Origin: Sorex araneus
Taxonomy: Eukaryota; Chordata; Mammalia; Eulipotyphla; Soricidae
DNA: 64,000 bases
NCBI RefSeq assembly: GCF_027595985.1
Contig: NC_073304.1
Span: forward strand, 217,876,000-217,939,999
Direction of reading: 5' to 3'
In this document: piece after piece, positions 1 through 64,000 of the stretch
Layout: each line of letters begins with the position of its first letter
How positions within the stretch are numbered: position 1 is the stretch's first letter
The notes under the pieces: generated by a model
What the model was told of the DNA's origin: nothing
Seen by the model: the letters and a program-made list of their open reading frames with translations, nothing else
The model's database searches: none
Position numbers and translations under genes: made by a program

Positions 1-226
1 ACACACAGACACACAGACACACACAGACACACACATACACACAGACACACACAGACACACACATACACACAGACACACACACAGACAGACAGAGACACAC
101 ACACAGACACACACACAGACACACACAGACACACAGACACACACACAGACACACACATACACACAGACACACACACAGACACACACATACACAGACAGAC
201 AGACACACACACACACACACACACAC
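1..226. repeat. (ACACAG)n/(CA)n microsatellite
   Basis: CA dinucleotides interrupted at irregular intervals by CAGACA and CATACA variants. It runs off the left edge of the window, so its full length is unknown. Confidence 0.95.
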
Positions 227-654
227 GCCTCACCTCACCACCTTGCCATTGGATGGACCTGGAGGGTCCCATGGTTAGTGAAGCGAGGCAGGAGAAGAGC
301 AAACACTGGGCCGCCTCCCGCCCCCTGTCTGCGGAGAATGCAGTATGGACCAGGGGGTACGAGGGACCCAGGGGCAGGTTGAGTCTGTGGCTGACTTGGG
401 AGTGAAGGTGGAGGGGGGCTCTGGGCACCTGGGGGGTGAGGGGCAGAGCCCATTAGACAGGGGAGCCTGTGCCCATTCTCTCCTAGCCTCAGTTTCCTTG
501 ATTATAAACGGCTCCCAGGCTTCCCAGTCAGTGGAGCTAGCACCCCTCAGGGAGTCAGTCTTCCTGGGTGCTTGGCACTTGTCCCACAGTTTTGGAAGCC
601 CACAGGGGTCAGCACAGAGCAGCTGCCCGAGGAAGCTCCTGTCAGAGGCTGCTG
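227..654. other. non-repetitive intergenic DNA downstream of CCR7
   Basis: Moderately GC-rich sequence without a recognisable exon. A short stretch near 486-520 resembles the end of a MIR element. The open frames here continue into the following pyrimidine tract and are not coding-like. Confidence 0.5.
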
Positions 655-1115
655 CTTCTCTCTTTCTCCCTCCCTTCCTCTCTCTCCCTCCCTCCCTTTC
701 TCCCTCCCTCCCTTTCTCCCTCCCTTCCTCTCTCCCTCCCTTTCTCTCTTTCCCCCTCTCCCTCCTTCCTTCCCTCCCTCCCTCCCTCTCTCTCTGCTCT
801 TTCCCCTCCCTCTCTCTTTCTCCCTACTTCCCTCTCTCTCCCTCTCTCTCTCTTTTTTCTCTCTCTCTCCCTCCCTCTCTCTTTTTCTCTCTCTCTCCCT
901 CCCTCCCTCTCTCTATCTCCCTCCTTCCCTCTCTCTCTCCCTCTCTCTGTTTCCTCCCTCTCTCTCTCCCTCCCTCTCTCTCTTTCTCCCTCCCTCCATC
1001 CCCCCTCTCTCTTTCTCTCTCTCCCTCCTTCTTTCTTTCTCTCTCCATCCCTCTCTCTCTTCCTCCCTCTCCCTCCCTCCCTCCCTCCCTCTCTCTTTCC
1101 CTCCCTCCTTCTCTC
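655..1115. repeat. polypyrimidine tract (CTCTCC/CCCT)n
   Basis: About 460 bp of almost pure C and T on the plus strand, in CTCTCT, CCCTCC and CTTTCT variants. Three overlapping Ser/Leu/Pro-rich open frames cross it and are low-complexity artefacts. Confidence 0.95.
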
Positions 1116-1290
1116 TTTTTTTTTTTTTGCTTTTGGGTCACACCCAGCGATGCACAGGGGTTACTCCTGGCTCCTCACTCAGGAATTACCCCTGGCCATG
1201 CTCAGGGGACCATATGGGATGCTGGGATTTGAACCCGGGTCGGCCCCATGCAAGGCAAACGCCCTACCCGCTGTGCTATCTCTCCAGCCC
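1116..1290 (-). mobile_element. polyA-tailed tRNA-derived SINE (shrew type)
   Basis: Full-length antisense copy: T-run, then GGGTCACACCC, box B complement GGATTTGAACCCGGG, ending CTCCAGCCC. It sits inside the pyrimidine tract, which resumes immediately after it, so the insertion split a pre-existing tract or seeded its right half. Confidence 0.93.
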
Positions 1291-1392
1291 ATCCCTCTCT
1301 CTTTCTTTCTGTCTCTCCCTCTCTCTGTCTCTCTCTCTGTCTCTCTCTCTGTCTCTCTCTCTCTGTCTCTCTCTCTCTCTCCCCCCCCCCCG
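1291..1392. repeat. (TCTCTG)n polypyrimidine microsatellite
   Basis: Right arm of the pyrimidine tract after the SINE. CTCTCTGT repeats end in a run of C. Confidence 0.93.
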
Positions 1393-2462
1393 CCTCTCGG
1401 TTTCTGTCAGGAAGCCGGAGAAAGTTTCCAGGTTGAGCATGTGGGTGCGCGCTCGCCGCCCGCGTGCCTGCCCTGCTCTCTCTTCCCTCTCTCAGAAAAT
1501 CAGGTCGGCGGTTTGTTGTTGTTAACCGCAGGGCCCAGCTGCCGGCCAGCTGGGAGGGCTGGAGGCTGAGGGCAGGAGTCGGGGGCTCCCTGACCGGCCA
1601 TGGAGTCCCCCGCGTGCCCGCCCCGAGCAGTGGCCGTCGGTGCCCGGCCGTTGAGAGGAGGACGTGGTTGACCACATCCTGTGTCCCTCTTGGCCTCTCG
1701 TTCGCCTCCCGGAGGCCCCGAGGCCTGCTGAGTGGGGACCCTGACTGGAGGGGAAGCGGGGAGGGTCCTAGGGTCACAGCGGGACTCTCTCAGGGAATAA
1801 CTACGGGGTTTCTGCTGCACACACTCAGTGGCTTCCTCACCGTGCCCTGGCCCTGGGGCCTGGGTTCCCGCCAGGCCTGGGTACTGAGGGGCCACAGAGG
1901 CTGACCCTGAGCCCCAGCGTCTCACTCCCTTAGGGGCTGAGAGAATTTTACCTCTTGTCCCTGTGGGCGTCAGGCCGGGACCCGGGGGTAAGGGTGACTT
2001 TGCTCCTTGCCTCTTAGGGGCCAAACCTCACTCCCTCCAGCCCCAGGCTCTGCCCGCCTACCCAGACCCTCGGCCTTCACAGGGCACGGGGCAGAGGGCA
2101 GCCACTCCTCTCTGTCCGTCCATCTGTCTGTCTGTCTCTCTCATGCTGGCCGCCCACCATGAGCTCCGGCCCCCTTGGTGCCCACGCCGCTGTTCCCTCA
2201 GAGACTCAGAAGAAGCTGATGGATGACCCAGGCCCTGCGAGCCCAGACTCCCTCCCTCCCTGGCCCCTGCTTGATGCCCACCGGGCCAGGCCCCTGCCTG
2301 CCTGCCGTGACCTTTCCTGCCCACCCCCCCTGCTTCCTGGGAGTCAGCCTGGCTGTCCTCCCTCACGCCCTTGGGACCTCATGTCGGAAGTTTAAGGACT
2401 CAGGTCTGACTCTAGCCCTGGCCAGCACCGTCTTGGGGATCCTGACAGGGTCCCTGGCGGAC
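1393..2462. other. GC-rich non-repetitive intergenic DNA
   Basis: About 1 kb with no SINE and no recognisable exon on either strand. The open frames of 100-190 codons have no domain I recognise. A short (CTGT)n run occurs near 2117-2140. Confidence 0.5.
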
Positions 2463-2480
2463 GTGTGTGTGTGTGTGTGT

Positions 2481-2526
<46 letters not shown>
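2463..2526. repeat. (GT)n microsatellite
   Basis: About 30 GT units with a single TATG interruption. Confidence 0.95.
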
Positions 2527-2529
<3 letters not shown>

Positions 2530-2731
2530 GAGGAGGGGAGGGGGGCGTGGGGGACTGGGTGGCTGCGGGACACAGGCTCCTAGCCATATGATGACAGATG
2601 CGTGTGGACGAGGAGCACAGACCGTGCTGGAAATTTGAGTTCAGAAGAAAGGGAGCTGGGGTTTCGGTCGCCATGGCAACGGTATCTGTTTGCTGAGCTG
2701 GACCCCGAGATGGGTGGCGGGGGTGGTGTTG

Positions 2732-2752
2732 GCGGGGGGGGGGGGGGGGGGG
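2732..2752. repeat. poly-G run
   Basis: Uninterrupted G-run of about 20 nt preceded by GGTGG repeats. A candidate G-quadruplex, and a likely site of sequencing length error. Confidence 0.85.
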
Positions 2753-3230
2753 AGATGGGGGTGGACAGTACATTAGCGAGGCAGCCTGCAGGCTTCCTGT
2801 CTGGGCCTCTTTCCCGGAAACGGGTCACCTGGAGTCCGGACTGCCTTCCGGCAGCCCGCCTGGCTGCTCCCAGACTCAGTTTCCTGGACGGCGAATGGCA
2901 GGGGGGTTTGATGGACCTCCAGCTAGGGAGAGTGGGAGGCCCTCACTTTTACCATCCAGAGGTTTATTTCACAAGCAATTTTTTTTTTTTTGGTGGGGGG
3001 TTGGTCCAACCAAGCAGTTATTCGGAGCGTGGGAGCCTCTCCCAGTGATACAGGGTCAAGCTGGCTCCATGGTTCAGTGCTGGCGGGGAGCAGGGGTGTT
3101 GCAGGGCACCGTGCAGAGCTGGGCGTTGAGTTCTGGTCATTGTTCATACACCTCTCCTGGGGGTTCACCTCCAGCTAGCTCCCTGACCTCCCCCCAACAT
3201 CTTCCTGTTTCTGTCTTCTGGCCACCGCCA

Positions 3231-3420
3231 GCTCAGGGTTTGGTGCTCGGGGTCTGCTCCTGGCTGCGATGGTTCCAGGCTTGGGCCCCAGGGGCAGAGA
3301 TTGTTCAGCTCAATGGTGCTACCAGAGCCACACTGGGATGCTTGTGGGGCCAGGCAGTGCCAGGGACCAAACTCGGGTCCTTGTGCATTCAAGACACAGA
3401 TCCCTGACCCCAGAGTCAGC
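3231..3420 (-). mobile_element. old divergent SINE remnant
   Basis: Retains the antisense order seen in younger copies: CAGGGTTTGGTGCTCGG, then GGGACCAAACTCGGGTCC as a decayed box B, then an end in CTCCCCAGCC. Too diverged to place precisely. Confidence 0.5.
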
Positions 3421-3431
3421 TCCCCAGCCTC

Positions 3432-3604
3432 TTTTTTTTTTTCTTTTTGGGTCACACACGGTGGTGCACAGGGGTTACTCCTGGCTCTGTGCTCAGGAAT
3501 TACTCTTGGAAGTGCTCAGGGGACCATATTGGATGCTGGGAATCAAACCTGGATTGGCCGCGTGCAAGGCAAATGCGCTACCCTCTGTGCTATCGCTCCA
3601 GCCC
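3432..3604 (-). mobile_element. polyA-tailed tRNA-derived SINE
   Basis: Near full-length antisense copy abutting the older remnant on its left. The 5' end reads GCTATCGCTCCAGCCC on the plus strand. Confidence 0.92.
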
Positions 3605-3787
3605 TCTCCAGCCCTCTTGGACCTGCTTTTATTCTGGAGGGGAGACCACCGTGTTGTACTAGAGTCTAACTCTGGCTCTATGCTCAGGGATCACTCTGGA
3701 TCCCAACACATCAAATGAGCGAAGAAAAGAGAGAGCTCGGGGTGGGTGGCCCATTTCCTCTGGGATTGCTGCCCTACGTTTTGTTTG

Positions 3788-3922
3788 GGGGGGCTTTTGG
3801 GGTCACACCTGGTGATGCTCAGGGGTTACTCCTGGCTCTGCACTCAGGAATTATTCCTGGCTGTGCTTGGGGAACCTTATGGGATGCCGGGAATCAAACC
3901 TGTGTCAGCCCTATCCAGCCCA
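3788..3922 (-). mobile_element. SINE with internal deletion
   Basis: Antisense copy lacking about 40 nt between the box B region (TCAAACCTGTGTCAGCC) and the terminal CCAGCCC, so box A is lost. Probably transcriptionally dead. Confidence 0.88.
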
Positions 3923-4242
3923 CTGCCCTATTTCTTTTGCCCTTTGTTCTCCTTTAGGACCAGGCATGGGGGAGTAGGGCGGTGGCTGCAGGGTGGAGGG
4001 GCTGTGAGGTGAGGGCTCAGGCAGGGGTGGTGGGGAGAGCTGGACAGAAAGTGGGATCCTGGGGTAGGTCTAGCGTCGATTACTCTTGAGACTCACTTTC
4101 CCCTCTGGGCCTCGGACTCACCCATGTAGTTGTGGATAAAGATTCATCTTCACATTCATATGGGATGAAAAGTCCAGGAGGCAAAGGAATTAAACTTGGC
4201 TTCCTTGCAAGTCAGCAACAATTCTTTAAAGCTACCATTATT

Positions 4243-4420
4243 GGGGCCGGAGTGGTAGCACAGTAGGGAGGGTGTTTGCCTTGCACCTGGCTGACCTGGG
4301 TTTGATTCCCCACATCCCATATGGTCCCCCAAGCACCTCCGGGAGTGATTCCTGAGTGTAGAACCAGGAGTAACCCCTGAGCATCGCTGACTGTGACTCC
4401 CCACAGAGAAATAATTAAAA
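4243..4420 (+). mobile_element. tRNA-derived SINE, sense strand
   Basis: Starts GGGGCCGGAGTGGTAGCACAG (box A), box B GGGTTTGATTCCCC, ends in an A-rich AAATAATTAAAA tail. Moderately diverged. Confidence 0.9.
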
Positions 4421-4451
4421 GAGAACTACCATTTATCAAACATTCATTTTT

Positions 4452-4662
4452 TTTTAAAGTTTTATTTTATTTTTATTTATTTATTTATTTATTTTTTTGC
4501 TTTTTGGGTCACACCCAGCGATGCTCAGGGGTTACTCCTGGCTTTGCACTCAGGAATTACTCCTGGCGGTGCTTGGGGGACCATATGGGATGCCGGGGAT
4601 CGAACCCGGGTCGGCCGCGTGCAAGGCAAACGCCCTACCCGCTGTGCTATCGCTCCGGCCCC
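4452..4662 (-). mobile_element. young SINE with AT-rich tail and TSD
   Basis: Antisense copy with a tail of TTTA repeats. It is flanked by a direct repeat TCAAACATTCATTTTT (4436-4451 and 4663-4678), which fixes both ends and indicates L1-type target-primed insertion. Confidence 0.95.
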
Positions 4663-4709
4663 TCAAACATTCATTTTTTAAATAACTTAAATTCACTTAA
4701 AAAATATTT

Positions 4710-4812
4710 TGGGGCCACTCCCAGTGGTGCTCAGAGCTCAGTCCTGGCAAGGCTCAGGGGATATAAGGGGTGGCAGGGATGGAACCTGGGTTGGCCACAT
4801 GCGAAGCAAGAA
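4710..4812 (-). mobile_element. truncated old SINE
   Basis: GGGCCACTCCCAGTGGTGCTCAG through GGAACCTGGGTTGGCCACATG. The part holding box A is missing. Confidence 0.75.
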
Positions 4813-4814
4813 TC

Positions 4815-4991
4815 ATTTTTTGTTTTTGTTTTCGGGCCACACCTGACAGTGCTCAGGGGTTACTCCTGCTTCTGCACTCAGGGACTACTACTGGTGCTCG
4901 GGGGACCATATGGGACACCAGGGATCGAACCTGGGTCTGCCATGTGCAATGCAATCAAGCGCCCTCCCCGACGTACTATCCCTCCGGCCCC
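4815..4991 (-). mobile_element. diverged tRNA-derived SINE
   Basis: Antisense copy from TTTTTTGTTTTTG to ACTATCCCTCCGGCCCC with about 20 percent differences from younger copies by eye. It lies head to tail with the preceding fragment. Confidence 0.88.
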
Positions 4992-5204
4992 CAGCATTTG
5001 ACTTTTTTTTTTTTAACTCATTGACCCTCAGTGCCAGGAGGCAGATATTCTCTGCCTTATGTACACCCAGAAACAGCAGGGACACAAATCAGGGACCCAA
5101 GACGTGCAGTGGAGACCCCAGATGCACTGTCTGGCTGGAGTCTGCGCCCTCGGTACACTCAGCCTCCCGGGCGAGCCCAGAGGCGTCCCGGACCCAGTTT
5201 TTGC

Positions 5205-5290
5205 TGTTGAGAAACCGGAGACGCAGAGCATTTGAGCAACCTCTGAAGGTCACGCAGCTGGACGCGTACGAGGAGACTCAGAGCTGGCCA
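5205..5290 (-). mobile_element. MIR fragment
   Basis: GAGAAACCGGAGACGCAGAG followed by GGTCACGCAGCTGG matches the antisense of the MIR core (the GAGGAAACTGAGGC and GGTCACACAGCTAG motifs). An ancient mammal-wide SINE. Confidence 0.6.
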
Positions 5291-6040
5291 GGCTCCCCCC
5301 AGCTGCCTTCTGAAACTTTACCAGACCCTTGGGTCCCCCCACAAAGCATTTTCAGTATCCCAACATTGCAGTGTCTCTTTGGGCCAGCCTCCCCCTCCCT
5401 CTGGACCTCAGTGTCCCTGTCTGGAGAATGACAGGATCTTGGATCAGTTCATCTTTCAGGTCCTCGCAGCTCTGCGGATTCATGATTTGTGGGAGGTGTG
5501 CGTTTCTGGTTGCAAGAATGGTCACTTGGGGGTGTCACTGGGAAGATACTGGGATATTGGGGGACCCTAGAGGTGTGTGTGGCCATTAGGGACTGTGGAA
5601 AGATGGGAGGGGTCCTCCTTGGGCTTCCCACTGAGTCCTCTCTTTCTTACCGGGGTCCCCCACTCTCAGAGCAGGGACTTGAGGGCCCGGGGCCAAAGAG
5701 CAGGGGTGGGGGCAGCATCCTTGAAAGGTCAGAAATTCTGAGGTCTGGAGTTTGGGGAATTAACATGAGGAGGTTTTGTTGTTTCTGTAAATACTCCGAG
5801 AGGCCAGTTATTTCAGAAAAATGTACTGGAAGCCGGGCAGCTGGCGCGGGGGGGGGGGGTGGGTGCGGTGGGGGGCCAGAACCACTTGATTACGTCTCCC
5901 CCTTGCAGAAATGAGATCTGTTCTTCCGCCCTCAACCCCCCAGAGGACTGGAGGATGCCCTGAGCAGGGGTCCCGTGTGGACGCACCAGCCACGGGCCGC
6001 ACGGACCCCCATGTGGGTGCCCCAGTGGCAGCAGCACCTT
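5291..6040. other. non-repetitive intergenic DNA
   Basis: No exon recognised. A second short MIR-like end is at 5390-5430, and a G-run lies at 5849-5858. The open frames lack coding character. Confidence 0.45.
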
Positions 6041-6190
6041 TCTGTGGTTCCTGGGCCACATCTGGCGGTGCTGGGGACCCACTCCTGGCTCAGTGCTTAG
6101 GGCTGGGTTGGGTGCTGTGGGGGGACGGTGTAGTGGTGGGGTCGGCCGTGGGTCTCCTGCACACATAGCCTGCGCTCAGCCCGGTGCTCT
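6041..6190 (-). mobile_element. very diverged SINE remnant
   Basis: CCTGGGCCACATCTGGCGGTG, CTCCTGGCTCAGTGC and GGTCTCCTGCACACA follow the antisense order of the SINE, with many changes. Confidence 0.5.
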
Positions 6191-6500
6191 CACTCGTGTC
6201 TGAGGCTGCTCGTACCCGGCTCAGGGAGCTGCCCCTGGCCCAGAGCTCAGCCGACACAGGGGGCTGGTGCGTCTTTAGGGGAGGGCCGTGCCAGGGGCTC
6301 CTGGAATAGAGAAGCGGAGTCTGAGCCGAGCCTTGCAGGGGTTCCAGGAGGCCCTTCTCACAGAATCGCCATTGGCATGAACACACATCTTCTCTCACCC
6401 TCACCTGGTCCCAGGCCCGGATGAGAGGGACAAGCCACAGCACCACACCAGCCCACACTGGTCTGGCAGCTGCCACCTCGAGACAATTTGACCTTCTCCC

Positions 6501-6681
6501 TTTTTACTTTTTTTTTTCCCATTGGGTCACACTCAGAAGATACTCAGAGGCTACTCCTGGCTCTAGACTCTGGAATTTCTCCTGGTGGTGTTCAGGGACC
6601 ATCGGGGAAGCCGGGCATCGAACCTGGGTCAGCCGTGTGCAAGGCACTCCTACTACCCGCTCCACTATCGCTGCGGGCCCC
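6501..6681 (-). mobile_element. tRNA-derived SINE
   Basis: Antisense copy with a T-rich tail, box B complement GCATCGAACCTGGGTCAG and 5' end CTATCGCTGCGGGCCCC. Confidence 0.88.
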
Positions 6682-7839
6682 CTCTGTCTTGGGCCTATGT
6701 CCCTGGAGGGTCCCAGAGACCCTGGGCCTCTCTGAGATGTGAAGCTAGAGGGGAGGGTGGTGGGGGGTGCTTGGGTGGGGCCCTCAGGCCTGCAAAACAC
6801 CAAGAACACACTCATTTGCCATTCGCCAAGGACCCTCCCTCCTCCCCCCCCTTCATTTCTTCTAAGGCTCTTGATTCCTCAAGGGGAAACTTTTCTTAGC
6901 CCGTGAATGACATGTGTGCTCTCCATGAACGAACAAAAGGAGAACAGGATGACTTTCTGTGTTTTTTCTTTTTGTTCCTGTGGCAAAGAACAAAGCAGCA
7001 GCTCTCGCCGGCTCCCAGCAGCCAGCGGTACCACCCACCCGACGCCCCCAACCCCCCCACACACCCCTCCTCAGTCCTTTTCCTCCATGCCCCCTCCTTC
7101 CTGCTAGCCAAGCAGCGGAGCCGGGCTGAGACCAGAGCAGGGCTGCAGGGTGGAGGGGGGGGGGGGAGGCGTCACACGTCAGCAGGCTCCCAGAGCTCAG
7201 ACTGGGAACTGGGCTCTGGCAGGAAATACCACGCCCTTGCCCTTCCCAGCAGAGAGCCCAGGGGCACGGGAGTGGGGGCTGGTTCCACGGAGGGGAGGGG
7301 GCTGGGGGGGGGCGGCTGGCTGGGAGGAACGATGGAAAAGGAGAAGTGGACAGACAGGGGCTTCGCGGAGCCTTAGTGCTGACGCATTTGCATCTCCGGT
7401 TCCCGGCCCCGCCAACGAGACTCTCCCAGCTTGGCCTCCAGCCCTTCTTTCCCAAGTCCTGGCCCGCCTTTCTCTTCTTTCTTTCTTGGCGGGAAGGAGT
7501 CTCATTCGGAAGGTCAAGTCAGGCCCCCGGTTGTGTCCCCCTGAACTCCCCCCACGTCAGCCCTTCATGCCAGGTGCTGAGAACGTTCTGTGGGTGTCCA
7601 CGGTGGGCGTCCGGGGAGGCCACGGTTTGGGCGCGGGAGCGTGGCGGGTTCCGGGGAATCCCGTGAGTGGTGCCTCTGCGGCCTTGGCTGAGGTAGCTAG
7701 GGTCGGGCGCGGGGGTCTTCGGCGGGGCAGGCAGAAGCCTGCCTCGATGTCCTGCCTTGCCCCGCCCCTGACCGACCCAGGGGCCCCTGGGCCCAGGAGC
7801 GTGGCGAGACGCCTCTAGTGCAGGTGGAGGGGGGGCCGT
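6682..7839 (-). other. CCR7 3' untranslated region and downstream flank
   Basis: SINE-free sequence directly after the CCR7 stop codon. Human CCR7 has a 3' UTR of roughly 1 kb, so most of this block is likely transcribed. By eye there is no canonical AATAAA or ATTAAA on the minus strand between 5.0 and 7.8 kb, so the cleavage site is not placed. A G-run is at 7155-7167. Confidence 0.5.
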
Positions 7840-8922
7840 CTACGGGGAGAAGGTGGTGGTGGTCTCGGCCTCCGTGCTCATGGAGCTGCGCCGGGTGTGC
7901 CGGCAGGAAGACCACTGGCGCAGCTGCTCCTGGCTGAGGCAGCCCAGGTCCTTGAAGAGCTTGAAGAGGTCGTTGCGGAACTTGACGCCGATGAAGGCGT
8001 ACAGGAAGGGGTTGACGCAGCAGCGCACGCAGGCCAGGCTGTAGGTGACGTCGTAGGCGATGTTGAGCCGCTTGCTGAGCTCGCAGCTGCTGCTGTTGGT
8101 GACGTTGAAGCTGGTCACGGTCCGGACCAGCACCACGCTGTTGTAGGGCAGCTGGCAGGCGATGAAGACCACCACCACGGCGATGATCACCTTGATGGCC
8201 TTGTTGCGCTCGAAGTTGCGCGCCTGCAGCAGGGTGCGGATGATGCCGAGGTAGCAGAAGCTCATGGTCAGCAGGGGGATGAGGAAGCCCACCACCATCT
8301 GGGCCACCTGGATGGTGACCAGGGCGTCCACGTGCTCGGTGGCCAGGGAGCAGCGCCACAGCTGTTGGCCGGTGCTGCTGGCCCGCAGGCCGCTGTAGAG
8401 CAGCTCGGGGATGGACAGGAGGATGGCCACGGCCCAGATGACCACGCAGGACACCTTGCTCACGAAGAGGACGCGGGCGCGGTGGCGGTGGGCCGAGACG
8501 GCCTGCACGATGGCCACGTAGCGGTCGAGGCTGATGCAGAGGAGCAGGAGCATGCCGCTGAAGAAGCTCATCTTGTAGACGCTGAAGATGACCTTGCAGA
8601 GGTAGGCGCCGAAGACCCAGGACCTGGCGGCGCTGTAGGCCCAGAAGGGGAGCGTCAGCAGGAAGAGGATGTCAGCCAGGGCCAGGTTGAGCAGGTACGT
8701 GTCCGTCATGGTCTTGAGCCGCTTGAAGTAGATGTAGGTCAGCACCACCAGCCCGTTGCCCAGCAGGCCCAGGAAGCAGATGACGGAGTACATGAGCGGC
8801 AGGAACCAGGCCTTGAAGGCGCGGACATCCTCCTTGGAGCAGAGCACCTCGAAGCTCGAGTAGTCCACGGTGGTGTTGCTGTCGCTGTAGTCATCCGTCA
8901 CCTCGTCTTCACACAGACACAC
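7840..8922 (-). CDS. CCR7: C-C chemokine receptor type 7, coding exon 3
   Basis: Encodes residues 21-380, the whole mature receptor for CCL19 and CCL21, which guides lymphocytes and dendritic cells to lymph nodes through Gi signalling at the plasma membrane. Visible features (numbering of the spliced protein): an acidic N-terminus with N-glycosylation sequon N36-T-T; seven hydrophobic helices; L-A-D in TM2 (D104); DRYVAIVQ at 153-160 after TM3; the C129-C211 pair for the TM3-ECL2 disulfide and C48-C300 for the second extracellular bridge; QLPYN in TM6; NPFLY at 324-328 in TM7; and a Ser/Thr-rich tail ending ETTTTFSP, the kinase and arrestin region. Intracellular loops and tail look nearly identical to human CCR7. 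The acceptor is CTGCCCCACAG just before codon 21. An open frame continues about 38 codons upstream into intron 2 but is not coding. The stop is TAG at 7840-7842. Differences from human: one extra residue in ECL2 and one in ECL3. Confidence 0.98.
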   Translation of the reverse strand: MCLCEDEVTDDYSDSNTTVDYSSFEVLCSKEDVRAFKAWFLPLMYSVICFLGLLGNGLVVLTYIYFKRLKTMTDTYLLNLALADILFLLTLPFWAYSAARSWVFGAYLCKVIFSVYKMSFFSGMLLLLCISLDRYVAIVQAVSAHRHRARVLFVSKVSCVVIWAVAILLSIPELLYSGLRASSTGQQLWRCSLATEHVDALVTIQVAQMVVGFLIPLLTMSFCYLGIIRTLLQARNFERNKAIKVIIAVVVVFIACQLPYNSVVLVRTVTSFNVTNSSSCELSKRLNIAYDVTYSLACVRCCVNPFLYAFIGVKFRNDLFKLFKDLGCLSQEQLRQWSSCRHTRRSSMSTEAETTTTFSP

Positions 8923-9065
8923 CTGTGGGGCAGCAAAGCGGGGGGGCACGTGGGCCAGCTGAGCCTCATGGCGGTGGCAGCCGGCTCCCAGCCTATCTAC
9001 TGCACCCCACGTGTCCCAGAGCAAAGGTTCAGGCACCGTTGGTGCATTCTCAGACTCTTCAGATA

Positions 9066-9233
9066 TTTTTTTTTTCTTTTTGGGTCACACCCGGTGATGC
9101 ACAGGGGTTACTCCTGGCTCTGCACTCAGGAATTACTCCTGGTGGTGCTCAGAGGACCCTATGAGATGCTGGAGACCGAACCTGGGTCGGGCTGCATGCA
9201 AGGCAAACGCCTTACCCGCTGTGCTATTGCTCT
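9066..9233 (-). mobile_element. tRNA-derived SINE in CCR7 intron 2
   Basis: Antisense to the window and therefore in the same orientation as CCR7. T-run, GGGTCACACCCGGTGATGC, ending GTGCTATTGCTC; the terminal CAGCCCC is lost. Confidence 0.93.
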
Positions 9234-9740
9234 TAAGACTTTAGACCTTCCCCAACTGCCAACCCAGGAATGGCTTTGCCAAGACTGCCCCCTCCCCCCC
9301 GCCCTCCAGGGGATGTTTGAGGTGGACGCTCCTCAGGGGACGCCCACCTGGAAACGGGTTCAGAAGGCTGTTCTAAGGGCTGGCCTGCTGGGGGCAGCTG
9401 GGTGGGGCTGGGGGAGTCTGCACACCCTGGCCCTACCCCAGCCAGCTGTGACCGACTCTGCAGCGCCCTCTCGGCAAGGGGAGATCTGGGAAGGGTCCCA
9501 GCCCGGGGACCAGGGAAGTGCGGAGTCGTTGACCACACTTCGCCATCTACGCCCAGTCTGCTCGTTTGGGGAAGGGAGATGAGGAGGACTTTCTTCACAA
9601 GGCAGGTTCGAGGGACAGCGGGTATTTTGCCTGCTGGGACTCTCCGGCACCCCCCTTAGAAAAACCTGGGAGAAAGCTCTTTCCAGGGGGGCCCGGTTTT
9701 TCTGGCGGGGAGGCCCACAGCCAACCAGATGGCAGTCCTA

Positions 9741-9940
9741 GGGCTGGAGCGGTTATATAGTGAGTAGGGGGTTGCCCTGCACGCGGCCAACCTGGTTTGA
9801 TTCCCAGCATCCCATATGCTCCCCCCTGGCACCGCCAAGAATAATTCCTGAAGCAGAGTCAGGGGTAAGCCCTGAGCAACGCCAGGTGGGGTCCAAAAAC
9901 CAACCAACCAACCAACCAAACAAACAAACAAAATCCCAAA
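9741..9940 (+). mobile_element. tRNA-derived SINE with (CAAC)n(CAAA)n tail in CCR7 intron 2
   Basis: Starts GGGCTGGAGCGGTTATATAG, box B TGGTTTGATTCCC, ends in CCAACCAACC then CAAACAAACAAA repeats, a tail turning into a microsatellite. Opposite in orientation to CCR7. Confidence 0.9.
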
Positions 9941-10241
9941 CACCCCAAAACTAGACTGGGCAGTTCAGTGCCGGGGTCTGCTAGGGACCAGCGGGCTTGA
10001 CCTGGTGGCACTCAGGGTTGTGAGGAGCTGGCCCTGGTCTTGGCGGCGGAGAGAGCTCCGATTCCACGGCTCTGGGAGACTCCCGCCTGGAAGAGGCGCA
10101 GGGAGACAAATGCCCCCTCCATGGGTTGAGCGGGAGTGACCTGCTGTCTTGTACGGGGCCCCGGGACAGAACCCAGCACCTGGGGCCGAAGAGCACTGGA
10201 CTGTGGGGCCAGTTTCTAGAGGAGTGGATGGTGGGGTGAAG

Positions 10242-10810
10242 ACCCTCCCCCTTCTCCGACTCTCCTCCTCCCCCTCCCTCTCCCTCTCCTGCTCCTCTTC
10301 CTGCTTCTCCAGCTCTACCTCCACCTCCTCCTCCCCTCCGAAGACCCTTCTCCTCCGTCATCTCCATCTCCTTCATCTCCTCCTCTTCTATGCCCTCATT
10401 TCTCCCTTCTCCTTTTCTGTCTCCTCTTCCCCCATCTCTTCTCCTTCCCCTCCATCTCCTTCATCTCCCTCCATCTCCTCATCTCCTCCTCCTCCTCCTC
10501 CCCCTTCCTCCTCCTCCATCTCTCCCTCCTCTTCCTCCCCTTCATCCTCCTACTCCTCCATCTCCTCTTCCTCCTCCTCCATCTTCTTCTTCCTCCATCT
10601 CCTCCTCCTCCTCCTTCATCCCCTTCCTCCTCCTTCCCTCATCTCCTCCTCCTCCTCCTCCTTCTCCTTTATCTTCTCCTCCTCCATCTTCTTCTTCCTC
10701 CATCTCCTCCTCCTCCTCCTTCATCCCCTTCCTCCTCCTTCCCTCTTCCTCCTCCTCCTCCTCCTCCTCCTCCTCCTGCTCCATCATCTCCTTTTCCTCC
10801 TTCCCTCCTT
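10242..10810. repeat. (TCC)n/(CTT)n polypyrimidine tract in CCR7 intron 2
   Basis: About 560 bp of pyrimidine triplets on the plus strand, so the CCR7 transcript is purine-rich here. It contains a direct repeat of about 80 bp (CCTCCATCTTCTTCTTCCTC blocks near 10576 and 10681). The Ser/Pro and Glu/Gly-rich open frames are artefacts. Confidence 0.93.
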
Positions 10811-11779
10811 TTTTGTGTCTGAGTCTCTGGGGAGGCCGGGAGGAAGCTCAACACTGTCTTTCAGCCTGTGTAATGGGCTCTGACAGACGCTGTGCCTTTG
10901 CCACTGAAGGTGACACGCGTCTGCCTGCCGGGTGACAACCTGGAAGCCTGGTGGGAGCTGACTGGGACATTCCAGGGTCATCTGGGGAGCTGGAGCCCAG
11001 CGGGATGGGTGTGCGGACAAGTCAGAGTGAGAGGGGCTGCAGGGTTGAGGAAGGGGGTTCCCGGGGAGGAACTGGCTTTGCTCACAGGACCATCTCACCA
11101 CTCCCCGCGCCCGATTGCCGTGCTGAGGCCCTAAGATGTGTCTGTCTTACTGGGGGCTGGACAGAATCTTTTCCGGCTACAAAAGAATGGGCTGGCTGTC
11201 CCCGACCCCAGCCAAAGATCTGACACCTTTGGTGTGGGGGTCCCAGAGGGTAGACAAACTCTAGGAACTGGGGGGAGTTCTACCACCCATCTCTCCTCCT
11301 TTCTCCCCTCCTCAAGGACCACCAGGTCGGACGCCTTCGCAGCCCCCAGCGCCACCTCCTCCTGCCCCCTCAACTGTCACCCTGGAGCTCCCAAGATCAG
11401 CGAGGGCCGAGCTCAGCTCTCCCTGGCCCTCCCAGCCCCACCGCTAGTTCCAGCCTGCACGGTCTGGTCCGGGGTAGAGGGGCGGGGCGGCGGGGCAGGC
11501 GGCCAGACTCGGGGCTGCAGCCCCAGGAGGGGCCTCTGGGCCGGGGATCCGGGAGCAGTGCCCAGCGTGGGGCCTGGGTCTGGCCGGAGCTGCTGGAAAG
11601 CCGCCTTCTGGCCGCAGGAGCTGGGGGGGAGCCAGACGCTGCGGCCGCTGCTGCCAGCTTGGCCCTGGCCTCCCCACAGTGGGGGGGACGGGACTTCTAG
11701 GCTCCTGGACTCGGGCACTCCGTGGAGCCTGATGGCTTGTGTCCACGTCTGGGGCTGGGGAGCAGGCCCCCGGGAACGG

Positions 11780-11805
11780 TGGTGGTGGTGGTGGTGGTGT
11801 GGTGT

Positions 11806-11863
<58 letters not shown>
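11780..11863. repeat. (GGT)n(GT)n compound microsatellite
   Basis: Seven GGT units pass through GGTGT into about 28 GT units. Located in CCR7 intron 2. Confidence 0.95.
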
Positions 11864-11865
<2 letters not shown>

Positions 11866-12370
11866 GGCCAGGGGTGCGGGCATTGCTTCCCAGGAAAGGA
11901 CTGGCTCCCTCCCCGCCCCCTGGCCTGGCCCCTTCCTTCCTGCCCCGTCATGGGCTCCAGCGGCTTCTTCACTTACAAAGGCTTTGGCTGGGGTGGGAGG
12001 CAGGAGACAACTCTGGGGGTGAGCCCGGTGAGAGGGGTGGGGACGCTGTCCTCTCCCTCACTCACGTGTTGTCGGGGCGGGAGTGCACGTGAGCAACCGC
12101 TGCCACCGTCCTTTGTCTGCAGAGCCCCACCTGTCTCCAGGACCCTCAGTGGGGGCGGAGTCTGTCCCCATCTGAGGGTCCGTGGGGGTGGGGGAGCGTC
12201 TATCTGGGGCACTCTGGGGCACTGAGCACATGAGGGGTGTTGGGGGTGGGGAGCGGGGGCGGGGGGGGGGGGGACACCAGACATGGGGGGAGGGTCTGGT
12301 TCTCCTGCCTTCCTGCAGACAGGGGCTGATAGAAGGGGGCAGCGCACAGCGTTCCTGGGCGTGGACTCAC

Positions 12371-12420
12371 CTGGAAGAGGATGAGGAGAACCCCGGCCAG
12401 CATGCCCCGCGTGGCCTTCC
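12371..12420 (-). CDS. CCR7: CCR7 coding exon 2 (signal peptide)
   Basis: 50-nt exon found by searching for the piece missing upstream of exon 3. It supplies the last two bases of codon 4 and codons 5-20, ending in a hydrophobic LAGVLLILFQ segment that aligns without gaps with the human signal-peptide core (LVVALLVIFQ). Acceptor TGTCTCCACAG and donor CAG|GTGAGT flank it exactly. It enters in phase 1 and leaves in phase 0, matching exons 1 and 3. CCR7 is unusual among chemokine receptors in having a cleaved signal peptide. Confidence 0.96.
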
Positions 12421-12718
12421 CTGTGGAGACAAGGGCAGGAGGTCACTGCCAGCTCCTGGCACAAGGAGAGTCACCCACGCAGTCACCAGCCCCAGGCCTA
12501 TGCTGGGACAGCGCCTGAGAGCCCGACCGCGCCTGCGAGTGGGCGCCTGCCCGCTGCCCCCCCCTCCCCTGCACCCTGGAAAGCAGAGGCAGCCCCACGC
12601 TCCCTTCATCACTCTGCGAGTCTTGCAGGAACTGGAGAGTCTGTTCAGGCCCGGGCCCCTGAGAGCCAGCCCCTGACTCCTGGTCTGAGCAGGAGGCCAG
12701 GCCTGTGAGGCACTGGAG

Positions 12719-12721
<3 letters not shown>

Positions 12722-12757
<36 letters not shown>

Positions 12758-13372
12758 AATGTGTGTAAGACTGTGTGTGTGTGTGTGTGTGAGGGGGAGA
12801 GAGAAAGAACGTGTGTGAGACTGTGTGAGTGTGTATGTGTGTGTGTGTGAGACAAGAGAGAGAGAGAGATCCTGGAGTCAGGTGTCTGTGTGTGTGAGAG
12901 AGAGAGTTGCTATTTTCAGGTGTACATGTTTGTGTGTGACAGTGTGTGACAGTGTGTAAACGTGTGACAATGTGTGAGTGTGTGTGTGTGTGAGTATGTA
13001 TGTGTCTGTGTATATGAGCTGCTGGTGTCTGAGTGTGTGGAAGGTGCTGCTGTGTCAGGAGTATGTGTGAGGAGCTGGTGTCTGAGTGTGTGTGTGAGAT
13101 TCTGATGTCTGAGTGTGTGTGTGTGTGTGTGTGTGAGGTACTGGTGTCTGAGTGTGTGTCTGTGTGTGTGAGATGCTGGTGTCTGAGTGTGTGAGATGCT
13201 AGTGTCTGAGTGTGTGTCTGTGTGTATGTGTGAGATGTTGGTGTCTGAGTGTGTGTATGTCTGTGTGTATGTGTGAGATGCTGGTGTCTGTGTTGTGTGT
13301 GTGAAGTGCTGGTGTCTGAGTGTGTGTGTGTGTGAGGTGTTGGTGTCTGAGTGTGTGTGTGTGTGTGTGAGA
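12722..13372. repeat. GT-rich minisatellite in CCR7 intron 1
   Basis: Starts as (GT)n with GA and CT interruptions. From about 13021 it becomes an irregular tandem array in which CTGGTGTCTGAGTGTGTG recurs about ten times, separated by GTGTGTGAGATG spacers of variable length (unit 22-50 bp). Confidence 0.93.
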
Positions 13373-14096
13373 TGCTCATCCTTCTCGGGGGACCAGGGTG
13401 CCGTGGGCAGTGCCCTGTGGTAGTGCAGAGGAATGACTGGTCCTGGACTGCAATACTCATTTTGTTTGCTGAGCTGAAGCATGTGTTTAACTTGTTCTTT
13501 AACTCGTTGCTGGTCCAGGGCCGTGGGGACAGGGAGAGAGGACCGTGTCCTACTGCAGGAGGGACCAGGACCCGGCAGGGTCGGAGCCTGGGGCAGGCAG
13601 GAGGCTCCCCTGGGGTCTGCACTAGCAGCAGGGACCCCCAGGCCAGTGCAAGGCCTGCTGTGGGGGGATGGGAGTGAAGGGGGCCCCCTGCGCAGTTTGC
13701 TTTGTGGCTGAGCCTGGAAGACGGTTCTTCTGCAGAAACGTACTGATGAGGGAAGTCTCATCTCCAGCACCTGGGGAGCACCCCGCCCACTTGGTCCTCC
13801 TGCCTAAGTTGACCTTCTCAGTCCGGGCTGAGCCCACAGGACAGGCAATGCCTGTGATACCATAAAGCACGCCAAGGCGGGAGTCGCAGGCCTGTTTCAC
13901 CTCCAGCCCTTGGAGGCACCTGGGGAATTTCACCGGGACTCTGCTCCCAGCACCCTCTGGGCTGTGGGGCCTTTACCCCAGGCCCTCTGGTTCTAAGAGG
14001 CCGCCTCATGAGCCAGTGTCCTGGGGCACAGCGCCACCTGCTGGAAATCCTGCGACATAATATCAAATCAAGTCTCTGGAGCGAGGTATGGGGTGT

Positions 14097-14097
14097 G

Positions 14098-14133
<36 letters not shown>
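14097..14133. repeat. (GT)n microsatellite
   Basis: About 17 GT units in CCR7 intron 1. Confidence 0.95.
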
Positions 14134-14136
<3 letters not shown>

Positions 14137-14397
14137 AAGAGAAATTCGGACTTGTCCGGTTCTTGGAGGAAGGAGGAAGGACACCAGGCCACATAAATAA
14201 ACAAGTACTTTATCTCTAGCAAGTTCCTGCTTAGCCCTGTTGGCAGCTTTCACCTAATCCTTCTCTCCCAGGATTTATATCTTAACACATAACCCCCAGC
14301 CTTTCCTCAAGCGCTGTAGCTAGATGTTCCGCCCTGGCTGTGTCTTCTTTTTCTTCTTTTATTTTAATTTTTAAATTTAATTAAAAAATTTTTATAT

Positions 14398-14537
14398 TTG
14401 GACCATATATTTGAGCATCTGTGTGCAGGGGTCACTCCTGGTGCACTCAAAGGACCATATGAGATGCTGGGGATGGAACCTGGGTTGGCTGTGCTCCTGG
14501 CAAGCACCCTACTCACTGTACTATCTTTCCCTGGTCG
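14398..14537 (-). mobile_element. truncated tRNA-derived SINE
   Basis: Diverged antisense copy: GGTCACTCCTGG, AGATGCTGGGGATGGAACCTGGG, ending ACTGTACTATCTTTCCCTGG. Confidence 0.8.
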
Positions 14538-14683
14538 CACCTACTTTTGCGGGACCAGCACAGCGCAGTAACCTTCTGCCTGGCATGCCAGCCTATTTGT
14601 GGTTCTCTGGAGAATCCCGACTCCTTACTCTCCCATCCTGGCGGTGGGCCCCCAGGAGGCCCTGGGAGTCTACATCCCTCCTC

Positions 14684-14855
14684 TTTCTTTTTGTGGGGGT
14701 AGGGGATACACCTCCTGATACTCAGGGATTGCTTGTGGCTTTGTGCTCGGGAATCACTCCTGGTGGGTTTGGGGGCCTTATGGGATGCTGGGGATTGAGC
14801 CCAGGTCAGCCGCGTGCAAGCAAACAGCCTCCCCGCTGTACATCACTCCTGGCCC
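14684..14855 (-). mobile_element. diverged tRNA-derived SINE
   Basis: Antisense copy, CTTTTTGTGGGGGTAGGGG through GTACATCACTCCTGGCCC, with several small deletions including one in box A. Confidence 0.85.
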
Positions 14856-15954
14856 TGTCTCTCCTCTTAAACACGCTCCTCCGGCCTCAACGGTCCTCCA
14901 CTGACTCACCCCTCTGTGAAGCGCTCGAGGTTTCTAGAGACATCTACAGGCTTTCGCTGAGTCTCCAGAGAGCCGCTCTCACTGGCAGCGGGAACTGAGA
15001 AACCTCAAAGGTTTACCCGAAATAAGAGGCAAAAGCTCTGAGATCTGTGTCTCCATTCCCTCCTGGGCCCCTTCTCCGGGCGCCCACCACGTTGCTTCTG
15101 GCCTGGGTGGGGGGGGGTGGGTGCAGTGGGGGTTGGTGAGTGTTGGGGGGGTCTCTGGGGAGTGTTATTCCAGACGAATGAGCAGGAACCTTAGGTCTCC
15201 AAGGGACCGTTTTTAAGAAGCAAAGATGGAAGGCGAGCAGACAGGAATTTAGGGGAACTTTGGCATGCTGGCCCAGGGGACCGGGGCAGTGGTTGTGAGC
15301 TGGACAATTTCTGTCTGTTATGAAGTCACAGGCCTTGCCGGGGCTGCCTGGCAAAGCCGGGAGTCTCGGGGCCGGGGAGCGGGGACTTAGGAGTTGGGTG
15401 CTTTTTGACTTCTGAAGTTTCCAGCAATGAGCATCATATAAAGAAAATTCCCTAGAACTCCCAGTTAAGCTTCCAGCCCTCCTTCCTGGCTCGGGGCCAG
15501 GGACAGCTGGCTAGCTGCTGCCCACCCTCTCCTCCCGAATGTCTATTCCTCCTTGGTGAGCATCAGCTGATCCCCAAAGCTACCCTCATCTTTTTTTTCT
15601 CCCTGGAATTCTTCACCGGCCAACACAGTAAGTTTTCAAAGCGTTGTTGGTACCCGGGAAAGGGGAGGGGAGAAGCCTATACGGAATCGAGAGAGGTGAG
15701 AGGTGTGAGGGACCCCCTCCCAAGACACCACGTGGGCAGGGCAGCTGCTAGGACCCACAGTCACTGCCTTGTCTCATGATGTCATTTGCATTCCACGAAC
15801 GCTTAGCTCATTCGCATCACTGCATCTTCGCGCCCATGTTAGGAAGGAGGTGGGTGCTCTGACGTCTCTGGAGAGCCCGAGGAGCTTGGCCACTTTCCCG
15901 CCTGTAGGGTTTCCTGACCGGTTGGACTTTCAGAATTGGGGTGCCCTTTTCCAG

Positions 15955-16035
15955 ATACTCCAGGAAAGAGCAGCCCAGAGAGGTGAGCCCTTTGCCTAGG
16001 GCCACACAGCTGCTAAGAGACAGAGCTCTAGCCTG
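15955..16035 (-). mobile_element. MIR fragment
   Basis: GCAGCCCAGAGAGGTGAGCC followed by GGGCCACACAGCTGCTAAGA is the antisense MIR core. In CCR7 intron 1. Confidence 0.75.
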
Positions 16036-16255
16036 ATGAAGTCACAGCCGGGTCAGGTTATGTTTTGGGGGAGCAGGAAAGGATTCTTCATTCACTCTTC
16101 CCACTCACTCCCCCGGGGGTCCCCTTTCCTGGGGTTCTGGCCCCTGCTCTCTCAGATCTGGCTTGACTGAAACCTTTGCTGCTTCTCCTTGGCAATTTGT
16201 GTTTTCTAAAGCACGCCTGTAATTTCATGCACCTTATTGAAAAAGAAAAAAATCT

Positions 16256-16465
16256 TGGGCCGAAGTGATGGGTACAGCAGGTAGGGCGATTGCCTTGCAC
16301 GCGGCTGGCTGATCCGGGTTTGATCCCTGGCATTCTATATTGCTCCCGAAGCACTGCCAGGTGTAATTCCTGAGCATTACACCTGAGCATTATATTGCCA
16401 GGAGCAACCCCTGAGCATGACTGGGTGTGACCCCAAGCAATAACAACAACAAACAGCAAATAAAA
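16256..16465 (+). mobile_element. tRNA-derived SINE with internal duplication
   Basis: Sense copy. The segment CCTGAGCATTACACCTGAGCATTATATTGCCAGG shows a small tandem duplication not seen in other copies. Tail AATAACAACAACAAACAG. Confidence 0.88.
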
Positions 16466-16520
16466 AAGAATCAGTTCTTCATCTCTGTCAACATTCTTCT
16501 CCTTAGTCTCTTAGCATTTT

Positions 16521-16687
16521 TTTTTTCTTTTTGGGTCACACCCGGCGATGCACAGGGGCCACTCCTGGCTCTGCACTCAAGAACCACCCCTGGCCGTGCT
16601 CAGGGGACCATATGGGACGCTGGGAATTGAACCCGGGTCGGCCTGTGCAAGGCAACCGCCCTACCTGCTGTGCTATTGCCCCAGGCC
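16521..16687 (-). mobile_element. young SINE with perfect 16-bp TSD
   Basis: Antisense copy flanked by AGTCTCTTAGCATTTT at 16505-16520 and 16688-16703. Inserted in CCR7 intron 1 in the sense of the gene. Confidence 0.96.
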
Positions 16688-16738
16688 AGTCTCTTAGCAT
16701 TTTGTGGGATGAGCCCCTCAGGATATTCTGCTTGGAGC

Positions 16739-16776
16739 AAAACAAACAAACAAACAAACAAAAAAACAAACAAAAT
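16739..16776. repeat. (CAAA)n microsatellite
   Basis: Short CAAA array, 35 bp from the downstream target-site copy of the neighbouring SINE. Confidence 0.85.
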
Positions 16777-16899
16777 CAACCAAAACCGCCATCTAAATAC
16801 CTTTAGGTGGGGTTTGGGGGCTTGCAGCCCTGGCTCACTCTGCTCCCCTCTGTTTACTGCTTCCTCTGCCCTTTTCCTCTTTTGTCATTTTTTGGCAAC

Positions 16900-17125
16900 T
16901 GAGTCTACTATCCCTGCTACATCCTGGGCCTCTGGCACCTTCTTGTCTGACTTGCAAACTCCTATGCATCCTTCAGAACCCAACTTAAATATCCCCCTGA
17001 GTCATGGCAGCTCTTTCTTGGAACTTCCAAATGCTGTTAACCCATCAGCATTGTACCTCCCTCTGTCACAGTGCCTCCCAATGACACTCCCCTCAAGACT
17101 GCTCATGCCTGAATACCTCCACCAG
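16900..17125 (-). mobile_element. probable LINE-2 3' fragment
   Basis: The string ACTCCTATGCATCCTTCAGA, ACCCAACTTAAAT and GCAGCTCTTTCTTGG resembles the antisense 3' end of L2 (the CATCCTTCAAGACCCAGCTCAAATG type motif). Recognised by memory only. Confidence 0.5.
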
Positions 17126-18467
17126 TGCTTGTTGACAATTTAGTTGACATGCCAAGTGCAAAAATTTCCCCAAGAACTCCCCATGCGGTGGCATTTTCCT
17201 TCTTCCCTGAAAGTAAGGGTCTTGTATCTCATCAACCACTCCCTCTGGTCACACGGGGTGGGTGGGGAGAGATCGGTTCTGTGGTCAATTTTTTTCATTT
17301 TGCTGCCTTGGAGAAATCTGAGGCCCCCATTTCTTGAAAGCAGGAAGGGTAAGTTGGGAGCGCTCATTCAAATCACGAAAGACACCAGCTCAATTCAATA
17401 TCCAATTTGGGTTTTCAATTTGTGTAACAGAAACTCAGCCCCTCACCCCCTCACCTCTGGCTTGCTGCTGACCGACCGGGTTGCTCATGGCCCGCCCCTC
17501 CACCAACGGTACCAACGGCACCAACTCCCGGGGCCCGTTTTGAGCAAAGCTTCCCTCCCAGGGGCTCCCCTGCTCCTGGTATTACCAATAATTCACGCTC
17601 AGCCGTTGGGCTCTCTCGAGTTGAGTGAAGCAGAAAAACGTCCTTTTCTGCTCCATCAGGGGTTGCCTGCTGTGGTTCCCCACCTCCCAGCCCCCCTCCC
17701 CACACCCCTAGTTCCCCTGTCTGGGTGAGGTCCGGGGTGATCCTCAGGGGTTCTCCTGGGCTTGCCAACTCCTCACGACTCAGACGACTCACGGCTGGGC
17801 ATCAGCTCTCATGGAAACTGGCCAGGACCCCCCCCACCCCCCCGCTCCCGCTCAGGGCCTGTTCTGGCCCCCACCCTCCCTGCACCCCAACTGGTCTCCT
17901 TCAGGGCGCCACACGGAGAGGTGGAGGTGGGGTCTCCAGGGGTAGAACCTTGCCTCCTGGGGATGTAGGTCAGTGTGTGGAGCTGCGTGGAGGGAACGAG
18001 GCAGAGCCCACTTCCAGCAGGAGAGAAAGTCCGAACAACCTCGGGAACCCTGAAATCTACTCCAAGTTCCACAAATGCACTCTGAGCACACCTTCCGGGG
18101 GGGCCCGGGGGCACGATGGATGCCGGGACTGAGCCTTGGCACTCTTACCCCCCCTGCTCTTCCCCTAGTGTGTGTATGTGGGTGACCTGGGCTAGCTGTG
18201 TGCTGACAACCTCCTCCCTTCCCGCCCTCCCCGCCACCCCTGGGGCTCAGAGAGGCAGGCAGGCAGGCTGCGGTGGGAGGGATGGGGCAGTGCAGGCCAC
18301 CTCGGGAACCTTCACTTTTTAAAGCCACCCCATTGTGGCTTTGAGGCTTTGCCTGCTGGTGAGAACCAGCCCTCCAGAAACCCAACGCCACAGCTGAGAT
18401 TTGCGAGTGGGCTGCCTTAGGGACGCAGTGGATTCCCGGTGCTGGTGCTGCCAGACCAGAGGATGGG

Positions 18468-18471
<4 letters not shown>

Positions 18472-18520
<49 letters not shown>
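18472..18520. repeat. (GT)n microsatellite
   Basis: About 24 uninterrupted GT units in CCR7 intron 1, followed directly by a SINE-like remnant. Confidence 0.95.
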
Positions 18521-18521
<1 letters not shown>

Positions 18522-18640
18522 TTGCACCCGGGGATGCGTGGGCACTATTCCCTGCTCTGGTCTCAGCGGTCACTCTCAGGGGCTCGACGGGGTAGGAGAT
18601 GGAACCCCGGAGCTCCTGCCTGCAGAGCCAGCACCACTGA
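18521..18640 (-). mobile_element. SINE-like remnant
   Basis: GTTGCACCCGGGGATGCGTGG, GGTCACTCTCAGGGGCTCG and GATGGAACCCCGGAG retain the antisense SINE order. The 5' part is lost. Confidence 0.55.
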
Positions 18641-19298
18641 GCTCCGTCCGTGTCAGGTCTGGGGAAGGGTCCCTTTACCCCCCGCCCCGCCCTCCTTCCT
18701 GGTCAGGTGGGAGAAGGAAGAGAAGAGGGCTGGGTCGGGCCTGTCTCTGCCTTCTCCAAGCCCCCGGGCCCCATGTTCGGCTGGCCTGTCAGAGGCTGCA
18801 GTGGCTTCCCCTGGAGCCCTGGGAGCTGTGCCGCCACCTCCCGGGAACCCCAAGACAGAGGGGAGGGGAGAGGGACAGCGCAGAGCTGCTTTGGGAGAAG
18901 CTTCTCTGATGAGACGCCCCGAGTTTTTCTCTGCCACGGCATGGAGACAGATCGAGCCCTCCCCTCTGTGCATCCCCCGGAGATTTTTGTCACCCCACAC
19001 AGAGACAGATCAGGCTCTCCCTCCCCTCCCTGCACCCAGCCTGCCGCCCGCTCTGGCTCCTGCTTCTAGAAAGATGCCACCTATGGTCTCTGCACCCACC
19101 AACAGCCAGGAGAGGAGTCCCCAGCCCGCAAGCCTGAAAGGTGACCCTTGGCTCTGGAAGCAGGGGTGACACCCCCTGGGCTGCAGCCCCTGAGCCTCCT
19201 CCCTGCAGAATCCCCCCCAGATGCTGCCCCTCCCCTCTGGCCCAAAGTGCGGTGGGTGCCCGAGGGACCCCAACCAGGCTCCTCCCAGACTCACTCAC

Positions 19299-19308
19299 CC
19301 AGGTCCAT
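19299..19308 (-). CDS. CCR7: CCR7 coding part of exon 1 (start codon)
   Basis: ATGGACCTGG followed by GTGAGTGAGT. It encodes M-D-L and the first base of Gly4, exactly the human CCR7 start (MDLG), and leaves in phase 1 to match exon 2. The 5' UTR just upstream (19309-19374) includes CAGCCTTCCTGTGCGGT, which I recognise as closely similar to the human CCR7 mRNA leader. The assignment rests on the splice match plus this leader, since ten coding bases alone prove nothing. Confidence 0.93.
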
Positions 19309-19374
19309 GTCACCGGCAGGCGCTGAGACCGCACAGGAAGGCTGCGAGCCTGTGCCCCTGCCTGGGAGGAAGTG
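19309..19374 (-). other. CCR7 5' untranslated region
   Basis: About 66 nt on the minus strand from CACTTCCTCCCAGGCAGGGG to the start codon. Its beginning resembles the start of the human CCR7 mRNA as I remember it. The exact start site is inferred. Confidence 0.65.
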
Positions 19375-19383
19375 GCAGTGGCC

Positions 19384-19393
19384 CCTTTTAAGG
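19384..19393 (-). promoter_or_regulatory. TATA-like element of the CCR7 promoter
   Basis: CCTTAAAAGG on the minus strand, 76-85 bp upstream of the start codon. It would place initiation near 19355-19365, slightly downstream of the start inferred from mRNA similarity. Confidence 0.5.
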
Positions 19394-19521
19394 CTGAGAG
19401 GATCCTCCCTTTTAGCTCTGCCCCTCCCCCCTCCCCGCCTCCCTCCAATCCAGCTGCCCCTAGGGGTCCCCAAAGGGGTCCAAGCTCCCAGCTTCTGAGT
19501 CCCTCCTGGGTCATTTGACCC

Positions 19522-19528
19522 TGAGTCA
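19522..19528. promoter_or_regulatory. AP-1 consensus site upstream of CCR7
   Basis: Perfect TGAGTCA about 150 bp upstream of the inferred transcription start. CCR7 is a known AP-1 and NF-kB responsive gene in lymphoid cells. Confidence 0.6.
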
Positions 19529-19546
19529 TCAGGTCATTTACATTCA

Positions 19547-19556
19547 GAAAGTCCCC
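19547..19556 (-). promoter_or_regulatory. NF-kB-like site upstream of CCR7
   Basis: GGGGACTTTC on the minus strand, one mismatch from GGGRNNYYCC, 19 bp beyond the AP-1 site. The pairing fits reported control of CCR7 by NF-kB with AP-1. Confidence 0.55.
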
Positions 19557-19754
19557 AGGTGCCTTCAGGGGTGGCCCAGCCTGGGGCAAGGTTAGGGGGC
19601 CAGTCATTGTTGCCACAGATGGTGGCATGAGTCCAAACTGCCTGCAGCGGGCCAGGGGCTGGGGTGATGGGGTGGAGGGGGCCGTGTGGCACTCTCTGTC
19701 CGTTGCCTTTGTCCATGTCCCTGCAACTCCATTTCCAAGTTTCATTCTGTGGCT

Positions 19755-19918
19755 CCGGCTGCGTGGCCCAGCGGTCATGCCTGGCGATGCTCAGGGTTTA
19801 CTTCTTGCTCTGCACTCAGGAATTACTCCTGGCAGTGCTCGAGGGAATGCCAAGGATCGAATCCAGGCCGGCTATGTGCAAGGTAGGTGCTCTCCCCGCT
19901 GTACTTTTACTCCAGCCT
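19755..19918 (-). mobile_element. tRNA-derived SINE
   Basis: Diverged antisense copy without a T-run, from GCTGCGTGGCCCAGCGG to CTTTTACTCCAGCC. It lies about 200 bp beyond the CCR7 promoter sites. Confidence 0.85.
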
Positions 19919-19927
19919 TGCTCTTCT

Positions 19928-19928
<1 letters not shown>

Positions 19929-19964
<36 letters not shown>

Positions 19965-20123
19965 TTTTGGGTCACACTTGGCTATGCACAGGGGTTACTC
20001 CTGGCTCTGCACTCAGGAATTACTCCTGGAGGTGCTCAGGGGACCACATGGGATGCTGGGAATCAACCCCAGGTCAGCAGCATGCAAGGCAAACACCCTA
20101 CCCGCTGTGCTATCACTCCAGCC
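19929..20123 (-). mobile_element. young SINE with 33-nt T-run
   Basis: Longest homopolymer tail in the window. Antisense copy to CTATCACTCCAGCC. The long pure tail suggests recent insertion. Confidence 0.95.
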
Positions 20124-20200
20124 TCATGATGCGTACCTGGCAGTCTTGTTTTTGAATTCAGAGTTGTGAAGTCATCACCGTGACAACTTCTAGAACACTT

Positions 20201-20374
20201 ATTTTTTTTCTTTTCGGGTCACACCCAGTGATGTTCAGCATTTACTCCTGGCTCTGCACTCAGGAATTACTCCTGGCGGCTCCCTGGGGGGACCATACGG
20301 GATGCTGAGGATCAAACCTGTGTTGGCCGCGTGCAAGGCAAATGCCCTACTTGCTGTACTATCGCTCTGGCCAC
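20201..20374 (-). mobile_element. SINE, first of two inserted at one target site
   Basis: Antisense copy. TAGAACACTT at 20191-20200 and TAGAACACTTTTT at 20375-20387 flank it. Confidence 0.95.
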
Positions 20375-20387
20375 TAGAACACTTTTT

Positions 20388-20572
20388 TTTTTTTTTTTTT
20401 TTTTTGCTTTTTGGGTCACACCCGGCAATGCACAGGGGTTACTCCTGGCTCTGCACTCAGGAATTACCCCTGGCGGTGCTCAGGGGATCATATGGGATGC
20501 TGGGATTCGAACCCGGGTCAGCCGCATGCAAGGCAAACACCCTACCCGCTGTGCTATCACTCCAGCCCCCCA
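20388..20572 (-). mobile_element. SINE, second insertion at the same target site
   Basis: Antisense copy with a long T-run and an intact box B complement ATTCGAACCCGGG. Flanked by TAGAACACTTTTT at 20375-20387 and 20573-20585. Confidence 0.95.
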
Positions 20573-20624
20573 TAGAACACTTTTTAATGATCCTCCCTCT
20601 TCTTGTTCCTGATAACTCTTTTGT

Positions 20625-20702
20625 TTCCTTTTGCCAGGGATCAATCCAGGGTCCCATGCACGCAAGGCAAGTGCTCTAGAGCTGAGCCACATCTCTGTGC
20701 CC
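20625..20702 (-). mobile_element. SINE head fragment
   Basis: Only the tRNA-like part remains: GGGATCAATCCAGGGTCCC through GCTGAGCCACATCTCTGTGCCCC. Confidence 0.6.
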
Positions 20703-21309
20703 CCTACCCCCACCTCAGACTCTTCAGCCATGATCCCCGTCTTCTCTCGCCCCACCCCCAAGTAACCACACTCTCTCTCTAGACATTTCACCGAAATAGA
20801 AATGCACTTGTGGCTTTTGCATCTAGCTTCTTGGCTCAGCTTCAGGTTCTTGTATCTCCTGTGAGGGCCTAGATGGACACCACGGTTGTTCAACTGCCCT
20901 CAGGCGCTTGGCTGCTTTCACTTCTTGGCAGTTCTGAAGAATGAAAGTGGTTCTGAAAGTGTCCGTGTAAGTTTCCATGTGGGCTCACGTGTTATTTTTC
21001 TCATAGATGTGGCCTGTTGTCCTAACGCCAGGTGTGATGCTGTGAGTTACTGCCTTCCAGAGTGGCCTTTCTCTGGAACACCGGTCACGAGCGTATGTTT
21101 CGCACCTGTTAGGCTGTGAGAACCAGCAAGTTCCCTCTAGCTGAGGAGATGACGGAGACAGAAGGCAATACTCATGGAATGAGCTCAGGAATCTGCAAAG
21201 GTTCATCGAGGGAGTCGGTGGGCAGAAACAAGGTCTACTCCAACCCTGGCAATGACCTCTACCCGCCAAAGAGACCATCTTCTTTCATTTTCCTTTCTTT
21301 CTGTAGGTT
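20703..21309. other. non-repetitive intergenic DNA
   Basis: No exon, SINE or known repeat recognised on either strand. Confidence 0.4.
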
Positions 21310-21410
21310 TCTGGACCATACCCCTGAGGTGCTTGGGGAACCGTATGGTGTTGGGAATTGAACCCAGGGCTACACACATACAAGGCAATTGCTCTATAGC
21401 TGAATCAAAC
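21310..21410 (-). mobile_element. SINE fragment
   Basis: GGTGCTTGGGGAACCGTATGG, GGGAATTGAACCCAGGG, ending TCTATAGCTGAATC. The 3' half is lost. Confidence 0.65.
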
Positions 21411-21453
21411 ATCTACTCCAAAGCATGTTTTTATTATTTTTTAAATTTTTAAA

Positions 21454-21627
21454 TTTTTTTGCTTTTTAGGTCACCAACCGGCGATGAACAGGGGTTACTC
21501 CTGGCTCATGCACTCAGGAATGACTCCTGGTGGTGCTCGGGGGACCATATGGGATACTGGGAATGGAACCTGGGTCAGCCGCGTGCAAGGCAAATGCCCT
21601 ACCCGCTGTGCTATCACTCCGGCCCCC
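21454..21627 (-). mobile_element. tRNA-derived SINE
   Basis: Antisense copy TTTTTTTGCTTTTTAGG to CTATCACTCCGGCCCC with a one-base change in the GGGTCAC motif. Confidence 0.93.
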
Positions 21628-21634
21628 TGCATAT

Positions 21635-21835
21635 TTTTTTTTAGTTTTATTTTATAAAGTAGCTCACACACAAAATAAAGTTGCTCTCAATATTTGATTA
21701 CTTTTAATATTTGAACACCAATCCCACCACCATTACACCTTCCCACCACCATATTTTGGATGTTTTCATCCTGAACCCCAACCCCTGCTCCAAAGCAGAG
21801 CCTAAATAATTTATTTTGCATTGGTTGTTGTGAAA
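21635..21835 (-). mobile_element. probable L1 3' UTR fragment
   Basis: AT-rich sequence with CACCAATCCCACCACCATTAC and CTTCCCACCACCATATTTTGG, the antisense pattern of placental L1 3' ends. Confidence 0.5.
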
Positions 21836-22060
21836 GCATCTTATTTTAATATTTAATTCACAATAGGCTTATAGAAAGATAGTAACTAAGCCCCAGAGGC
21901 AAGACCTGTGCTCTCTCTGTGTGTCAGCAATAATTGCAAAATGTAATAATCCATAAATACTGACTTCCTTTGGTTCCCCAAGCACTGCCAGGAGTAAGCC
22001 CTGAGCACGGAGCCGGGAGTAAGCTCTGAGCAGTATTGGGTATGGCCCCTACCTCCTCCC
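21836..22060 (+). mobile_element. old SINE tail fragment in AT-rich DNA
   Basis: GGTTCCCCAAGCACTGCCAG, GAGTAAGCCCTGAGCACGG and GAGTAAGCTCTGAGC are the sense 3' half of a SINE. No tRNA-like head is visible. Confidence 0.6.
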
Positions 22061-22179
22061 AAAATAAATGTCACCTTAAGTCCCTGACCCATTAGAATTC
22101 TTTTGCGTGGGTGCTGGTTTGTAACCAAGGGTCTCACCTATGCTAAGCAAGTGCTCCACCACTGAGCAATAGCCCAGAC

Positions 22180-22520
22180 CCCCTATCCATTTTTTTAAAT
22201 TAAGTCATTTGTTTTCTTTTCGTTGGGTTGAGAATACAAGTCTTTTATCAGATGTAGAATTTGTCAATATTTCCAAACTTGTGGTTTATCTTGTTGCTTT
22301 CTCGGTAATATTCTTTGAAGCACAAAACTTTCAAGATGCACAGCCTGATTCTTTGTTGTTTTGTCTCACGTATGTCTGGGTAGTATATTTAAGGCGCTGT
22401 TGGCTGAATCAATTCTCCAAGATTTACTCCTTCATCCCTGTGAAGAGCTTTACAGTTTTCACTGAGACATTTAGCACTGATCTATTGGATGAATTCTTGA
22501 AAGTTATGAGCCCTTCTCAG
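22180..22520 (-). mobile_element. L1 fragment
   Basis: CTTTTATCAGATGTAGAATTTG, TCTTGTTGCTTTCTC and TTCTTTGAAGCACAAAACTTT are the antisense of the L1 ORF2/3' region (the 'cctttgatgcacaaaagtttt' type string). It has no coding capacity. Confidence 0.65.
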
Positions 22521-22571
22521 TTATTTATTTTGGAGGGGGGGAGAAGTCCCCCCTCCTCCAAAATAAATGGA

Positions 22572-22725
22572 AGGTCACACCTAGTGGAACTCAGGGCTTA
22601 CTCCTCACTCCGGGTTCAGAATCACTCCTGACCACTTGGAGACCATAGAGGATGCCAGGGATCAAATCTGGCTTGACTGCATACAGAGCCGGTGCTCTAC
22701 CTGCTGCAATATTGCTCTGGCCCCA
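22572..22725 (-). mobile_element. diverged SINE
   Basis: GGTCACACCTAGTGGAACTC to CAATATTGCTCTGGCCCC. The box B complement reads GGATCAAATCTGG. Confidence 0.82.
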
Positions 22726-22781
22726 CCGTTTATTAGATTTTGTTCAGTAACTCTTCTATGTCCTTTGAGACAGCCACTTTT

Positions 22782-22977
22782 TTTTTTTTTTTTTTTTTTT
22801 TTTGCTTTTTGGGTCACACCCAGCAATGCACAGGGGTTACTCCTGGTTCTACACTCAGGAATTACCCCTGGCGGTGCTCAGGGGACCATATGGGATGCTG
22901 GGATTCGAACCTGGGTCAGCCTGGGTCGGCCGCGTGCAAGGCAAGCGCCCTACCCGCTGTGCTATTGCTCCAGCCCC
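22782..22977 (-). mobile_element. young SINE with TSD and internal 12-bp duplication
   Basis: Flanked by GAGACAGCCACTTTT (22767-22781 and 22978-22992). CTGGGTCAGCCTGGGTCGGC shows a tandem repeat next to box B. Inserted inside L1-derived DNA. Confidence 0.95.
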
Positions 22978-22992
22978 GAGACAGCCACTTTT

Positions 22993-23403
22993 TAGTGCTG
23001 CTGTTCTTGATTCTATTAAATATACATAAATTAATTTTTACTTATGGGACCAACCTTGAATTTCTAGGGTAAATAGCTAAAATCATTAGGTCATCATATG
23101 CGTTCTTCTTTTTAATGTTTTCTCCTTCTTTTCTTCATTGAGTTCCCGAGTTTGGTGTGTTTATATTTTCTTGTGCATTGTTTTGTGTCTCCATTTTTAC
23201 CAGGGTAACTGATCTCTACATGTTGATCTATACTTTTATTTTCTTGTGGTGCCCTTGGGTGGTTCGGTTATAGTTGTTGATCTTTTCAAAGTGCTGGCTT
23301 TGGGCTTTATTGAGTTCTGCCTTTTCTGATTTTTCCATTCTTGACTATATATTTCCTTTCCTTGGTTGGGTTGTAGCTTACTTTGCTCTTTGTCTTTTTT
23401 TGG
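22993..23403 (-). mobile_element. L1 ORF2 fragment (antisense)
   Basis: GCTGGCTTTGGGCTTTATTG and TTTTCAAAGTGCTGGC resemble the antisense of L1 ORF2. Together with the 22180 piece this is one old L1 interrupted by two SINEs. Full of stops. Confidence 0.6.
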
Positions 23404-23418
23404 CAGATGGAATTTCTT

Positions 23419-23611
23419 TCTTTCTTTCTTTTTTTCTTTTCTTTGTGCTTTTTGGGTCACATCCGGAGATGCACAGGGGTTACTCCTGGCTCTGCACTCA
23501 GGAATTACTCCTGGCGGTGCTCAGGAGAACCATATGGGATACTGGGAATTGAACCCAGGTTGGCTGTGTGCAAGGCAAGTGCCCTACCTGCTGTGCTATT
23601 GCTCCAGCCCC
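23419..23611 (-). mobile_element. young SINE with TSD
   Basis: Tail of TTTC repeats. Flanked by CAGATGGAATTTCTT at 23404-23418 and 23612-23626, a perfect 15-bp duplication within the old L1 tract. Confidence 0.96.
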
Positions 23612-23781
23612 CAGATGGAATTTCTTGAGGTGAATGTTCAGCTTCATCATTTCACTTGTCCTGGTTCTTAGATGCTCCTTTGCAGAGCATGGAGACGGGA
23701 CCACATCAGCTCTGGGCGCCTTCTCAGGATAATCCTTGTGTCTACAGGGGCAATCTTGGTTCTCCAGCTGGCGGAGGCCCC

Positions 23782-23799
23782 GCCCCCCCCCCCCCCCCC
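23782..23799. repeat. poly-C run
   Basis: About 18 C in a row; G-run on the opposite strand. Confidence 0.85.
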
Positions 23800-24476
23800 C
23801 GGTTGGCCCCCTATCATGAGTGCCTCCAGGATTCACGCAGGGCTGGAGGGTTTGTGGCAGAAGCACATGCAAGGAGGGGACAGCTGTAGGTGCTGACTTC
23901 CTAAGCCGCTTGGCCTAACGCAGGTGCCCACCCTACCAGACCCTAGTCCTCCTCTCCCTGCTCTTCCAGCCCCTCCAACCCTGGGCATTGCCTTCAGTTT
24001 CAGTTTCTTGGCTGCTCGATCTCTGAGCAAGGCAGTGGGGATTCCCTAGCATTTCTCAGCATCGCCCAGGTTTCCTTTCCCTCTGTACTCAGGAACAAGG
24101 GCAACTCTTCACTGTGAACCCACCTGCTAGGTGCCAGACCATGTTGGAGGGGTTCAGCGTGACATTCCCGGTTCCGTCTCTGCCCCTGAGGCCTCGGCGT
24201 GTCCACCTCCCTTGCCCTCTCTCCTCTGAATTCCCATCACACTCAGCTCTGATGTGTCCTGAGTTGGCACCTCTAGCAATGACCAGTGAATGATTTACTT
24301 CTCAGGAACAGGACTGGGCTACGGGTTCTAGAGTTCAATCACGGTTCAATCACGGTTCTCCAGGGGTGTCGTTCTTCTATCGAACGAGGCTCTGTCTCAT
24401 GCCATTTGTGAAGAAAGTGTATCGTGGGCCTAGCTAGGAACTTGAAGCCCACTCCTTAAGACGGTCACCTAGCCAG
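23800..24476. other. non-repetitive intergenic DNA
   Basis: No recognisable exon or mobile element. A small duplication (TTCAATCACGG twice) lies near 24333-24353. Confidence 0.4.
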
Positions 24477-24648
24477 AGAGCTAGACCAGTGGGTCAGGTG
24501 CTTACCTTGCACGGGCAAGCTGAGTTCCATCCCTGGCACCCTCTGTGGATCCCTGAGCCCCATCGAGAGTGATCCCAGTGATCCCAGACCACAGAGCCAG
24601 GTGGGTGTTGCCACAAAAGAGACCAAAACAAAACAAAAAACAAACTTT
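24477..24648 (+). mobile_element. old sense-strand SINE
   Basis: GAGCTAGACCAGTGGGTCAGG, CTTACCTTGCACG, GAGTTCCATCCCTGGC and a tail of AAAACAAAACAAAAAAC. Confidence 0.75.
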
Positions 24649-25342
24649 TGCCTCTTTCCTGCTGGAGAATTCTAGAAGCTGAGGCAGGAACTCTTAGAAG
24701 TCCTTCAGTGGTACTCACGGGCTGGGGAGAGTGGACAACCCTATGTCCAAGTTCTGTCAAGGACAGAACTTCTGGTTCCAACATGGTTCTCCAGGGGTTT
24801 GTCAGACCCATGAGGGACAAGTGACTGCTCCAGGCTCACAGGGTTCGATTGGGTACCCAAGTGTCCACACAAAGCCCACATCCCTTTGAGGATGCAATGT
24901 GTTTGCTGGCACCTGGGGCCGTTGGAAACTACCTTGTCTTTGGTCTTTCAAAGACTGATTGCCGTAAATGGGCTATTCAACACTGAAGCCTTCTAAGCAA
25001 GTACTTAGTCGACACTTGATTGATTCCTGGAGTAATAGGAGTCCAAGTGTATGACGCGTTTGGTGGCTGAGAACCTCCTCCCCAGAAGAGGAACAAAGAG
25101 ATGGGGGACTCACTGAGAGAAGATATAAATGGCTCATTAAATTCCAGAACTGAATAGCCTTTATACAATGTCTGAGGGGGTTTGACGTACAGGACTGCAC
25201 GTAGGTGTGATCAATCATTTAGAGGTAAAACGTTTCAACAAGGCAATTCTCTTGGGGGGATTAGCTCAAGAAGACGCTCTGTCTCCCAGAGGCAGCTATA
25301 TTGCTTTTCTCTTTCTTTTGCTACTAGTAAATATTAAACAAT
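24649..25342. other. unclassified AT-richer DNA
   Basis: Non-SINE sequence continuous in character with 25540-26270. It could be part of an old LTR element, but no paired ends were found. Confidence 0.35.
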
Positions 25343-25353
25343 TAAGTTTACTT

Positions 25354-25528
25354 TTTTTTTTTTTGCTTTTTGGGTCACACCCGGCGAAGCACAGGGGTTA
25401 CTCCTGGCTCTTCACTCAGGAATTACCTCTGGCGGTGCTCAGGGGACCATATGGGATGCTGGGATTAGAACCTGGGTCGGCCGCGTGCAAAGCAAACTCC
25501 CTACCCGCTGTGCTATTGCTCCAGCCCC
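25354..25528 (-). mobile_element. young SINE with TSD
   Basis: Flanked by TAAGTTTACTT at 25343-25353 and 25529-25539. The box B complement is mutated (GGATTAGAACCTGGG). Confidence 0.95.
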
Positions 25529-25539
25529 TAAGTTTACTT

Positions 25540-26355
25540 CTTAATGATACTCACAGTTATTTGGATAAACACAGTAAGGGACACAGATTCCAAAGCTTAG
25601 TGCTCTGGGCTTCGAGGGCAGTGCCCCCTGGTCTTGATTGTAAATCCCAGAATAGGTCCTTAGGCCAGTTTAGCTTGTCCGGCCTCGTGGGGTCCTGTCT
25701 CTAAAATCATAATGGCTTGCGTCAAGACTGTGCTTTATGCTTTCCAGATGGTCCCATTTCGATGCTGGGGTTGCTTTGCTGCTCCTCCCAGGTCCATCCA
25801 AGTCCCATGGAGGAAACCCCCTTTTTGGGGTGTTAGGAACTATGGCGACCGAAGCCTGAGTCAAATAATTATGACCAAGGCCCAGGAGTAGATATATTTC
25901 AGAGTTGACTCCCAAATATTAGGAACACAGCATCAATGGTCTTTCAGTGTTTAAGCAACGAACAATGTTCTATAGTAAAATACGAAAAGGTAATAAGGGA
26001 AAGAGAAAAATGAACAATTCACTACAATACAAAGTCCTGAGTCCTCTGAAGGTTTCACTTTGTAAGTAACCAAGCCTGACCTGGGGAATTTAGTGGCTGA
26101 CAATGAGAGGTCAAGCACAAAGAAAAGGTTAAAGATAAACTCAGGGGATTAGGGGTGCTTGAAAGAGCACTGTAGCTTCTCTGGGGGAGGAAAAGGGGAA
26201 ATTCACTGACGAAACCTAAAACACTTAGGGTTAATATCCATCAGAGAAGCTCCTATGTTTTCTGTAGATACCTCCAGTCCCTTCACCTCTATCTTGGGAA
26301 TATCTTTCTTCTTAGCATCATCTGCTCAACACTGACTGGAGACATTGGTTTCAGT
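25540..26355. other. unclassified AT-richer DNA, possible LTR remnant
   Basis: Low-GC block with no SINE, no open frame of note and no exon. The texture resembles a decayed retroviral LTR, but neither TG...CA ends nor duplications were identified. Confidence 0.3.
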
Positions 26356-26360
26356 ACTTC

Positions 26361-26542
26361 TTTTTTTTTTTTTTCTGGTGGGTTGGGGACACACCCATCT
26401 GTGTTCCAGGCCTTGCTCCTGGCTCTACACTCAGGCATCACTCCTGCTGGTGCTGGGGAACCATATGGGATGAAGGGATCGAACTCAGGTCTATGCAATG
26501 CAAGGCAAACACACTTACCTGCTGTGCTATTTCTTCTGGGTT
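26361..26542 (-). mobile_element. diverged SINE
   Basis: T-run, GGGTTGGGGACACACCC, AGGGATCGAACTCAGG, ending GTGCTATTTCTTCTGG. Confidence 0.85.
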
Positions 26543-26621
26543 GGCTTGTGAGCAAGGGCATTGTATTATTGCTCTGGCCAACATAGACATTTTATTTTCT
26601 TTACCCTATTTCTTTATTATT

Positions 26622-27115
26622 ATTATTTAAAAAAATTATTGAAGCACTGTGAGATAGTTACAAGCTTTCATGTTTGGGTTACAATCACACAATGATCAAA
26701 TGCCCATCCCTCTACCAGTGCATATTCCCCACCACCAATATCCCCGGTATATCCCCCCTTTCTCACCCTCTCCCTGCCTCCATGGCAGACAATATTCTCC
26801 ATACTCTCTCTCTACTTTTGGGCATTATTGCTTGCAACACAGACACTGAGAGGTCATCGTGTTTGGTCCATTATCTACTTTCGGCACACATCTTCCATCC
26901 CAACTGATTTCTCCAGCCATCATTTTCTTAGTGACCCCTTCTCTATTCCATCTGCCTTCTCCCCTCCGCTCATGAAGCAGGCTTCCAGCTATGGGGCAAT
27001 CCTCCTGGCCCTTGTATCTACTGTCCTTGGGTGTCAGCCTTATGTGATGTTCTTCTATACTCCACAAATGAGTGCAGTCCTTCACCACAGACATTTCTTA
27101 TCAATACACTGATCC
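26622..27115 (-). mobile_element. L1 3'-end fragment
   Basis: About 490 bp: TTATTGAAGCACTGTGAGAT, GTTACAAGCTTTCATG, CACCACCAATATCCC, then GGCATTATTGCTTGCAACAC and CTTGGGTGTCAGCCTTATG. This is the antisense 3' UTR of the shrew L1, recurring at 28775, 36055 and 41600. The left end is the polyA side. Confidence 0.7.
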
Positions 27116-27480
27116 TATGAGATCAGAGTACTTCTCTTAGGGCTTAAACCTTACTCACCTCTTTAGATGCTCCTTCTTCCAGTGTAGGCATTTGGAGGCC
27201 AAGGCTTTAATAAATAAATTTTGATGTTGGGGAGGGGTACAGACACTTATTCCATAGCAGTGGGGGAAGAGATGAGAAAGTAAAAAAGATAATTGCCCGT
27301 ATGCGATTCAAGTAGAATCACTTGCATGACAAGGCAGATAGTAACGTCAGGGTGGGAAAAGAAGAGAGTGGCAGTTGTGGAGGTGGTTGGGGGAGTATCC
27401 AGGAGCTGAAACTGTATTAGAAAGCTTAGTTTGTGGTAGGTACTTTCCTTATTCTCTTGTGTAGCAAATAGTTGACAATA
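27116..27480. other. non-repetitive intergenic DNA
   Basis: Nothing recognised. Confidence 0.35.
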
Positions 27481-27663
27481 TTTATTTATTTATTTATTTT
27501 GGTTTGGGGGCCACACCTAACAATACTCAGGGGTCACTTCTGGTTCTGCGCTCTTTGATCACTCCTGGCGGTGCTCAGGTGACCATATGGGATGCTGAGG
27601 ATCGAACCTGGGTTGACTGTGTGCAAGGCAAATGTCTTCCCCACAGTACTATCTCTTCAGCCC
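27481..27663 (-). mobile_element. SINE with (TTTA)n tail
   Basis: Tail ATTTATTTATTTATTTATTT, GGGGCCACACCTAAC, GAGGATCGAACCTGGG, ending CTATCTCTTCAGCCC. Confidence 0.9.
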
Positions 27664-28770
27664 TGTTATTTGACAATATTTAAAGAACAATGGGAGATAA
27701 AATAATCTTCTGATAGAGGAAGAACTAGTGGGCTTGGTGGGAGGGCATGTCCAGCATGCCACGGGCTGGCATGATGATGCTTTAGATCATGACGGCTATG
27801 AGAGAGATGGTGGCTAAGGAGAGCAGCGGTGACCCAGCTAAAGTGGTAAGGATGGCTGGTGTCAAGGGCCCAGGCCTGTGGGAGGCAAATGAATGTGCCC
27901 ACTACTTTGTTGGGGTGATTGATTGGGGGAGCCAGAGCTAGAAGGGGCTCCCTGTCAAACTTGGGCTTCTTGCAGGATGTGGCCCGGGGGCCCACTTTCT
28001 GCTTTCTGTCACCCACAAGATGAGCTGGTTGTATTTGCACAGGAAATTTCTTAGTGTTTGCTGTCTTGGGAGTGCATCTTTCCCGCGATTATGAGTTGTG
28101 AGGCAGAGAGGGTATGAAATGTTTCCCAGGCTGACTATTGTCCATGCCTCTGCTTGTCCCGGTGTCCATCCATTCATTGGGTGGTCTATCCACTGACCAT
28201 TGACTGAGCATCTCCTCTGCCAGATATGAAGCTAAAGAACAGGTGGGCTCATGGAAAATAAGACACCCTCCCTGCCCCCGCCCCACTCCCCACCCTGCAT
28301 TGGTCTGAGGTGTCCATGCCTTAAGCACGTCCTTAGATGTGGTTTCATCCACCTCTCAGGTCATGGTTGGGTAAGGTTTCTCTTCGATGACTGAAGAAAC
28401 TGAGAAGTGACTTGACCTTTGCCTTCAAGCTCAGGGACTTTTCCCACCATAACAGGCATGACGGTAGAGCCCTGACCTCTATTTTCCCCTCCTAGCCAGT
28501 GAAGGACACGGTCGGACAAGGCTTCCTGCACTGCCCAGTTCTCTGAAGACACGCCACCGCCTTGGGGGAATCCTGTCAGGGCAGGTCTTTCGCTCCAAGT
28601 ACCTCTGATGACCCAGTCACTAGAGGACCAAGAAATTCCTCTCACACAGACTTGACCTCCTTGATTGTAAGACAGGACCTTCATGTTTCATTTCCTTATT
28701 CCCTTCCCCCTATCTTTTCCTTTTTGTTGTTACGAGGGGGGCTGTTCCTCTGGTCCACCAGGCAACTCAA
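27664..28770. other. non-repetitive intergenic DNA with an MIR-like patch
   Basis: SINE-free 1.1 kb. GATGACTGAAGAAACTGAGAAG at 28385-28406 resembles an MIR core. The open frames of 80-120 codons have no recognisable domain. Confidence 0.4.
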
Positions 28771-28771
28771 T

Positions 28772-28937
28772 TTTTTTTTTAAATTGAATCACAGTGAGAT
28801 ACAGTTACAAAGTTGTGCATGATTGGGTTTCAGTCATATAATGTTCCAGTACCCATCCCTTCACCAGTGTACGTTTTCCACCACCAATGTCTCCATTTTC
28901 CCTCCTGCCCCCTGCTTGCATCTATAGCAGACACTTT

Positions 28938-29000
<63 letters not shown>

Positions 29001-29170
29001 TCCCTCCCTCCTCCTCTCTCTCCTCTCTCTCTCCCTTTCCTTTTGTGCATTATAGTTTGCAATACAGATACTGAAAGGTTATCATGTATATCCATATACC
29101 ACTTTCAACACTTAATTTTGTCCAGAGTGACCGGGCAAATCTTAAACACAGCAAAAGATAATCTTCCAGA
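28772..29170 (-). mobile_element. L1 3'-end fragment with internal (CT)n
   Basis: AAATTGAATCACAGTGAGAT, TCACCAGTGTACG, CACCACCAATGTC, then a CT microsatellite, then GTGCATTATAGTTTGCAATAC and TTGTCCAGAGTGACC. Confidence 0.7.
28940..28997. repeat. (CT)n microsatellite
   Basis: About 28 CT units inside the L1 fragment, at the point where related copies (26800, 42250) also show CT-rich sequence. The array likely grew from the element itself. Confidence 0.93.
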
Positions 29171-30275
29171 GAAGGCTCGGTGAGACCCAACAGCTCCACA
29201 GAAACGTGTTCCCGCCTCTCTTGCAGATGAAGCCTGGCCCAAACCCTGAGTTCTTGGCTCTGTTCTCTATGTTCTATTTGTAAATCCACGAGCCAAGTTC
29301 AAGGTCACACCTTCTATCCCTGCCCCTTCTTCACTTCCTGCTTAATGCCTCCTGGAAACACTGGGAAGCTTCCACCAGTGCCGAGGCTCCCTCTCAACAC
29401 CCCCCACCTCAAGCTGGCAGAATTAGTGCAGACACAGGACGTTAGCCTGGTACAGAAAACCCCAGTGTCGAGGATGGTTCTGCTTCAAACACACTGAGAA
29501 TTTTGTAATCAGGAGGGTCAAAAAACAAATCTCAGCTAATGCAGACATGTATGTCCATCTGGGGGTAGCGGCAAAAGGACCCTGATCTCTCGAAGACCAA
29601 GGGCCTGCTCAGGGAGAAGTGGGTGACCAGAGGCAGGGCAACACCTGTTGCCATGGGTGGCTGGCGGTTTCCTGCTGCTGTCAGGACCAGACAAAACACA
29701 AAGGTTTGCCCTGACAAGAAAATGCTTCCTGTTTTGCTTGCGTGCACTCATTGTCGGGTATGCAGAGGAAGGGGCTTGTCAGTCTGTGTTTTTCCTGAGA
29801 CAGGCTCCCTGAGGGATAGGCCGGGTGGCAGGTGAGGCTGAGGGGGGGGGGTTGGTCTGAGAGCAGGTGAAAAGGAAAGCCGGGGAGCAGCAGATTCTTC
29901 CAGAATTGCTCAGCAAACCCCAAGGCCCTTCTAGTTTCTGCCCATCAAAGGACCCGGGCGGGTCACACTCTCTTACCAGCTCCAGCAGCTCCCAGCAGGG
30001 CAGAGGGGCCCAGGAGCTCAGGGGCCTCTTTGCCTCTCACCTCCTGTATAACCTTGGGCTCAGGGAGGGGTGATCAGAAGCCTGAGCTGAGGTCCCCTCT
30101 GGGGACAAAGCCTGGGTGCAGGGTGCACGTGGGGCTCAGGGGTGTGAGGAAGGACCCTCTGCTTCTCTCCCCCCAAATGAGTCTCCCCGGCACCCTGCAC
30201 TGTACCCTTTCACTTAGGCCTTCTGAGTTCCTAAGAAGCTCAGCTGTCTCTTTGTCCCCCTCTGTTCCCCTTGCT
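29171..30275. other. non-repetitive intergenic DNA
   Basis: SINE-free 1.1 kb with no exon recognised. A run of G lies at 29841-29850. Confidence 0.4.
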
Positions 30276-30289
30276 CTGTATTGTCATTT

Positions 30290-30452
30290 TTTTTTGGGTC
30301 ACACCCAGCAATGCACAGGGGTCTCTCCTGGCTCATGCACTCAGGAATCACCCCTGGCGGTGCTCAGGGGACCATATGGGATGCTGGGATTTGAACCCGG
30401 GTCAGCCGCGTGCAAGGCAAATGCTCTACCCGCTCTGCTATCACTCCAGCCC
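30290..30452 (-). mobile_element. young SINE with perfect 14-bp TSD
   Basis: CTGTATTGTCATTT at 30276-30289 and 30453-30466. Short tail; lacks the GCTTTTT spacer. Confidence 0.95.
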
Positions 30453-30946
30453 CTGTATTGTCATTTCTATGGAAGTGACTTGGTATGTGTACTTGGAGTC
30501 TGCGGGGTGCACACACATGGGGGGGTGGTAATCGGTAGCAGTGGACCTCGAGTGTGTTCTGGGTGCAGAGCTCCCCGGGGCTCCCCCACTGGGTTGGGGG
30601 CCGGACTCTTGGCATCCAGCTCGGCGCACGTAGGCAGGTACCGGGGGTCCAACTCGTGGCTTCACGCTGGGGAGTCAGGGGTTCCGGTCACTCAGTGACC
30701 CCATGCTGCCTTCCCATCCAGCAGTCTTTAGGCTTATGAAGCTCAGGATTATCTGTGGAGATGAGGAACGTGGGGTCCAGCACCCCCCCACCCCATTTCC
30801 ATAAGCCCCTCCTCCCATTTCCTCCTCCGCAGATTGGACCAGACGATCTTGGGTGTCCTCTGAGGTCTCATGCTTGGGGGTTCCCCTGGAGGGGCTTCGG
30901 GCTTAATTCATACACATCTGGGAAGAGCTTCGGTCAAGAACAGAAG

Positions 30947-31111
30947 GGCCGGAGTGACGGTACAGTGGGTTGGACACTTACCGTGCATGCAACCGACCTG
31001 CTGCAAGGTGCAATCCCTGGTATCCCAGATGGTCCCTCGAGCCCCATCAGGAATGATCCCTAAGCACAGAGCTAGGAGTAAGCCCTGAGTACCATCAAGT
31101 GTGGTCCAAAA

Positions 31112-31119
<8 letters not shown>
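30947..31119 (+). mobile_element. old sense-strand SINE
   Basis: AGGGCCGGAGTGACGGTACAG, GGTGCAATCCCTGG, GGTCCAAAAACACACACA. Its tail leads straight into a GA microsatellite. Confidence 0.8.

Positions 31120-31196
<77 letters not shown>
31120..31196. repeat. (GA)n microsatellite
   Basis: About 38 GA units directly attached to the 3' tail of the preceding SINE. Confidence 0.95.
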
Positions 31197-32867
<1,671 letters not shown>

Positions 32868-33000
32868 GGCAGAGCGTGGCAAGCTGCCTGTGGCGTATTC
32901 AGTATGCCATAAATAGTAACAACAAGCCTCACAATGGAAACGTTACTGGTGCCCGCTCGAGCAAATCAATGAGCAATGGGATGACAGTGATACAGTGTTG
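32868..33000 (+). mobile_element. RTE-tailed SINE, 5'-truncated
   Basis: Body GGCAGAGCGTGGCAAGCTGC, GGCGTATTCAGTATGCC and AGTAACAACAAG, then an RTE-derived tail beginning AATGGAAACGTTACTGG and ending in GACAGTGATACAGTG. The tRNA-type head is missing, as expected for incomplete reverse transcription. There is no polyA; the tail ends in CAGTGATA-type repeats. Confidence 0.85.
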
Positions 33001-33485
33001 GTAAGTCACTGCTGCCACAAGCAAGCTCTGTCTCTCACCTGATTCTCTCCTATCCCTTTGTAGTCAACCCCTTCCTCCCTCCACCCTCGGCCCCTGGCAG
33101 CTACAGAGCTGGTTTCTGTTTGTAGTTTTTGGAACAAAGACTTACTTTTAACCAAGGAGGGAAAAAACAAGCAGTGGAGATGCTGTGTAGATACCCATGT
33201 GCTCATCTTATCTCTCTCCCATCTCCCCCCAGGGAGCAGGAGGCTGACTATTTTGCAAATCGACTGACAGGGCCCACAGGAACACTTCTCCAATGTCAGG
33301 TTTAGAGCTTCAGGTAGGAAGAAGGTTGAAGAAGCCCAGGAACCCTAGTATTTGCCTCGGGCCCTGGAGGGTGGTCTGCCTACACTGGGATTTCTGAGGC
33401 GAGTCCTGTCTCTCAGGGGAAGGCAGGTACAGGGGGCCTGTACATCCCTCTGCTGTGACACCCTCCAGGTTCTGAGATCTGGACA
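33001..33485. other. non-repetitive intergenic DNA
   Basis: Nothing recognised. Confidence 0.35.
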
Positions 33486-33558
33486 ACCCCAGACACGAGA
33501 GATGGCTGTGCATGTGTGCCTGTGTAGGCATGTGCGACACCCTAGGTGCTAGAGACAG

Positions 33559-33589
<31 letters not shown>

Positions 33590-33978
33590 CATGTGTATGA
33601 CACTCTAGGCATAAGAGAAGACTATGCATGTGTGTGTATGCATGTGTTTGTGTGTGACACTCAAGGCCCAAGAGACGGCTGTGTGTGTGCGTGTCTGTGT
33701 GTTACCCTAGATTTAAGAGACAGCTGTGTGTGTGTGAATGTGTCTATACATGTGTGTGACACCCTAGGCCCAAGAGACAGCTGTGGATGTGTATGCATGT
33801 CTGTGTGTGTGTATGATACCCTAAGCCCTAGAGACAGCTGTGAGTGTGTGTGTGCATGCATGTGTGCATGTGTAATACCCTAGGTCCAAGAAATGGTTGT
33901 ATGTCCATGTGTATGAGTGTACCTGTGTGTGATACCCCAGACGGCTTTGTATGTGTGTGTGTGTGTGTGTGTGCGCTA
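33486..33978. repeat. 60-bp minisatellite with GT-rich half
   Basis: About eight irregular units of 55-70 bp. Each has the unique half ACACCCTAGGCCCAAGAGAC followed by AGCTGTG and a GT/CATG stretch of variable length. Confidence 0.92.
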
Positions 33979-35178
33979 GTGAGTATGGTGTAGAGTCTCC
34001 CAGCTGCAGGTTATGGAGTCAGAAGGAAGGGAAAGTGTTGAAGGCTGGGTGGGGCCTGCAAGTCCTCTCTAAGGACTCACAGATGTCTGAATTTGAACCT
34101 GGCTTTTGGGGTCACCAAGAGAGAGATTTTTCATTACGGAAATGTCTAGTTTTCATCACAGGCTACAACTCATTTGATTTCCTGGTTCATTAGCTTGACT
34201 TATCACACAAGCATCTGGGCATGTGGATTGGGCTCCCTGCCAGAGTGGTCAGTGGGCCTCAGGCTTTTGTGTTTCAATGATCTTCCTCAGAGCCAGGCTG
34301 AGTGGTGCCAGGCCAGGCTCCCTCCTGGAGAGCTGGTGATGAAGGAAGACAACACCAGTGGGACATCCTCTAAGTGCCCGAATGGGACATGAGCACGTCC
34401 CTCCCCCTTTCTCCTTTGAGTCTGTCAGCTGTCCTGCTCAGTGGCCGTTGCCATTCACAGGTCATGTGTGCACCAGGGACATGTAAGTGCCTGAGTGTCC
34501 AAGCTCAGATCCTACCCTGGGGTTGTGTAACTTCACAACAGACCATCTCTCCAGACCTTTGAGCAACCCTGTTCTCCCCACTGGGTTTCTGGGGGTCAAG
34601 AAGTGAATTACTTACATGGGCTTGAGTGGGGCCTATGGAGCCTACTTTTAGGGGTGAAATAGCCATAGGTTTCCAGAACTTACTCTGGTTGATATTATTT
34701 TGGTACCAAGGTTGAAAAGGATAATGTAGAGGTGGTAGGAAAGGGAGAATTCCAAACATGAAGATAAGAAGGTACACACAGGACCGGAGAGAGCTCAAAG
34801 GGTTGGACTTACGTTTTGCATGCAAGATTGAAGAGCAACCCCTGTGCATTGTCAGGTATGACCCCCAACCCCCTAAAGAAAGGTGGGCTGGGGGTGGGAC
34901 TCAATGCAGGGCCTGGGTTGCACACTGGGAAACTGTATGTTCTCCCCCCCCAACCTGTCTGCATAGCTGAGAGTGACCCTGGGGGCTCCTGGAACACCCA
35001 CTGCCAAATCAAGGTGCGTATGTGAATTGCTGTCGAGGCAAGAAAGGGGGGTGGTGTCACCAGCAGGTGTATCGGCACAAAGAACTTCGGCTTTGACTCG
35101 TCTTGCAGGTCCTGCTCCTGATGATTCCTTTGATTTTGATCTGGTGTTGAACCTCCTTGATCCTTAGCTTCAAAATCT
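33979..35178. other. intergenic DNA with an old SINE patch
   Basis: 34780-34870 (GGACCGGAGAGAGCTC, GCATGCAAGATTG) looks like a decayed sense SINE. The rest is unrecognised. Confidence 0.4.
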
Positions 35179-35194
35179 GCCCCAAAGTAACGAT

Positions 35195-35387
35195 GGGGCT
35201 GGAGTGATAGCACAGCGGGTAGGGCATTTGCGTTGCACACGGCTGACCCGGGTTCGATTCCCAGCATCCCATATAGTCCCCTGAGCACCACCAGGGGTAA
35301 TTCCTGAGTGCAGAGCCAGGAATGACCCCTGTGCATTGCTGGGTGTGACCCCACCCCCAAAAAAGCAAAAAAATAAAAGCAAAAACT
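35195..35387 (+). mobile_element. full-length sense SINE
   Basis: One of the best sense copies: box A GATAGCACAGCGGGTAGGG, box B GGGTTCGATTCC, tail AAAAAAGCAAAAAAATAAAAG. Flanked by CCAAAGTAACGA and CCAAAGTAATGA (35182-35193, 35388-35399). Confidence 0.96.
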
Positions 35388-35399
35388 CCAAAGTAATGA

Positions 35400-36050
35400 A
35401 TACCCAGGCTGCTTCTCCCGGTGTGGGTCAGGCCTGATCGGTGGACGGTTCTGACAGCATATGTCATGCCCCCACCCCTTCCCCTCCTTCCTCTTGTTGA
35501 CTGTATGGTTGACCCAGCCCTTTTGAGCCTTCGGTGAAGCACCACAGCTGGAGAGCCTAAAAATAAACTTGAGTGAAGGTGGGCTTAAGTGCTGAGGGCC
35601 CTGACAGGCAGTTTTGGGGTCAATAGCAGAAGTGAAAAGAAAGAAAAAAAAAAAAGGCCATTTCATTTCTAGTACCTGAAACCCTACAGACAGCACCTCG
35701 TGGCATCCGGGCAGGGTGGGGGTGGCCAGGGGAAGGCTTGGTAGTTTTTTTTCTTTGTTGTTTTTGTTTTTGTTCTGTGATGATGTGGGGGGACTCTCCA
35801 GGGACATGTGCCACCAGGCAGTGGGGTGAAGGGGGTAGGTGAGAGGTCTGGGAAGTGTCACACGTCATTGAGAGGCTTGGGAACAGGAGGGTGGTGTCAG
35901 GAGGTAGGAAAGGGGATTGAGGGCTTGGCACGGCCTTCCCCCTCCCGAGTCACGGCAGGCTGGTTCCTGAATTCCTTTTCCAGTTACCTTCTGAAGAAAG
36001 GTCTTCTTGGGGACTGCGCCTTTTTCCCCAAAGGTCAGTGTGTCAGAGAC
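35400..36050. other. non-repetitive intergenic DNA
   Basis: A T/GTTTTT-rich patch at 35744-35776 may be a SINE or L1 tail remnant. No exon recognised. Confidence 0.4.
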
Positions 36051-36054
36051 CTAC

Positions 36055-36210
36055 TTTATTTGTTTATGTATGTATGCTTATTGAATCACCGTGGGCTACA
36101 GTTACAAAGCTTTCATGTTTGAGTTTTAGTCATACAACCAACTGAATACCCATCCCCCCTGGCAGTGTACATTTTCTGCCACCAGTGTCCCCATTATTCC
36201 TCAGACACCT
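36055..36210 (-). mobile_element. L1 3'-end fragment
   Basis: TTGAATCACCGTGGGCTACAG, GTTACAAAGCTTTCATG, CCACCAGTGTCCCC. GACCTACTTTA and GACACCTACTTTA at the two sides may be the insertion duplication. Confidence 0.7.
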
Positions 36211-36435
36211 ACTTTAAAGGTGTGTGTGGATCCCTGGGACTTGGGGAAAGAGAAAGACAGAGGCTGGATCACTTGGTCACAAACTCACATTAAGGGGGGC
36301 CTGGGTCCTTCTCACACTTACTGTGGTTGTTTGAAACAAAACGTTCTCCCGTTGCTCTGATCCAAATGTTTTTCTCATCCTGCAATGCACATTTTACAGG
36401 TTCAGTGAGATGAAATAAATCTATCAAGGTCCAAA

Positions 36436-37013
36436 TAAATCTATCAAAGTCTTTTGCCCGCACGCCTGGCTGCCTTCCCTGGGGCCCCTCGGAGGGGATG
36501 GGCTCCAGCTTCCCTCCCCACCCCGAGCAGAGCTCCCGGGGGCTGAAGACCACTGGAACCTAGCTACAGCCATGCTAGAGGCCCCTCGCCACACGTTCGG
36601 ACAGGCCTCACGCATGAAGGTACCGGCAGAGGAACCCAGGTATGTGTAATTCCATCAACGGCCAACATCCAGAGACTTAAAAGCAAGCTCCCAGAAGCTC
36701 GCGGCTGCAAAGCCTTGTACACAATATCTTGTAGCCTACTTCTCCCTCTGGGAGAAACTGGCAAGCTTCTGAGTGTTTCCTGCCCACATGGGACAGCCTC
36801 GCAAGCTTCCCATGGTGTATTCATATGGTAAATCCAGTAACAAGCTGGATCTCATTCCCCTGACCCTGAAAGAGCCTCCAGTGCGACATTGTTGGGAGGG
36901 CCGAGTTAAGAGAGACTTCTAAGGTCTCAGGGAAAGGACGAATGGAGAGGATACTAAGCCCACTTGAGAAATCGACGATTAACAGGGATTTCATTATTGT
37001 GATCGTGTTCGTG
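36436..37013 (+). mobile_element. 578-bp non-autonomous RTE-tailed retroposon with 13-bp TSD
   Basis: Flanked by a perfect ATCAAGGTCCAAA (36423-36435 and 37014-37026), so both ends are fixed. There is no tRNA-like box A/B head and no long open frame. The 5' 290 bp is unrecognised, GC-rich at first. The body from about 36740 (CTCTGGGAGAAACTGGCAAG, CAGCCTCGCAAGCTTCCC, CATATGGTAAATCCAGTAAC) matches the body of the RTE-tailed SINEs. A segment present only here (TCATTCCCCTGACCCTGAAA onward) follows. The tail from 36941 (AATGGAGAGGATACTAAGCC, GAGAAATCGACGATTAACAG) is homologous to the RTE 3' end, and the element closes with GTGATCGTGTTC repeats. Probably mobilised by the RTE. It may be an internally deleted RTE derivative or an independent SINE-like family. 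Confidence 0.85.
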
Positions 37014-37026
37014 ATCAAGGTCCAAA

Positions 37027-37353
37027 GTTTGGGGAGCCAGGCCTCAAACACGCTGCTGCCCCCTTCTTTGGTACCAGGCTGGCCTTGGCCACGCAAATTG
37101 AAGTGTGCAGTGTGGCTCAGGACCTGAAGCCTGGGCACTCTGCGTCACCCCTAGGACCACAAGTGCTGAAACATAAAGGACACAATGATATGGAGCCGTC
37201 CAGGTTCTCTAATTTGTAGGTTGTTTTTAGTGCGTTAAGGATGGAATGTCAGGTTCCCTAAATGCCTCAGCCCTACCCTGGGGCTACATTCTGGTCTTTT
37301 TTTTGTTTTTCTTTATAAAGTATAAATAAATCAAACAGAAACGTATTATACTC
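37027..37353. other. non-repetitive intergenic DNA
   Basis: Nothing recognised beyond a short AT-rich stretch near 37298-37330. Confidence 0.35.
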
Positions 37354-37530
37354 GTGGATTGGAATGATAGTCCAGCGGGTAGGGTATTTTGCCTTGCTCG
37401 TAGCTGACCTGGGTTCGATCTTCAGCATCTCATATGCTTCCCCGAGCGTGACCAGGAGTAATTCCTAAGGGCACAGCCAGGAGTCATCCAGAGCATTGCT
37501 GGATGTGGCAAACAAAGAAGCAAACAAACA
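37354..37530 (+). mobile_element. diverged sense SINE
   Basis: GATTGGAATGATAGTCCAGCG, GGGTTCGATCTTC, ends AAACAAAGAAGCAAACAAAC. Confidence 0.88.
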
Positions 37531-37830
37531 TCATACTCTGTTTACACTTTGCTCCATCTAGGAATCTCTAGAAGAGGTCTCTAAAACCATCTCCTGTGTA
37601 TACAAATAACTAAGGGAAAGAAAGGGCTTTAGGCTGTAGCAGAGACCGGGGAGTTGATAACTGCAGGACTGCTGGGCAGAGCAAGGTGACACCCTATCAG
37701 TCCCCAGGCCTGTGGGAACTATGTTTCAGTTTTTGCCAAATGCCCCCAACTGCTTCATTTTCCTGCACCTAGGGCCAGTGTCCCTTCAGCCCCTGGCCCT
37801 CAGCCTCCCACAGAGACTTGTGGGTCTTTT

Positions 37831-37991
37831 TTTTGTTTTTGTTTTGGGGGGGATCACACCCGGCAATGCATAGGGGTTACTTCTGGCTCTGCACTCAGGA
37901 ATTACTCCTGGCGGTGCTCAGGGGACCATATGGGATGCTGGGAATCGAACCCGGGTCAGCCACGTGCAAGGCAAACGCCTTACCCGCTGTA
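37831..37991 (-). mobile_element. young SINE with TSD, 5'-truncated
   Basis: AGACTTGTGGGTCTTT at 37814-37829 and 37992-38007. The plus-strand end ...CTTACCCGCTGTA lacks the last 20 nt of the consensus, so part of box A was never copied. Confidence 0.95.
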
Positions 37992-38007
37992 AGACTTGTG
38001 GGTCTTT

Positions 38008-38407
38008 CTCCCTGCCCCCACTGTGGCAGCTCTGGTACCTGCATTAGTAGATCCCCCCTAACCTAAAGCCAAGCCCTTGACCTCCCCCATCTCGAGTCCT
38101 TAGACGTCACAGTGTCATCCTTCCCTCTTTAGGGCCCCCTCTCAGACTGGCCCCCTCCAGGCCGAGAGGGCCTTGGGAGATGGTGTCCCTGTCAAGGGTG
38201 TGAACCCTTTGTACTGTGAATAGCTCGAGCCCCAGTACCGATGGAAAGAGGTTCTCTCACACCCTCGACAGCCAAGGAAACAGGTTCCAAGTTTTCTGGA
38301 GAATCATTTGAATCATTTAGAATTTTGTCTGCCTTTGGACCCGACTGTCATCTTTGATTTTCACCCCGCTTTTCTCTCCTTAGGGGTCAGTGATTTTCCA
38401 TAAAAAT
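38008..38407. other. non-repetitive intergenic DNA
   Basis: Nothing recognised. Confidence 0.35.
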
Positions 38408-38418
38408 AAAGTCTTTCA

Positions 38419-38584
38419 GGGCTGGAGTGATAGCACAGTGGGTAGGGCGTTTGCCTTGCATGCGGCCGACCCGGGTTCAAATCCCAGCATCCCATATCAC
38501 CGCCAGGGGTGATTCCTGAGTGCATGAGCCAGGAGTGACCCCTATGCATTGCTGGGTGTGACCCAAAAAGCAAACAACAACAAA
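38419..38584 (+). mobile_element. young sense SINE with internal deletion
   Basis: Flanked by AAAGTCTTTCA (38408-38418, 38585-38595). About 12 nt (the GGTCCCCTGAG region) are missing between CCCATAT and CACCGCC. Confidence 0.95.
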
Positions 38585-38679
38585 AAAGTCTTTCATTATA
38601 TTCATAGCAATATATATGTATATAAACAATAACAAAAATGGAACCAACACTAATATGGGTTTGGAAAAATAGAGTGTTT

Positions 38680-39100
38680 GGGGGGATTGAGCCCTCACTG
38701 ATGGTGCTCAGCCCTTCCTCTGGCTCTGTCCTCAGGGATCACTCCTGGGGGGACTGGGGGGGACCAAATGGGGTCCTGGAGCTGACTGTGTATAAGGCAA
38801 GTATCTTAGCCCTTGTGTTCTGTTGTTTGAGCCTGATACATAAATACATACATATATATATATTTAATTTAAACTTTTTTTTGCACTCCCAAGCAGTGCT
38901 CAGGAGGCCCAGGTCCCCTCCTAGTGATTCTTTGGCATATGGTGCAGGGGATTACCCAGGACCACCCAGTGATGCTCAGGGGGCATTCCAGGGTCACCCC
39001 AGCTGTGCTTGGGGACCTCCAGGGCTGCTCAGGAACCATGCAGAGCTCGGGGTTTAAGCAAGGCAAGTGCTTTAACCTGGGTACTGTCTCTCTGGCCCCT
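38680..39100 (-). mobile_element. two old SINE remnants
   Basis: 38690-38830 and 38875-39100 each keep the antisense order (GATGCTCAGGGGGCATTCC, GTACTGTCTCTCTGGCCCC). They are separated by an AT-rich (TATA)n patch at 38850-38861. Confidence 0.65.
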
Positions 39101-39480
39101 GATTTAGTTACTATTTGTAACTAAGTCGGTCAGTGGCAAAGCCAGCTGCAAAATGAGAAGGACATATGGCATGATGCCAATTTTGAGGAAAACCGAAAGA
39201 TACATTTGTGGGGAAATGTCTGTGAGGATTTTGCACGCAAGCACTTTAACCCTTTATTTGGATGGTGAAATTTTGGGGGATTTTAACTTCATTTTGTTTC
39301 TCTGAGTTTTCTTCACTTTCTCTGGTGAACAAGTGTTACATGGATAAGCACTTTTCAGCATCTTGAGTTGATTCTCTACATGAACATCGTCGTTGGCAAA
39401 TTCTGAAAAGCGCAGAAACCACAGCCCAGGGGCCTCGAGGGTGCAGACCTGGCCGTGCCAGGGGTTATTGGGTGTTGTGC
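39101..39480. other. non-repetitive intergenic DNA
   Basis: Nothing recognised. Confidence 0.35.
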
Positions 39481-39493
39481 CAAGCCCATTCTG

Positions 39494-39652
39494 GGGGCTG
39501 GAGCGATAGCACAGCGGGGAGGGCGTTTGCCTTGCACGTGGCCGACCCAGGTTTGATTCCCAGCATCCCATATGGTCCCCAGGAGTAATTCCTGAGTGCA
39601 AAGCCAGGAGTAACGCCTGTGCATCACCAGGTGTGACCCAAAAAGAAAAAAA
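39494..39652 (+). mobile_element. young sense SINE with perfect 13-bp TSD
   Basis: CAAGCCCATTCTG at 39481-39493 and 39653-39665. About 15 nt are missing after CATATGGTCCCC, close to the gap in the 38419 copy. Confidence 0.96.
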
Positions 39653-39900
39653 CAAGCCCATTCTGCACCCTGTTGCTAATACATCAGAATAACAGTACAT
39701 GGGGGTACGGGGTTCCCCCAGAGAGAACGTGTTACTTCTCCCCCATGTGATTCTCTGAGCAGCCAAGTTTGGGAACCAATGTTGAGCGGCTCACTCTGGC
39801 ATCACAGACACGAGCCACATGTGGCTATTTCCATTCAATGACAAATAAGTCAAAGCTTTATAGAAGAAAAAAAATTAAGGTCCCTTGTCACACTGGTCAC

Positions 39901-40075
39901 TTTTTTTTTTTCTTTTTGGAGAACACCCATTGATGCTCTTGATTTACTGCTGGCTCTGCAGTCAGGAATTACTCCTGGTGGTGCTCGGGGGACTCTATGG
40001 GATGCCGGGGATCAAATCCCAGGCCAGCCACGTGCAAAGCAAACGCCCTACTTACTGTCGTATCGCTCCGGCCCC
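39901..40075 (-). mobile_element. tRNA-derived SINE
   Basis: T-run, TTTTTGGAGAACACCC, GGGGATCAAATCCCAGG, ending GTATCGCTCCGGCCCC. Confidence 0.9.
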
Positions 40076-41199
40076 ACACCAGGCATCTTTGCTGTACAAA
40101 ATATAATGTGGTGTGTGGTGACTGAAAGGCCAATGCCCCTCCCGTGCCCCTTTTTTTAGGAGAGAAGAGCAGAGATGCTCCCGGTAGATGCCTTGGCCTG
40201 ATGCTTGTGGAAGAAGCTCCTTCCTGTCCCTTGGCTGGCTCCCCAGCCTGTGTAACCGTGTGCCTAGAATTCTGATAGAGAGTTCCTTCTACTTCCTGGT
40301 GTGTATCCCACCGTCCTCCTTAAGCACAGGGACCCTGCACGCTGCAGGTTTGTTTTTCAGGGACTCAGGATCTGCCACCGGCCCCGGGCCCGGCTGTTTA
40401 CTCCCTATCCAAAGGGCTGTGCGGGAGTGCCGGTGGCTGAATATTTTCCACGGCTGCTGAGAAAGGTGCACGGGGCGCGGGCAGAATAACAAAAAGCCAC
40501 TTCAAAAACATCTCTGAACACGTCAGAGAGCAGACAGGGCCCGAGACACACCCCCCCCCCCCTCCGGAGCCTGACACGAGAGCAAAAACAAGTCCCAGGG
40601 GTGCCTCGAGCCCTGGGTTTCGAGACTGTTTCGAGACTGTCAGTGGTGGTTGCTCGCCTGAGAACGGGCCCGTCCCGGCAGTTCTGAGAGGAGCTGGGAG
40701 CCGAGACTCCGGGGGCTCAGAAACCTCACCTGAGTTCTGAGAACCATGTGGCTGAGGTGACGGGGCAGTCCCTGGGCTCTGGGAAGACAGCGGGGTGGGG
40801 AATGTCGGGGTCAGCCCTGGCTGGCTCTGTGTCGGGGTTGTTCTGGCGCACAGACCCCAAAGAATCCCATCTGGCCCTGGGCTTCTGTTCCCCCCCCCCC
40901 CCCCAGTGCTCCCCACCATACACACACCGTATATCCCATCAATGAATTCAGAGGCAGAGGCCACCGGTGACCAGGAAGCTCCTCCTTCAGGACCCACCAC
41001 GAGGATACCAAGCCAGAGAGAGAATTGTTCTTTCATTGCTCAACCCGTTTCCCCGGCTTTGACACAGAGCACTCCATTGTCGAAGGACTTGGGTTCAAGT
41101 CTGAAATGCGGCTGCAGACATGCTGTGTGACCTTGGGTGTGTCAGTTGACTCCTCTGGGTTTGAGGGCCTTCCCGGTATATTGTGAGTTTGGTCTAGAC
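40076..41199. other. intergenic DNA with MIR fragment
   Basis: GACTTGGGTTCAAGTCTGAAA and GCTGTGTGACCTTGGGTGTG (41088-41145) are a sense MIR. C-runs lie at 40551-40562 and 40891-40904. No exon recognised. Confidence 0.5.
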
Positions 41200-41386
41200 C
41201 AGTCTTTCTCAGCCTTTTTTTTCTGACCATGCTCCCCTTCTGACCTTATTTTCCCCCTATCCTACTGGTTAGATCCAAGTCTCATGCAGGGCCCCCATAC
41301 AAGCACGTTTTTTTTTTTTTTTTTTTAATTTGTGTCCCCCTTAAAAAATCCACAGGGAGATACGTGGCCCTGGTTGAGAAATGCTG
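41200..41386. mobile_element. hAT-like MITE (187 bp)
   Basis: Terminal inverted repeats CAGTCTTTCTCAGCC and GGTTGAGAAATGCTG match at 12 of 15 positions, with CAG...CTG ends typical of hAT elements. The 8-bp flanks GTCTAGAC and GTCTGTAG agree at 5 positions. There is no open frame, and a 20-nt T-run is internal. Non-autonomous. Confidence 0.65.
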
Positions 41387-41599
41387 GTCTGTAGTCCTTA
41401 TTCTCAGCCCACATTGTGAATGGGAATAATAGGTAAACTACAAAACAAAGAGCTCCTTGATTGTTCTGGCATGCAGTGCGGGCAGGATTTTGCAAAGTTC
41501 TTCAGAGGATTCCAATGTGTAGCCAGGTGAGAAACCAACTCTCTAGGGTATCTCGGGCTTCCTGTCTGCAGTAATCCTCATGGAGCATGTTGAAATTTA

Positions 41600-41754
41600 G
41601 ATTTTTTTAATGAAAAAAATTTTTATTAAATCACCATGAGATACATAGTTATAAAGTTGTTCATGATTGAGTTTTGGTCATACAACTTTCCAACACCTGT
41701 CCCTTCACCAGTATACATTTTCCACCATCAATGTCCCCAGTTTCCCTCCTTCCA
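41600..41754 (-). mobile_element. L1 3'-end fragment, left part
   Basis: AATCACCATGAGATACATAG, TTCATGATTGAGTTTTGGTC, CCACCATCAATGTCCCC. It continues at 42120 after interruption by a SINE head and triplet repeats. Confidence 0.7.
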
Positions 41755-41863
41755 GGAATTACTCCTGGCGGTGCTCAGGGGACCATATGAGATTCTGGGA
41801 ATCGAACTTGGGTCGGCCACATGCAAGGCAAACGCCCTACCAGCTGTGCTATCACTCCAGCCT
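41755..41863 (-). mobile_element. SINE head fragment inside L1
   Basis: Begins abruptly at AGGAATTACTCCTGG and ends CTATCACTCCAGCC. The 3' half and polyA are absent. Confidence 0.85.
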
Positions 41864-41923
41864 CTCCTCCTTCTCTCCTCCTTTTCCTCCTCGTCCTCCT
41901 CATTCTCATCCTTGTTGTTGTCT

Positions 41924-42007
41924 TCCTCCTCCTCCTCCTCCTCCTCCTCCTCCTCCTCCTCTTCCTCCTCCTCCTCCTCCTCCTCCTCCTCCTCCTCCTC
42001 CTCCTCC
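41924..42007. repeat. (TCC)n triplet repeat
   Basis: About 28 units with one CTT interruption. Confidence 0.95.
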
Positions 42008-42109
42008 TTCTTCTTCTTCTTCTTCTTCTTCTTCTTCTTCTTCTTCTTCTTCTTCTTCTTCTTCTTCTTCTTCTTCTTCTTCTTCTTCTTCTTCTTCTTC
42101 TTCTTCTTC
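42008..42109. repeat. (TTC)34 triplet repeat, GAA on the minus strand
   Basis: 34 uninterrupted units. A GAA/TTC tract of this length can form triplex DNA. Confidence 0.96.
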
Positions 42110-42119
42110 TCTCTTTCTT

Positions 42120-42240
42120 CCTTTTGAGCTTGTAATATAGGTACTGAAATGTTATCATGTATATTCCTTTTCCTACTTTCAGCACTCAAGTCTTGTCCAG
42201 AGTGATCATAAAAATTAGATTCCAATTATGTAGAACTGAG
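42120..42240 (-). mobile_element. L1 3'-end fragment, right part
   Basis: GCTTGTAATATAGGTACTGA and TTGTCCAGAGTGATC continue the order seen in the uninterrupted copy at 29040-29135. Confidence 0.65.
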
Positions 42241-42246
42241 TGCCTG

Positions 42247-42248
<2 letters not shown>

Positions 42249-42293
<45 letters not shown>

Positions 42294-42420
42294 CCCACTC
42301 TCTCCACTCTCTCTCTCCCTCTCTCTCTCCCCCTTCTCCTCCTCTTCCTCTTCCTTCTCCTATTTCTATTTCCTTTCTTCCCCTCCTTTCTCCTCATCCT
42401 TCATTTTTTTACCCTCTCTT
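42249..42420. repeat. (CT)n and polypyrimidine tract
   Basis: About 20 CT units, then mixed CCTCTT/TTCTCC pyrimidines. Confidence 0.93.
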
Positions 42421-42558
42421 TTTGGCTTTTGGGCCACACCTGGCAGTGATCAGGGTTTACTCCTGGCTCTGTGCTCAGAGGTCACTCCTGGCAGGATTCC
42501 AGAGACCATATGGAGTACTGTGGATGGAACCCAGGTGGGCTGTATTTACCTGCTGTAC
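42421..42558 (-). mobile_element. older SINE hit by a second SINE
   Basis: TTTGGGCCACACCTGGCAGTG to TTTACCTGCTGTACTG. Its head end was the target of the next insertion. Confidence 0.85.
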
Positions 42559-42573
42559 TGAGAGACTGTTTTT

Positions 42574-42743
42574 ATTTTTTCTTTTTTGGGTCACACCTGG
42601 TGATGCTCAGGGATTACTCCTGGCTCTGCACTCAGGAATCACTCCTGGCTGTGCTTGGGGACCATATGGGATGCTGGGAATTGAACCCGGGTCGGCCGCG
42701 TGCAAAGCAAACACCCTACCCACTGTGCTATCACTCCAGCCCC
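42574..42743 (-). mobile_element. young SINE with perfect 15-bp TSD
   Basis: TGAGAGACTGTTTTT at 42559-42573 and 42744-42758. Good box B complement (GAATTGAACCCGGG). Confidence 0.96.
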
Positions 42744-42758
42744 TGAGAGACTGTTTTT

Positions 42759-43325
42759 CTAACAATCTCTCTGGCCCATCCACAGACACCCCAAATATGT
42801 CTTTAGTTCCACTTCTTTCTCAACAGCGACTGAATTATCTGCTCCATGAACTTGAGCTATTTTTGTTTGGGAAGCTGTCTGGGCTGGACCATTTCTGCCA
42901 ATAGACGTTATTGTCTCAAAGCTGTTTCTCTTTATCACTCACTTTCTCACTTGAATTCTGACTAGTTATGGATATGAATCAAAAAGGTATCTTTCTTGGG
43001 AGGGCAGAAAATAAAAGCTAAACTAGACTGACATGATTTCAAGGTGAAGCAGGGGCCAATTTTATTATGAGAAAGATTCCAATCCTCTAATGTAATAATG
43101 AAATAATAGGGAACAAGGGTTGAGTCTCCGCCTCTTAAAGGGTCTTACCCCAGTGGTCTCATGTCATTTCACAATGACCCTGTGATGAGTACTGGTAACA
43201 TCACCAGTTTATATCTGAGAGAGCTGAAAATTAAAGAGAGACAGACAATTACCACAGAAAGAGCAGACTATGTTAATGACTAGTTCTCAGAGAGTATTGG
43301 CAGTATTTGGACTGCGTGTCCCAAT
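42759..43325. other. intergenic DNA with MIR fragment
   Basis: CATTTCACAATGACCCTGTG and TATATCTGAGAGAGCTGAAA (43165-43230) resemble an antisense MIR. The remainder is unrecognised. Confidence 0.45.
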
Positions 43326-43458
43326 GAGACCCAACAGGACCCAAAGTGACCCAATCAGACCCCACCAGACTCAACCAGACCCAACCATACCCAACCATAC
43401 CCAACTAGACTCAACCAGACCCAACAAGGTACAACTAGACCGAGCCAGATAAAACCAG
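43326..43458. repeat. 10-bp minisatellite (CAGACCCAAC)n
   Basis: About 13 units of CAGACCCAAC and variants such as CATACCCAAC and TAGACTCAAC, in near-perfect 10-bp register. Confidence 0.93.
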
Positions 43459-43716
43459 ATTCAGCTTCTCAGTGTATAGCTGTTATTGGGAGAAAGAGGG
43501 ACTAAGTGGATGTGAACTAAGTAAGTGACTCCCCCCTTATCTTCTATCTCTTCCCAACCCAAAAGGAGAAGATTGCTTTTCTCCCTTTTGGAAGAGCCCA
43601 TGTTCTCTCTTGAACATACACCTCTCATACACCTCTCACCTCTCTCTTTCTCTCCTCTCACATTTCTCTAATTTCTTTCAATAAAACTACTTACTACAAT
43701 TATAAAAAAGAGATAT
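43459..43716 (+). other. possible solo-LTR 3' portion
   Basis: Pyrimidine-rich stretch ending TCTTTCAATAAAACTACTTAC has a polyadenylation signal near its end, like an ERV R-U5 region. No TG...CA pair or duplication was found, so this is weak. Confidence 0.3.
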
Positions 43717-43727
43717 ATGCTTTCAGT

Positions 43728-43954
43728 AGCACTGTAGCACTGTCGTCCCATTATTCATTGCTCGAGCAGGCACCAGTAATGTCTCCATTATGAGACGTGT
43801 TACTGTTTTTGGCATATTGAATACGCCACAGGTAGCTTGCCAGGCTCTGCCCTGCGGGCGGGATACTCTCGGTAGCTTGCTGGGAGGGATGGAGGAATCG
43901 AATCCGGGTTGGCCGCAGGCAAGGCAAACACCCGCTGTGCTATCGCTCCAGTCC
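43728..43954 (-). mobile_element. RTE-tailed SINE, full length
   Basis: On the minus strand: tRNA-type head (GGACTGGAGCGATAGCACAG; GGATTCGATTCC), body (GCAGAGCCTGGCAAGCTACC, GCGTATTCAATATGCC) and RTE tail (AATGGAGACATTACTGGTGC ... GACGACAGTGCTACAGTGCT). Flanked by ATGCTTTCAGT and ATGTTTTCAGT (43717-43727, 43955-43965; 10 of 11). No polyA. Confidence 0.9.
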
Positions 43955-44150
43955 ATGTTTTCAGTTAAACTATTTAAATACAATGATATAAAAAGCAGAA
44001 TCTGTTTTCCACCCGACTCAGACTTTGAAATCTGCAAGGAGCTTGTCCCCTCTTTCCCCACATGCCTACATAAGTCCTTGTTGTCTGCATCTTCCTGTGC
44101 TCGGGTCATGCTCTCTCCTGGGGAGGAGGTAGTGTGTCCAGTTTGGTGAC

Positions 44151-44321
44151 TTTTTTTTTTTTTGGTTCACACCCGGCGATGCACAGGGGTCACTCCTGGC
44201 TCTGCACTTAGAAATTACTCCCGGCGGTGCTCAGGGGACCATATGGGATGTCTGGGAATCAAACCTGGGTCGGCCACATGCAAGGCAAATGCCCTACCTG
44301 CTGTGCTATTGCTCCAGCCCT
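44151..44321 (-). mobile_element. tRNA-derived SINE with TSD
   Basis: TTTGGTGACT at 44141-44150 and TTTGGTGATT at 44321-44330 flank a near-complete antisense copy. Confidence 0.93.
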
Positions 44322-44441
44322 TTGGTGATTGTTTTATCTTCTTTGTGCAGGTTTGTCTCTAACTAGGGTCCAAGTACATATACCTCCCCATTCCCCCCTT
44401 TCCCGCCCCCCCCACAGTGCTGCCTAGAAGGTTGACAAAGA

Positions 44442-44487
44442 GCTCCTCCTCCTCCTCCTCCTCCTCCTCCTTCTTCTTCTTCTTCTT
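44442..44487. repeat. (CTC)n(TTC)n triplet repeat
   Basis: About 10 TCC and 5 TTC units leading into a SINE. Confidence 0.93.
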
Positions 44488-44600
44488 GGCTTTTTTGTGT
44501 CACACAGAGGTTACTCCTGGCTTTTGCACTCAGAAATTACTCCTGGCGGTGCTCAGGGGACCATATGGGATGCTGATGCTGGGAATCAAACCTGTACTTC
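44488..44600 (-). mobile_element. SINE 3' half
   Basis: GGCTTTTTTGTGTCACACAG through GCTGATGCTGGGAATCAAACC. The tRNA-like head is missing, and GATGCT is duplicated. Confidence 0.85.
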
Positions 44601-45183
44601 CTGATCCCATGGTTAAGGGGCTCAGGTGGAAAATCTGGGGTGAGAAAGAAGGAATGGAATTGTCTTTCTTCTCCAATTTGGTCTTGAGGTACTGGAGACC
44701 CAACTTCCTGGGGTTTGTTGTTTTCGTAGTTGTATTCGCAGTATAACATCACCAAGTTTGGAGAGTGAGACTACGCCCTTGGTGACCTGGGTGCCCTTGT
44801 TCTGGTGGTCTTCGGCTAGAAGAGTTGTCAGGCACAGACTTCAGCTTGAAAAGGCTCCGGAACCCTGTGGCTACCATTACTGGGAAATCTTTGCTCACTC
44901 ACCACATCTTGTTGGGTTTTGCGGCAGCTCAGGAAGGTGAGGTTTTTCTTTCTGAACCCCAGTCCTTTCACGTGCTCACTCCTGTAGATGGCCAACATTG
45001 AGAGGTGGCGGGGGAAGGCCCTGCTCTTTGTTTAGTTACCCCAAGACTGTAGATGGGGGGGATCTGTGGAAGAGAACTTTTGAATCATCTTGGATAGATA
45101 CTATTAAATTGTGTTTGGATATCTAAATTTGAGGCTAGAATGAGAAATGAGGTAGATTCCATCCACATGAAAAATTTTTTCCT
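44601..45183. other. non-repetitive intergenic DNA
   Basis: Nothing recognised. Confidence 0.35.
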
Positions 45184-45199
45184 CTGTGCAGTAATTTTA

Positions 45200-45403
45200 T
45201 TTTTTATTTATTTTATTTTTTATTTTTATTTTTATTTTTTGCTTTTTGGGTCACACCTGGCGATGCACAGGGGTTACTCCTGGCTCTGTACTCAGGAATT
45301 ACCCCTGGCTGTGCTCAGGGGACCATATGGGATGCTGGGATTTGAACCCGGATTGGCCGAGTGCAAGGCAAACGCCCTACCCGCTGTGCTATCTCTCCAG
45401 CCC
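45200..45403 (-). mobile_element. young SINE with (TTTTA)n tail and 16-bp TSD
   Basis: CTGTGCAGTAATTTTA at 45184-45199 and 45404-45419, perfect. Confidence 0.96.
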
Positions 45404-45431
45404 CTGTGCAGTAATTTTAAAAGAAAGAAGC

Positions 45432-45600
45432 AACTAGAGAGATAATACAAAGATTAAGGTGCTTGCCGTGCACCCGGTCAGCCCAGGGTTGATCCCTAGC
45501 ACCACATATGGTTTTGGTACTGCCTAAGTACCTAAGTACTGCCAGGAGTGATCCCTGAGTGCAGAGCCAGGAGTAACTCTTGTGCTGGGTGTGACCAAGA
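45432..45600 (+). mobile_element. diverged sense SINE
   Basis: ACTAGAGAGATAATACAAAG, GGGTTGATCCCTAGC, ending GGTGTGACCAAGAAAGGAGG. It includes a small duplication TACCTAAGTACCTAAGTACT-like near 45523. Confidence 0.85.
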
Positions 45601-45690
45601 AAGGAGGGAAGAAAGAAAAGAAAGAAAAAATAAGAAAAGGAAAAAAGAGAAAAGAAAGACAGGAAAGAAAAGACAGAAAGAAAGAAGACC
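45601..45690. repeat. (GAAA)n purine tract
   Basis: Irregular GAAA/GGAAA repeats grown from the tail of the preceding SINE. Confidence 0.9.
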
Positions 45691-45860
45691 AGAAATCTAG
45701 TGCGGAGGGTAAGGGGTTTACCTTGAATTTGCTCATCCTGTTTGATCCCTGACACCACATTTGGTCTCCCAGGAACTTACAAGGATCACTCCGGAGAAGA
45801 GAGGAAAGAGAATCCCCTGGCCGCTAAGGCCCAATAAAATTTAAAAGGAAGAAAATATAG
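45691..45860 (+). mobile_element. old sense SINE
   Basis: TCTAGTGCGGAGGGTAAGGG, TGTTTGATCCCTGAC, ending AATAAAATTTAAAAGG. Confidence 0.7.
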
Positions 45861-46601
45861 AGAAAAGAAATTGCAGGTGTACTAATTTTAAAGTGGCTTT
45901 GCCTCGGTCAGCTGGACTCAATCAGAAAAATGCTCTCTGTTTTTTCACTTGTGTTGTGAAACACTTTACAACTAGGGTTGTAAACTAGTGTTGTAAACTA
46001 CACTTTACAACTAGTGTTGTGGAGCCAGGTTCTTAGGGCCCTGCTTGCCTTTTGCATCTTGCATCAAAGAAGCCAATGAGAAGTAGGTTCCTACTTCTGA
46101 GTTTCCTATTTCCATGGGAAAAAGTCTAGAGAGAGGAGCAGAAGTGAGAAGAGGCTCCCTAGACGCTCAGAGTCCAGTTGGGAGCCTTTGTGGGCCTCCC
46201 GTTATAGCTGCAGACCTAGTCCTCCTTCTGCTTTCTTGGGAGCGTTTGAGGTGCATCCACTTTCACCAACACCTCTGCAAGCACCACCCGTGTCAGTGAG
46301 AGTACGATGATGTAATGGGATTTTACCCTGGGCCTAGGCTGGCCTGGGAGAGAAATTGGGCAATTGGTGCTACTTCCATCCTCTCTCTTAATAAATAGGT
46401 TGCTTTTATTTGTTTTATTTACCAGGGCAAAAGCTTTCTTAAATTTTTGGTGGAGGGGGGAGGTGACCTCCCAGCAGAGTGCTTGGGTGCCTGGGGGGTC
46501 TCACAACTTAGCTCTTGGGTCAGGAATATATGGGGCTGCTTGACCTGAGGTTCTGGAGGTCCCCAAAGTTCTTGACACAGTGCTGCTCTGGGCAGGGCTA
46601 G
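45861..46601. other. non-repetitive intergenic DNA
   Basis: A small local duplication (ACTTTACAACTAG and GTTGTAAACTA variants) lies at 45961-46020. Otherwise unrecognised. Confidence 0.4.
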
Positions 46602-46604
46602 GAT

Positions 46605-46757
46605 TTTTTCTTTTTGGGTCACACCCGGTGATGCTCAGAGATTACTCCTGACTCTGTACTCCTGGTGGTGCTCAGGGGGAGCACATGGGATGCTGAGGAT
46701 TGAACCTGGGTCAGCTGCATGCAACGCAAACACCCTACCCACTATACACTCTGGTCC
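46605..46757 (-). mobile_element. tRNA-derived SINE with deletion
   Basis: GATTTTTTCTTTTTGGGTCACACC to CTATACACTCTGGTCCC. The segment between the two CTCCTG motifs is shortened. Confidence 0.88.
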
Positions 46758-48352
46758 CAGGATTAGAATTTTTGATCCCCTGGGCCCATGAAGTGGGCTT
46801 GGGAGTATGGATTAATTAATCTTCACCATAACAAATACCTTTCCTTGAGTGTCCACCCATTCTAATAATAATTTTTATCTGTAAATCCTTGACTCTTCAA
46901 CTAATTTCTTGGTGTTGACCTTTCCCTTTAGTAGTAAACTCACATTTCTAAGAAAAGATGGGGCTGGGAGGAGATGGAAGTTGGATGTAAGAGGTTGTAA
47001 TCAACCTACAAAAGATGGAAATTGGATGTAACTGGTTGAAGTTGACCTCTGAAAGTTGTGCAGTACCTATTCAGGTATATTACCTAGTAGACCCTGTGAG
47101 ATGGCCTGCCACTTGTCCCAAGGTTCCCAGACAAATAGAAGCAGAATTGGGACCAGGGTTTATCCCCCCGAAGCCCCCGGTGGAGGACAGAGCCTGGGGA
47201 CCACGATCATTTCGCTAGATTTGGGTCTTCTTAGGTCACACCGTTTTTTTTTTTTTTTTTGAGGGGGCCCTCTTCACAATTTCCTCAGTCAACCAGGCAG
47301 ACAGCTCAGAGCTAGTTCCTGAAGATGGGGTGCAGCTCAGGAGACCACCGAGACCATGAGGTCATACTTGGGGCCTCCAGGGCCAGACCTGGTGATATTC
47401 TAGCAGCCATGCTTTGCCGGGGATCCAGCCAGGTCACACATGGGCCTAACCCCCCTACCTCTCTCCCTGCTCCAAGGGGGACAGTTTTTATGCAGTTTGC
47501 CCTTCTCTGGGCCCCCATTTCCCTAGCACTTCCTCTTCATTCTCTGGGGGCCCATTCCCCCTCCCTCCCTTCCTCCCACCCTGTGTCTGGCATGTAGTGA
47601 GGGCCCAGCAGGGGTGTGGAGCATTGAACTGGGTGGTTGACTCTGATGTGGAAGGTTCTAGCTATAACCAGCAGTGGGTGTGGGCAGGCGGGCCCCACCC
47701 CATCCTCCCCACCCAGTCATGTCTGACAGAGCTGAACCCCGATCTCACCTGCTGCAGAGAGTCTTTCACGACCAGCCGTGTGTCTGGATCTGGGAGCAGT
47801 TCTTGCCCCATTCTGCCCCTTCTCTGCTGATTTGTGTGGGAAGGGGACAGGGTGGCAGAGCGCTTCTAAGTCTCAGTGTGAACTGCGGGTATAAAACCCG
47901 GTGCTTCAGCCCCAGGGGCACCCCCTCTATGTGAATGCAGAGGGCTCCCCTGAACCTCTGTGGCCTGCTCTGTGCAGCAGGCCCCATTATTTCCCCGCTC
48001 TCAGCTCACAGTGAGGATGAATTGGGACCAGTCAGATGATGTGTTGACCGTGGTGTCCCCCTGGTGAAATCAGCCCATTGTTTTTGTAAGTTTTCACGCT
48101 GGACTGTTTTGTTTCCCCACCTTCTCTGCGGGTGGGTACCTCACCTGCAAACCAGAGAAGATGGTATGCACAGTATGCAGTCTGGGTGGGTTGCCGTGAC
48201 AACCAGAGGAGCAAATATGCACGAAACTCTTAAGGTTTGGGTGTGAAGGATGACTGCCCCCAAGATTACATAGTTGCTAAAAGGTGGTTCTCTCCTGGAA
48301 CAACCACACCTCCACACCTTCCCCTCAGTGCTTGAGTGCACTCTCTGTCTCT
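46758..48352. other. non-repetitive intergenic DNA
   Basis: SINE-free 1.6 kb, the second longest such block upstream of CCR7. A tandem near-duplication (AGATGGAAGTTGGATGTAAG and AGATGGAAATTGGATGTAAC) is at 46972-47033, and a T-run at 47243-47260. No exon recognised. Confidence 0.4.
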
Positions 48353-48353
48353 G

Positions 48354-48354
<1 letters not shown>

Positions 48355-48390
<36 letters not shown>

Positions 48391-48412
48391 ACCACCACCA
48401 CCACCATCACCA
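48355..48412. repeat. (CA)n(CCA)n compound microsatellite
   Basis: About 17 CA units followed by six CCA-type triplets. Confidence 0.95.
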
Positions 48413-48962
48413 GCGCTCCAGAATCAGCTAGACTGTAGACCCCTACTGGCAGCCCCGGGAAGTTGCTCTTTAGCTTTTCAGCAGGTGTGAGGTGGAGCAG
48501 GAAAGAGTGAGGCCTTCTTCCTCAAGCAGCTCATCATGCTGCAGGGAAGAGGGGGTGAGGGCCGGCAGTGTTATTTGAACCTCAGCCAAGGGCCCCAAAG
48601 AGAGCAGAGGGAGAGGAAGCTCGGAGTGACAGGGCTGGCTCTGGAGCTGATTTTGGATGCAACTGCAGGGGAGAGCAGACCTAAATCCCACAGATCTCTG
48701 GGCTCCAGCCCAGAAATGGGTGCTGGAGGAAGGGGCTCTTCTTCTGAGCCTTATCTCCTGGGCTCATAAGGGACATGGCCCTGTGTGTGTCTTAGACCCC
48801 AGGCATACTGGAATTGAGCTTGTCCTTAAACTCCATCCCTCTTAGTTTACATCTACCCTTGCTGCTTCCATCACCCCTTTCCAAGCTCTGTCTCCAAACA
48901 CATTCACGGCTCTGGGGGTCAGGATTTCAAATGGTTATGTGAGGGGAAAGACACCCTTTAGC
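48413..48962. other. non-repetitive intergenic DNA
   Basis: Nothing recognised. Confidence 0.35.
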
Positions 48963-48974
48963 CTGCAACAAGTA

Positions 48975-50479
48975 CCACTTGTATCACTTGTCATCCTATT
49001 GATCTCCGATTTGCTTGAGCGGGCGCCAATAACGTCTCCATTTGTCCCTGTCATGTGCTAGTGTAGCCCAATGATATCTGCTTGCTCCAGGAACAGGAAG
49101 AGCCTCAAACCGTTCATTCAGGGTTTTGACGAAGAAATCTGACCATCTCGTTAGTAGGTGGCCACGCAGTCTTTTGACATCCCGTGGAATCCAGTCAGTA
49201 ACAGCTCTAGTCCAGCGGTCGTCTGTGAATCGCATTACATGTCTGGCTCATCTGATTTTTGATGCCTTGGCAAATGAAACAGCATCCCTGATTCTTGACC
49301 GTCCACAGAGGTCGGAATTCCGGATTCCTCCCCTCACTTGAGTGAGATGTGATACTCCTAGCATAGCTCTTTCAATTCTTTGGGATACCCGAATAGCATT
49401 CTCATCCTGTTTGTGTAGGGCCCAGGTCTCTGAGGCATATGTTAGTGCAGGAAGAACGGTGGAATCAAAAATATATGCCCACTCTTTTTTTTTTTTTTTT
49501 GCTTTTTGGGTCATACCCACCAATGTACAGGGATCACTCCTGGCTCATACACTCAGGAGTCACCCCTGGAGGTGCTCAGGGGACCATATGGGATGCTGGG
49601 ATTTGTACCCAGGTCAGCCGCATGCAAGGCAAACGCCCTACCCGCTGTGCTATCACTCCAGCCCCTTCTTTGACACTCTTGAAGGCTTTCCACGCTGCTC
49701 TCTTCCTCCTGTGCAGTTCTGGCGCCAAGTCGTTCCTCATGTTGAGTTCTCAACCCAGGTACACATAGCTGCTGCATTTGGAGATGTTCGTTCCATTGAG
49801 AGCAAATGGAGCATCAGGGACTAGTTCGTTTTTCTTGTTGAGATTCAGCTGCAGTCCGACCTTTCTACACTTGCGGTCGAAGTCAGTCAGCATTTGTGCT
49901 GCTTGGCTAATGTTTGGCCTTATGAGAACGATGTCATCAGCGAAGCGGAGGTGGTAACTAGACTGTCTATCTTCACTCCCATTCCTTCCCATTCCAGTCG
50001 TCGCATGACGTTCTCGAGGGTGGCACTGAAGAGTTTTGGTGAAATGGTATCATCCTGCCAAACCCCTCTCTTTATGTCAATGATCACTTCCTTGTAAAAT
50101 GGTGAGATCCTGGTGGTGAATCAGTAATACAGCTCTCAGAGGATCTTGATGTACTGAGTTTGAATGCTCTGTTTGCCTAGGGCTTCAATGACTGCCTCAG
50201 TCTCAACAGAATCGAAGGCCTTCTTTAAGTCGATGAATGTTAGACAGAGCGGCATCTTGAACTCTCACGAAACTTCAATGAGTTTGGTCACTGTGTGGAT
50301 ATGGTCGATCGTGCTGAATCCTTTTTGGAACCCGGCTTGCTTGCATGGTTGTCCTTCATCTAGTATTCTGCCTATTCTATTCAGGATGACACGAGTGAAC
50401 AACTTGTAGATGACAGACAGCAGGCAGATTGGGTGATAGTTGCCGATGTCGTGGATGTCTCCCTTCTTGTACAACAGAA
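48975..50479 (-). pseudogene. RTE reverse transcriptase, 3' segment (decayed)
   Basis: Encodes, in pieces, the RT fingers and palm and the C-terminal region: YKKGDIHDIGNY, motif A FIDLKKAFD (about 50211-50238), the catalytic FADD at 49933-49944, then FDSTVLPALTYASETWAL, and the C-terminal HWATLAHDRDKWRRYWRPLK. Stops at 50265-50267, 50136-50138, 50121-50123 and 49248-49250, and a frameshift near 49960-49990, make it non-functional. A polyA SINE interrupts it at 49485-49665. After the terminal stop the trailer is only about 30 nt and ends in CAAGTGATA-type repeats. Confidence 0.92.
49485..49665 (-). mobile_element. polyA SINE nested in the RTE copy
   Basis: T-run, GGGTCATACCCACC, ending CTATCACTCCAGCCCC. 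It splits the RT region between VKE and EWAYIFDS, so it is younger than the RTE insertion. Confidence 0.95.
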
Positions 50480-51431
50480 TGGTAACTCACAGTTCCAGAA
50501 GGCCAAATCTAAATGCTGGACATGGGAGTCTCCTGGTGGACAGTTCCACAATGAAACTGACCACATCATATTCAATCGAACGTTTTGCCTGACTGATGTT
50601 GCTGTTGTCCCAAAATTCCAAACGGGGTCAGACCACCGTCTCCTTCATGCAAAGTTCTACTTTACAGAGCGGAGAGAAAGGTCTGCAAAGTTTAATTTTA
50701 AGAAGAGAGCTCCCAGAATGACCACCAACTGGGAGCTCTTTGGCACTATTACGGCAACAAGGGAAGATGCCGTCCTTGACAACATCGACAAGGAATACGA
50801 TCGACTGGCTCAGCACCTCCATGGCTGCGAGAAGAATGCCGAGAGTGGGAAAGCCACAAACAGATGCCTGTCTTTGGAAACTCTCGGGCTCATTCGTCAA
50901 CGTGGTTTGGCACAAGCCTCAGGCAACTACAAGCTAATGTCCGAGCTCACAAAGCTGTGCAGAGAAGCAATGAAGGGAGACCTCAAAGAGAGAAGAGCGG
51001 TAGTGTTGGCTAATTCGGCAGAAGCCGGGAAAAGTATTCGCAACGGTCGCCTGTCCTTCGCCAACTACAAGACCAAGATGACTGCCTACCGACATCCTGA
51101 TGGATCTATCACATCTTCCAGAAAGGCAATGGAGAGGATTATTCACGACTTCTACTTGGATCTTTTGACAGCCATGTCCACCTTCCTGCCCACATACCAA
51201 ATTCTGCAGGATGGATATGTCATTCCCAACATCTTCCCTTTCGAAATCCGACACGCCATTTCGTTGGTAAAGATGCATACAGCACCCGGTTCAGACAAGG
51301 TCAGACCTGAACACCTGAAGAATCTGCCGCCAGTACTCATTAATACACTGGCTTGGCCCTTCACACGCTACCTGTCTGAATGAAAGGTTCCGTCCAAGTG
51401 GAAACCAGCAGGACCGTTCTGTTGTACAAAA
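50480..51431 (+). pseudogene. RTE endonuclease end and RT start, inverted 5' segment
   Basis: Reads on from the junction as GNSQFQKAKS, WTWESPGGQFHNETDHIIFN, the endonuclease motif SDHRLL (SDH at 50628-50636), the linker to RT (KKRAPRMTTNWELF) and PEHLKNLPPVLINTL near the RT start. It is open for about 300 codons until a TGA at 51381-51383 replaces a Cys codon. The continuous open frame from 50433 begins in antisense RT sequence, so its first 16 codons are an inversion artefact. Confidence 0.92.
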
Positions 51432-51534
51432 CTGCAACAAGTAGAATATTTTATTTTTACTTATTTCTTTCAATTACAGATATGCATAAAATATGAAGTA
51501 CTGAAAAGCACTCAGGGAAATAAAAATCACAAGA

Positions 51535-51734
51535 TGCCAGAGTGATAGTACAGTGGGTAGGGTGTTTATTTTGCATGTGGCAGACCCAGGTTCGAACCCC
51601 ACATGCCCCGGCATCCCTGGGCACCATCAGGAGTAATTCCTGAGTGTGGAGCCAGGAGTAACTCTTGAGCATCACCAGATGTGGCCCCCAAAGCCCCTCC
51701 TCCCCAAATGCCAAAGCCAAAAAAAAAAAAAAAA
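51535..51734 (+). mobile_element. sense SINE with 17-bp TSD
   Basis: GAAATAAAAATCACAAGA before it and GAAATAAAATCACAAGA after it (51735-51751). Pure A tail of about 15 nt. Confidence 0.93.
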
Positions 51735-51834
51735 GAAATAAAATCACAAGAGATAACCACATATGTCCATATCTTGTTAGTTTTTTTTCTCCCCAATACA
51801 TGTAACTTCCTGCCCTTTCATAATCTGCTATTTT

Positions 51835-51945
51835 CAGGTTTTGTTTTGGTGCCACATGCAGTGGTGCTGAGGAACTCCTCCTGGCTCAGTGCTCGGGGTC
51901 GCTCCTGGTGGTGCTGGGGAAGCTTGGCCCTGGAGCCCTGTCTCT
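51835..51945 (-). mobile_element. old SINE fragment
   Basis: TTTTGGTGCCACATGCAGTGG, CTCCTCCTGGCTCAGTGC; the head is lost. Confidence 0.6.
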
Positions 51946-52440
51946 GATCCTGTCATCTCTTTGCACTCGACAAACATACCCTGATGTCTCCCCTAGCCCC
52001 GCGCCCTTCTTCCAGAGCATCATTTGCACAGCTGTGTGGGGTTCAGCGTGGCAAGGGGTCCCCTCACAGAGGCTGGGATGGCGCTTTGTTAAGGTCCAGT
52101 GGAGTAGTGACCTTGGGGGGGGGGAGGGTGTAAGTTTGAGAGCACAGTAATCCGCACGGGGGACCCAGGCCAGGGCACTCTCAGCACCAGTGGCTCAGCT
52201 CACACTTAGACCAGGGTTTGGAGTTAAAAAAAACAAAAAATTGGGGGAGGGGGAGGGTCTATGACTCAGAGGCCGACACTGCTTCTGAGGTGTCCTATAG
52301 GGTCCCCAGAATGAGTCAATTGTGAGATTTATGTCTGGCTGATTAGAACCACAATTGGACCCCACTGGGTAACCGAAATGCGATATTTGACTCAACAGGG
52401 AGAGACAGGTGTGCCGAGCCCTTGAAGTTTGCCGTGAGAT
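51946..52440. other. non-repetitive intergenic DNA
   Basis: G-run at 52117-52126. No exon recognised. Confidence 0.35.
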
Positions 52441-52483
52441 GTATTTTATTGATTTATTTTTCAATTGTATTTATTATTTTGGT

Positions 52484-52637
52484 ATTGGGTCACACCCGGC
52501 GATGCTCAAGTCCTGGTTCTGCTCTCAGGAATCACTCCTGGTGGTGCTTGGAGGACCGTACGGGGATGCTGGGCATCGAACCCTGGTCGGACGCATGCAA
52601 GGCAAGTGCTACACCCTCGGTACTATCGCTCTTGCCC
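52484..52637 (-). mobile_element. tRNA-derived SINE
   Basis: AT-rich tail, TTGGGTCACACCCGGCGATGC with a 16-nt gap after it, GGCATCGAACCCTGG, ending CTATCGCTCTTGCCC. Confidence 0.88.
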
Positions 52638-53087
52638 AGGTGCTGCTTTCTTTAGAGAGAACTTTTGGTCGTGAGTGATGATGGCTTACCCCTCTTTCCT
52701 TCCCCACCACTCAGGTTCCAAGAGAAATCTTGGGTGAAGCAAAGTCGAGAGACCAGGACATAAGGACGAAGGTTCACGTGTCTAGTTTAATAAGGAAGCT
52801 GCTGAAGGCACCGAAGAGAAGCTCAGGCTGGGGCTGGAGAGAGTTTTCCTGGGGGCAGCTCCGGGGCTCACACGGCCACCGTCCAGGAACCCACCGATCC
52901 AATGACCGAGTTTTCCAAGTGGCGCTTCTCGCCGAGCTCAGCCACTATCCACACCGCTTTTCTGGTGGTGCAGAGAAAAATCTACGGCACTTTCTTGAGA
53001 TGTGATAGAGTTGGACACGAGCAGAGGCCTGCTCCCAAGTTGTTCCCAGAGCCATCGCTCTTAAGTGAGAAAATCAGAACGGGAGAG
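52638..53087. other. non-repetitive intergenic DNA
   Basis: Nothing recognised. Confidence 0.35.
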
Positions 53088-53438
53088 ATGCATGTGTGTA
53101 TGTGAGTGTATATGAGAGTGTGTGTGAGTATGTGAATACAAGTACGTGAGTGTGAGTGAGAGTGTGATTTTGTATGAATGAGTGTGTGAGTGTGAGTGTA
53201 CCTGAGTGTGTGTGTGAGTGTGAGTGTGTGAGTATGTGTATAAGAGTGTGTGAGTGTGTATGTGTGAATGTGTCTGAGTGTGTGAGCATGAGAATGTGTG
53301 TATGTGTATATGAGTGTGTGTGTGTGAGTGTGTGTGTAGTGTATGAATGTGTATGTATGCGTACATGTGTGTAAGTGTTTTTGTGTGTGTGTAGTGTATG
53401 TATGTATGTGTGTGTATGAGTACGTGTGTGTAAGTGTA

Positions 53439-53471
<33 letters not shown>
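53088..53471. repeat. GTGTGAGT-rich minisatellite
   Basis: About 380 bp of GT interrupted by GAGT, GAATG and TATG steps. Ends in pure (GT)13. Confidence 0.93.
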
Positions 53472-53472
<1 letters not shown>

Positions 53473-55505
53473 TGCGGCATGCGGGCTCCTGCCAAACCCA
53501 AGGGCTGAAGGGACAGTTCCTCTCACAGGCTCCAGACAAGCCCAGTTGATGCTTTATGTAACGCTTGGGAAAACCTTCAGCCTACCTGACTGGATCTGCA
53601 CCTTTGAGCTGCTTTACTGAGTTGAGGGGAGGGGACCTTGTCCCCTGCAACTCCTGCCGAGGTACCTGTGCTTAGCGGAGCTCACTTGCCCCGTTTGCTC
53701 TAGGGGTGGGGTGGCTTGCCCTGCTCAGGACAGGCTTCTCAGGGAAGCCTCCAATTCTGGGGGGCTGAGAAGCGTGAGGTGAACAAGTATTTCAATGACT
53801 ATTTGAGCTCGGGTCTTGGTTCTGGGGACGTATCACTGGAGCATGGCAGGGAACCCTTCCTGTCTCAAGGAAATGGTGTTCATGGGCCTTCATACCAACT
53901 CTGCCTTGCGGCCTCTCCCTCCCTCCACCTTGCCCACCCCAGATGCCCCGCCGTTGGTACTTAAGGGCACCTATCCAGGATGCCCAGATACCCACCCTCT
54001 GAAGAGTGAAGGATCCTGGCCCTGGACCCAGTGCGGCGGCTTCTCTGCTTCTGCCTTGGGTGTAGCCGGCCCTCCTTTTTTTAATTAAAGTGAATTAAGT
54101 CAAATCAGCCCCCATCATAGACTGATGGGAAATGTCCTGACGGTGCCCTCGCCCTGGGCACCGAGCCAGCCTTGGGCCTCTGGCCATCACTGTCCTGGGA
54201 CGCCTCCACTGGTGCGTCATCAGCTCCTCTGGCTTCCCTTGTTCTTCTGCAAGTGTTTGGAGAGGGGCTGCCAGCCCCGAGGGTGACCGTCTGCTGCCAC
54301 GCAGGCCCTGTCCTCAGGCCGCCTCCGCGCCTGTCTCCTGTCTGGCATGACCACGGTACTAGCACAGAGGTGGGTGCTGAGAGACATCCCAAACCTCTCC
54401 TGTACAGACTGAGGCGACCTGTGTCCTCCCTAGGGCCCGGTCCCTGTGGGTCTCCTGCAGAGTTGGACGTTTTCTCGACCAAGATAGGGAAAAATACGCA
54501 TCCATCATGTCTCAGTGACAGCTGAGGGCATCAGGCTGGACGGTGGGATGTGGGGGGCACCAGGACGTATGTGTCTAGGCGCACAGGGATCATTGTCTAG
54601 CCAGACTCCTTCTCTCAGGCTTTTGCCACAGCCCAGACCCACTGAAGCTTCCTGCTGGTCCTTCATTCCTGCCAGCTGCTCAGCCCCGGGGGCAGGAGCC
54701 TTCCCACCAGCACATACAGATGTGCGGCATCACCCAGCCCAGCCGGTGTAGACTGCCCAGGGCTGGTGATGGGTTTGGATGCCTACTGAGCCATTGTCCC
54801 TTGGTCTGGTGCCCCTGGGCACTTGGGCCTTGGGCACTTGGGGAGAAGGAGGGTAGCTTGAGAATATCCAGGCCTCTGGACCCTGGGGTTCCGCCTGGGC
54901 TCCCACTAGGAAGTGGCAGACAGCAGGTCCGTGGAGAGTGGCCGGCACAGGGGGCAGCTCTGGGACAGGACGCCTATGTGTGGACCCCGCTCTTTGCCCT
55001 TCCTTGGAAAAAACCCCACACAGGGCCAGAGGCACCTCCATGGGAAATCCTGGGGTGCATGAACCCGAGATCTTTCACCTGCTTTGTTCTGACCTCGTGA
55101 TTCTCTCAGGCCTGGAACCCAGGAACCCCAGGTCACGTGGCTATGCCTGGAGAGAATGAAAATGCAACCAGAGTGTTGTTTTGGTGTTTCACACATCAGC
55201 TGCTGATCTTCGCAGGATTTTCCCCTGGTCTGGGCAGAGGGAAGGAGGAAGTGAAAGGAGGAGGGGAGAGTTTCTTACAGCCCCGCACGCCTTGCAGACA
55301 ACAACTGAAAACCCCCTTGGGTCTGAAGGGCCTCTGGACTTTCAGAGCCGGTCCCCATGCCCGGGGTGCCTCGTTCGCCCTCAGAGCTGCCCCGGTGAGG
55401 GGGAATTCTGGGCGGCCCCACTTGTGCTGGCCTGGACCATGGGAGCAGAGTTCATTCTCACAGCCCGCCTGGAGTGCAGAAGCTCTGCGGGTTCTGAGAT
55501 TTGTT
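53472..55505. other. SINE-free non-repetitive block
   Basis: Two kilobases without a young repeat, the longest such block upstream of CCR7. No exon with splice signals recognised; the open frames lack domains. ATTAAAGTGAATTAAGTC near 54085 is a short AT patch. Confidence 0.45.
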
Positions 55506-55511
55506 TATTTT

Positions 55512-55668
55512 TTTATTTTAATATTTTTTCTTTTTGGGTCACACCCGCTGATTCACTCAGGAATTACCCCTGGTGGTGCTCAGGGGACCATATGGGATGC
55601 TGGGAATCGAACCCGGGTCGGCCGCATGCAAGGCAAGCACCCTACCCACTGTGCTATCAATCCAGCCC
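55512..55668 (-). mobile_element. young SINE with internal deletion
   Basis: GGGTCACACCCGCTGATT joins directly to CACTCAGGAATTACCCC, missing about 35 nt. Otherwise well preserved, ending CTATCAATCCAGCCCC. Confidence 0.92.
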
Positions 55669-56290
55669 CTTATTTATTTTTTTTTAGGGAAGCTGGGTGG
55701 AGGTTTTTGGGGACCCAAGTGCCCATCCTCTGGGTGGTGCCACTGAGCCACAGAAGAGCGGGGGCTTGCCTAGGCTGAGTCACCTGCTGTCACCTCTTCT
55801 GGCTGCTGGGGAGCCTCCACCCCGAGACCTGGGCCTTGGTGAGCCACTAATTGCAGTTCCTGCTGCTAAGGGCTGGGGTCTTCTGTAGCCCTATTTCCTG
55901 TTGTTCGACAGACTTCAGGGAGCCCGAGGAGCCCCTTGTTCCATTGGGTGAAAGGGGGGGAGGGGAGGGAAAGCTGGAGGGGACAGGGTGGGGGCTGAGG
56001 GCAGCCTCGCTGGGGATCCCTGAGGCCAAGGAGGGTGGGGGAGACACACCCTCTGTACTGAGTCAGCGCTGCCTGTGGGCCAGGACCCGGGGCCCAGGGG
56101 GCTGCGGATGGGTTCAGGGAACTGTGGTGTCATCCCAGTTCCATTGTCCTTTGGGAAGAGTGAGAGAATAAAGGGCCGGGGTGGGCATGGAGGGCAGCCT
56201 GTGGGCTTCATGGTCTCCTGTGAGTTTGGGTTTAGTTGGGGTTGGTTGTTGGGGTCATGGGGGTGGGGGGTCCTCCACTGCACTAGTGAA
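55669..56290. other. non-repetitive intergenic DNA
   Basis: G-rich near 55948-56045. Nothing recognised. Confidence 0.35.
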
Positions 56291-56294
56291 GTGT

Positions 56295-56492
56295 GGGTGC
56301 CGAGGGCGAAACGGTACAGCGGGGAGGGAGCTTGCCTTGCTCATGGTCACCCAGGTTCAATCCCCAGTACCTCATGTGGTCCTCCACTGAGTCTGTTTGG
56401 AGTCAGCTCTGAGCATAGGGCCAGGAGTAAGCCCTGAGCATTGCTGAGTGTGGCCCTCAAACAAAAGAAGAGAAAAGAAAAGAAAAGAAAAC
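56295..56492 (+). mobile_element. diverged sense SINE with (AAAAG)n tail
   Basis: GTGCCGAGGGCGAAACGGTAC, CAGGTTCAATCCCC, AGAAAAGAAAAGAAAAGAAA. Confidence 0.85.
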
Positions 56493-56983
56493 AAGGTGGG
56501 TGCAGAGTCCCTGGGCATCCCAGCAGGTCAGACAGCGAGCCCAAGTGTGGGCACACAGGACAAGGTTTGGGGCTCTTGGCCCACCCCCATGGCTCCCAAG
56601 TCCCTTTTTGACACCTCCCAATCAGGGCAAGTGAAGTTGAGGTTCTGTCTGGGTTGGGATCAACACCCCCAACTTTCTCCTGTTTTTTTTTTTTTTTCCA
56701 GTTCTGCTCTGCCAACCAGGCCATTGTCCTCTCTCTGTCCTTCCCTTTCATGGCCTGGCACTTCTAGAAGCTTCTCTGCCTGTCCCAGAGCAGGACTGTG
56801 CGTCTCTGCCTGTATTAAGCCTCACTCCTTGGTGTTGGCGTCCTCCCTGTGATGCCTTTTGGGAAGATGGAAGTCACGGTGGGTAGGAGAGCCCACCCTG
56901 GCCCTCAGCCTGTCTAACCACCTTTCCTGGGGGTCCCTGAAGCAAAGGCTGGGGGGAGAGAGCCGGGCACTAAGATGCTCTGG
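56493..56983. other. non-repetitive intergenic DNA
   Basis: T-run at 56684-56697. Nothing else recognised. Confidence 0.35.
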
Positions 56984-57064
56984 GAAGCTCATGGTTCCGG
57001 TAATCAAACCCAGGCTGAGTGCCTGGTAAACACATTCCCTAACCACTGAACTATCTACAGGCCC
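56984..57064 (-). mobile_element. SINE head fragment
   Basis: TCCGGTAATCAAACCCAGG to CTATCTACAGGCCCC. Confidence 0.65.
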
Positions 57065-57088
57065 CTTGGTCTGCCTTTCTAAGTATAG

Positions 57089-57110
57089 TGTGTGTGTGTG
57101 TGTGTGCGTG

Positions 57111-57161
<51 letters not shown>
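57089..57161. repeat. (GT)n microsatellite
   Basis: About 36 GT units with two GC interruptions. Confidence 0.95.
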
Positions 57162-57163
<2 letters not shown>

Positions 57164-57950
57164 TGGGAGGCATGATAAGTCGCGAAGGTACTGAGCCTCC
57201 TCCAAAGGTGCCACCTGGGACCCCAGAACCATGTCTTCAAAGTGGATCAAGTTCCAGGACGGAATCGAGTCAATGACAATTTCAAGTTCCTACAGACAGC
57301 AAAAACTCAAGTCCAAGCCCCGGCATCTCAGGGCCCCAGGCCGGGGCCCACGGCAGCTGGGATGGTGTCCTGGTGGCCCCCTCCCCGGCCCTCCTTAGCC
57401 CCTGGCCCCTCCCAAGCGCTGTAGAAAGCGCCCGCCCTGCCGGCCTGCTGACTCAGAGCTCATCTCACCCGGAGACGGCGGCCTGGATTTACCATCCCTC
57501 AGAGACCGGCTCCTGGAAGGACACCAGCCTCTTATTAAGTCTCACAGCCCGCCTGGGGGCAGCTCGGCTAATCCCATGTTCTCTGGCGGCCGGATCCACC
57601 TCTGGCCCAGTGTTCCGACGACGCCACCCTGGCACCAGGAGGGTGGGAAGGAGAAGCAAATAATTACGCCTGTGAATTGAAAGGAGAATTAATTCCTCTG
57701 GATCAACCTCTGTTTCTTTCTCTTCTTGGGGGACTTTCAACTGAGGACGCGGGGCACTTCTCTATTCCCCCGTCTAGTCACGTCAGAAGCAGAATCTAGA
57801 GCTCCTGCTGGTGTTACACTGTGTTTTCCCCCCTCAAATATCACACACGTGTGTATGATATGATGCCGAAGTGGATTTTCCTCATCTTTGTGATAAACAT
57901 GATTTTTACTGCGTGAAACCAAGCTAGAAAGGGGAAGCATCAAAGATCTG
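57162..57950. other. SINE-free block, candidate regulatory DNA
   Basis: GC-rich 57300-57640 changes sharply into AT-rich 57655-57700. Contains TGACTCA (57449-57455) and TAATTA (57661-57666). No exon recognised. Composition and lack of repeats suggest constraint, but conservation cannot be tested here. Confidence 0.35.
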
Positions 57951-57952
57951 CG

Positions 57953-58120
57953 GGGGTCGAAAGATAGTACAGGAGGGAAGGCACTTGCCTTGTAGGTTTG
58001 ACCAAGTTTGGTCAAGCTGGGTTATAAAAGGTCCCCTGAGTACAACAGAGCTAGAAACAGCCTCTGAACACCACTGGGTGAGGCCCCCCCCACCCGCCAC
58101 CAAACAACAAAAACAAAAAA
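57953..58120 (+). mobile_element. diverged sense SINE
   Basis: GGGGGTCGAAAGATAGTACAG, CACTTGCCTTGTAGG, a tail AAACAACAAAAACAAAAAA. Box B is lost. Confidence 0.8.
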
Positions 58121-58184
58121 TTCCAATGGGATCCTTTTGTGGAAAAAAAAAAAAAGGGAACCAAAGATCATTCTAAACTTCTTC

Positions 58185-58322
58185 TGGAGGTTGGAGAGAC
58201 AGTGCAGTGTTAGCATGCATCTGACCTGGTGGTCCTCCCAAGCAATATCAGGGTCATTCCTGAGCACAGAGCCAGTGCGAGCCACTGGGCACCACCAGTG
58301 GTGGCCCCTCCAAAACAAAGAG
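58185..58322 (+). mobile_element. diverged sense SINE
   Basis: GGAGGTTGGAGAGACAGTGC, CATGCATCTGACCTGG, GGTGGCCCCTCCAAAACAAAG. Box B is largely deleted. Confidence 0.75.
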
Positions 58323-58555
58323 TACCCCTTAAGTCTCCCACATACCCTCAATCCAAGGGCAGGGCTTTTCCCTGCCTTTGTTTCAATATATATCTAGTGG
58401 TACACAGCTATGATCCCAATAAGTTAAACTTGTTTGTTTTGGAGCGGGGTAGGCTCCAGACAGTGATCAGGGTACCCATGGGCTGCCAGTCCCGGGGATG
58501 CTCGGCCCATAGACTGGGCATGTCAGTGCTCAGGGAGATGCTGCATTGTTGTGCT

Positions 58556-58556
<1 letters not shown>

Positions 58557-58609
<53 letters not shown>
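58557..58609. repeat. (GT)n microsatellite
   Basis: About 26 uninterrupted GT units, within old SINE-like sequence that continues to CAGCCCC at 58708. Confidence 0.95.
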
Positions 58610-58610
<1 letters not shown>

Positions 58611-58708
58611 GGAGGAGGAATTGGAGGTCAGAGATTTTCCCTGTGGTGCTCGGGATCAAACTCAGGCCTTGTGCCTACAAGACAGACTTTGATCTGTCTC
58701 CCAGCCCC

Positions 58709-59626
58709 TACACTGCCTCACTGCCTTTGTGGGAGAAACTCAAAGGGGTCCGTGGACCCAGCTGTGTGTGACTGACTCAGTTTTTCAGCGTCCTGCACAC
58801 AAGATAGCTTGAGTGTCAGGATTTACCTGATCCCTCGGCGGCTCAAGAGGCGGCTGCTTCTTTCACCCCTGAAACCAAGGAGCTCACCTGCTTCTCCCAA
58901 GGGCGGAGGTGGGTGACAGTGGTGCTGTTTCCTGGGAGGGTGCATTCACGTCCTCCTTTTCTCCTCTGACTCCAGCCCAGTGCTTGACCTCTGCCGCTCT
59001 CCCCTTGCCCTGCCCAGGGCCCCACAGAAAGGACCCTGCCTCTGCTCAGCAGAAAAAGCATTTCCCGGACACATTCCCTACATTCTTATAGCTGTGGGTC
59101 AACCCAGAGCTTCATACATGCACTCTCCACTGGGCCGTCTTCCCAGCTCTTCCACACACATTTCATTCTTGGCGAGCGCTGGTTGGTCCCCAGACCTCCG
59201 ATAGATCATGCAAACGTGCCCACCAGACAAGAGGTGGCGACTGTTACTGTGGGTGAAGCGTGGTCCATAGGGGCCGGCTGAGTGAAGGAAAGGAGAAAGG
59301 ACGACGCAGGGCTGGGGGCACAGAGCTCAGCGCGGAGTCGCATGGCCAGTGTTTGCAGATGCCCAAGTTCTATCCCCAAGCTGCAGGATTAACCCCGGGT
59401 GGCTTCTGAGCTTCACTGTGGTCCTCAGCATCATGGGGCAGGGGCAGGAGGAGCATGCTAGCAGCCTCCTCCTCCACCCCCGCCAAAGCCCCCTCAGCCC
59501 TGTGGCCTGGTTGACCGAATACCTCCAGGAGTGGACTTCTGGCCCCCTGAGCACTTCTAGAGAACTCCCCCAACTCAAAAAAAAGAAAGGGGGGGAAAAG
59601 AATAATTTCTATCTTATAGAGAAGCA
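58709..59626. other. non-repetitive intergenic DNA
   Basis: Nothing recognised apart from an A/G-rich patch at 59578-59600. Confidence 0.35.
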
Positions 59627-59777
59627 TGGGCCAAAGAGGTAGTACAGTGGGTAGGGTGCTTGCCTTGCATGCAGCTAACCTGGGTTTGATCCCTGGCACC
59701 CTTATGGTCGCCTGAGCCCGCCAGACATAAGTGCAGAGGCAGGAGGAAATCTTGAGCATCACCAGTGTGGCTCCAAG

Positions 59778-59778
<1 letters not shown>
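59627..59778 (+). mobile_element. sense SINE
   Basis: ATGGGCCAAAGAGGTAGTAC, GGGTTTGATCCCTGGC, ending GTGTGGCTCCAAGATAC. Its tail leads into a CA array. Confidence 0.87.
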
Positions 59779-59816
<38 letters not shown>

Positions 59817-59872
59817 TGTACACATTAATGCACACACAAACACACAAACACACACACAGACCCACACACAGA
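59779..59872. repeat. (CA)n microsatellite
   Basis: About 17 pure CA units, then variants with ACAAAC and CAGACC. It starts exactly at the SINE tail. Confidence 0.93.
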
Positions 59873-59879
59873 CCCCTTA

Positions 59880-61084
59880 TAAGGAAACACAGGGGTTGGG
59901 GTTGTGGAGTAGAGCATTTTGCTGTGAGGCCCAGGACCAATTCCTGACTCTGCAAAAATGGGAGAAGAAGATGAGGAGACACAGAAGTCCAAATCCCCTG
60001 TGACTCTGCGTGAACTGCAAATGCAAATGGACACGCTCCCCTGCTCTCAGGCTGAGGGCCTCTGACTCAGGTTCCGAGCTGAAATAACAGCTACCTCTTC
60101 CTCCAATGACGCTCCCGGCTTCTCTTAGGATCCTGGTCCTACTGTCCCCTCCGCCTTCCCTCAGCTCTACAGTGATGCTGGTTTCACAGTGCAGGCTCCT
60201 CATCCCCTCCTCTGCAGCTCCCCTGCAGCCAGGTGTAGGCCTTCTTTTCTTTATTCAGGTGATCAGCGGGTCTTGGTTTGCCTGGAATGGCCCAGCTACA
60301 GCACAGAGCCCAGCGGGCACTCCGGGAGGGCTCCCTGTATGCAGGTCTAACAACATCCTGCAGAGGGCGCTGAGGGCACAGGAACAGACTCCAGGTGGCA
60401 GCGCCTTGGCGGGTTCCCACTCCCATTAAACTCGAGAATTCATCTCCTGCCCTAGAGGGTCAGCCAACAGCCCACCCCTTCCCTCCCTCCCCCGCTGGGA
60501 TCCCTGAATCGGCGAGGGGTGTGTGTGTGTGATGCTGGCTGGAGAAGACCTTGTCCAGACCAGCCTGGTGTTAGCGACCCTCTTAATTCCCCGGTCCCAA
60601 GAGAGCCAGTTCCTGGGAGTAAGCTGAGGCTCATGTTAGGCTTTCCGGCTACCCAGTGGATCCTGCTTTGGCTACCTACCAATGGGGGTTGGGGAGGGGT
60701 GGGGTTGGGGGACCTTCGTGCTTAGTAGGTCCCCAGAGTTTCACACACACTGGCCTTGCTTGGGCTTTTGATGATTTGCTGTTGAGGTGCTGCAGGAATG
60801 CTTCTAGCAGATTTTTTCATCGGCTCCCCTGGGGTGTTCAGACACATACATAGGGGAAATCACTGGAGACTTTAGGCAGGCTGAGGGGCTGTCCAGAGTG
60901 GCCAGCCTTGCCGGAAACAAACAAAATTATCTGAAGACCCTGAACTGTGATTGGTGGTTTGGAACATCATGGAGGTGGCTATTTCCACACTGCACAGATA
61001 CCCGGGAAATGAGCCCTCTGTCTCTTAGTGTTCTAGAAAGAGAAGAAGGTATTTGCTGCTAAGTCACCTTCCCTCCTCAGTCAT
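59880..61084. other. non-repetitive intergenic DNA
   Basis: 1.2 kb without a SINE; no exon recognised on either strand. Confidence 0.4.
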
Positions 61085-61251
61085 TTTTTATTTTTTGGAT
61101 CACACTCAGCAATGTTCAGGGCTACTCTTGGCTCTGCACTCAGGAATCACTCCTGGCAGTACTCGGGGGACCGTATGGGATGCCAGGGATTGAACCCGGG
61201 TCGGCTGCATGCAAGGCAAACACCCTCCACGTTGTACTATCGCTTGGGCCC
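61085..61251 (-). mobile_element. tRNA-derived SINE
   Basis: TTTTTTATTTTTTGGATCACAC to CTATCGCTTGGGCCCC. The box B complement is intact (GGATTGAACCCGGG). Confidence 0.92.
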
Positions 61252-61316
61252 CCTAAATCATTTTCTGAATGAGGGTTGGGGGGGGGGAAGAAGGGTCACG
61301 GGACAATTCTTTTATT

Positions 61317-61464
61317 GGTTTGTTCAGTTTTGGGCCAAGCCAGAGGTCCTTCGGGCTATTCCTGGTTCACGCTCAGGGGTCACTTCCAGCTGTGCTAAGG
61401 ATCAAACCAGGGTTGGCTGCGAGCTAAGGCAAGCGCCTGAACCCTCGTGCTATCTCTCTGGCCC
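61317..61464 (-). mobile_element. diverged SINE
   Basis: CAGTTTTGGGCCAAGCCAGAG, GGATCAAACCAGGG, ending CTATCTCTCTGGCCC. Confidence 0.8.
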
Positions 61465-61660
61465 ACACTGGGGTTTTTAAGTCGGTGCAGAAGCAAAAAG
61501 GTTGCTTGCGGTCACTCTGAGCTTGTGTTCTAGAGGGGGCGTCCGCAGATGGCGGTGGCTGGAAATTTCGGATTCCCCATCAAAAGCTTGTATGCTCTTG
61601 GGCCTGTTCCCTGACTTCTCTGAATCCCAGTTTCTCTGAGATCTTTAAAACACAGATGAT

Positions 61661-61855
61661 GGGGCTGGAGCGATAGCACAGCGGGTAGGGCATTTGCCCT
61701 GCATGCAACCAACCCGAGTTCGAATCCCAACATCCCATATGGTCCCCTGAGCACCGCCAGGACTAATTCCTGAGTGCAGAGGAGCCAGGAGTAAACCCTG
61801 TGCATTGTCAGGTGTGATCTAAAAAACAAAAACAAAAACAAACAAACAAAGCAAA
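61661..61855 (+). mobile_element. young sense SINE with (AAAC)n tail
   Basis: GGGGCTGGAGCGATAGCACAG, GAGTTCGAATCCC, AAAAACAAAAACAAAAACAA. A 3-nt insertion (GAGGAGCCAGG) is present. Confidence 0.94.
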
Positions 61856-61905
61856 AACCAAACAGATGTATTTGTGTTGTCACATGAGAGGTTATTGTCA
61901 CTTTT

Positions 61906-61922
61906 ATTTTTATTGTCACTCA

Positions 61923-61968
<46 letters not shown>

Positions 61969-62130
61969 TTATGGGTCACACCCAGCGATACACAGGGGTT
62001 ACTCCTGGCTTTGCACTCAGGAATTACTCCTGGCAGTGCTTGGGGCACCATATGGGATGCTGGGAATCGAACCCGGGTCAGCCACGTGCAAGGCAAACGT
62101 CCTACCCACTGTACTATCGCTCCGGCCCCG
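61906..62130 (-). mobile_element. young SINE with (CT)n in its tail and 15-bp TSD
   Basis: GTTATTGTCACTTTT at 61891-61905 and GCTATTGTCACTTTT at 62131-62145. The tail contains a CT array (61921-61966) in place of a pure T-run. Confidence 0.94.
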
Positions 62131-62330
62131 GCTATTGTCACTTTTGATGTTCAATGATTGAGGTCTTTTCGGAGGTTCCCATGACTCCTATTTTGACAGG
62201 AAACCGCACAGGTGAAAGTGTAAACACCACACATCTCCCGTGAGACACCAGGGCGCTGCTCTCTGTGACACAGAGACCTGTGTTGTTAAAAGTGTATGTG
62301 AGTGTGTGTGTACGCGCACTCGAGAGAGCG

Positions 62331-62332
<2 letters not shown>

Positions 62333-62385
<53 letters not shown>
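62333..62385. repeat. (GT)n microsatellite
   Basis: About 24 GT units ending in GCGCGCG. Confidence 0.95.
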
Positions 62386-62386
<1 letters not shown>

Positions 62387-62534
62387 AATTTTCATTTTGG
62401 TGAGAGGGAAGATTCAAAAGGCAAGATTTTGTATTAAAAAACTTCCTTCAGGAGAAATGAGAGGCGAGAAAGTTGATGGATCAGACCCAAGATTATAAAG
62501 GAAGAATTTAAAAAGGAAGAATTTAGTTATCTGT

Positions 62535-62681
62535 TTTGATTTTGGGGCCACACCTGGCAGTGTCTAGGGGTTACTCCTGGCTCTGTACTTAGGAATTGCT
62601 CCTAGAGGTGTTTGGGGACCATACAGGGTGCTGGGGGACCAAACTCTGATAGGTCACATGCAAGACAATCACTTTACCCAC
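62535..62681 (-). mobile_element. older SINE, target of a second insertion
   Basis: GATTTTGGGGCCACACCTGGC to TTTACCCACTG. Its last bases are duplicated on the far side of the next SINE. Confidence 0.88.
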
Positions 62682-62693
62682 TGTACTATCTCT

Positions 62694-62880
62694 CTCTGTT
62701 TTTTTTTTTTTTGCTTTTTGGGTCACACCTGGCCACGCACAGGGGTTACTCCTGGCTCTGCACTCAGGAATTACTTCTGGTGGTGCTCAGGGGACCCTAT
62801 GGGATGCTGGGATTTGAACCCGGGTCGACCGCGTGCAAGGCAAACGCCCTACCCGCTGTGCTATCTATCGCTCCAGCCCC
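62694..62880 (-). mobile_element. young SINE nested in an older SINE
   Basis: TGTACTATCTCT at 62682-62693 and 62881-62892. Near-consensus copy with a CTAT duplication (GCTATCTATCGC). Confidence 0.96.
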
Positions 62881-63065
62881 TGTACTATCTCTTAAAAAGG
62901 AAGAAATTAGTCAAACTGGATAGGTGTGGGAGGGGACTGCCAATCCTGCTGGCTTTCAAGAAGTAGACCTTTTCTGTAGGTCTTAATTCTATGTAAAAAG
63001 TCATTAAGTCATTAGGGAATTCCCCTTCACACTAACCTCTTTCACTACTGAATACATGTAAAAAT

Positions 63066-63244
63066 TTTTTTTTTTTTTTGGCTTTTTGGGTCACACCCGG
63101 CAATGCTCAGGGATTACTCCTGGCTCTGCACTCAGGAATTACTCCTGGCGGTGCTCGGGAGACCATATGGGATGGTGGGAATCAAACCCAGGTCTGCCGC
63201 ATGCAAGGCAAACGCCCTACCCGCTGTGCTATCACTCCAGCCCC
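63066..63244 (-). mobile_element. young SINE with perfect 12-bp TSD
   Basis: ACATGTAAAAAT at 63054-63065 and 63245-63256. Confidence 0.96.
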
Positions 63245-63341
63245 ACATGTAAAAATATTTTAAAGGAGACTTTAGTGCTAAATGAGATAACGTGCGAACA
63301 TAAGTCAGCTAGCTTAACTGCTTACTACTTGTATCTTTTTT

Positions 63342-63600
63342 GATGGGGTTGTGTTTTCTGGGTCACCCTCAGCAGTGCTCAGGTGCTATTCCTGGCTCAG
63401 TGTTCAGGATTTGCCCTCGGAGGGACATTTGAAACCGGGTCAAGGTTGCCACAGCGGCATGCAAAGCCCACCATGATGTTTTGCATTATTTGGTCTTTGG
63501 GCCACATCTGGAGGTTCTCAGGCCTTACTCCTGATTCTGAACCCCTGTTGGCTGTGTGCAGGCAAGTATCTTACTTGCCTGTTCTTTCTCTTTGGCCTCT
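63342..63600 (-). mobile_element. two old SINE remnants
   Basis: 63342-63468 (TTCTGGGTCACCCTCAGCAG, TTGAAACCGGGTC) and 63489-63600 (TTTGGGCCACATCTGGAGG, ending CTTTGGCCTC). Confidence 0.7.
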
Positions 63601-63655
63601 TCACAAAGTATTTTAAGATCAGGCTACTAAATGCATGATTGTCTGGGTCAGTTTG

Positions 63656-64000
63656 CATTGTATTTTATTTTATTTTGCTTTTTGGGTCACACCTGGCGAT
63701 GCGGGGCTGGAGCGATAGCATAGTGGTTGGGCGTTCGCCTTTCACGCAGCCAACCCGAGTTCGATTCCTCCGCCCCTCTCGGAGAGCCCAGCAAGCTATC
63801 GAGCCCACGCGGCAGAGCCTGGCAAGTTACCCGTGCGTATTGGATATGCCAAAAACAGTAACAATAAGTTTCTCAATGAGAGACGTTACTGGTGCCCACT
63901 CGAACAAATCTATGAGCAACGGGATGACAGTGATTCAGGGATACCTGGAGGATGCACAGAGGTTACTCCTGGTTTTGCACTCAGGAATTATTCCTGGCAG
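63656..64000 (-). mobile_element. polyA SINE interrupted by an RTE-tailed SINE
   Basis: 63656-63702 holds the tail end (TTTATTTTATTTTGCTTTTT, GGGTCACACCTGGCGATGC) and 63943-64000 continues (GATGCACAGAGGTTACTCC). It runs off the right edge of the window. Confidence 0.93.
63703..63942 (+). mobile_element. RTE-tailed SINE, full length, nested
   Basis: Head GGGCTGGAGCGATAGCATAG with box B GAGTTCGATTCC; body CTCTCGGAGAGCCCAGCAAG, GCAGAGCCTGGCAAGTTACC and GGATATGCCAAAAACAGTAA; RTE tail from about 63868 to GATGACAGTGATTCAGG. Flanked by ACCTGGCGATGC (63691-63702) and ACCTGGAGGATGC (63943-63955 region). Confidence 0.93.

Follow-up and report, generated by a model that had tools for sequence, protein, structure and literature searches.

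Results

RTE-tailed SINEs and an RTE copy in the window

The window (the whole stretch of 64,000 nucleotides of Sorex araneus DNA that was analysed) contains copies of a SINE whose 3' end is shared with an RTE retrotransposon, a copy of this RTE, and A-tailed shrew SINEs. An RTE-like tail was present in all three places where the first-pass annotation had reported one, namely 63703-63942 (plus strand), 43954-43728 (minus strand) and 32868-32996 (plus strand). The copy at 63703 is composed of a head (63703-63768), which is the tRNA-derived pol III promoter region common with the A-tailed shrew SINE, a middle corresponding to a piece of the RTE 5' UTR (63767-63867), and a tail corresponding to the RTE 3' end (63875-63942), with the last ORF codons, the stop region and the terminal repeat. 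A fold-back hairpin (63856-63890) crosses the junction between the 5' UTR and 3' end pieces; all of these features lie on the plus strand. The 5' target-site duplication (TSD), ACCTGGCGATGC, was recognised by eye at 63691-63702 within an antisense A-tailed SINE, and the 3' copy, ACCTGGAGGATGC at 63943-63955, differs from it by one substitution and one extra base; the automatic rule, requiring at least 7 identical nt, misses this TSD. When the element and one TSD copy are excised, the A-tailed SINE consensus is restored without a gap. The second full copy (43728-43954) has the TSD ACTGAAA[A/G]CAT at 43955-43965 and 43717-43727, and the third (32868-32996) is 5'-truncated, consisting of the 5' UTR part and the tail with no TSD recognised. 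As previously noted, poly-A is absent from the three copies and their termini are ACAGTGAT-type units; ACAGTG units are the usual terminus of copies elsewhere that resemble the one at 63703. An old relic at 36744-36843 (plus strand, 75% identity) contains the RTE 5' UTR module without a tail and derives from either the SINE or the RTE.

The partner RTE copy occupies 48974-51431 (minus strand) and is flanked by a perfect 11-nt TSD, ACTTGTTGCAG, at 51432-51442 and 48963-48973. Its RT part lies on the minus strand and its 5' part is inverted, with an open frame at 50364-51383 on the plus strand. Twin priming leaves such an inverted 5' part. Pfam RVT_1 was matched on two of four scanned pieces of this copy, one below the family cut-off, and an A-tailed SINE with a tRNA-like head according to Rfam and ARAGORN was later inserted in it (49490-49662, minus strand). 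The homologous end shared by the RTE copy (48976-49042, minus strand) and the SINE copies is about 65 nt long. The reported similarity of the tails to the RTE proved to be above chance: local alignments of the three tails with the 525-nt RTE 3' end scored 54, 48 and 75, and the best of 1000 dinucleotide shuffles per tail scored 31, 36 and 30, with 0 of 1000 reaching the real score for each tail. A search of the window with the tail-start pattern (up to 3 mismatches) gave five matches against 0.25 expected. One was found in the RTE copy (49042-49026, minus strand, no mismatches), and three were found in the SINEs at 32933 (1 mismatch), 43789-43773 (minus strand, 1) and 63876 (3). The fifth, at 28881-28897 (minus strand, 3 mismatches), lies outside the described SINE and RTE copies.

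The A-tailed SINE consensus matched the window 57 times, with 37 full-length matches. Both primers (forward and reverse) of a published assay for shrew SINEs, listed as specific for Soricidae (PMC8608897), have exact sites in this consensus, and the element was thus taken as Sor-type on the primer match; Sor has been called the T-minus SINE of shrews (PMC8466645). Sor has the same head and host as the RTE-tailed SINE but differs from it in its own body, A-tail, A-rich target sites and lack of RTE sequence. The divergence of the 37 full copies appeared two-humped (0.02-0.08 and 0.12-0.23 K2P, with one copy at 0.335), which may reflect two bursts.

Anatomy of the SINE

Nucleotides 1-66 of the SINE consensus correspond to the head found in the abundant A-tailed SINE of the shrew, and 55 of 64 alignment columns are identical between the 63703 head and the A-tailed consensus, bearing out the host-type head proposed earlier. 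The consensus contains the A- and B-box-like motifs TAGCACAG and GTTCGATTCC, and ARAGORN made 11 tRNA-Ala calls in the window, including A-tailed SINE heads. The homology to the A-tailed SINE stops just behind the B box, and the Sor-type body is absent. From this point, nt 65-174 of the consensus match a local consensus of the RTE 5' UTR (18 copies) at 101 of 111 nt, the matching stretch lying 122-232 nt upstream of the codon that aligns with residue 1 of protein P0001, and nt 182-240 match the consensus of the RTE 3' end (15 copies) at 52 of 60 nt. The first-pass annotation was thus right about the RTE homology of the tail and wrong in limiting it to the tail; with about 110 nt of 5' UTR and the RTE 3' end, roughly 170 of the 240 nt of the SINE are RTE-derived. 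Since the homology among the longest RTE copies reaches about 630 nt ahead of the ORF, the SINE piece is an inner part of the 5' UTR.

Of 30 RTE loci, 21 contain the 5' UTR piece in direct orientation (E 1e-19 to 1e-38). The remaining nine loci show homology to most other copies starting no earlier than oriented position 1376, and three of them (L061, L064 and L067) have the piece in the opposite orientation. The 5' UTR consensus was made from 18 of the 21 copies; it excludes three of the 20 loci with a 5' UTR that were fetched. Within the RTE 5' UTR piece, an imperfect direct repeat, GGCAAGCTACCGAGAGTAT / AGCAAGCTACCCGTCGCGTATT, was seen by eye at about positions 1290-1380 of the oriented loci (e.g. 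L045 and L060). A SINE-specific origin of the middle was considered and is ruled out by the RTE 5' UTR matches in the genome search. The initial test of the middle against the window RTE copy, in which 86 to 214 of 300 shuffles reached the score, was negative and misleading because this copy lacks the 5' UTR. A search of translated nematode proteins for 5' UTR matches gave nothing convincing, and the SINE patterns had 0 matches in viral and bacterial collections. The SINE match spans the head-body junction in all 36 sampled copies, and the head is reached in 9 of 14 further or window copies, these 14 including the three window copies.

The partner RTE and the end of its ORF

The genome search covered the 2.4-Gb Sorex araneus assembly. 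With the RTE protein, 96 places were scored out of 28,096 first-look candidates and 30 loci were kept; the RTE 3' end was present in 15 of 20 fetched copies. The consensus ORF ends in ...KWRRYWRPLEQIEDQRDYK, its TGA stop falling within the terminal repeat, in the first ACAAGTGAT unit, and the consensus of the 15 3' ends reads CAA CGG GAC TAC AAG TGA (QRDYK and stop). The tail had been described as RTE coding sequence with the ORF ending at '...Q'. The tail is mostly coding; the proposed ORF end did not hold, since the TAG of the window RTE is a mutated CGG. This codon is CGG in 10 of the 15 RTE copies and TAG in none, and in the SINEs it is CGG at 63703 and TGG at 32868 and 43728. Apart from the terminal repeat, there is hardly any 3' UTR in the RTE, and the 3' end shared with the SINE thus consists of the coding end of the ORF, the stop and a short repeat.

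Seven RTE loci contained no known RNA family (an HDV-like ribozyme, for instance); the four matches of the scan, with E up to 1, all lay well under the gathering scores. No RTE proteins were found in the viral and bacterial collections, and a further pattern search there matched 23 stretches, none of which encodes an RTE relative. Three Sorex fumeus RTE endonuclease fragments (P0001, P0074 and P0090) are annotated as 'craniofacial development protein 2-like' and represent transposon pieces under host-gene names.

Relatives in nematodes

In the RTE frame, the tail of the 63703 copy (RRYWCPLEQIYEQRDD) matches a Nippostrongylus protein (RRYWRPLEQIDDQRDD) at 13 of 16 residues. With the 83-residue RTE C-terminus, 34 of 35 candidates were related, and all 29 named ones were from nematodes; the best 120 of 385 and of 534 RTE relatives were from Sorex or nematodes where the organism was given. 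The close similarity of the C-termini in strongylid nematode RTEs indicates that the RTE gave sequence to the SINE. Three contigs of 538-1029 bases (P0121, P0123 and P0138, source ena) encode RTE C-termini that are 73-85% identical to the shrew copy; they have shrew-type residues and are possibly shrew-like DNA in other datasets.

Dunemann & Wasmuth 2019 (PMC6542046) reported the horizontal transfer of RTE1_Sar between strongylid nematodes and S. araneus, the only mammal in which they found it, together with nine strongylid nematodes; the direction of transfer was described as uncertain. Their report supports the earlier proposal of a partner RTE common to nematodes and the shrew through horizontal transfer. 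The terms 'SINE', 'non-autonomous' and 'short interspersed' have 0 occurrences in its main text. Judged by organism and protein relatives, RTE1_Sar, an autonomous LINE unlike the RTE-tailed SINE, is taken as the putative donor of both RTE pieces.

Copy number and age

The genome search with the SINE gave 7302 dispersed first-look candidates, of which 40 were scored. Three copies per 64 kb would correspond, by rough extrapolation, to a copy number on the order of 10^5. RTE-body matches numbered 28 in 166,058 bases of the window and the flanks of sampled SINE loci, the flanks being biased to SINE-rich DNA. For SINE-body pieces of at least 90 nt, the median K2P to the young-subfamily consensus was 0.082 (n=17, range 0.015-0.209, four in the window), and the median for A-tailed SINEs was 0.085 (n=80). 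Six RTE pieces from five copies gave K2P values of 0.052-0.122, and the 30 best RTE copies had a median divergence of 0.027 (range 0.011-0.078). The divergences of SINE and RTE copies overlap.

Target sites

Target sites were compared in 36 RTE-tailed SINEs selected by similarity to the 63703 copy, itself included (L009 and L025 were dropped as repeats of L001 and L006), and in A-tailed SINEs of the same DNA, with 22 TSDs of at least 9 nt from 39 copies tried; TSDs were counted by match rules alone, without a shuffled control. A TSD of at least 7 nt was found in 23 of the 36 RTE-tailed copies and none by this rule in the other 13. These TSDs lie outside the SINE head, and poly-A is absent before all 23. 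The T fraction at positions -11 to -8 was 0.60 in RTE-tailed SINEs versus 0.28 in A-tailed SINEs (background 0.273), and the values were the same when TSDs of at least 9 nt were used in both sets (0.60, n=17, versus 0.28). A TTT within -13 to -7 was present in 11/23 RTE-tailed versus 2/22 A-tailed SINEs, and an AAA start of the TSD in 1/23 versus 9/22. In the 7-nt set, Fisher tests gave p of about 3e-5 for the T fraction, 0.007 for the T run and 0.004 for the AAA start. All three values are rough, the first because adjacent positions depend on one another and because the A-tailed count was derived from a rounded fraction. Thus, the T run sets the RTE-tailed SINE apart from A-tailed SINEs, and a T run upstream of the target is the pattern reported for RTE-associated SINEs (PMC13295347). 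The families were not separated by T|A at the nick (11/23 versus 8/22). For RTE copies, a TSD of at least 8 nt was found in 9 of 15 and none in 6, with T|A in 5 of the 9. The TSDs of three window insertions start with AC, a candidate feature that was rejected with only 5 of 23 in the sample. Three of the 36 loci, about 2 Mb apart on contig C7 (L029, L030 and L031), have the same SINE flanks, which suggests that one block was duplicated, not that the SINE inserted three times.

The junction hairpin

At the junction, the last part of the 5' UTR piece pairs with the start of the tail through the stem CAGTAAC/GTTACTG and an inner stem. When the 30 nt upstream of the tail were shuffled, the folding energy was reached in 0, 4 and 264 of 2000 shuffles for the three window copies. 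The energies themselves (-14.0, -12.3 and -6.3) do not stand out from those of 660 50-mers of the window, which have a median of -10.1 and their lowest 5% at -20. Hairpin strings were taken from 47 of 50 copies, and in the 34 scored of 35 distinct strings the outer stem kept 7/7 pairs in 23, 6/7 in 10 and 5/7 in 1. A longer inner stem, changed on both arms, was present in 31 of 35 target copies; among 12 incidental copies, three of them from the window, 2 had the longer inner stem and 8 the shorter form. In the full-length RTE, the 5' UTR and 3' end stretches pair no better than shuffles. Either selection in the SINE or a chance effect of the fusion may account for the hairpin. In addition, four nematode proteins match the shrew RTE at 17, 17, 16 and 10 of 21 residues in a non-coding frame of the RTE 3' stretch, and at 6, 7, 7 and 4 of 12 just upstream.

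Discussion

In the present study, we propose that S. araneus very probably harbours a dispersed family of tRNA-headed SINEs parasitising an RTE of the RTE1_Sar type that is shared with strongylid nematodes. Its head and pol III promoter are those of the A-tailed SINE resident in the shrew. The original body, from just behind the B box, was replaced by an internally deleted RTE, in which about 110 nt of 5' UTR are fused to the last 65 nt or so. The SINE RNA would presumably be made by pol III and bound by the RTE protein through the common 3' end, and insertion would proceed by target-primed reverse transcription. With its own body lost and two RTE pieces gained, the SINE is apparently copied by foreign RTE machinery; we infer that the RTE protein acts on it in trans. 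Support for this copying comes from the similar terminal repeat and from a target-site signature unlike that of the A-tailed SINE; the terminal unit of the SINE (ACAGTG or ACAGTGAT), which is shorter than the RTE unit ACAAGTGAT, counts against it.

The same composite SINE might have received its body from an RTE that predates or is independent of the nematode exchange, or the exchange might have run from shrew to nematode. This history is compatible with the proposal above, and we consider it rather unlikely. It draws on the uncertain direction of transfer (PMC6542046) and on the overlapping ages of SINE and RTE, which give no order, but the restriction of the best 120 of 385 and of 534 relatives to Sorex or nematodes, where the organism is given, and the finding of this RTE in a single mammal and in nine nematodes (PMC6542046) argue against it.

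Mobilisation by L1, as with the A-tailed SINEs, would make the RTE pieces mere passengers. The head shared with the A-tailed SINE and the roughly equal frequency of T|A at the nick are in keeping with L1, but the element lacks poly-A in the three window copies and before 23 TSDs, has a T run and a rarity of AAA starts unlike A-tailed SINEs, and ends in an RTE-like terminal repeat; L1 mobilisation is therefore very improbable. Slightly less probable still are headless deleted RTE fragments lying by chance beside A-tailed SINE heads. Bipartite RTE derivatives formed by internal deletion are common according to PMC7245038, but a chance arrangement is disfavoured already by the uniform junction, which is crossed in every one of the 36 sampled copies with 9 of 14 others reaching the head, and also by TSDs lying outside the head. 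Finally, capture of SINE sequence by the RTE has next to no probability: homology by itself has no direction, but nematode RTE proteins conserve the C-terminus that the SINE tail encodes, and the pieces found in the SINE correspond to opposite ends of the RTE.

The last 19 or so codons of the RTE ORF might carry two messages, a C-terminus and an RNA signal read on both the RTE and the SINE RNA. The SINE would then mark the signal and would keep its 5' UTR piece for the junction hairpin, whose two arms would both have become longer in the youngest subfamily. This reading is tentative, and we regard it as doubtful. It is favoured by the off-frame nematode matches, the retention of the outer stem and a hairpin that does better than upstream shuffles in two of the three copies in the window, and disfavoured by energies that are ordinary among 50-mers and by end pairing no better than shuffles in the full-length RTE.

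Bov-tA of ruminants is a SINE using Bov-B, and the first-pass annotation had compared the shrew SINE with this pair. The comparison stands in so far as both involve a SINE on an RTE-clade LINE. Bov-B is another RTE family than the shrew partner, and the bipartite SINEs of AviRTE (PMC4844689) and of hagfish RTEs (PMC7245038) are closer parallels. In squamates, the Sauria SINE on Bov-B, as described in PMC13295347, also uses an RTE-clade LINE and has a T run at its target sites, as in the shrew, together with a TA signature. Suh et al. 2016 (PMC4844689) described bird SINEs with bipartite 5' and 3' AviRTE tails, AviRTE itself being shared with nematodes. These SINEs, e.g. ManaSINE1 with its tRNA-Glu head, likewise combine a head with 5' UTR and 3' end pieces of a nematode-shared, horizontally transferred RTE. 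They differ from the shrew SINE in RTE family and hosts and in their 3' piece, which is an approximately 40-bp 3' UTR in AviRTE SINEs and nearly all ORF in the shrew; the shrew head, unlike theirs, comes from a resident A-tailed SINE. In the hagfish paper of 2020 (PMC7245038), bipartite non-autonomous RTE families are described as common, sometimes gaining heads, and their birth by internal deletion and chimera formation is proposed for the hagfish SINEs. SINE1-1_EBu, SINE2-9 and SINE2-10_EBu likewise consist of a head, an RTE 5' UTR piece and an RTE 3' end, but these belong to another vertebrate class and other RTEs, and the account of them in that paper does not claim nematode transfer. No description of this RTE-tailed shrew SINE was found among the literature matches examined, with Repbase, SINEBase and most subscription journals outside the coverage.

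Thus, the RTE-tailed shrew SINE adds to the bipartite RTE SINEs known from birds and hagfish, and its special feature is the nearly all-coding tail. Three consequences may be drawn. First, it is a further independent case of a host head joined to an RTE 5' UTR piece and 3' end, beside AviRTE in birds, hagfish and others, so that the need of the RTE machinery for both RNA ends becomes testable. Second, since the RTE is almost without a 3' UTR, the SINE points to coding sequence as the likely location of the recognition signal. Third, an element shared with parasites would have been exploitable by a resident mammalian SINE, adding copies on the rough order of 10^5 to the shrew genome.
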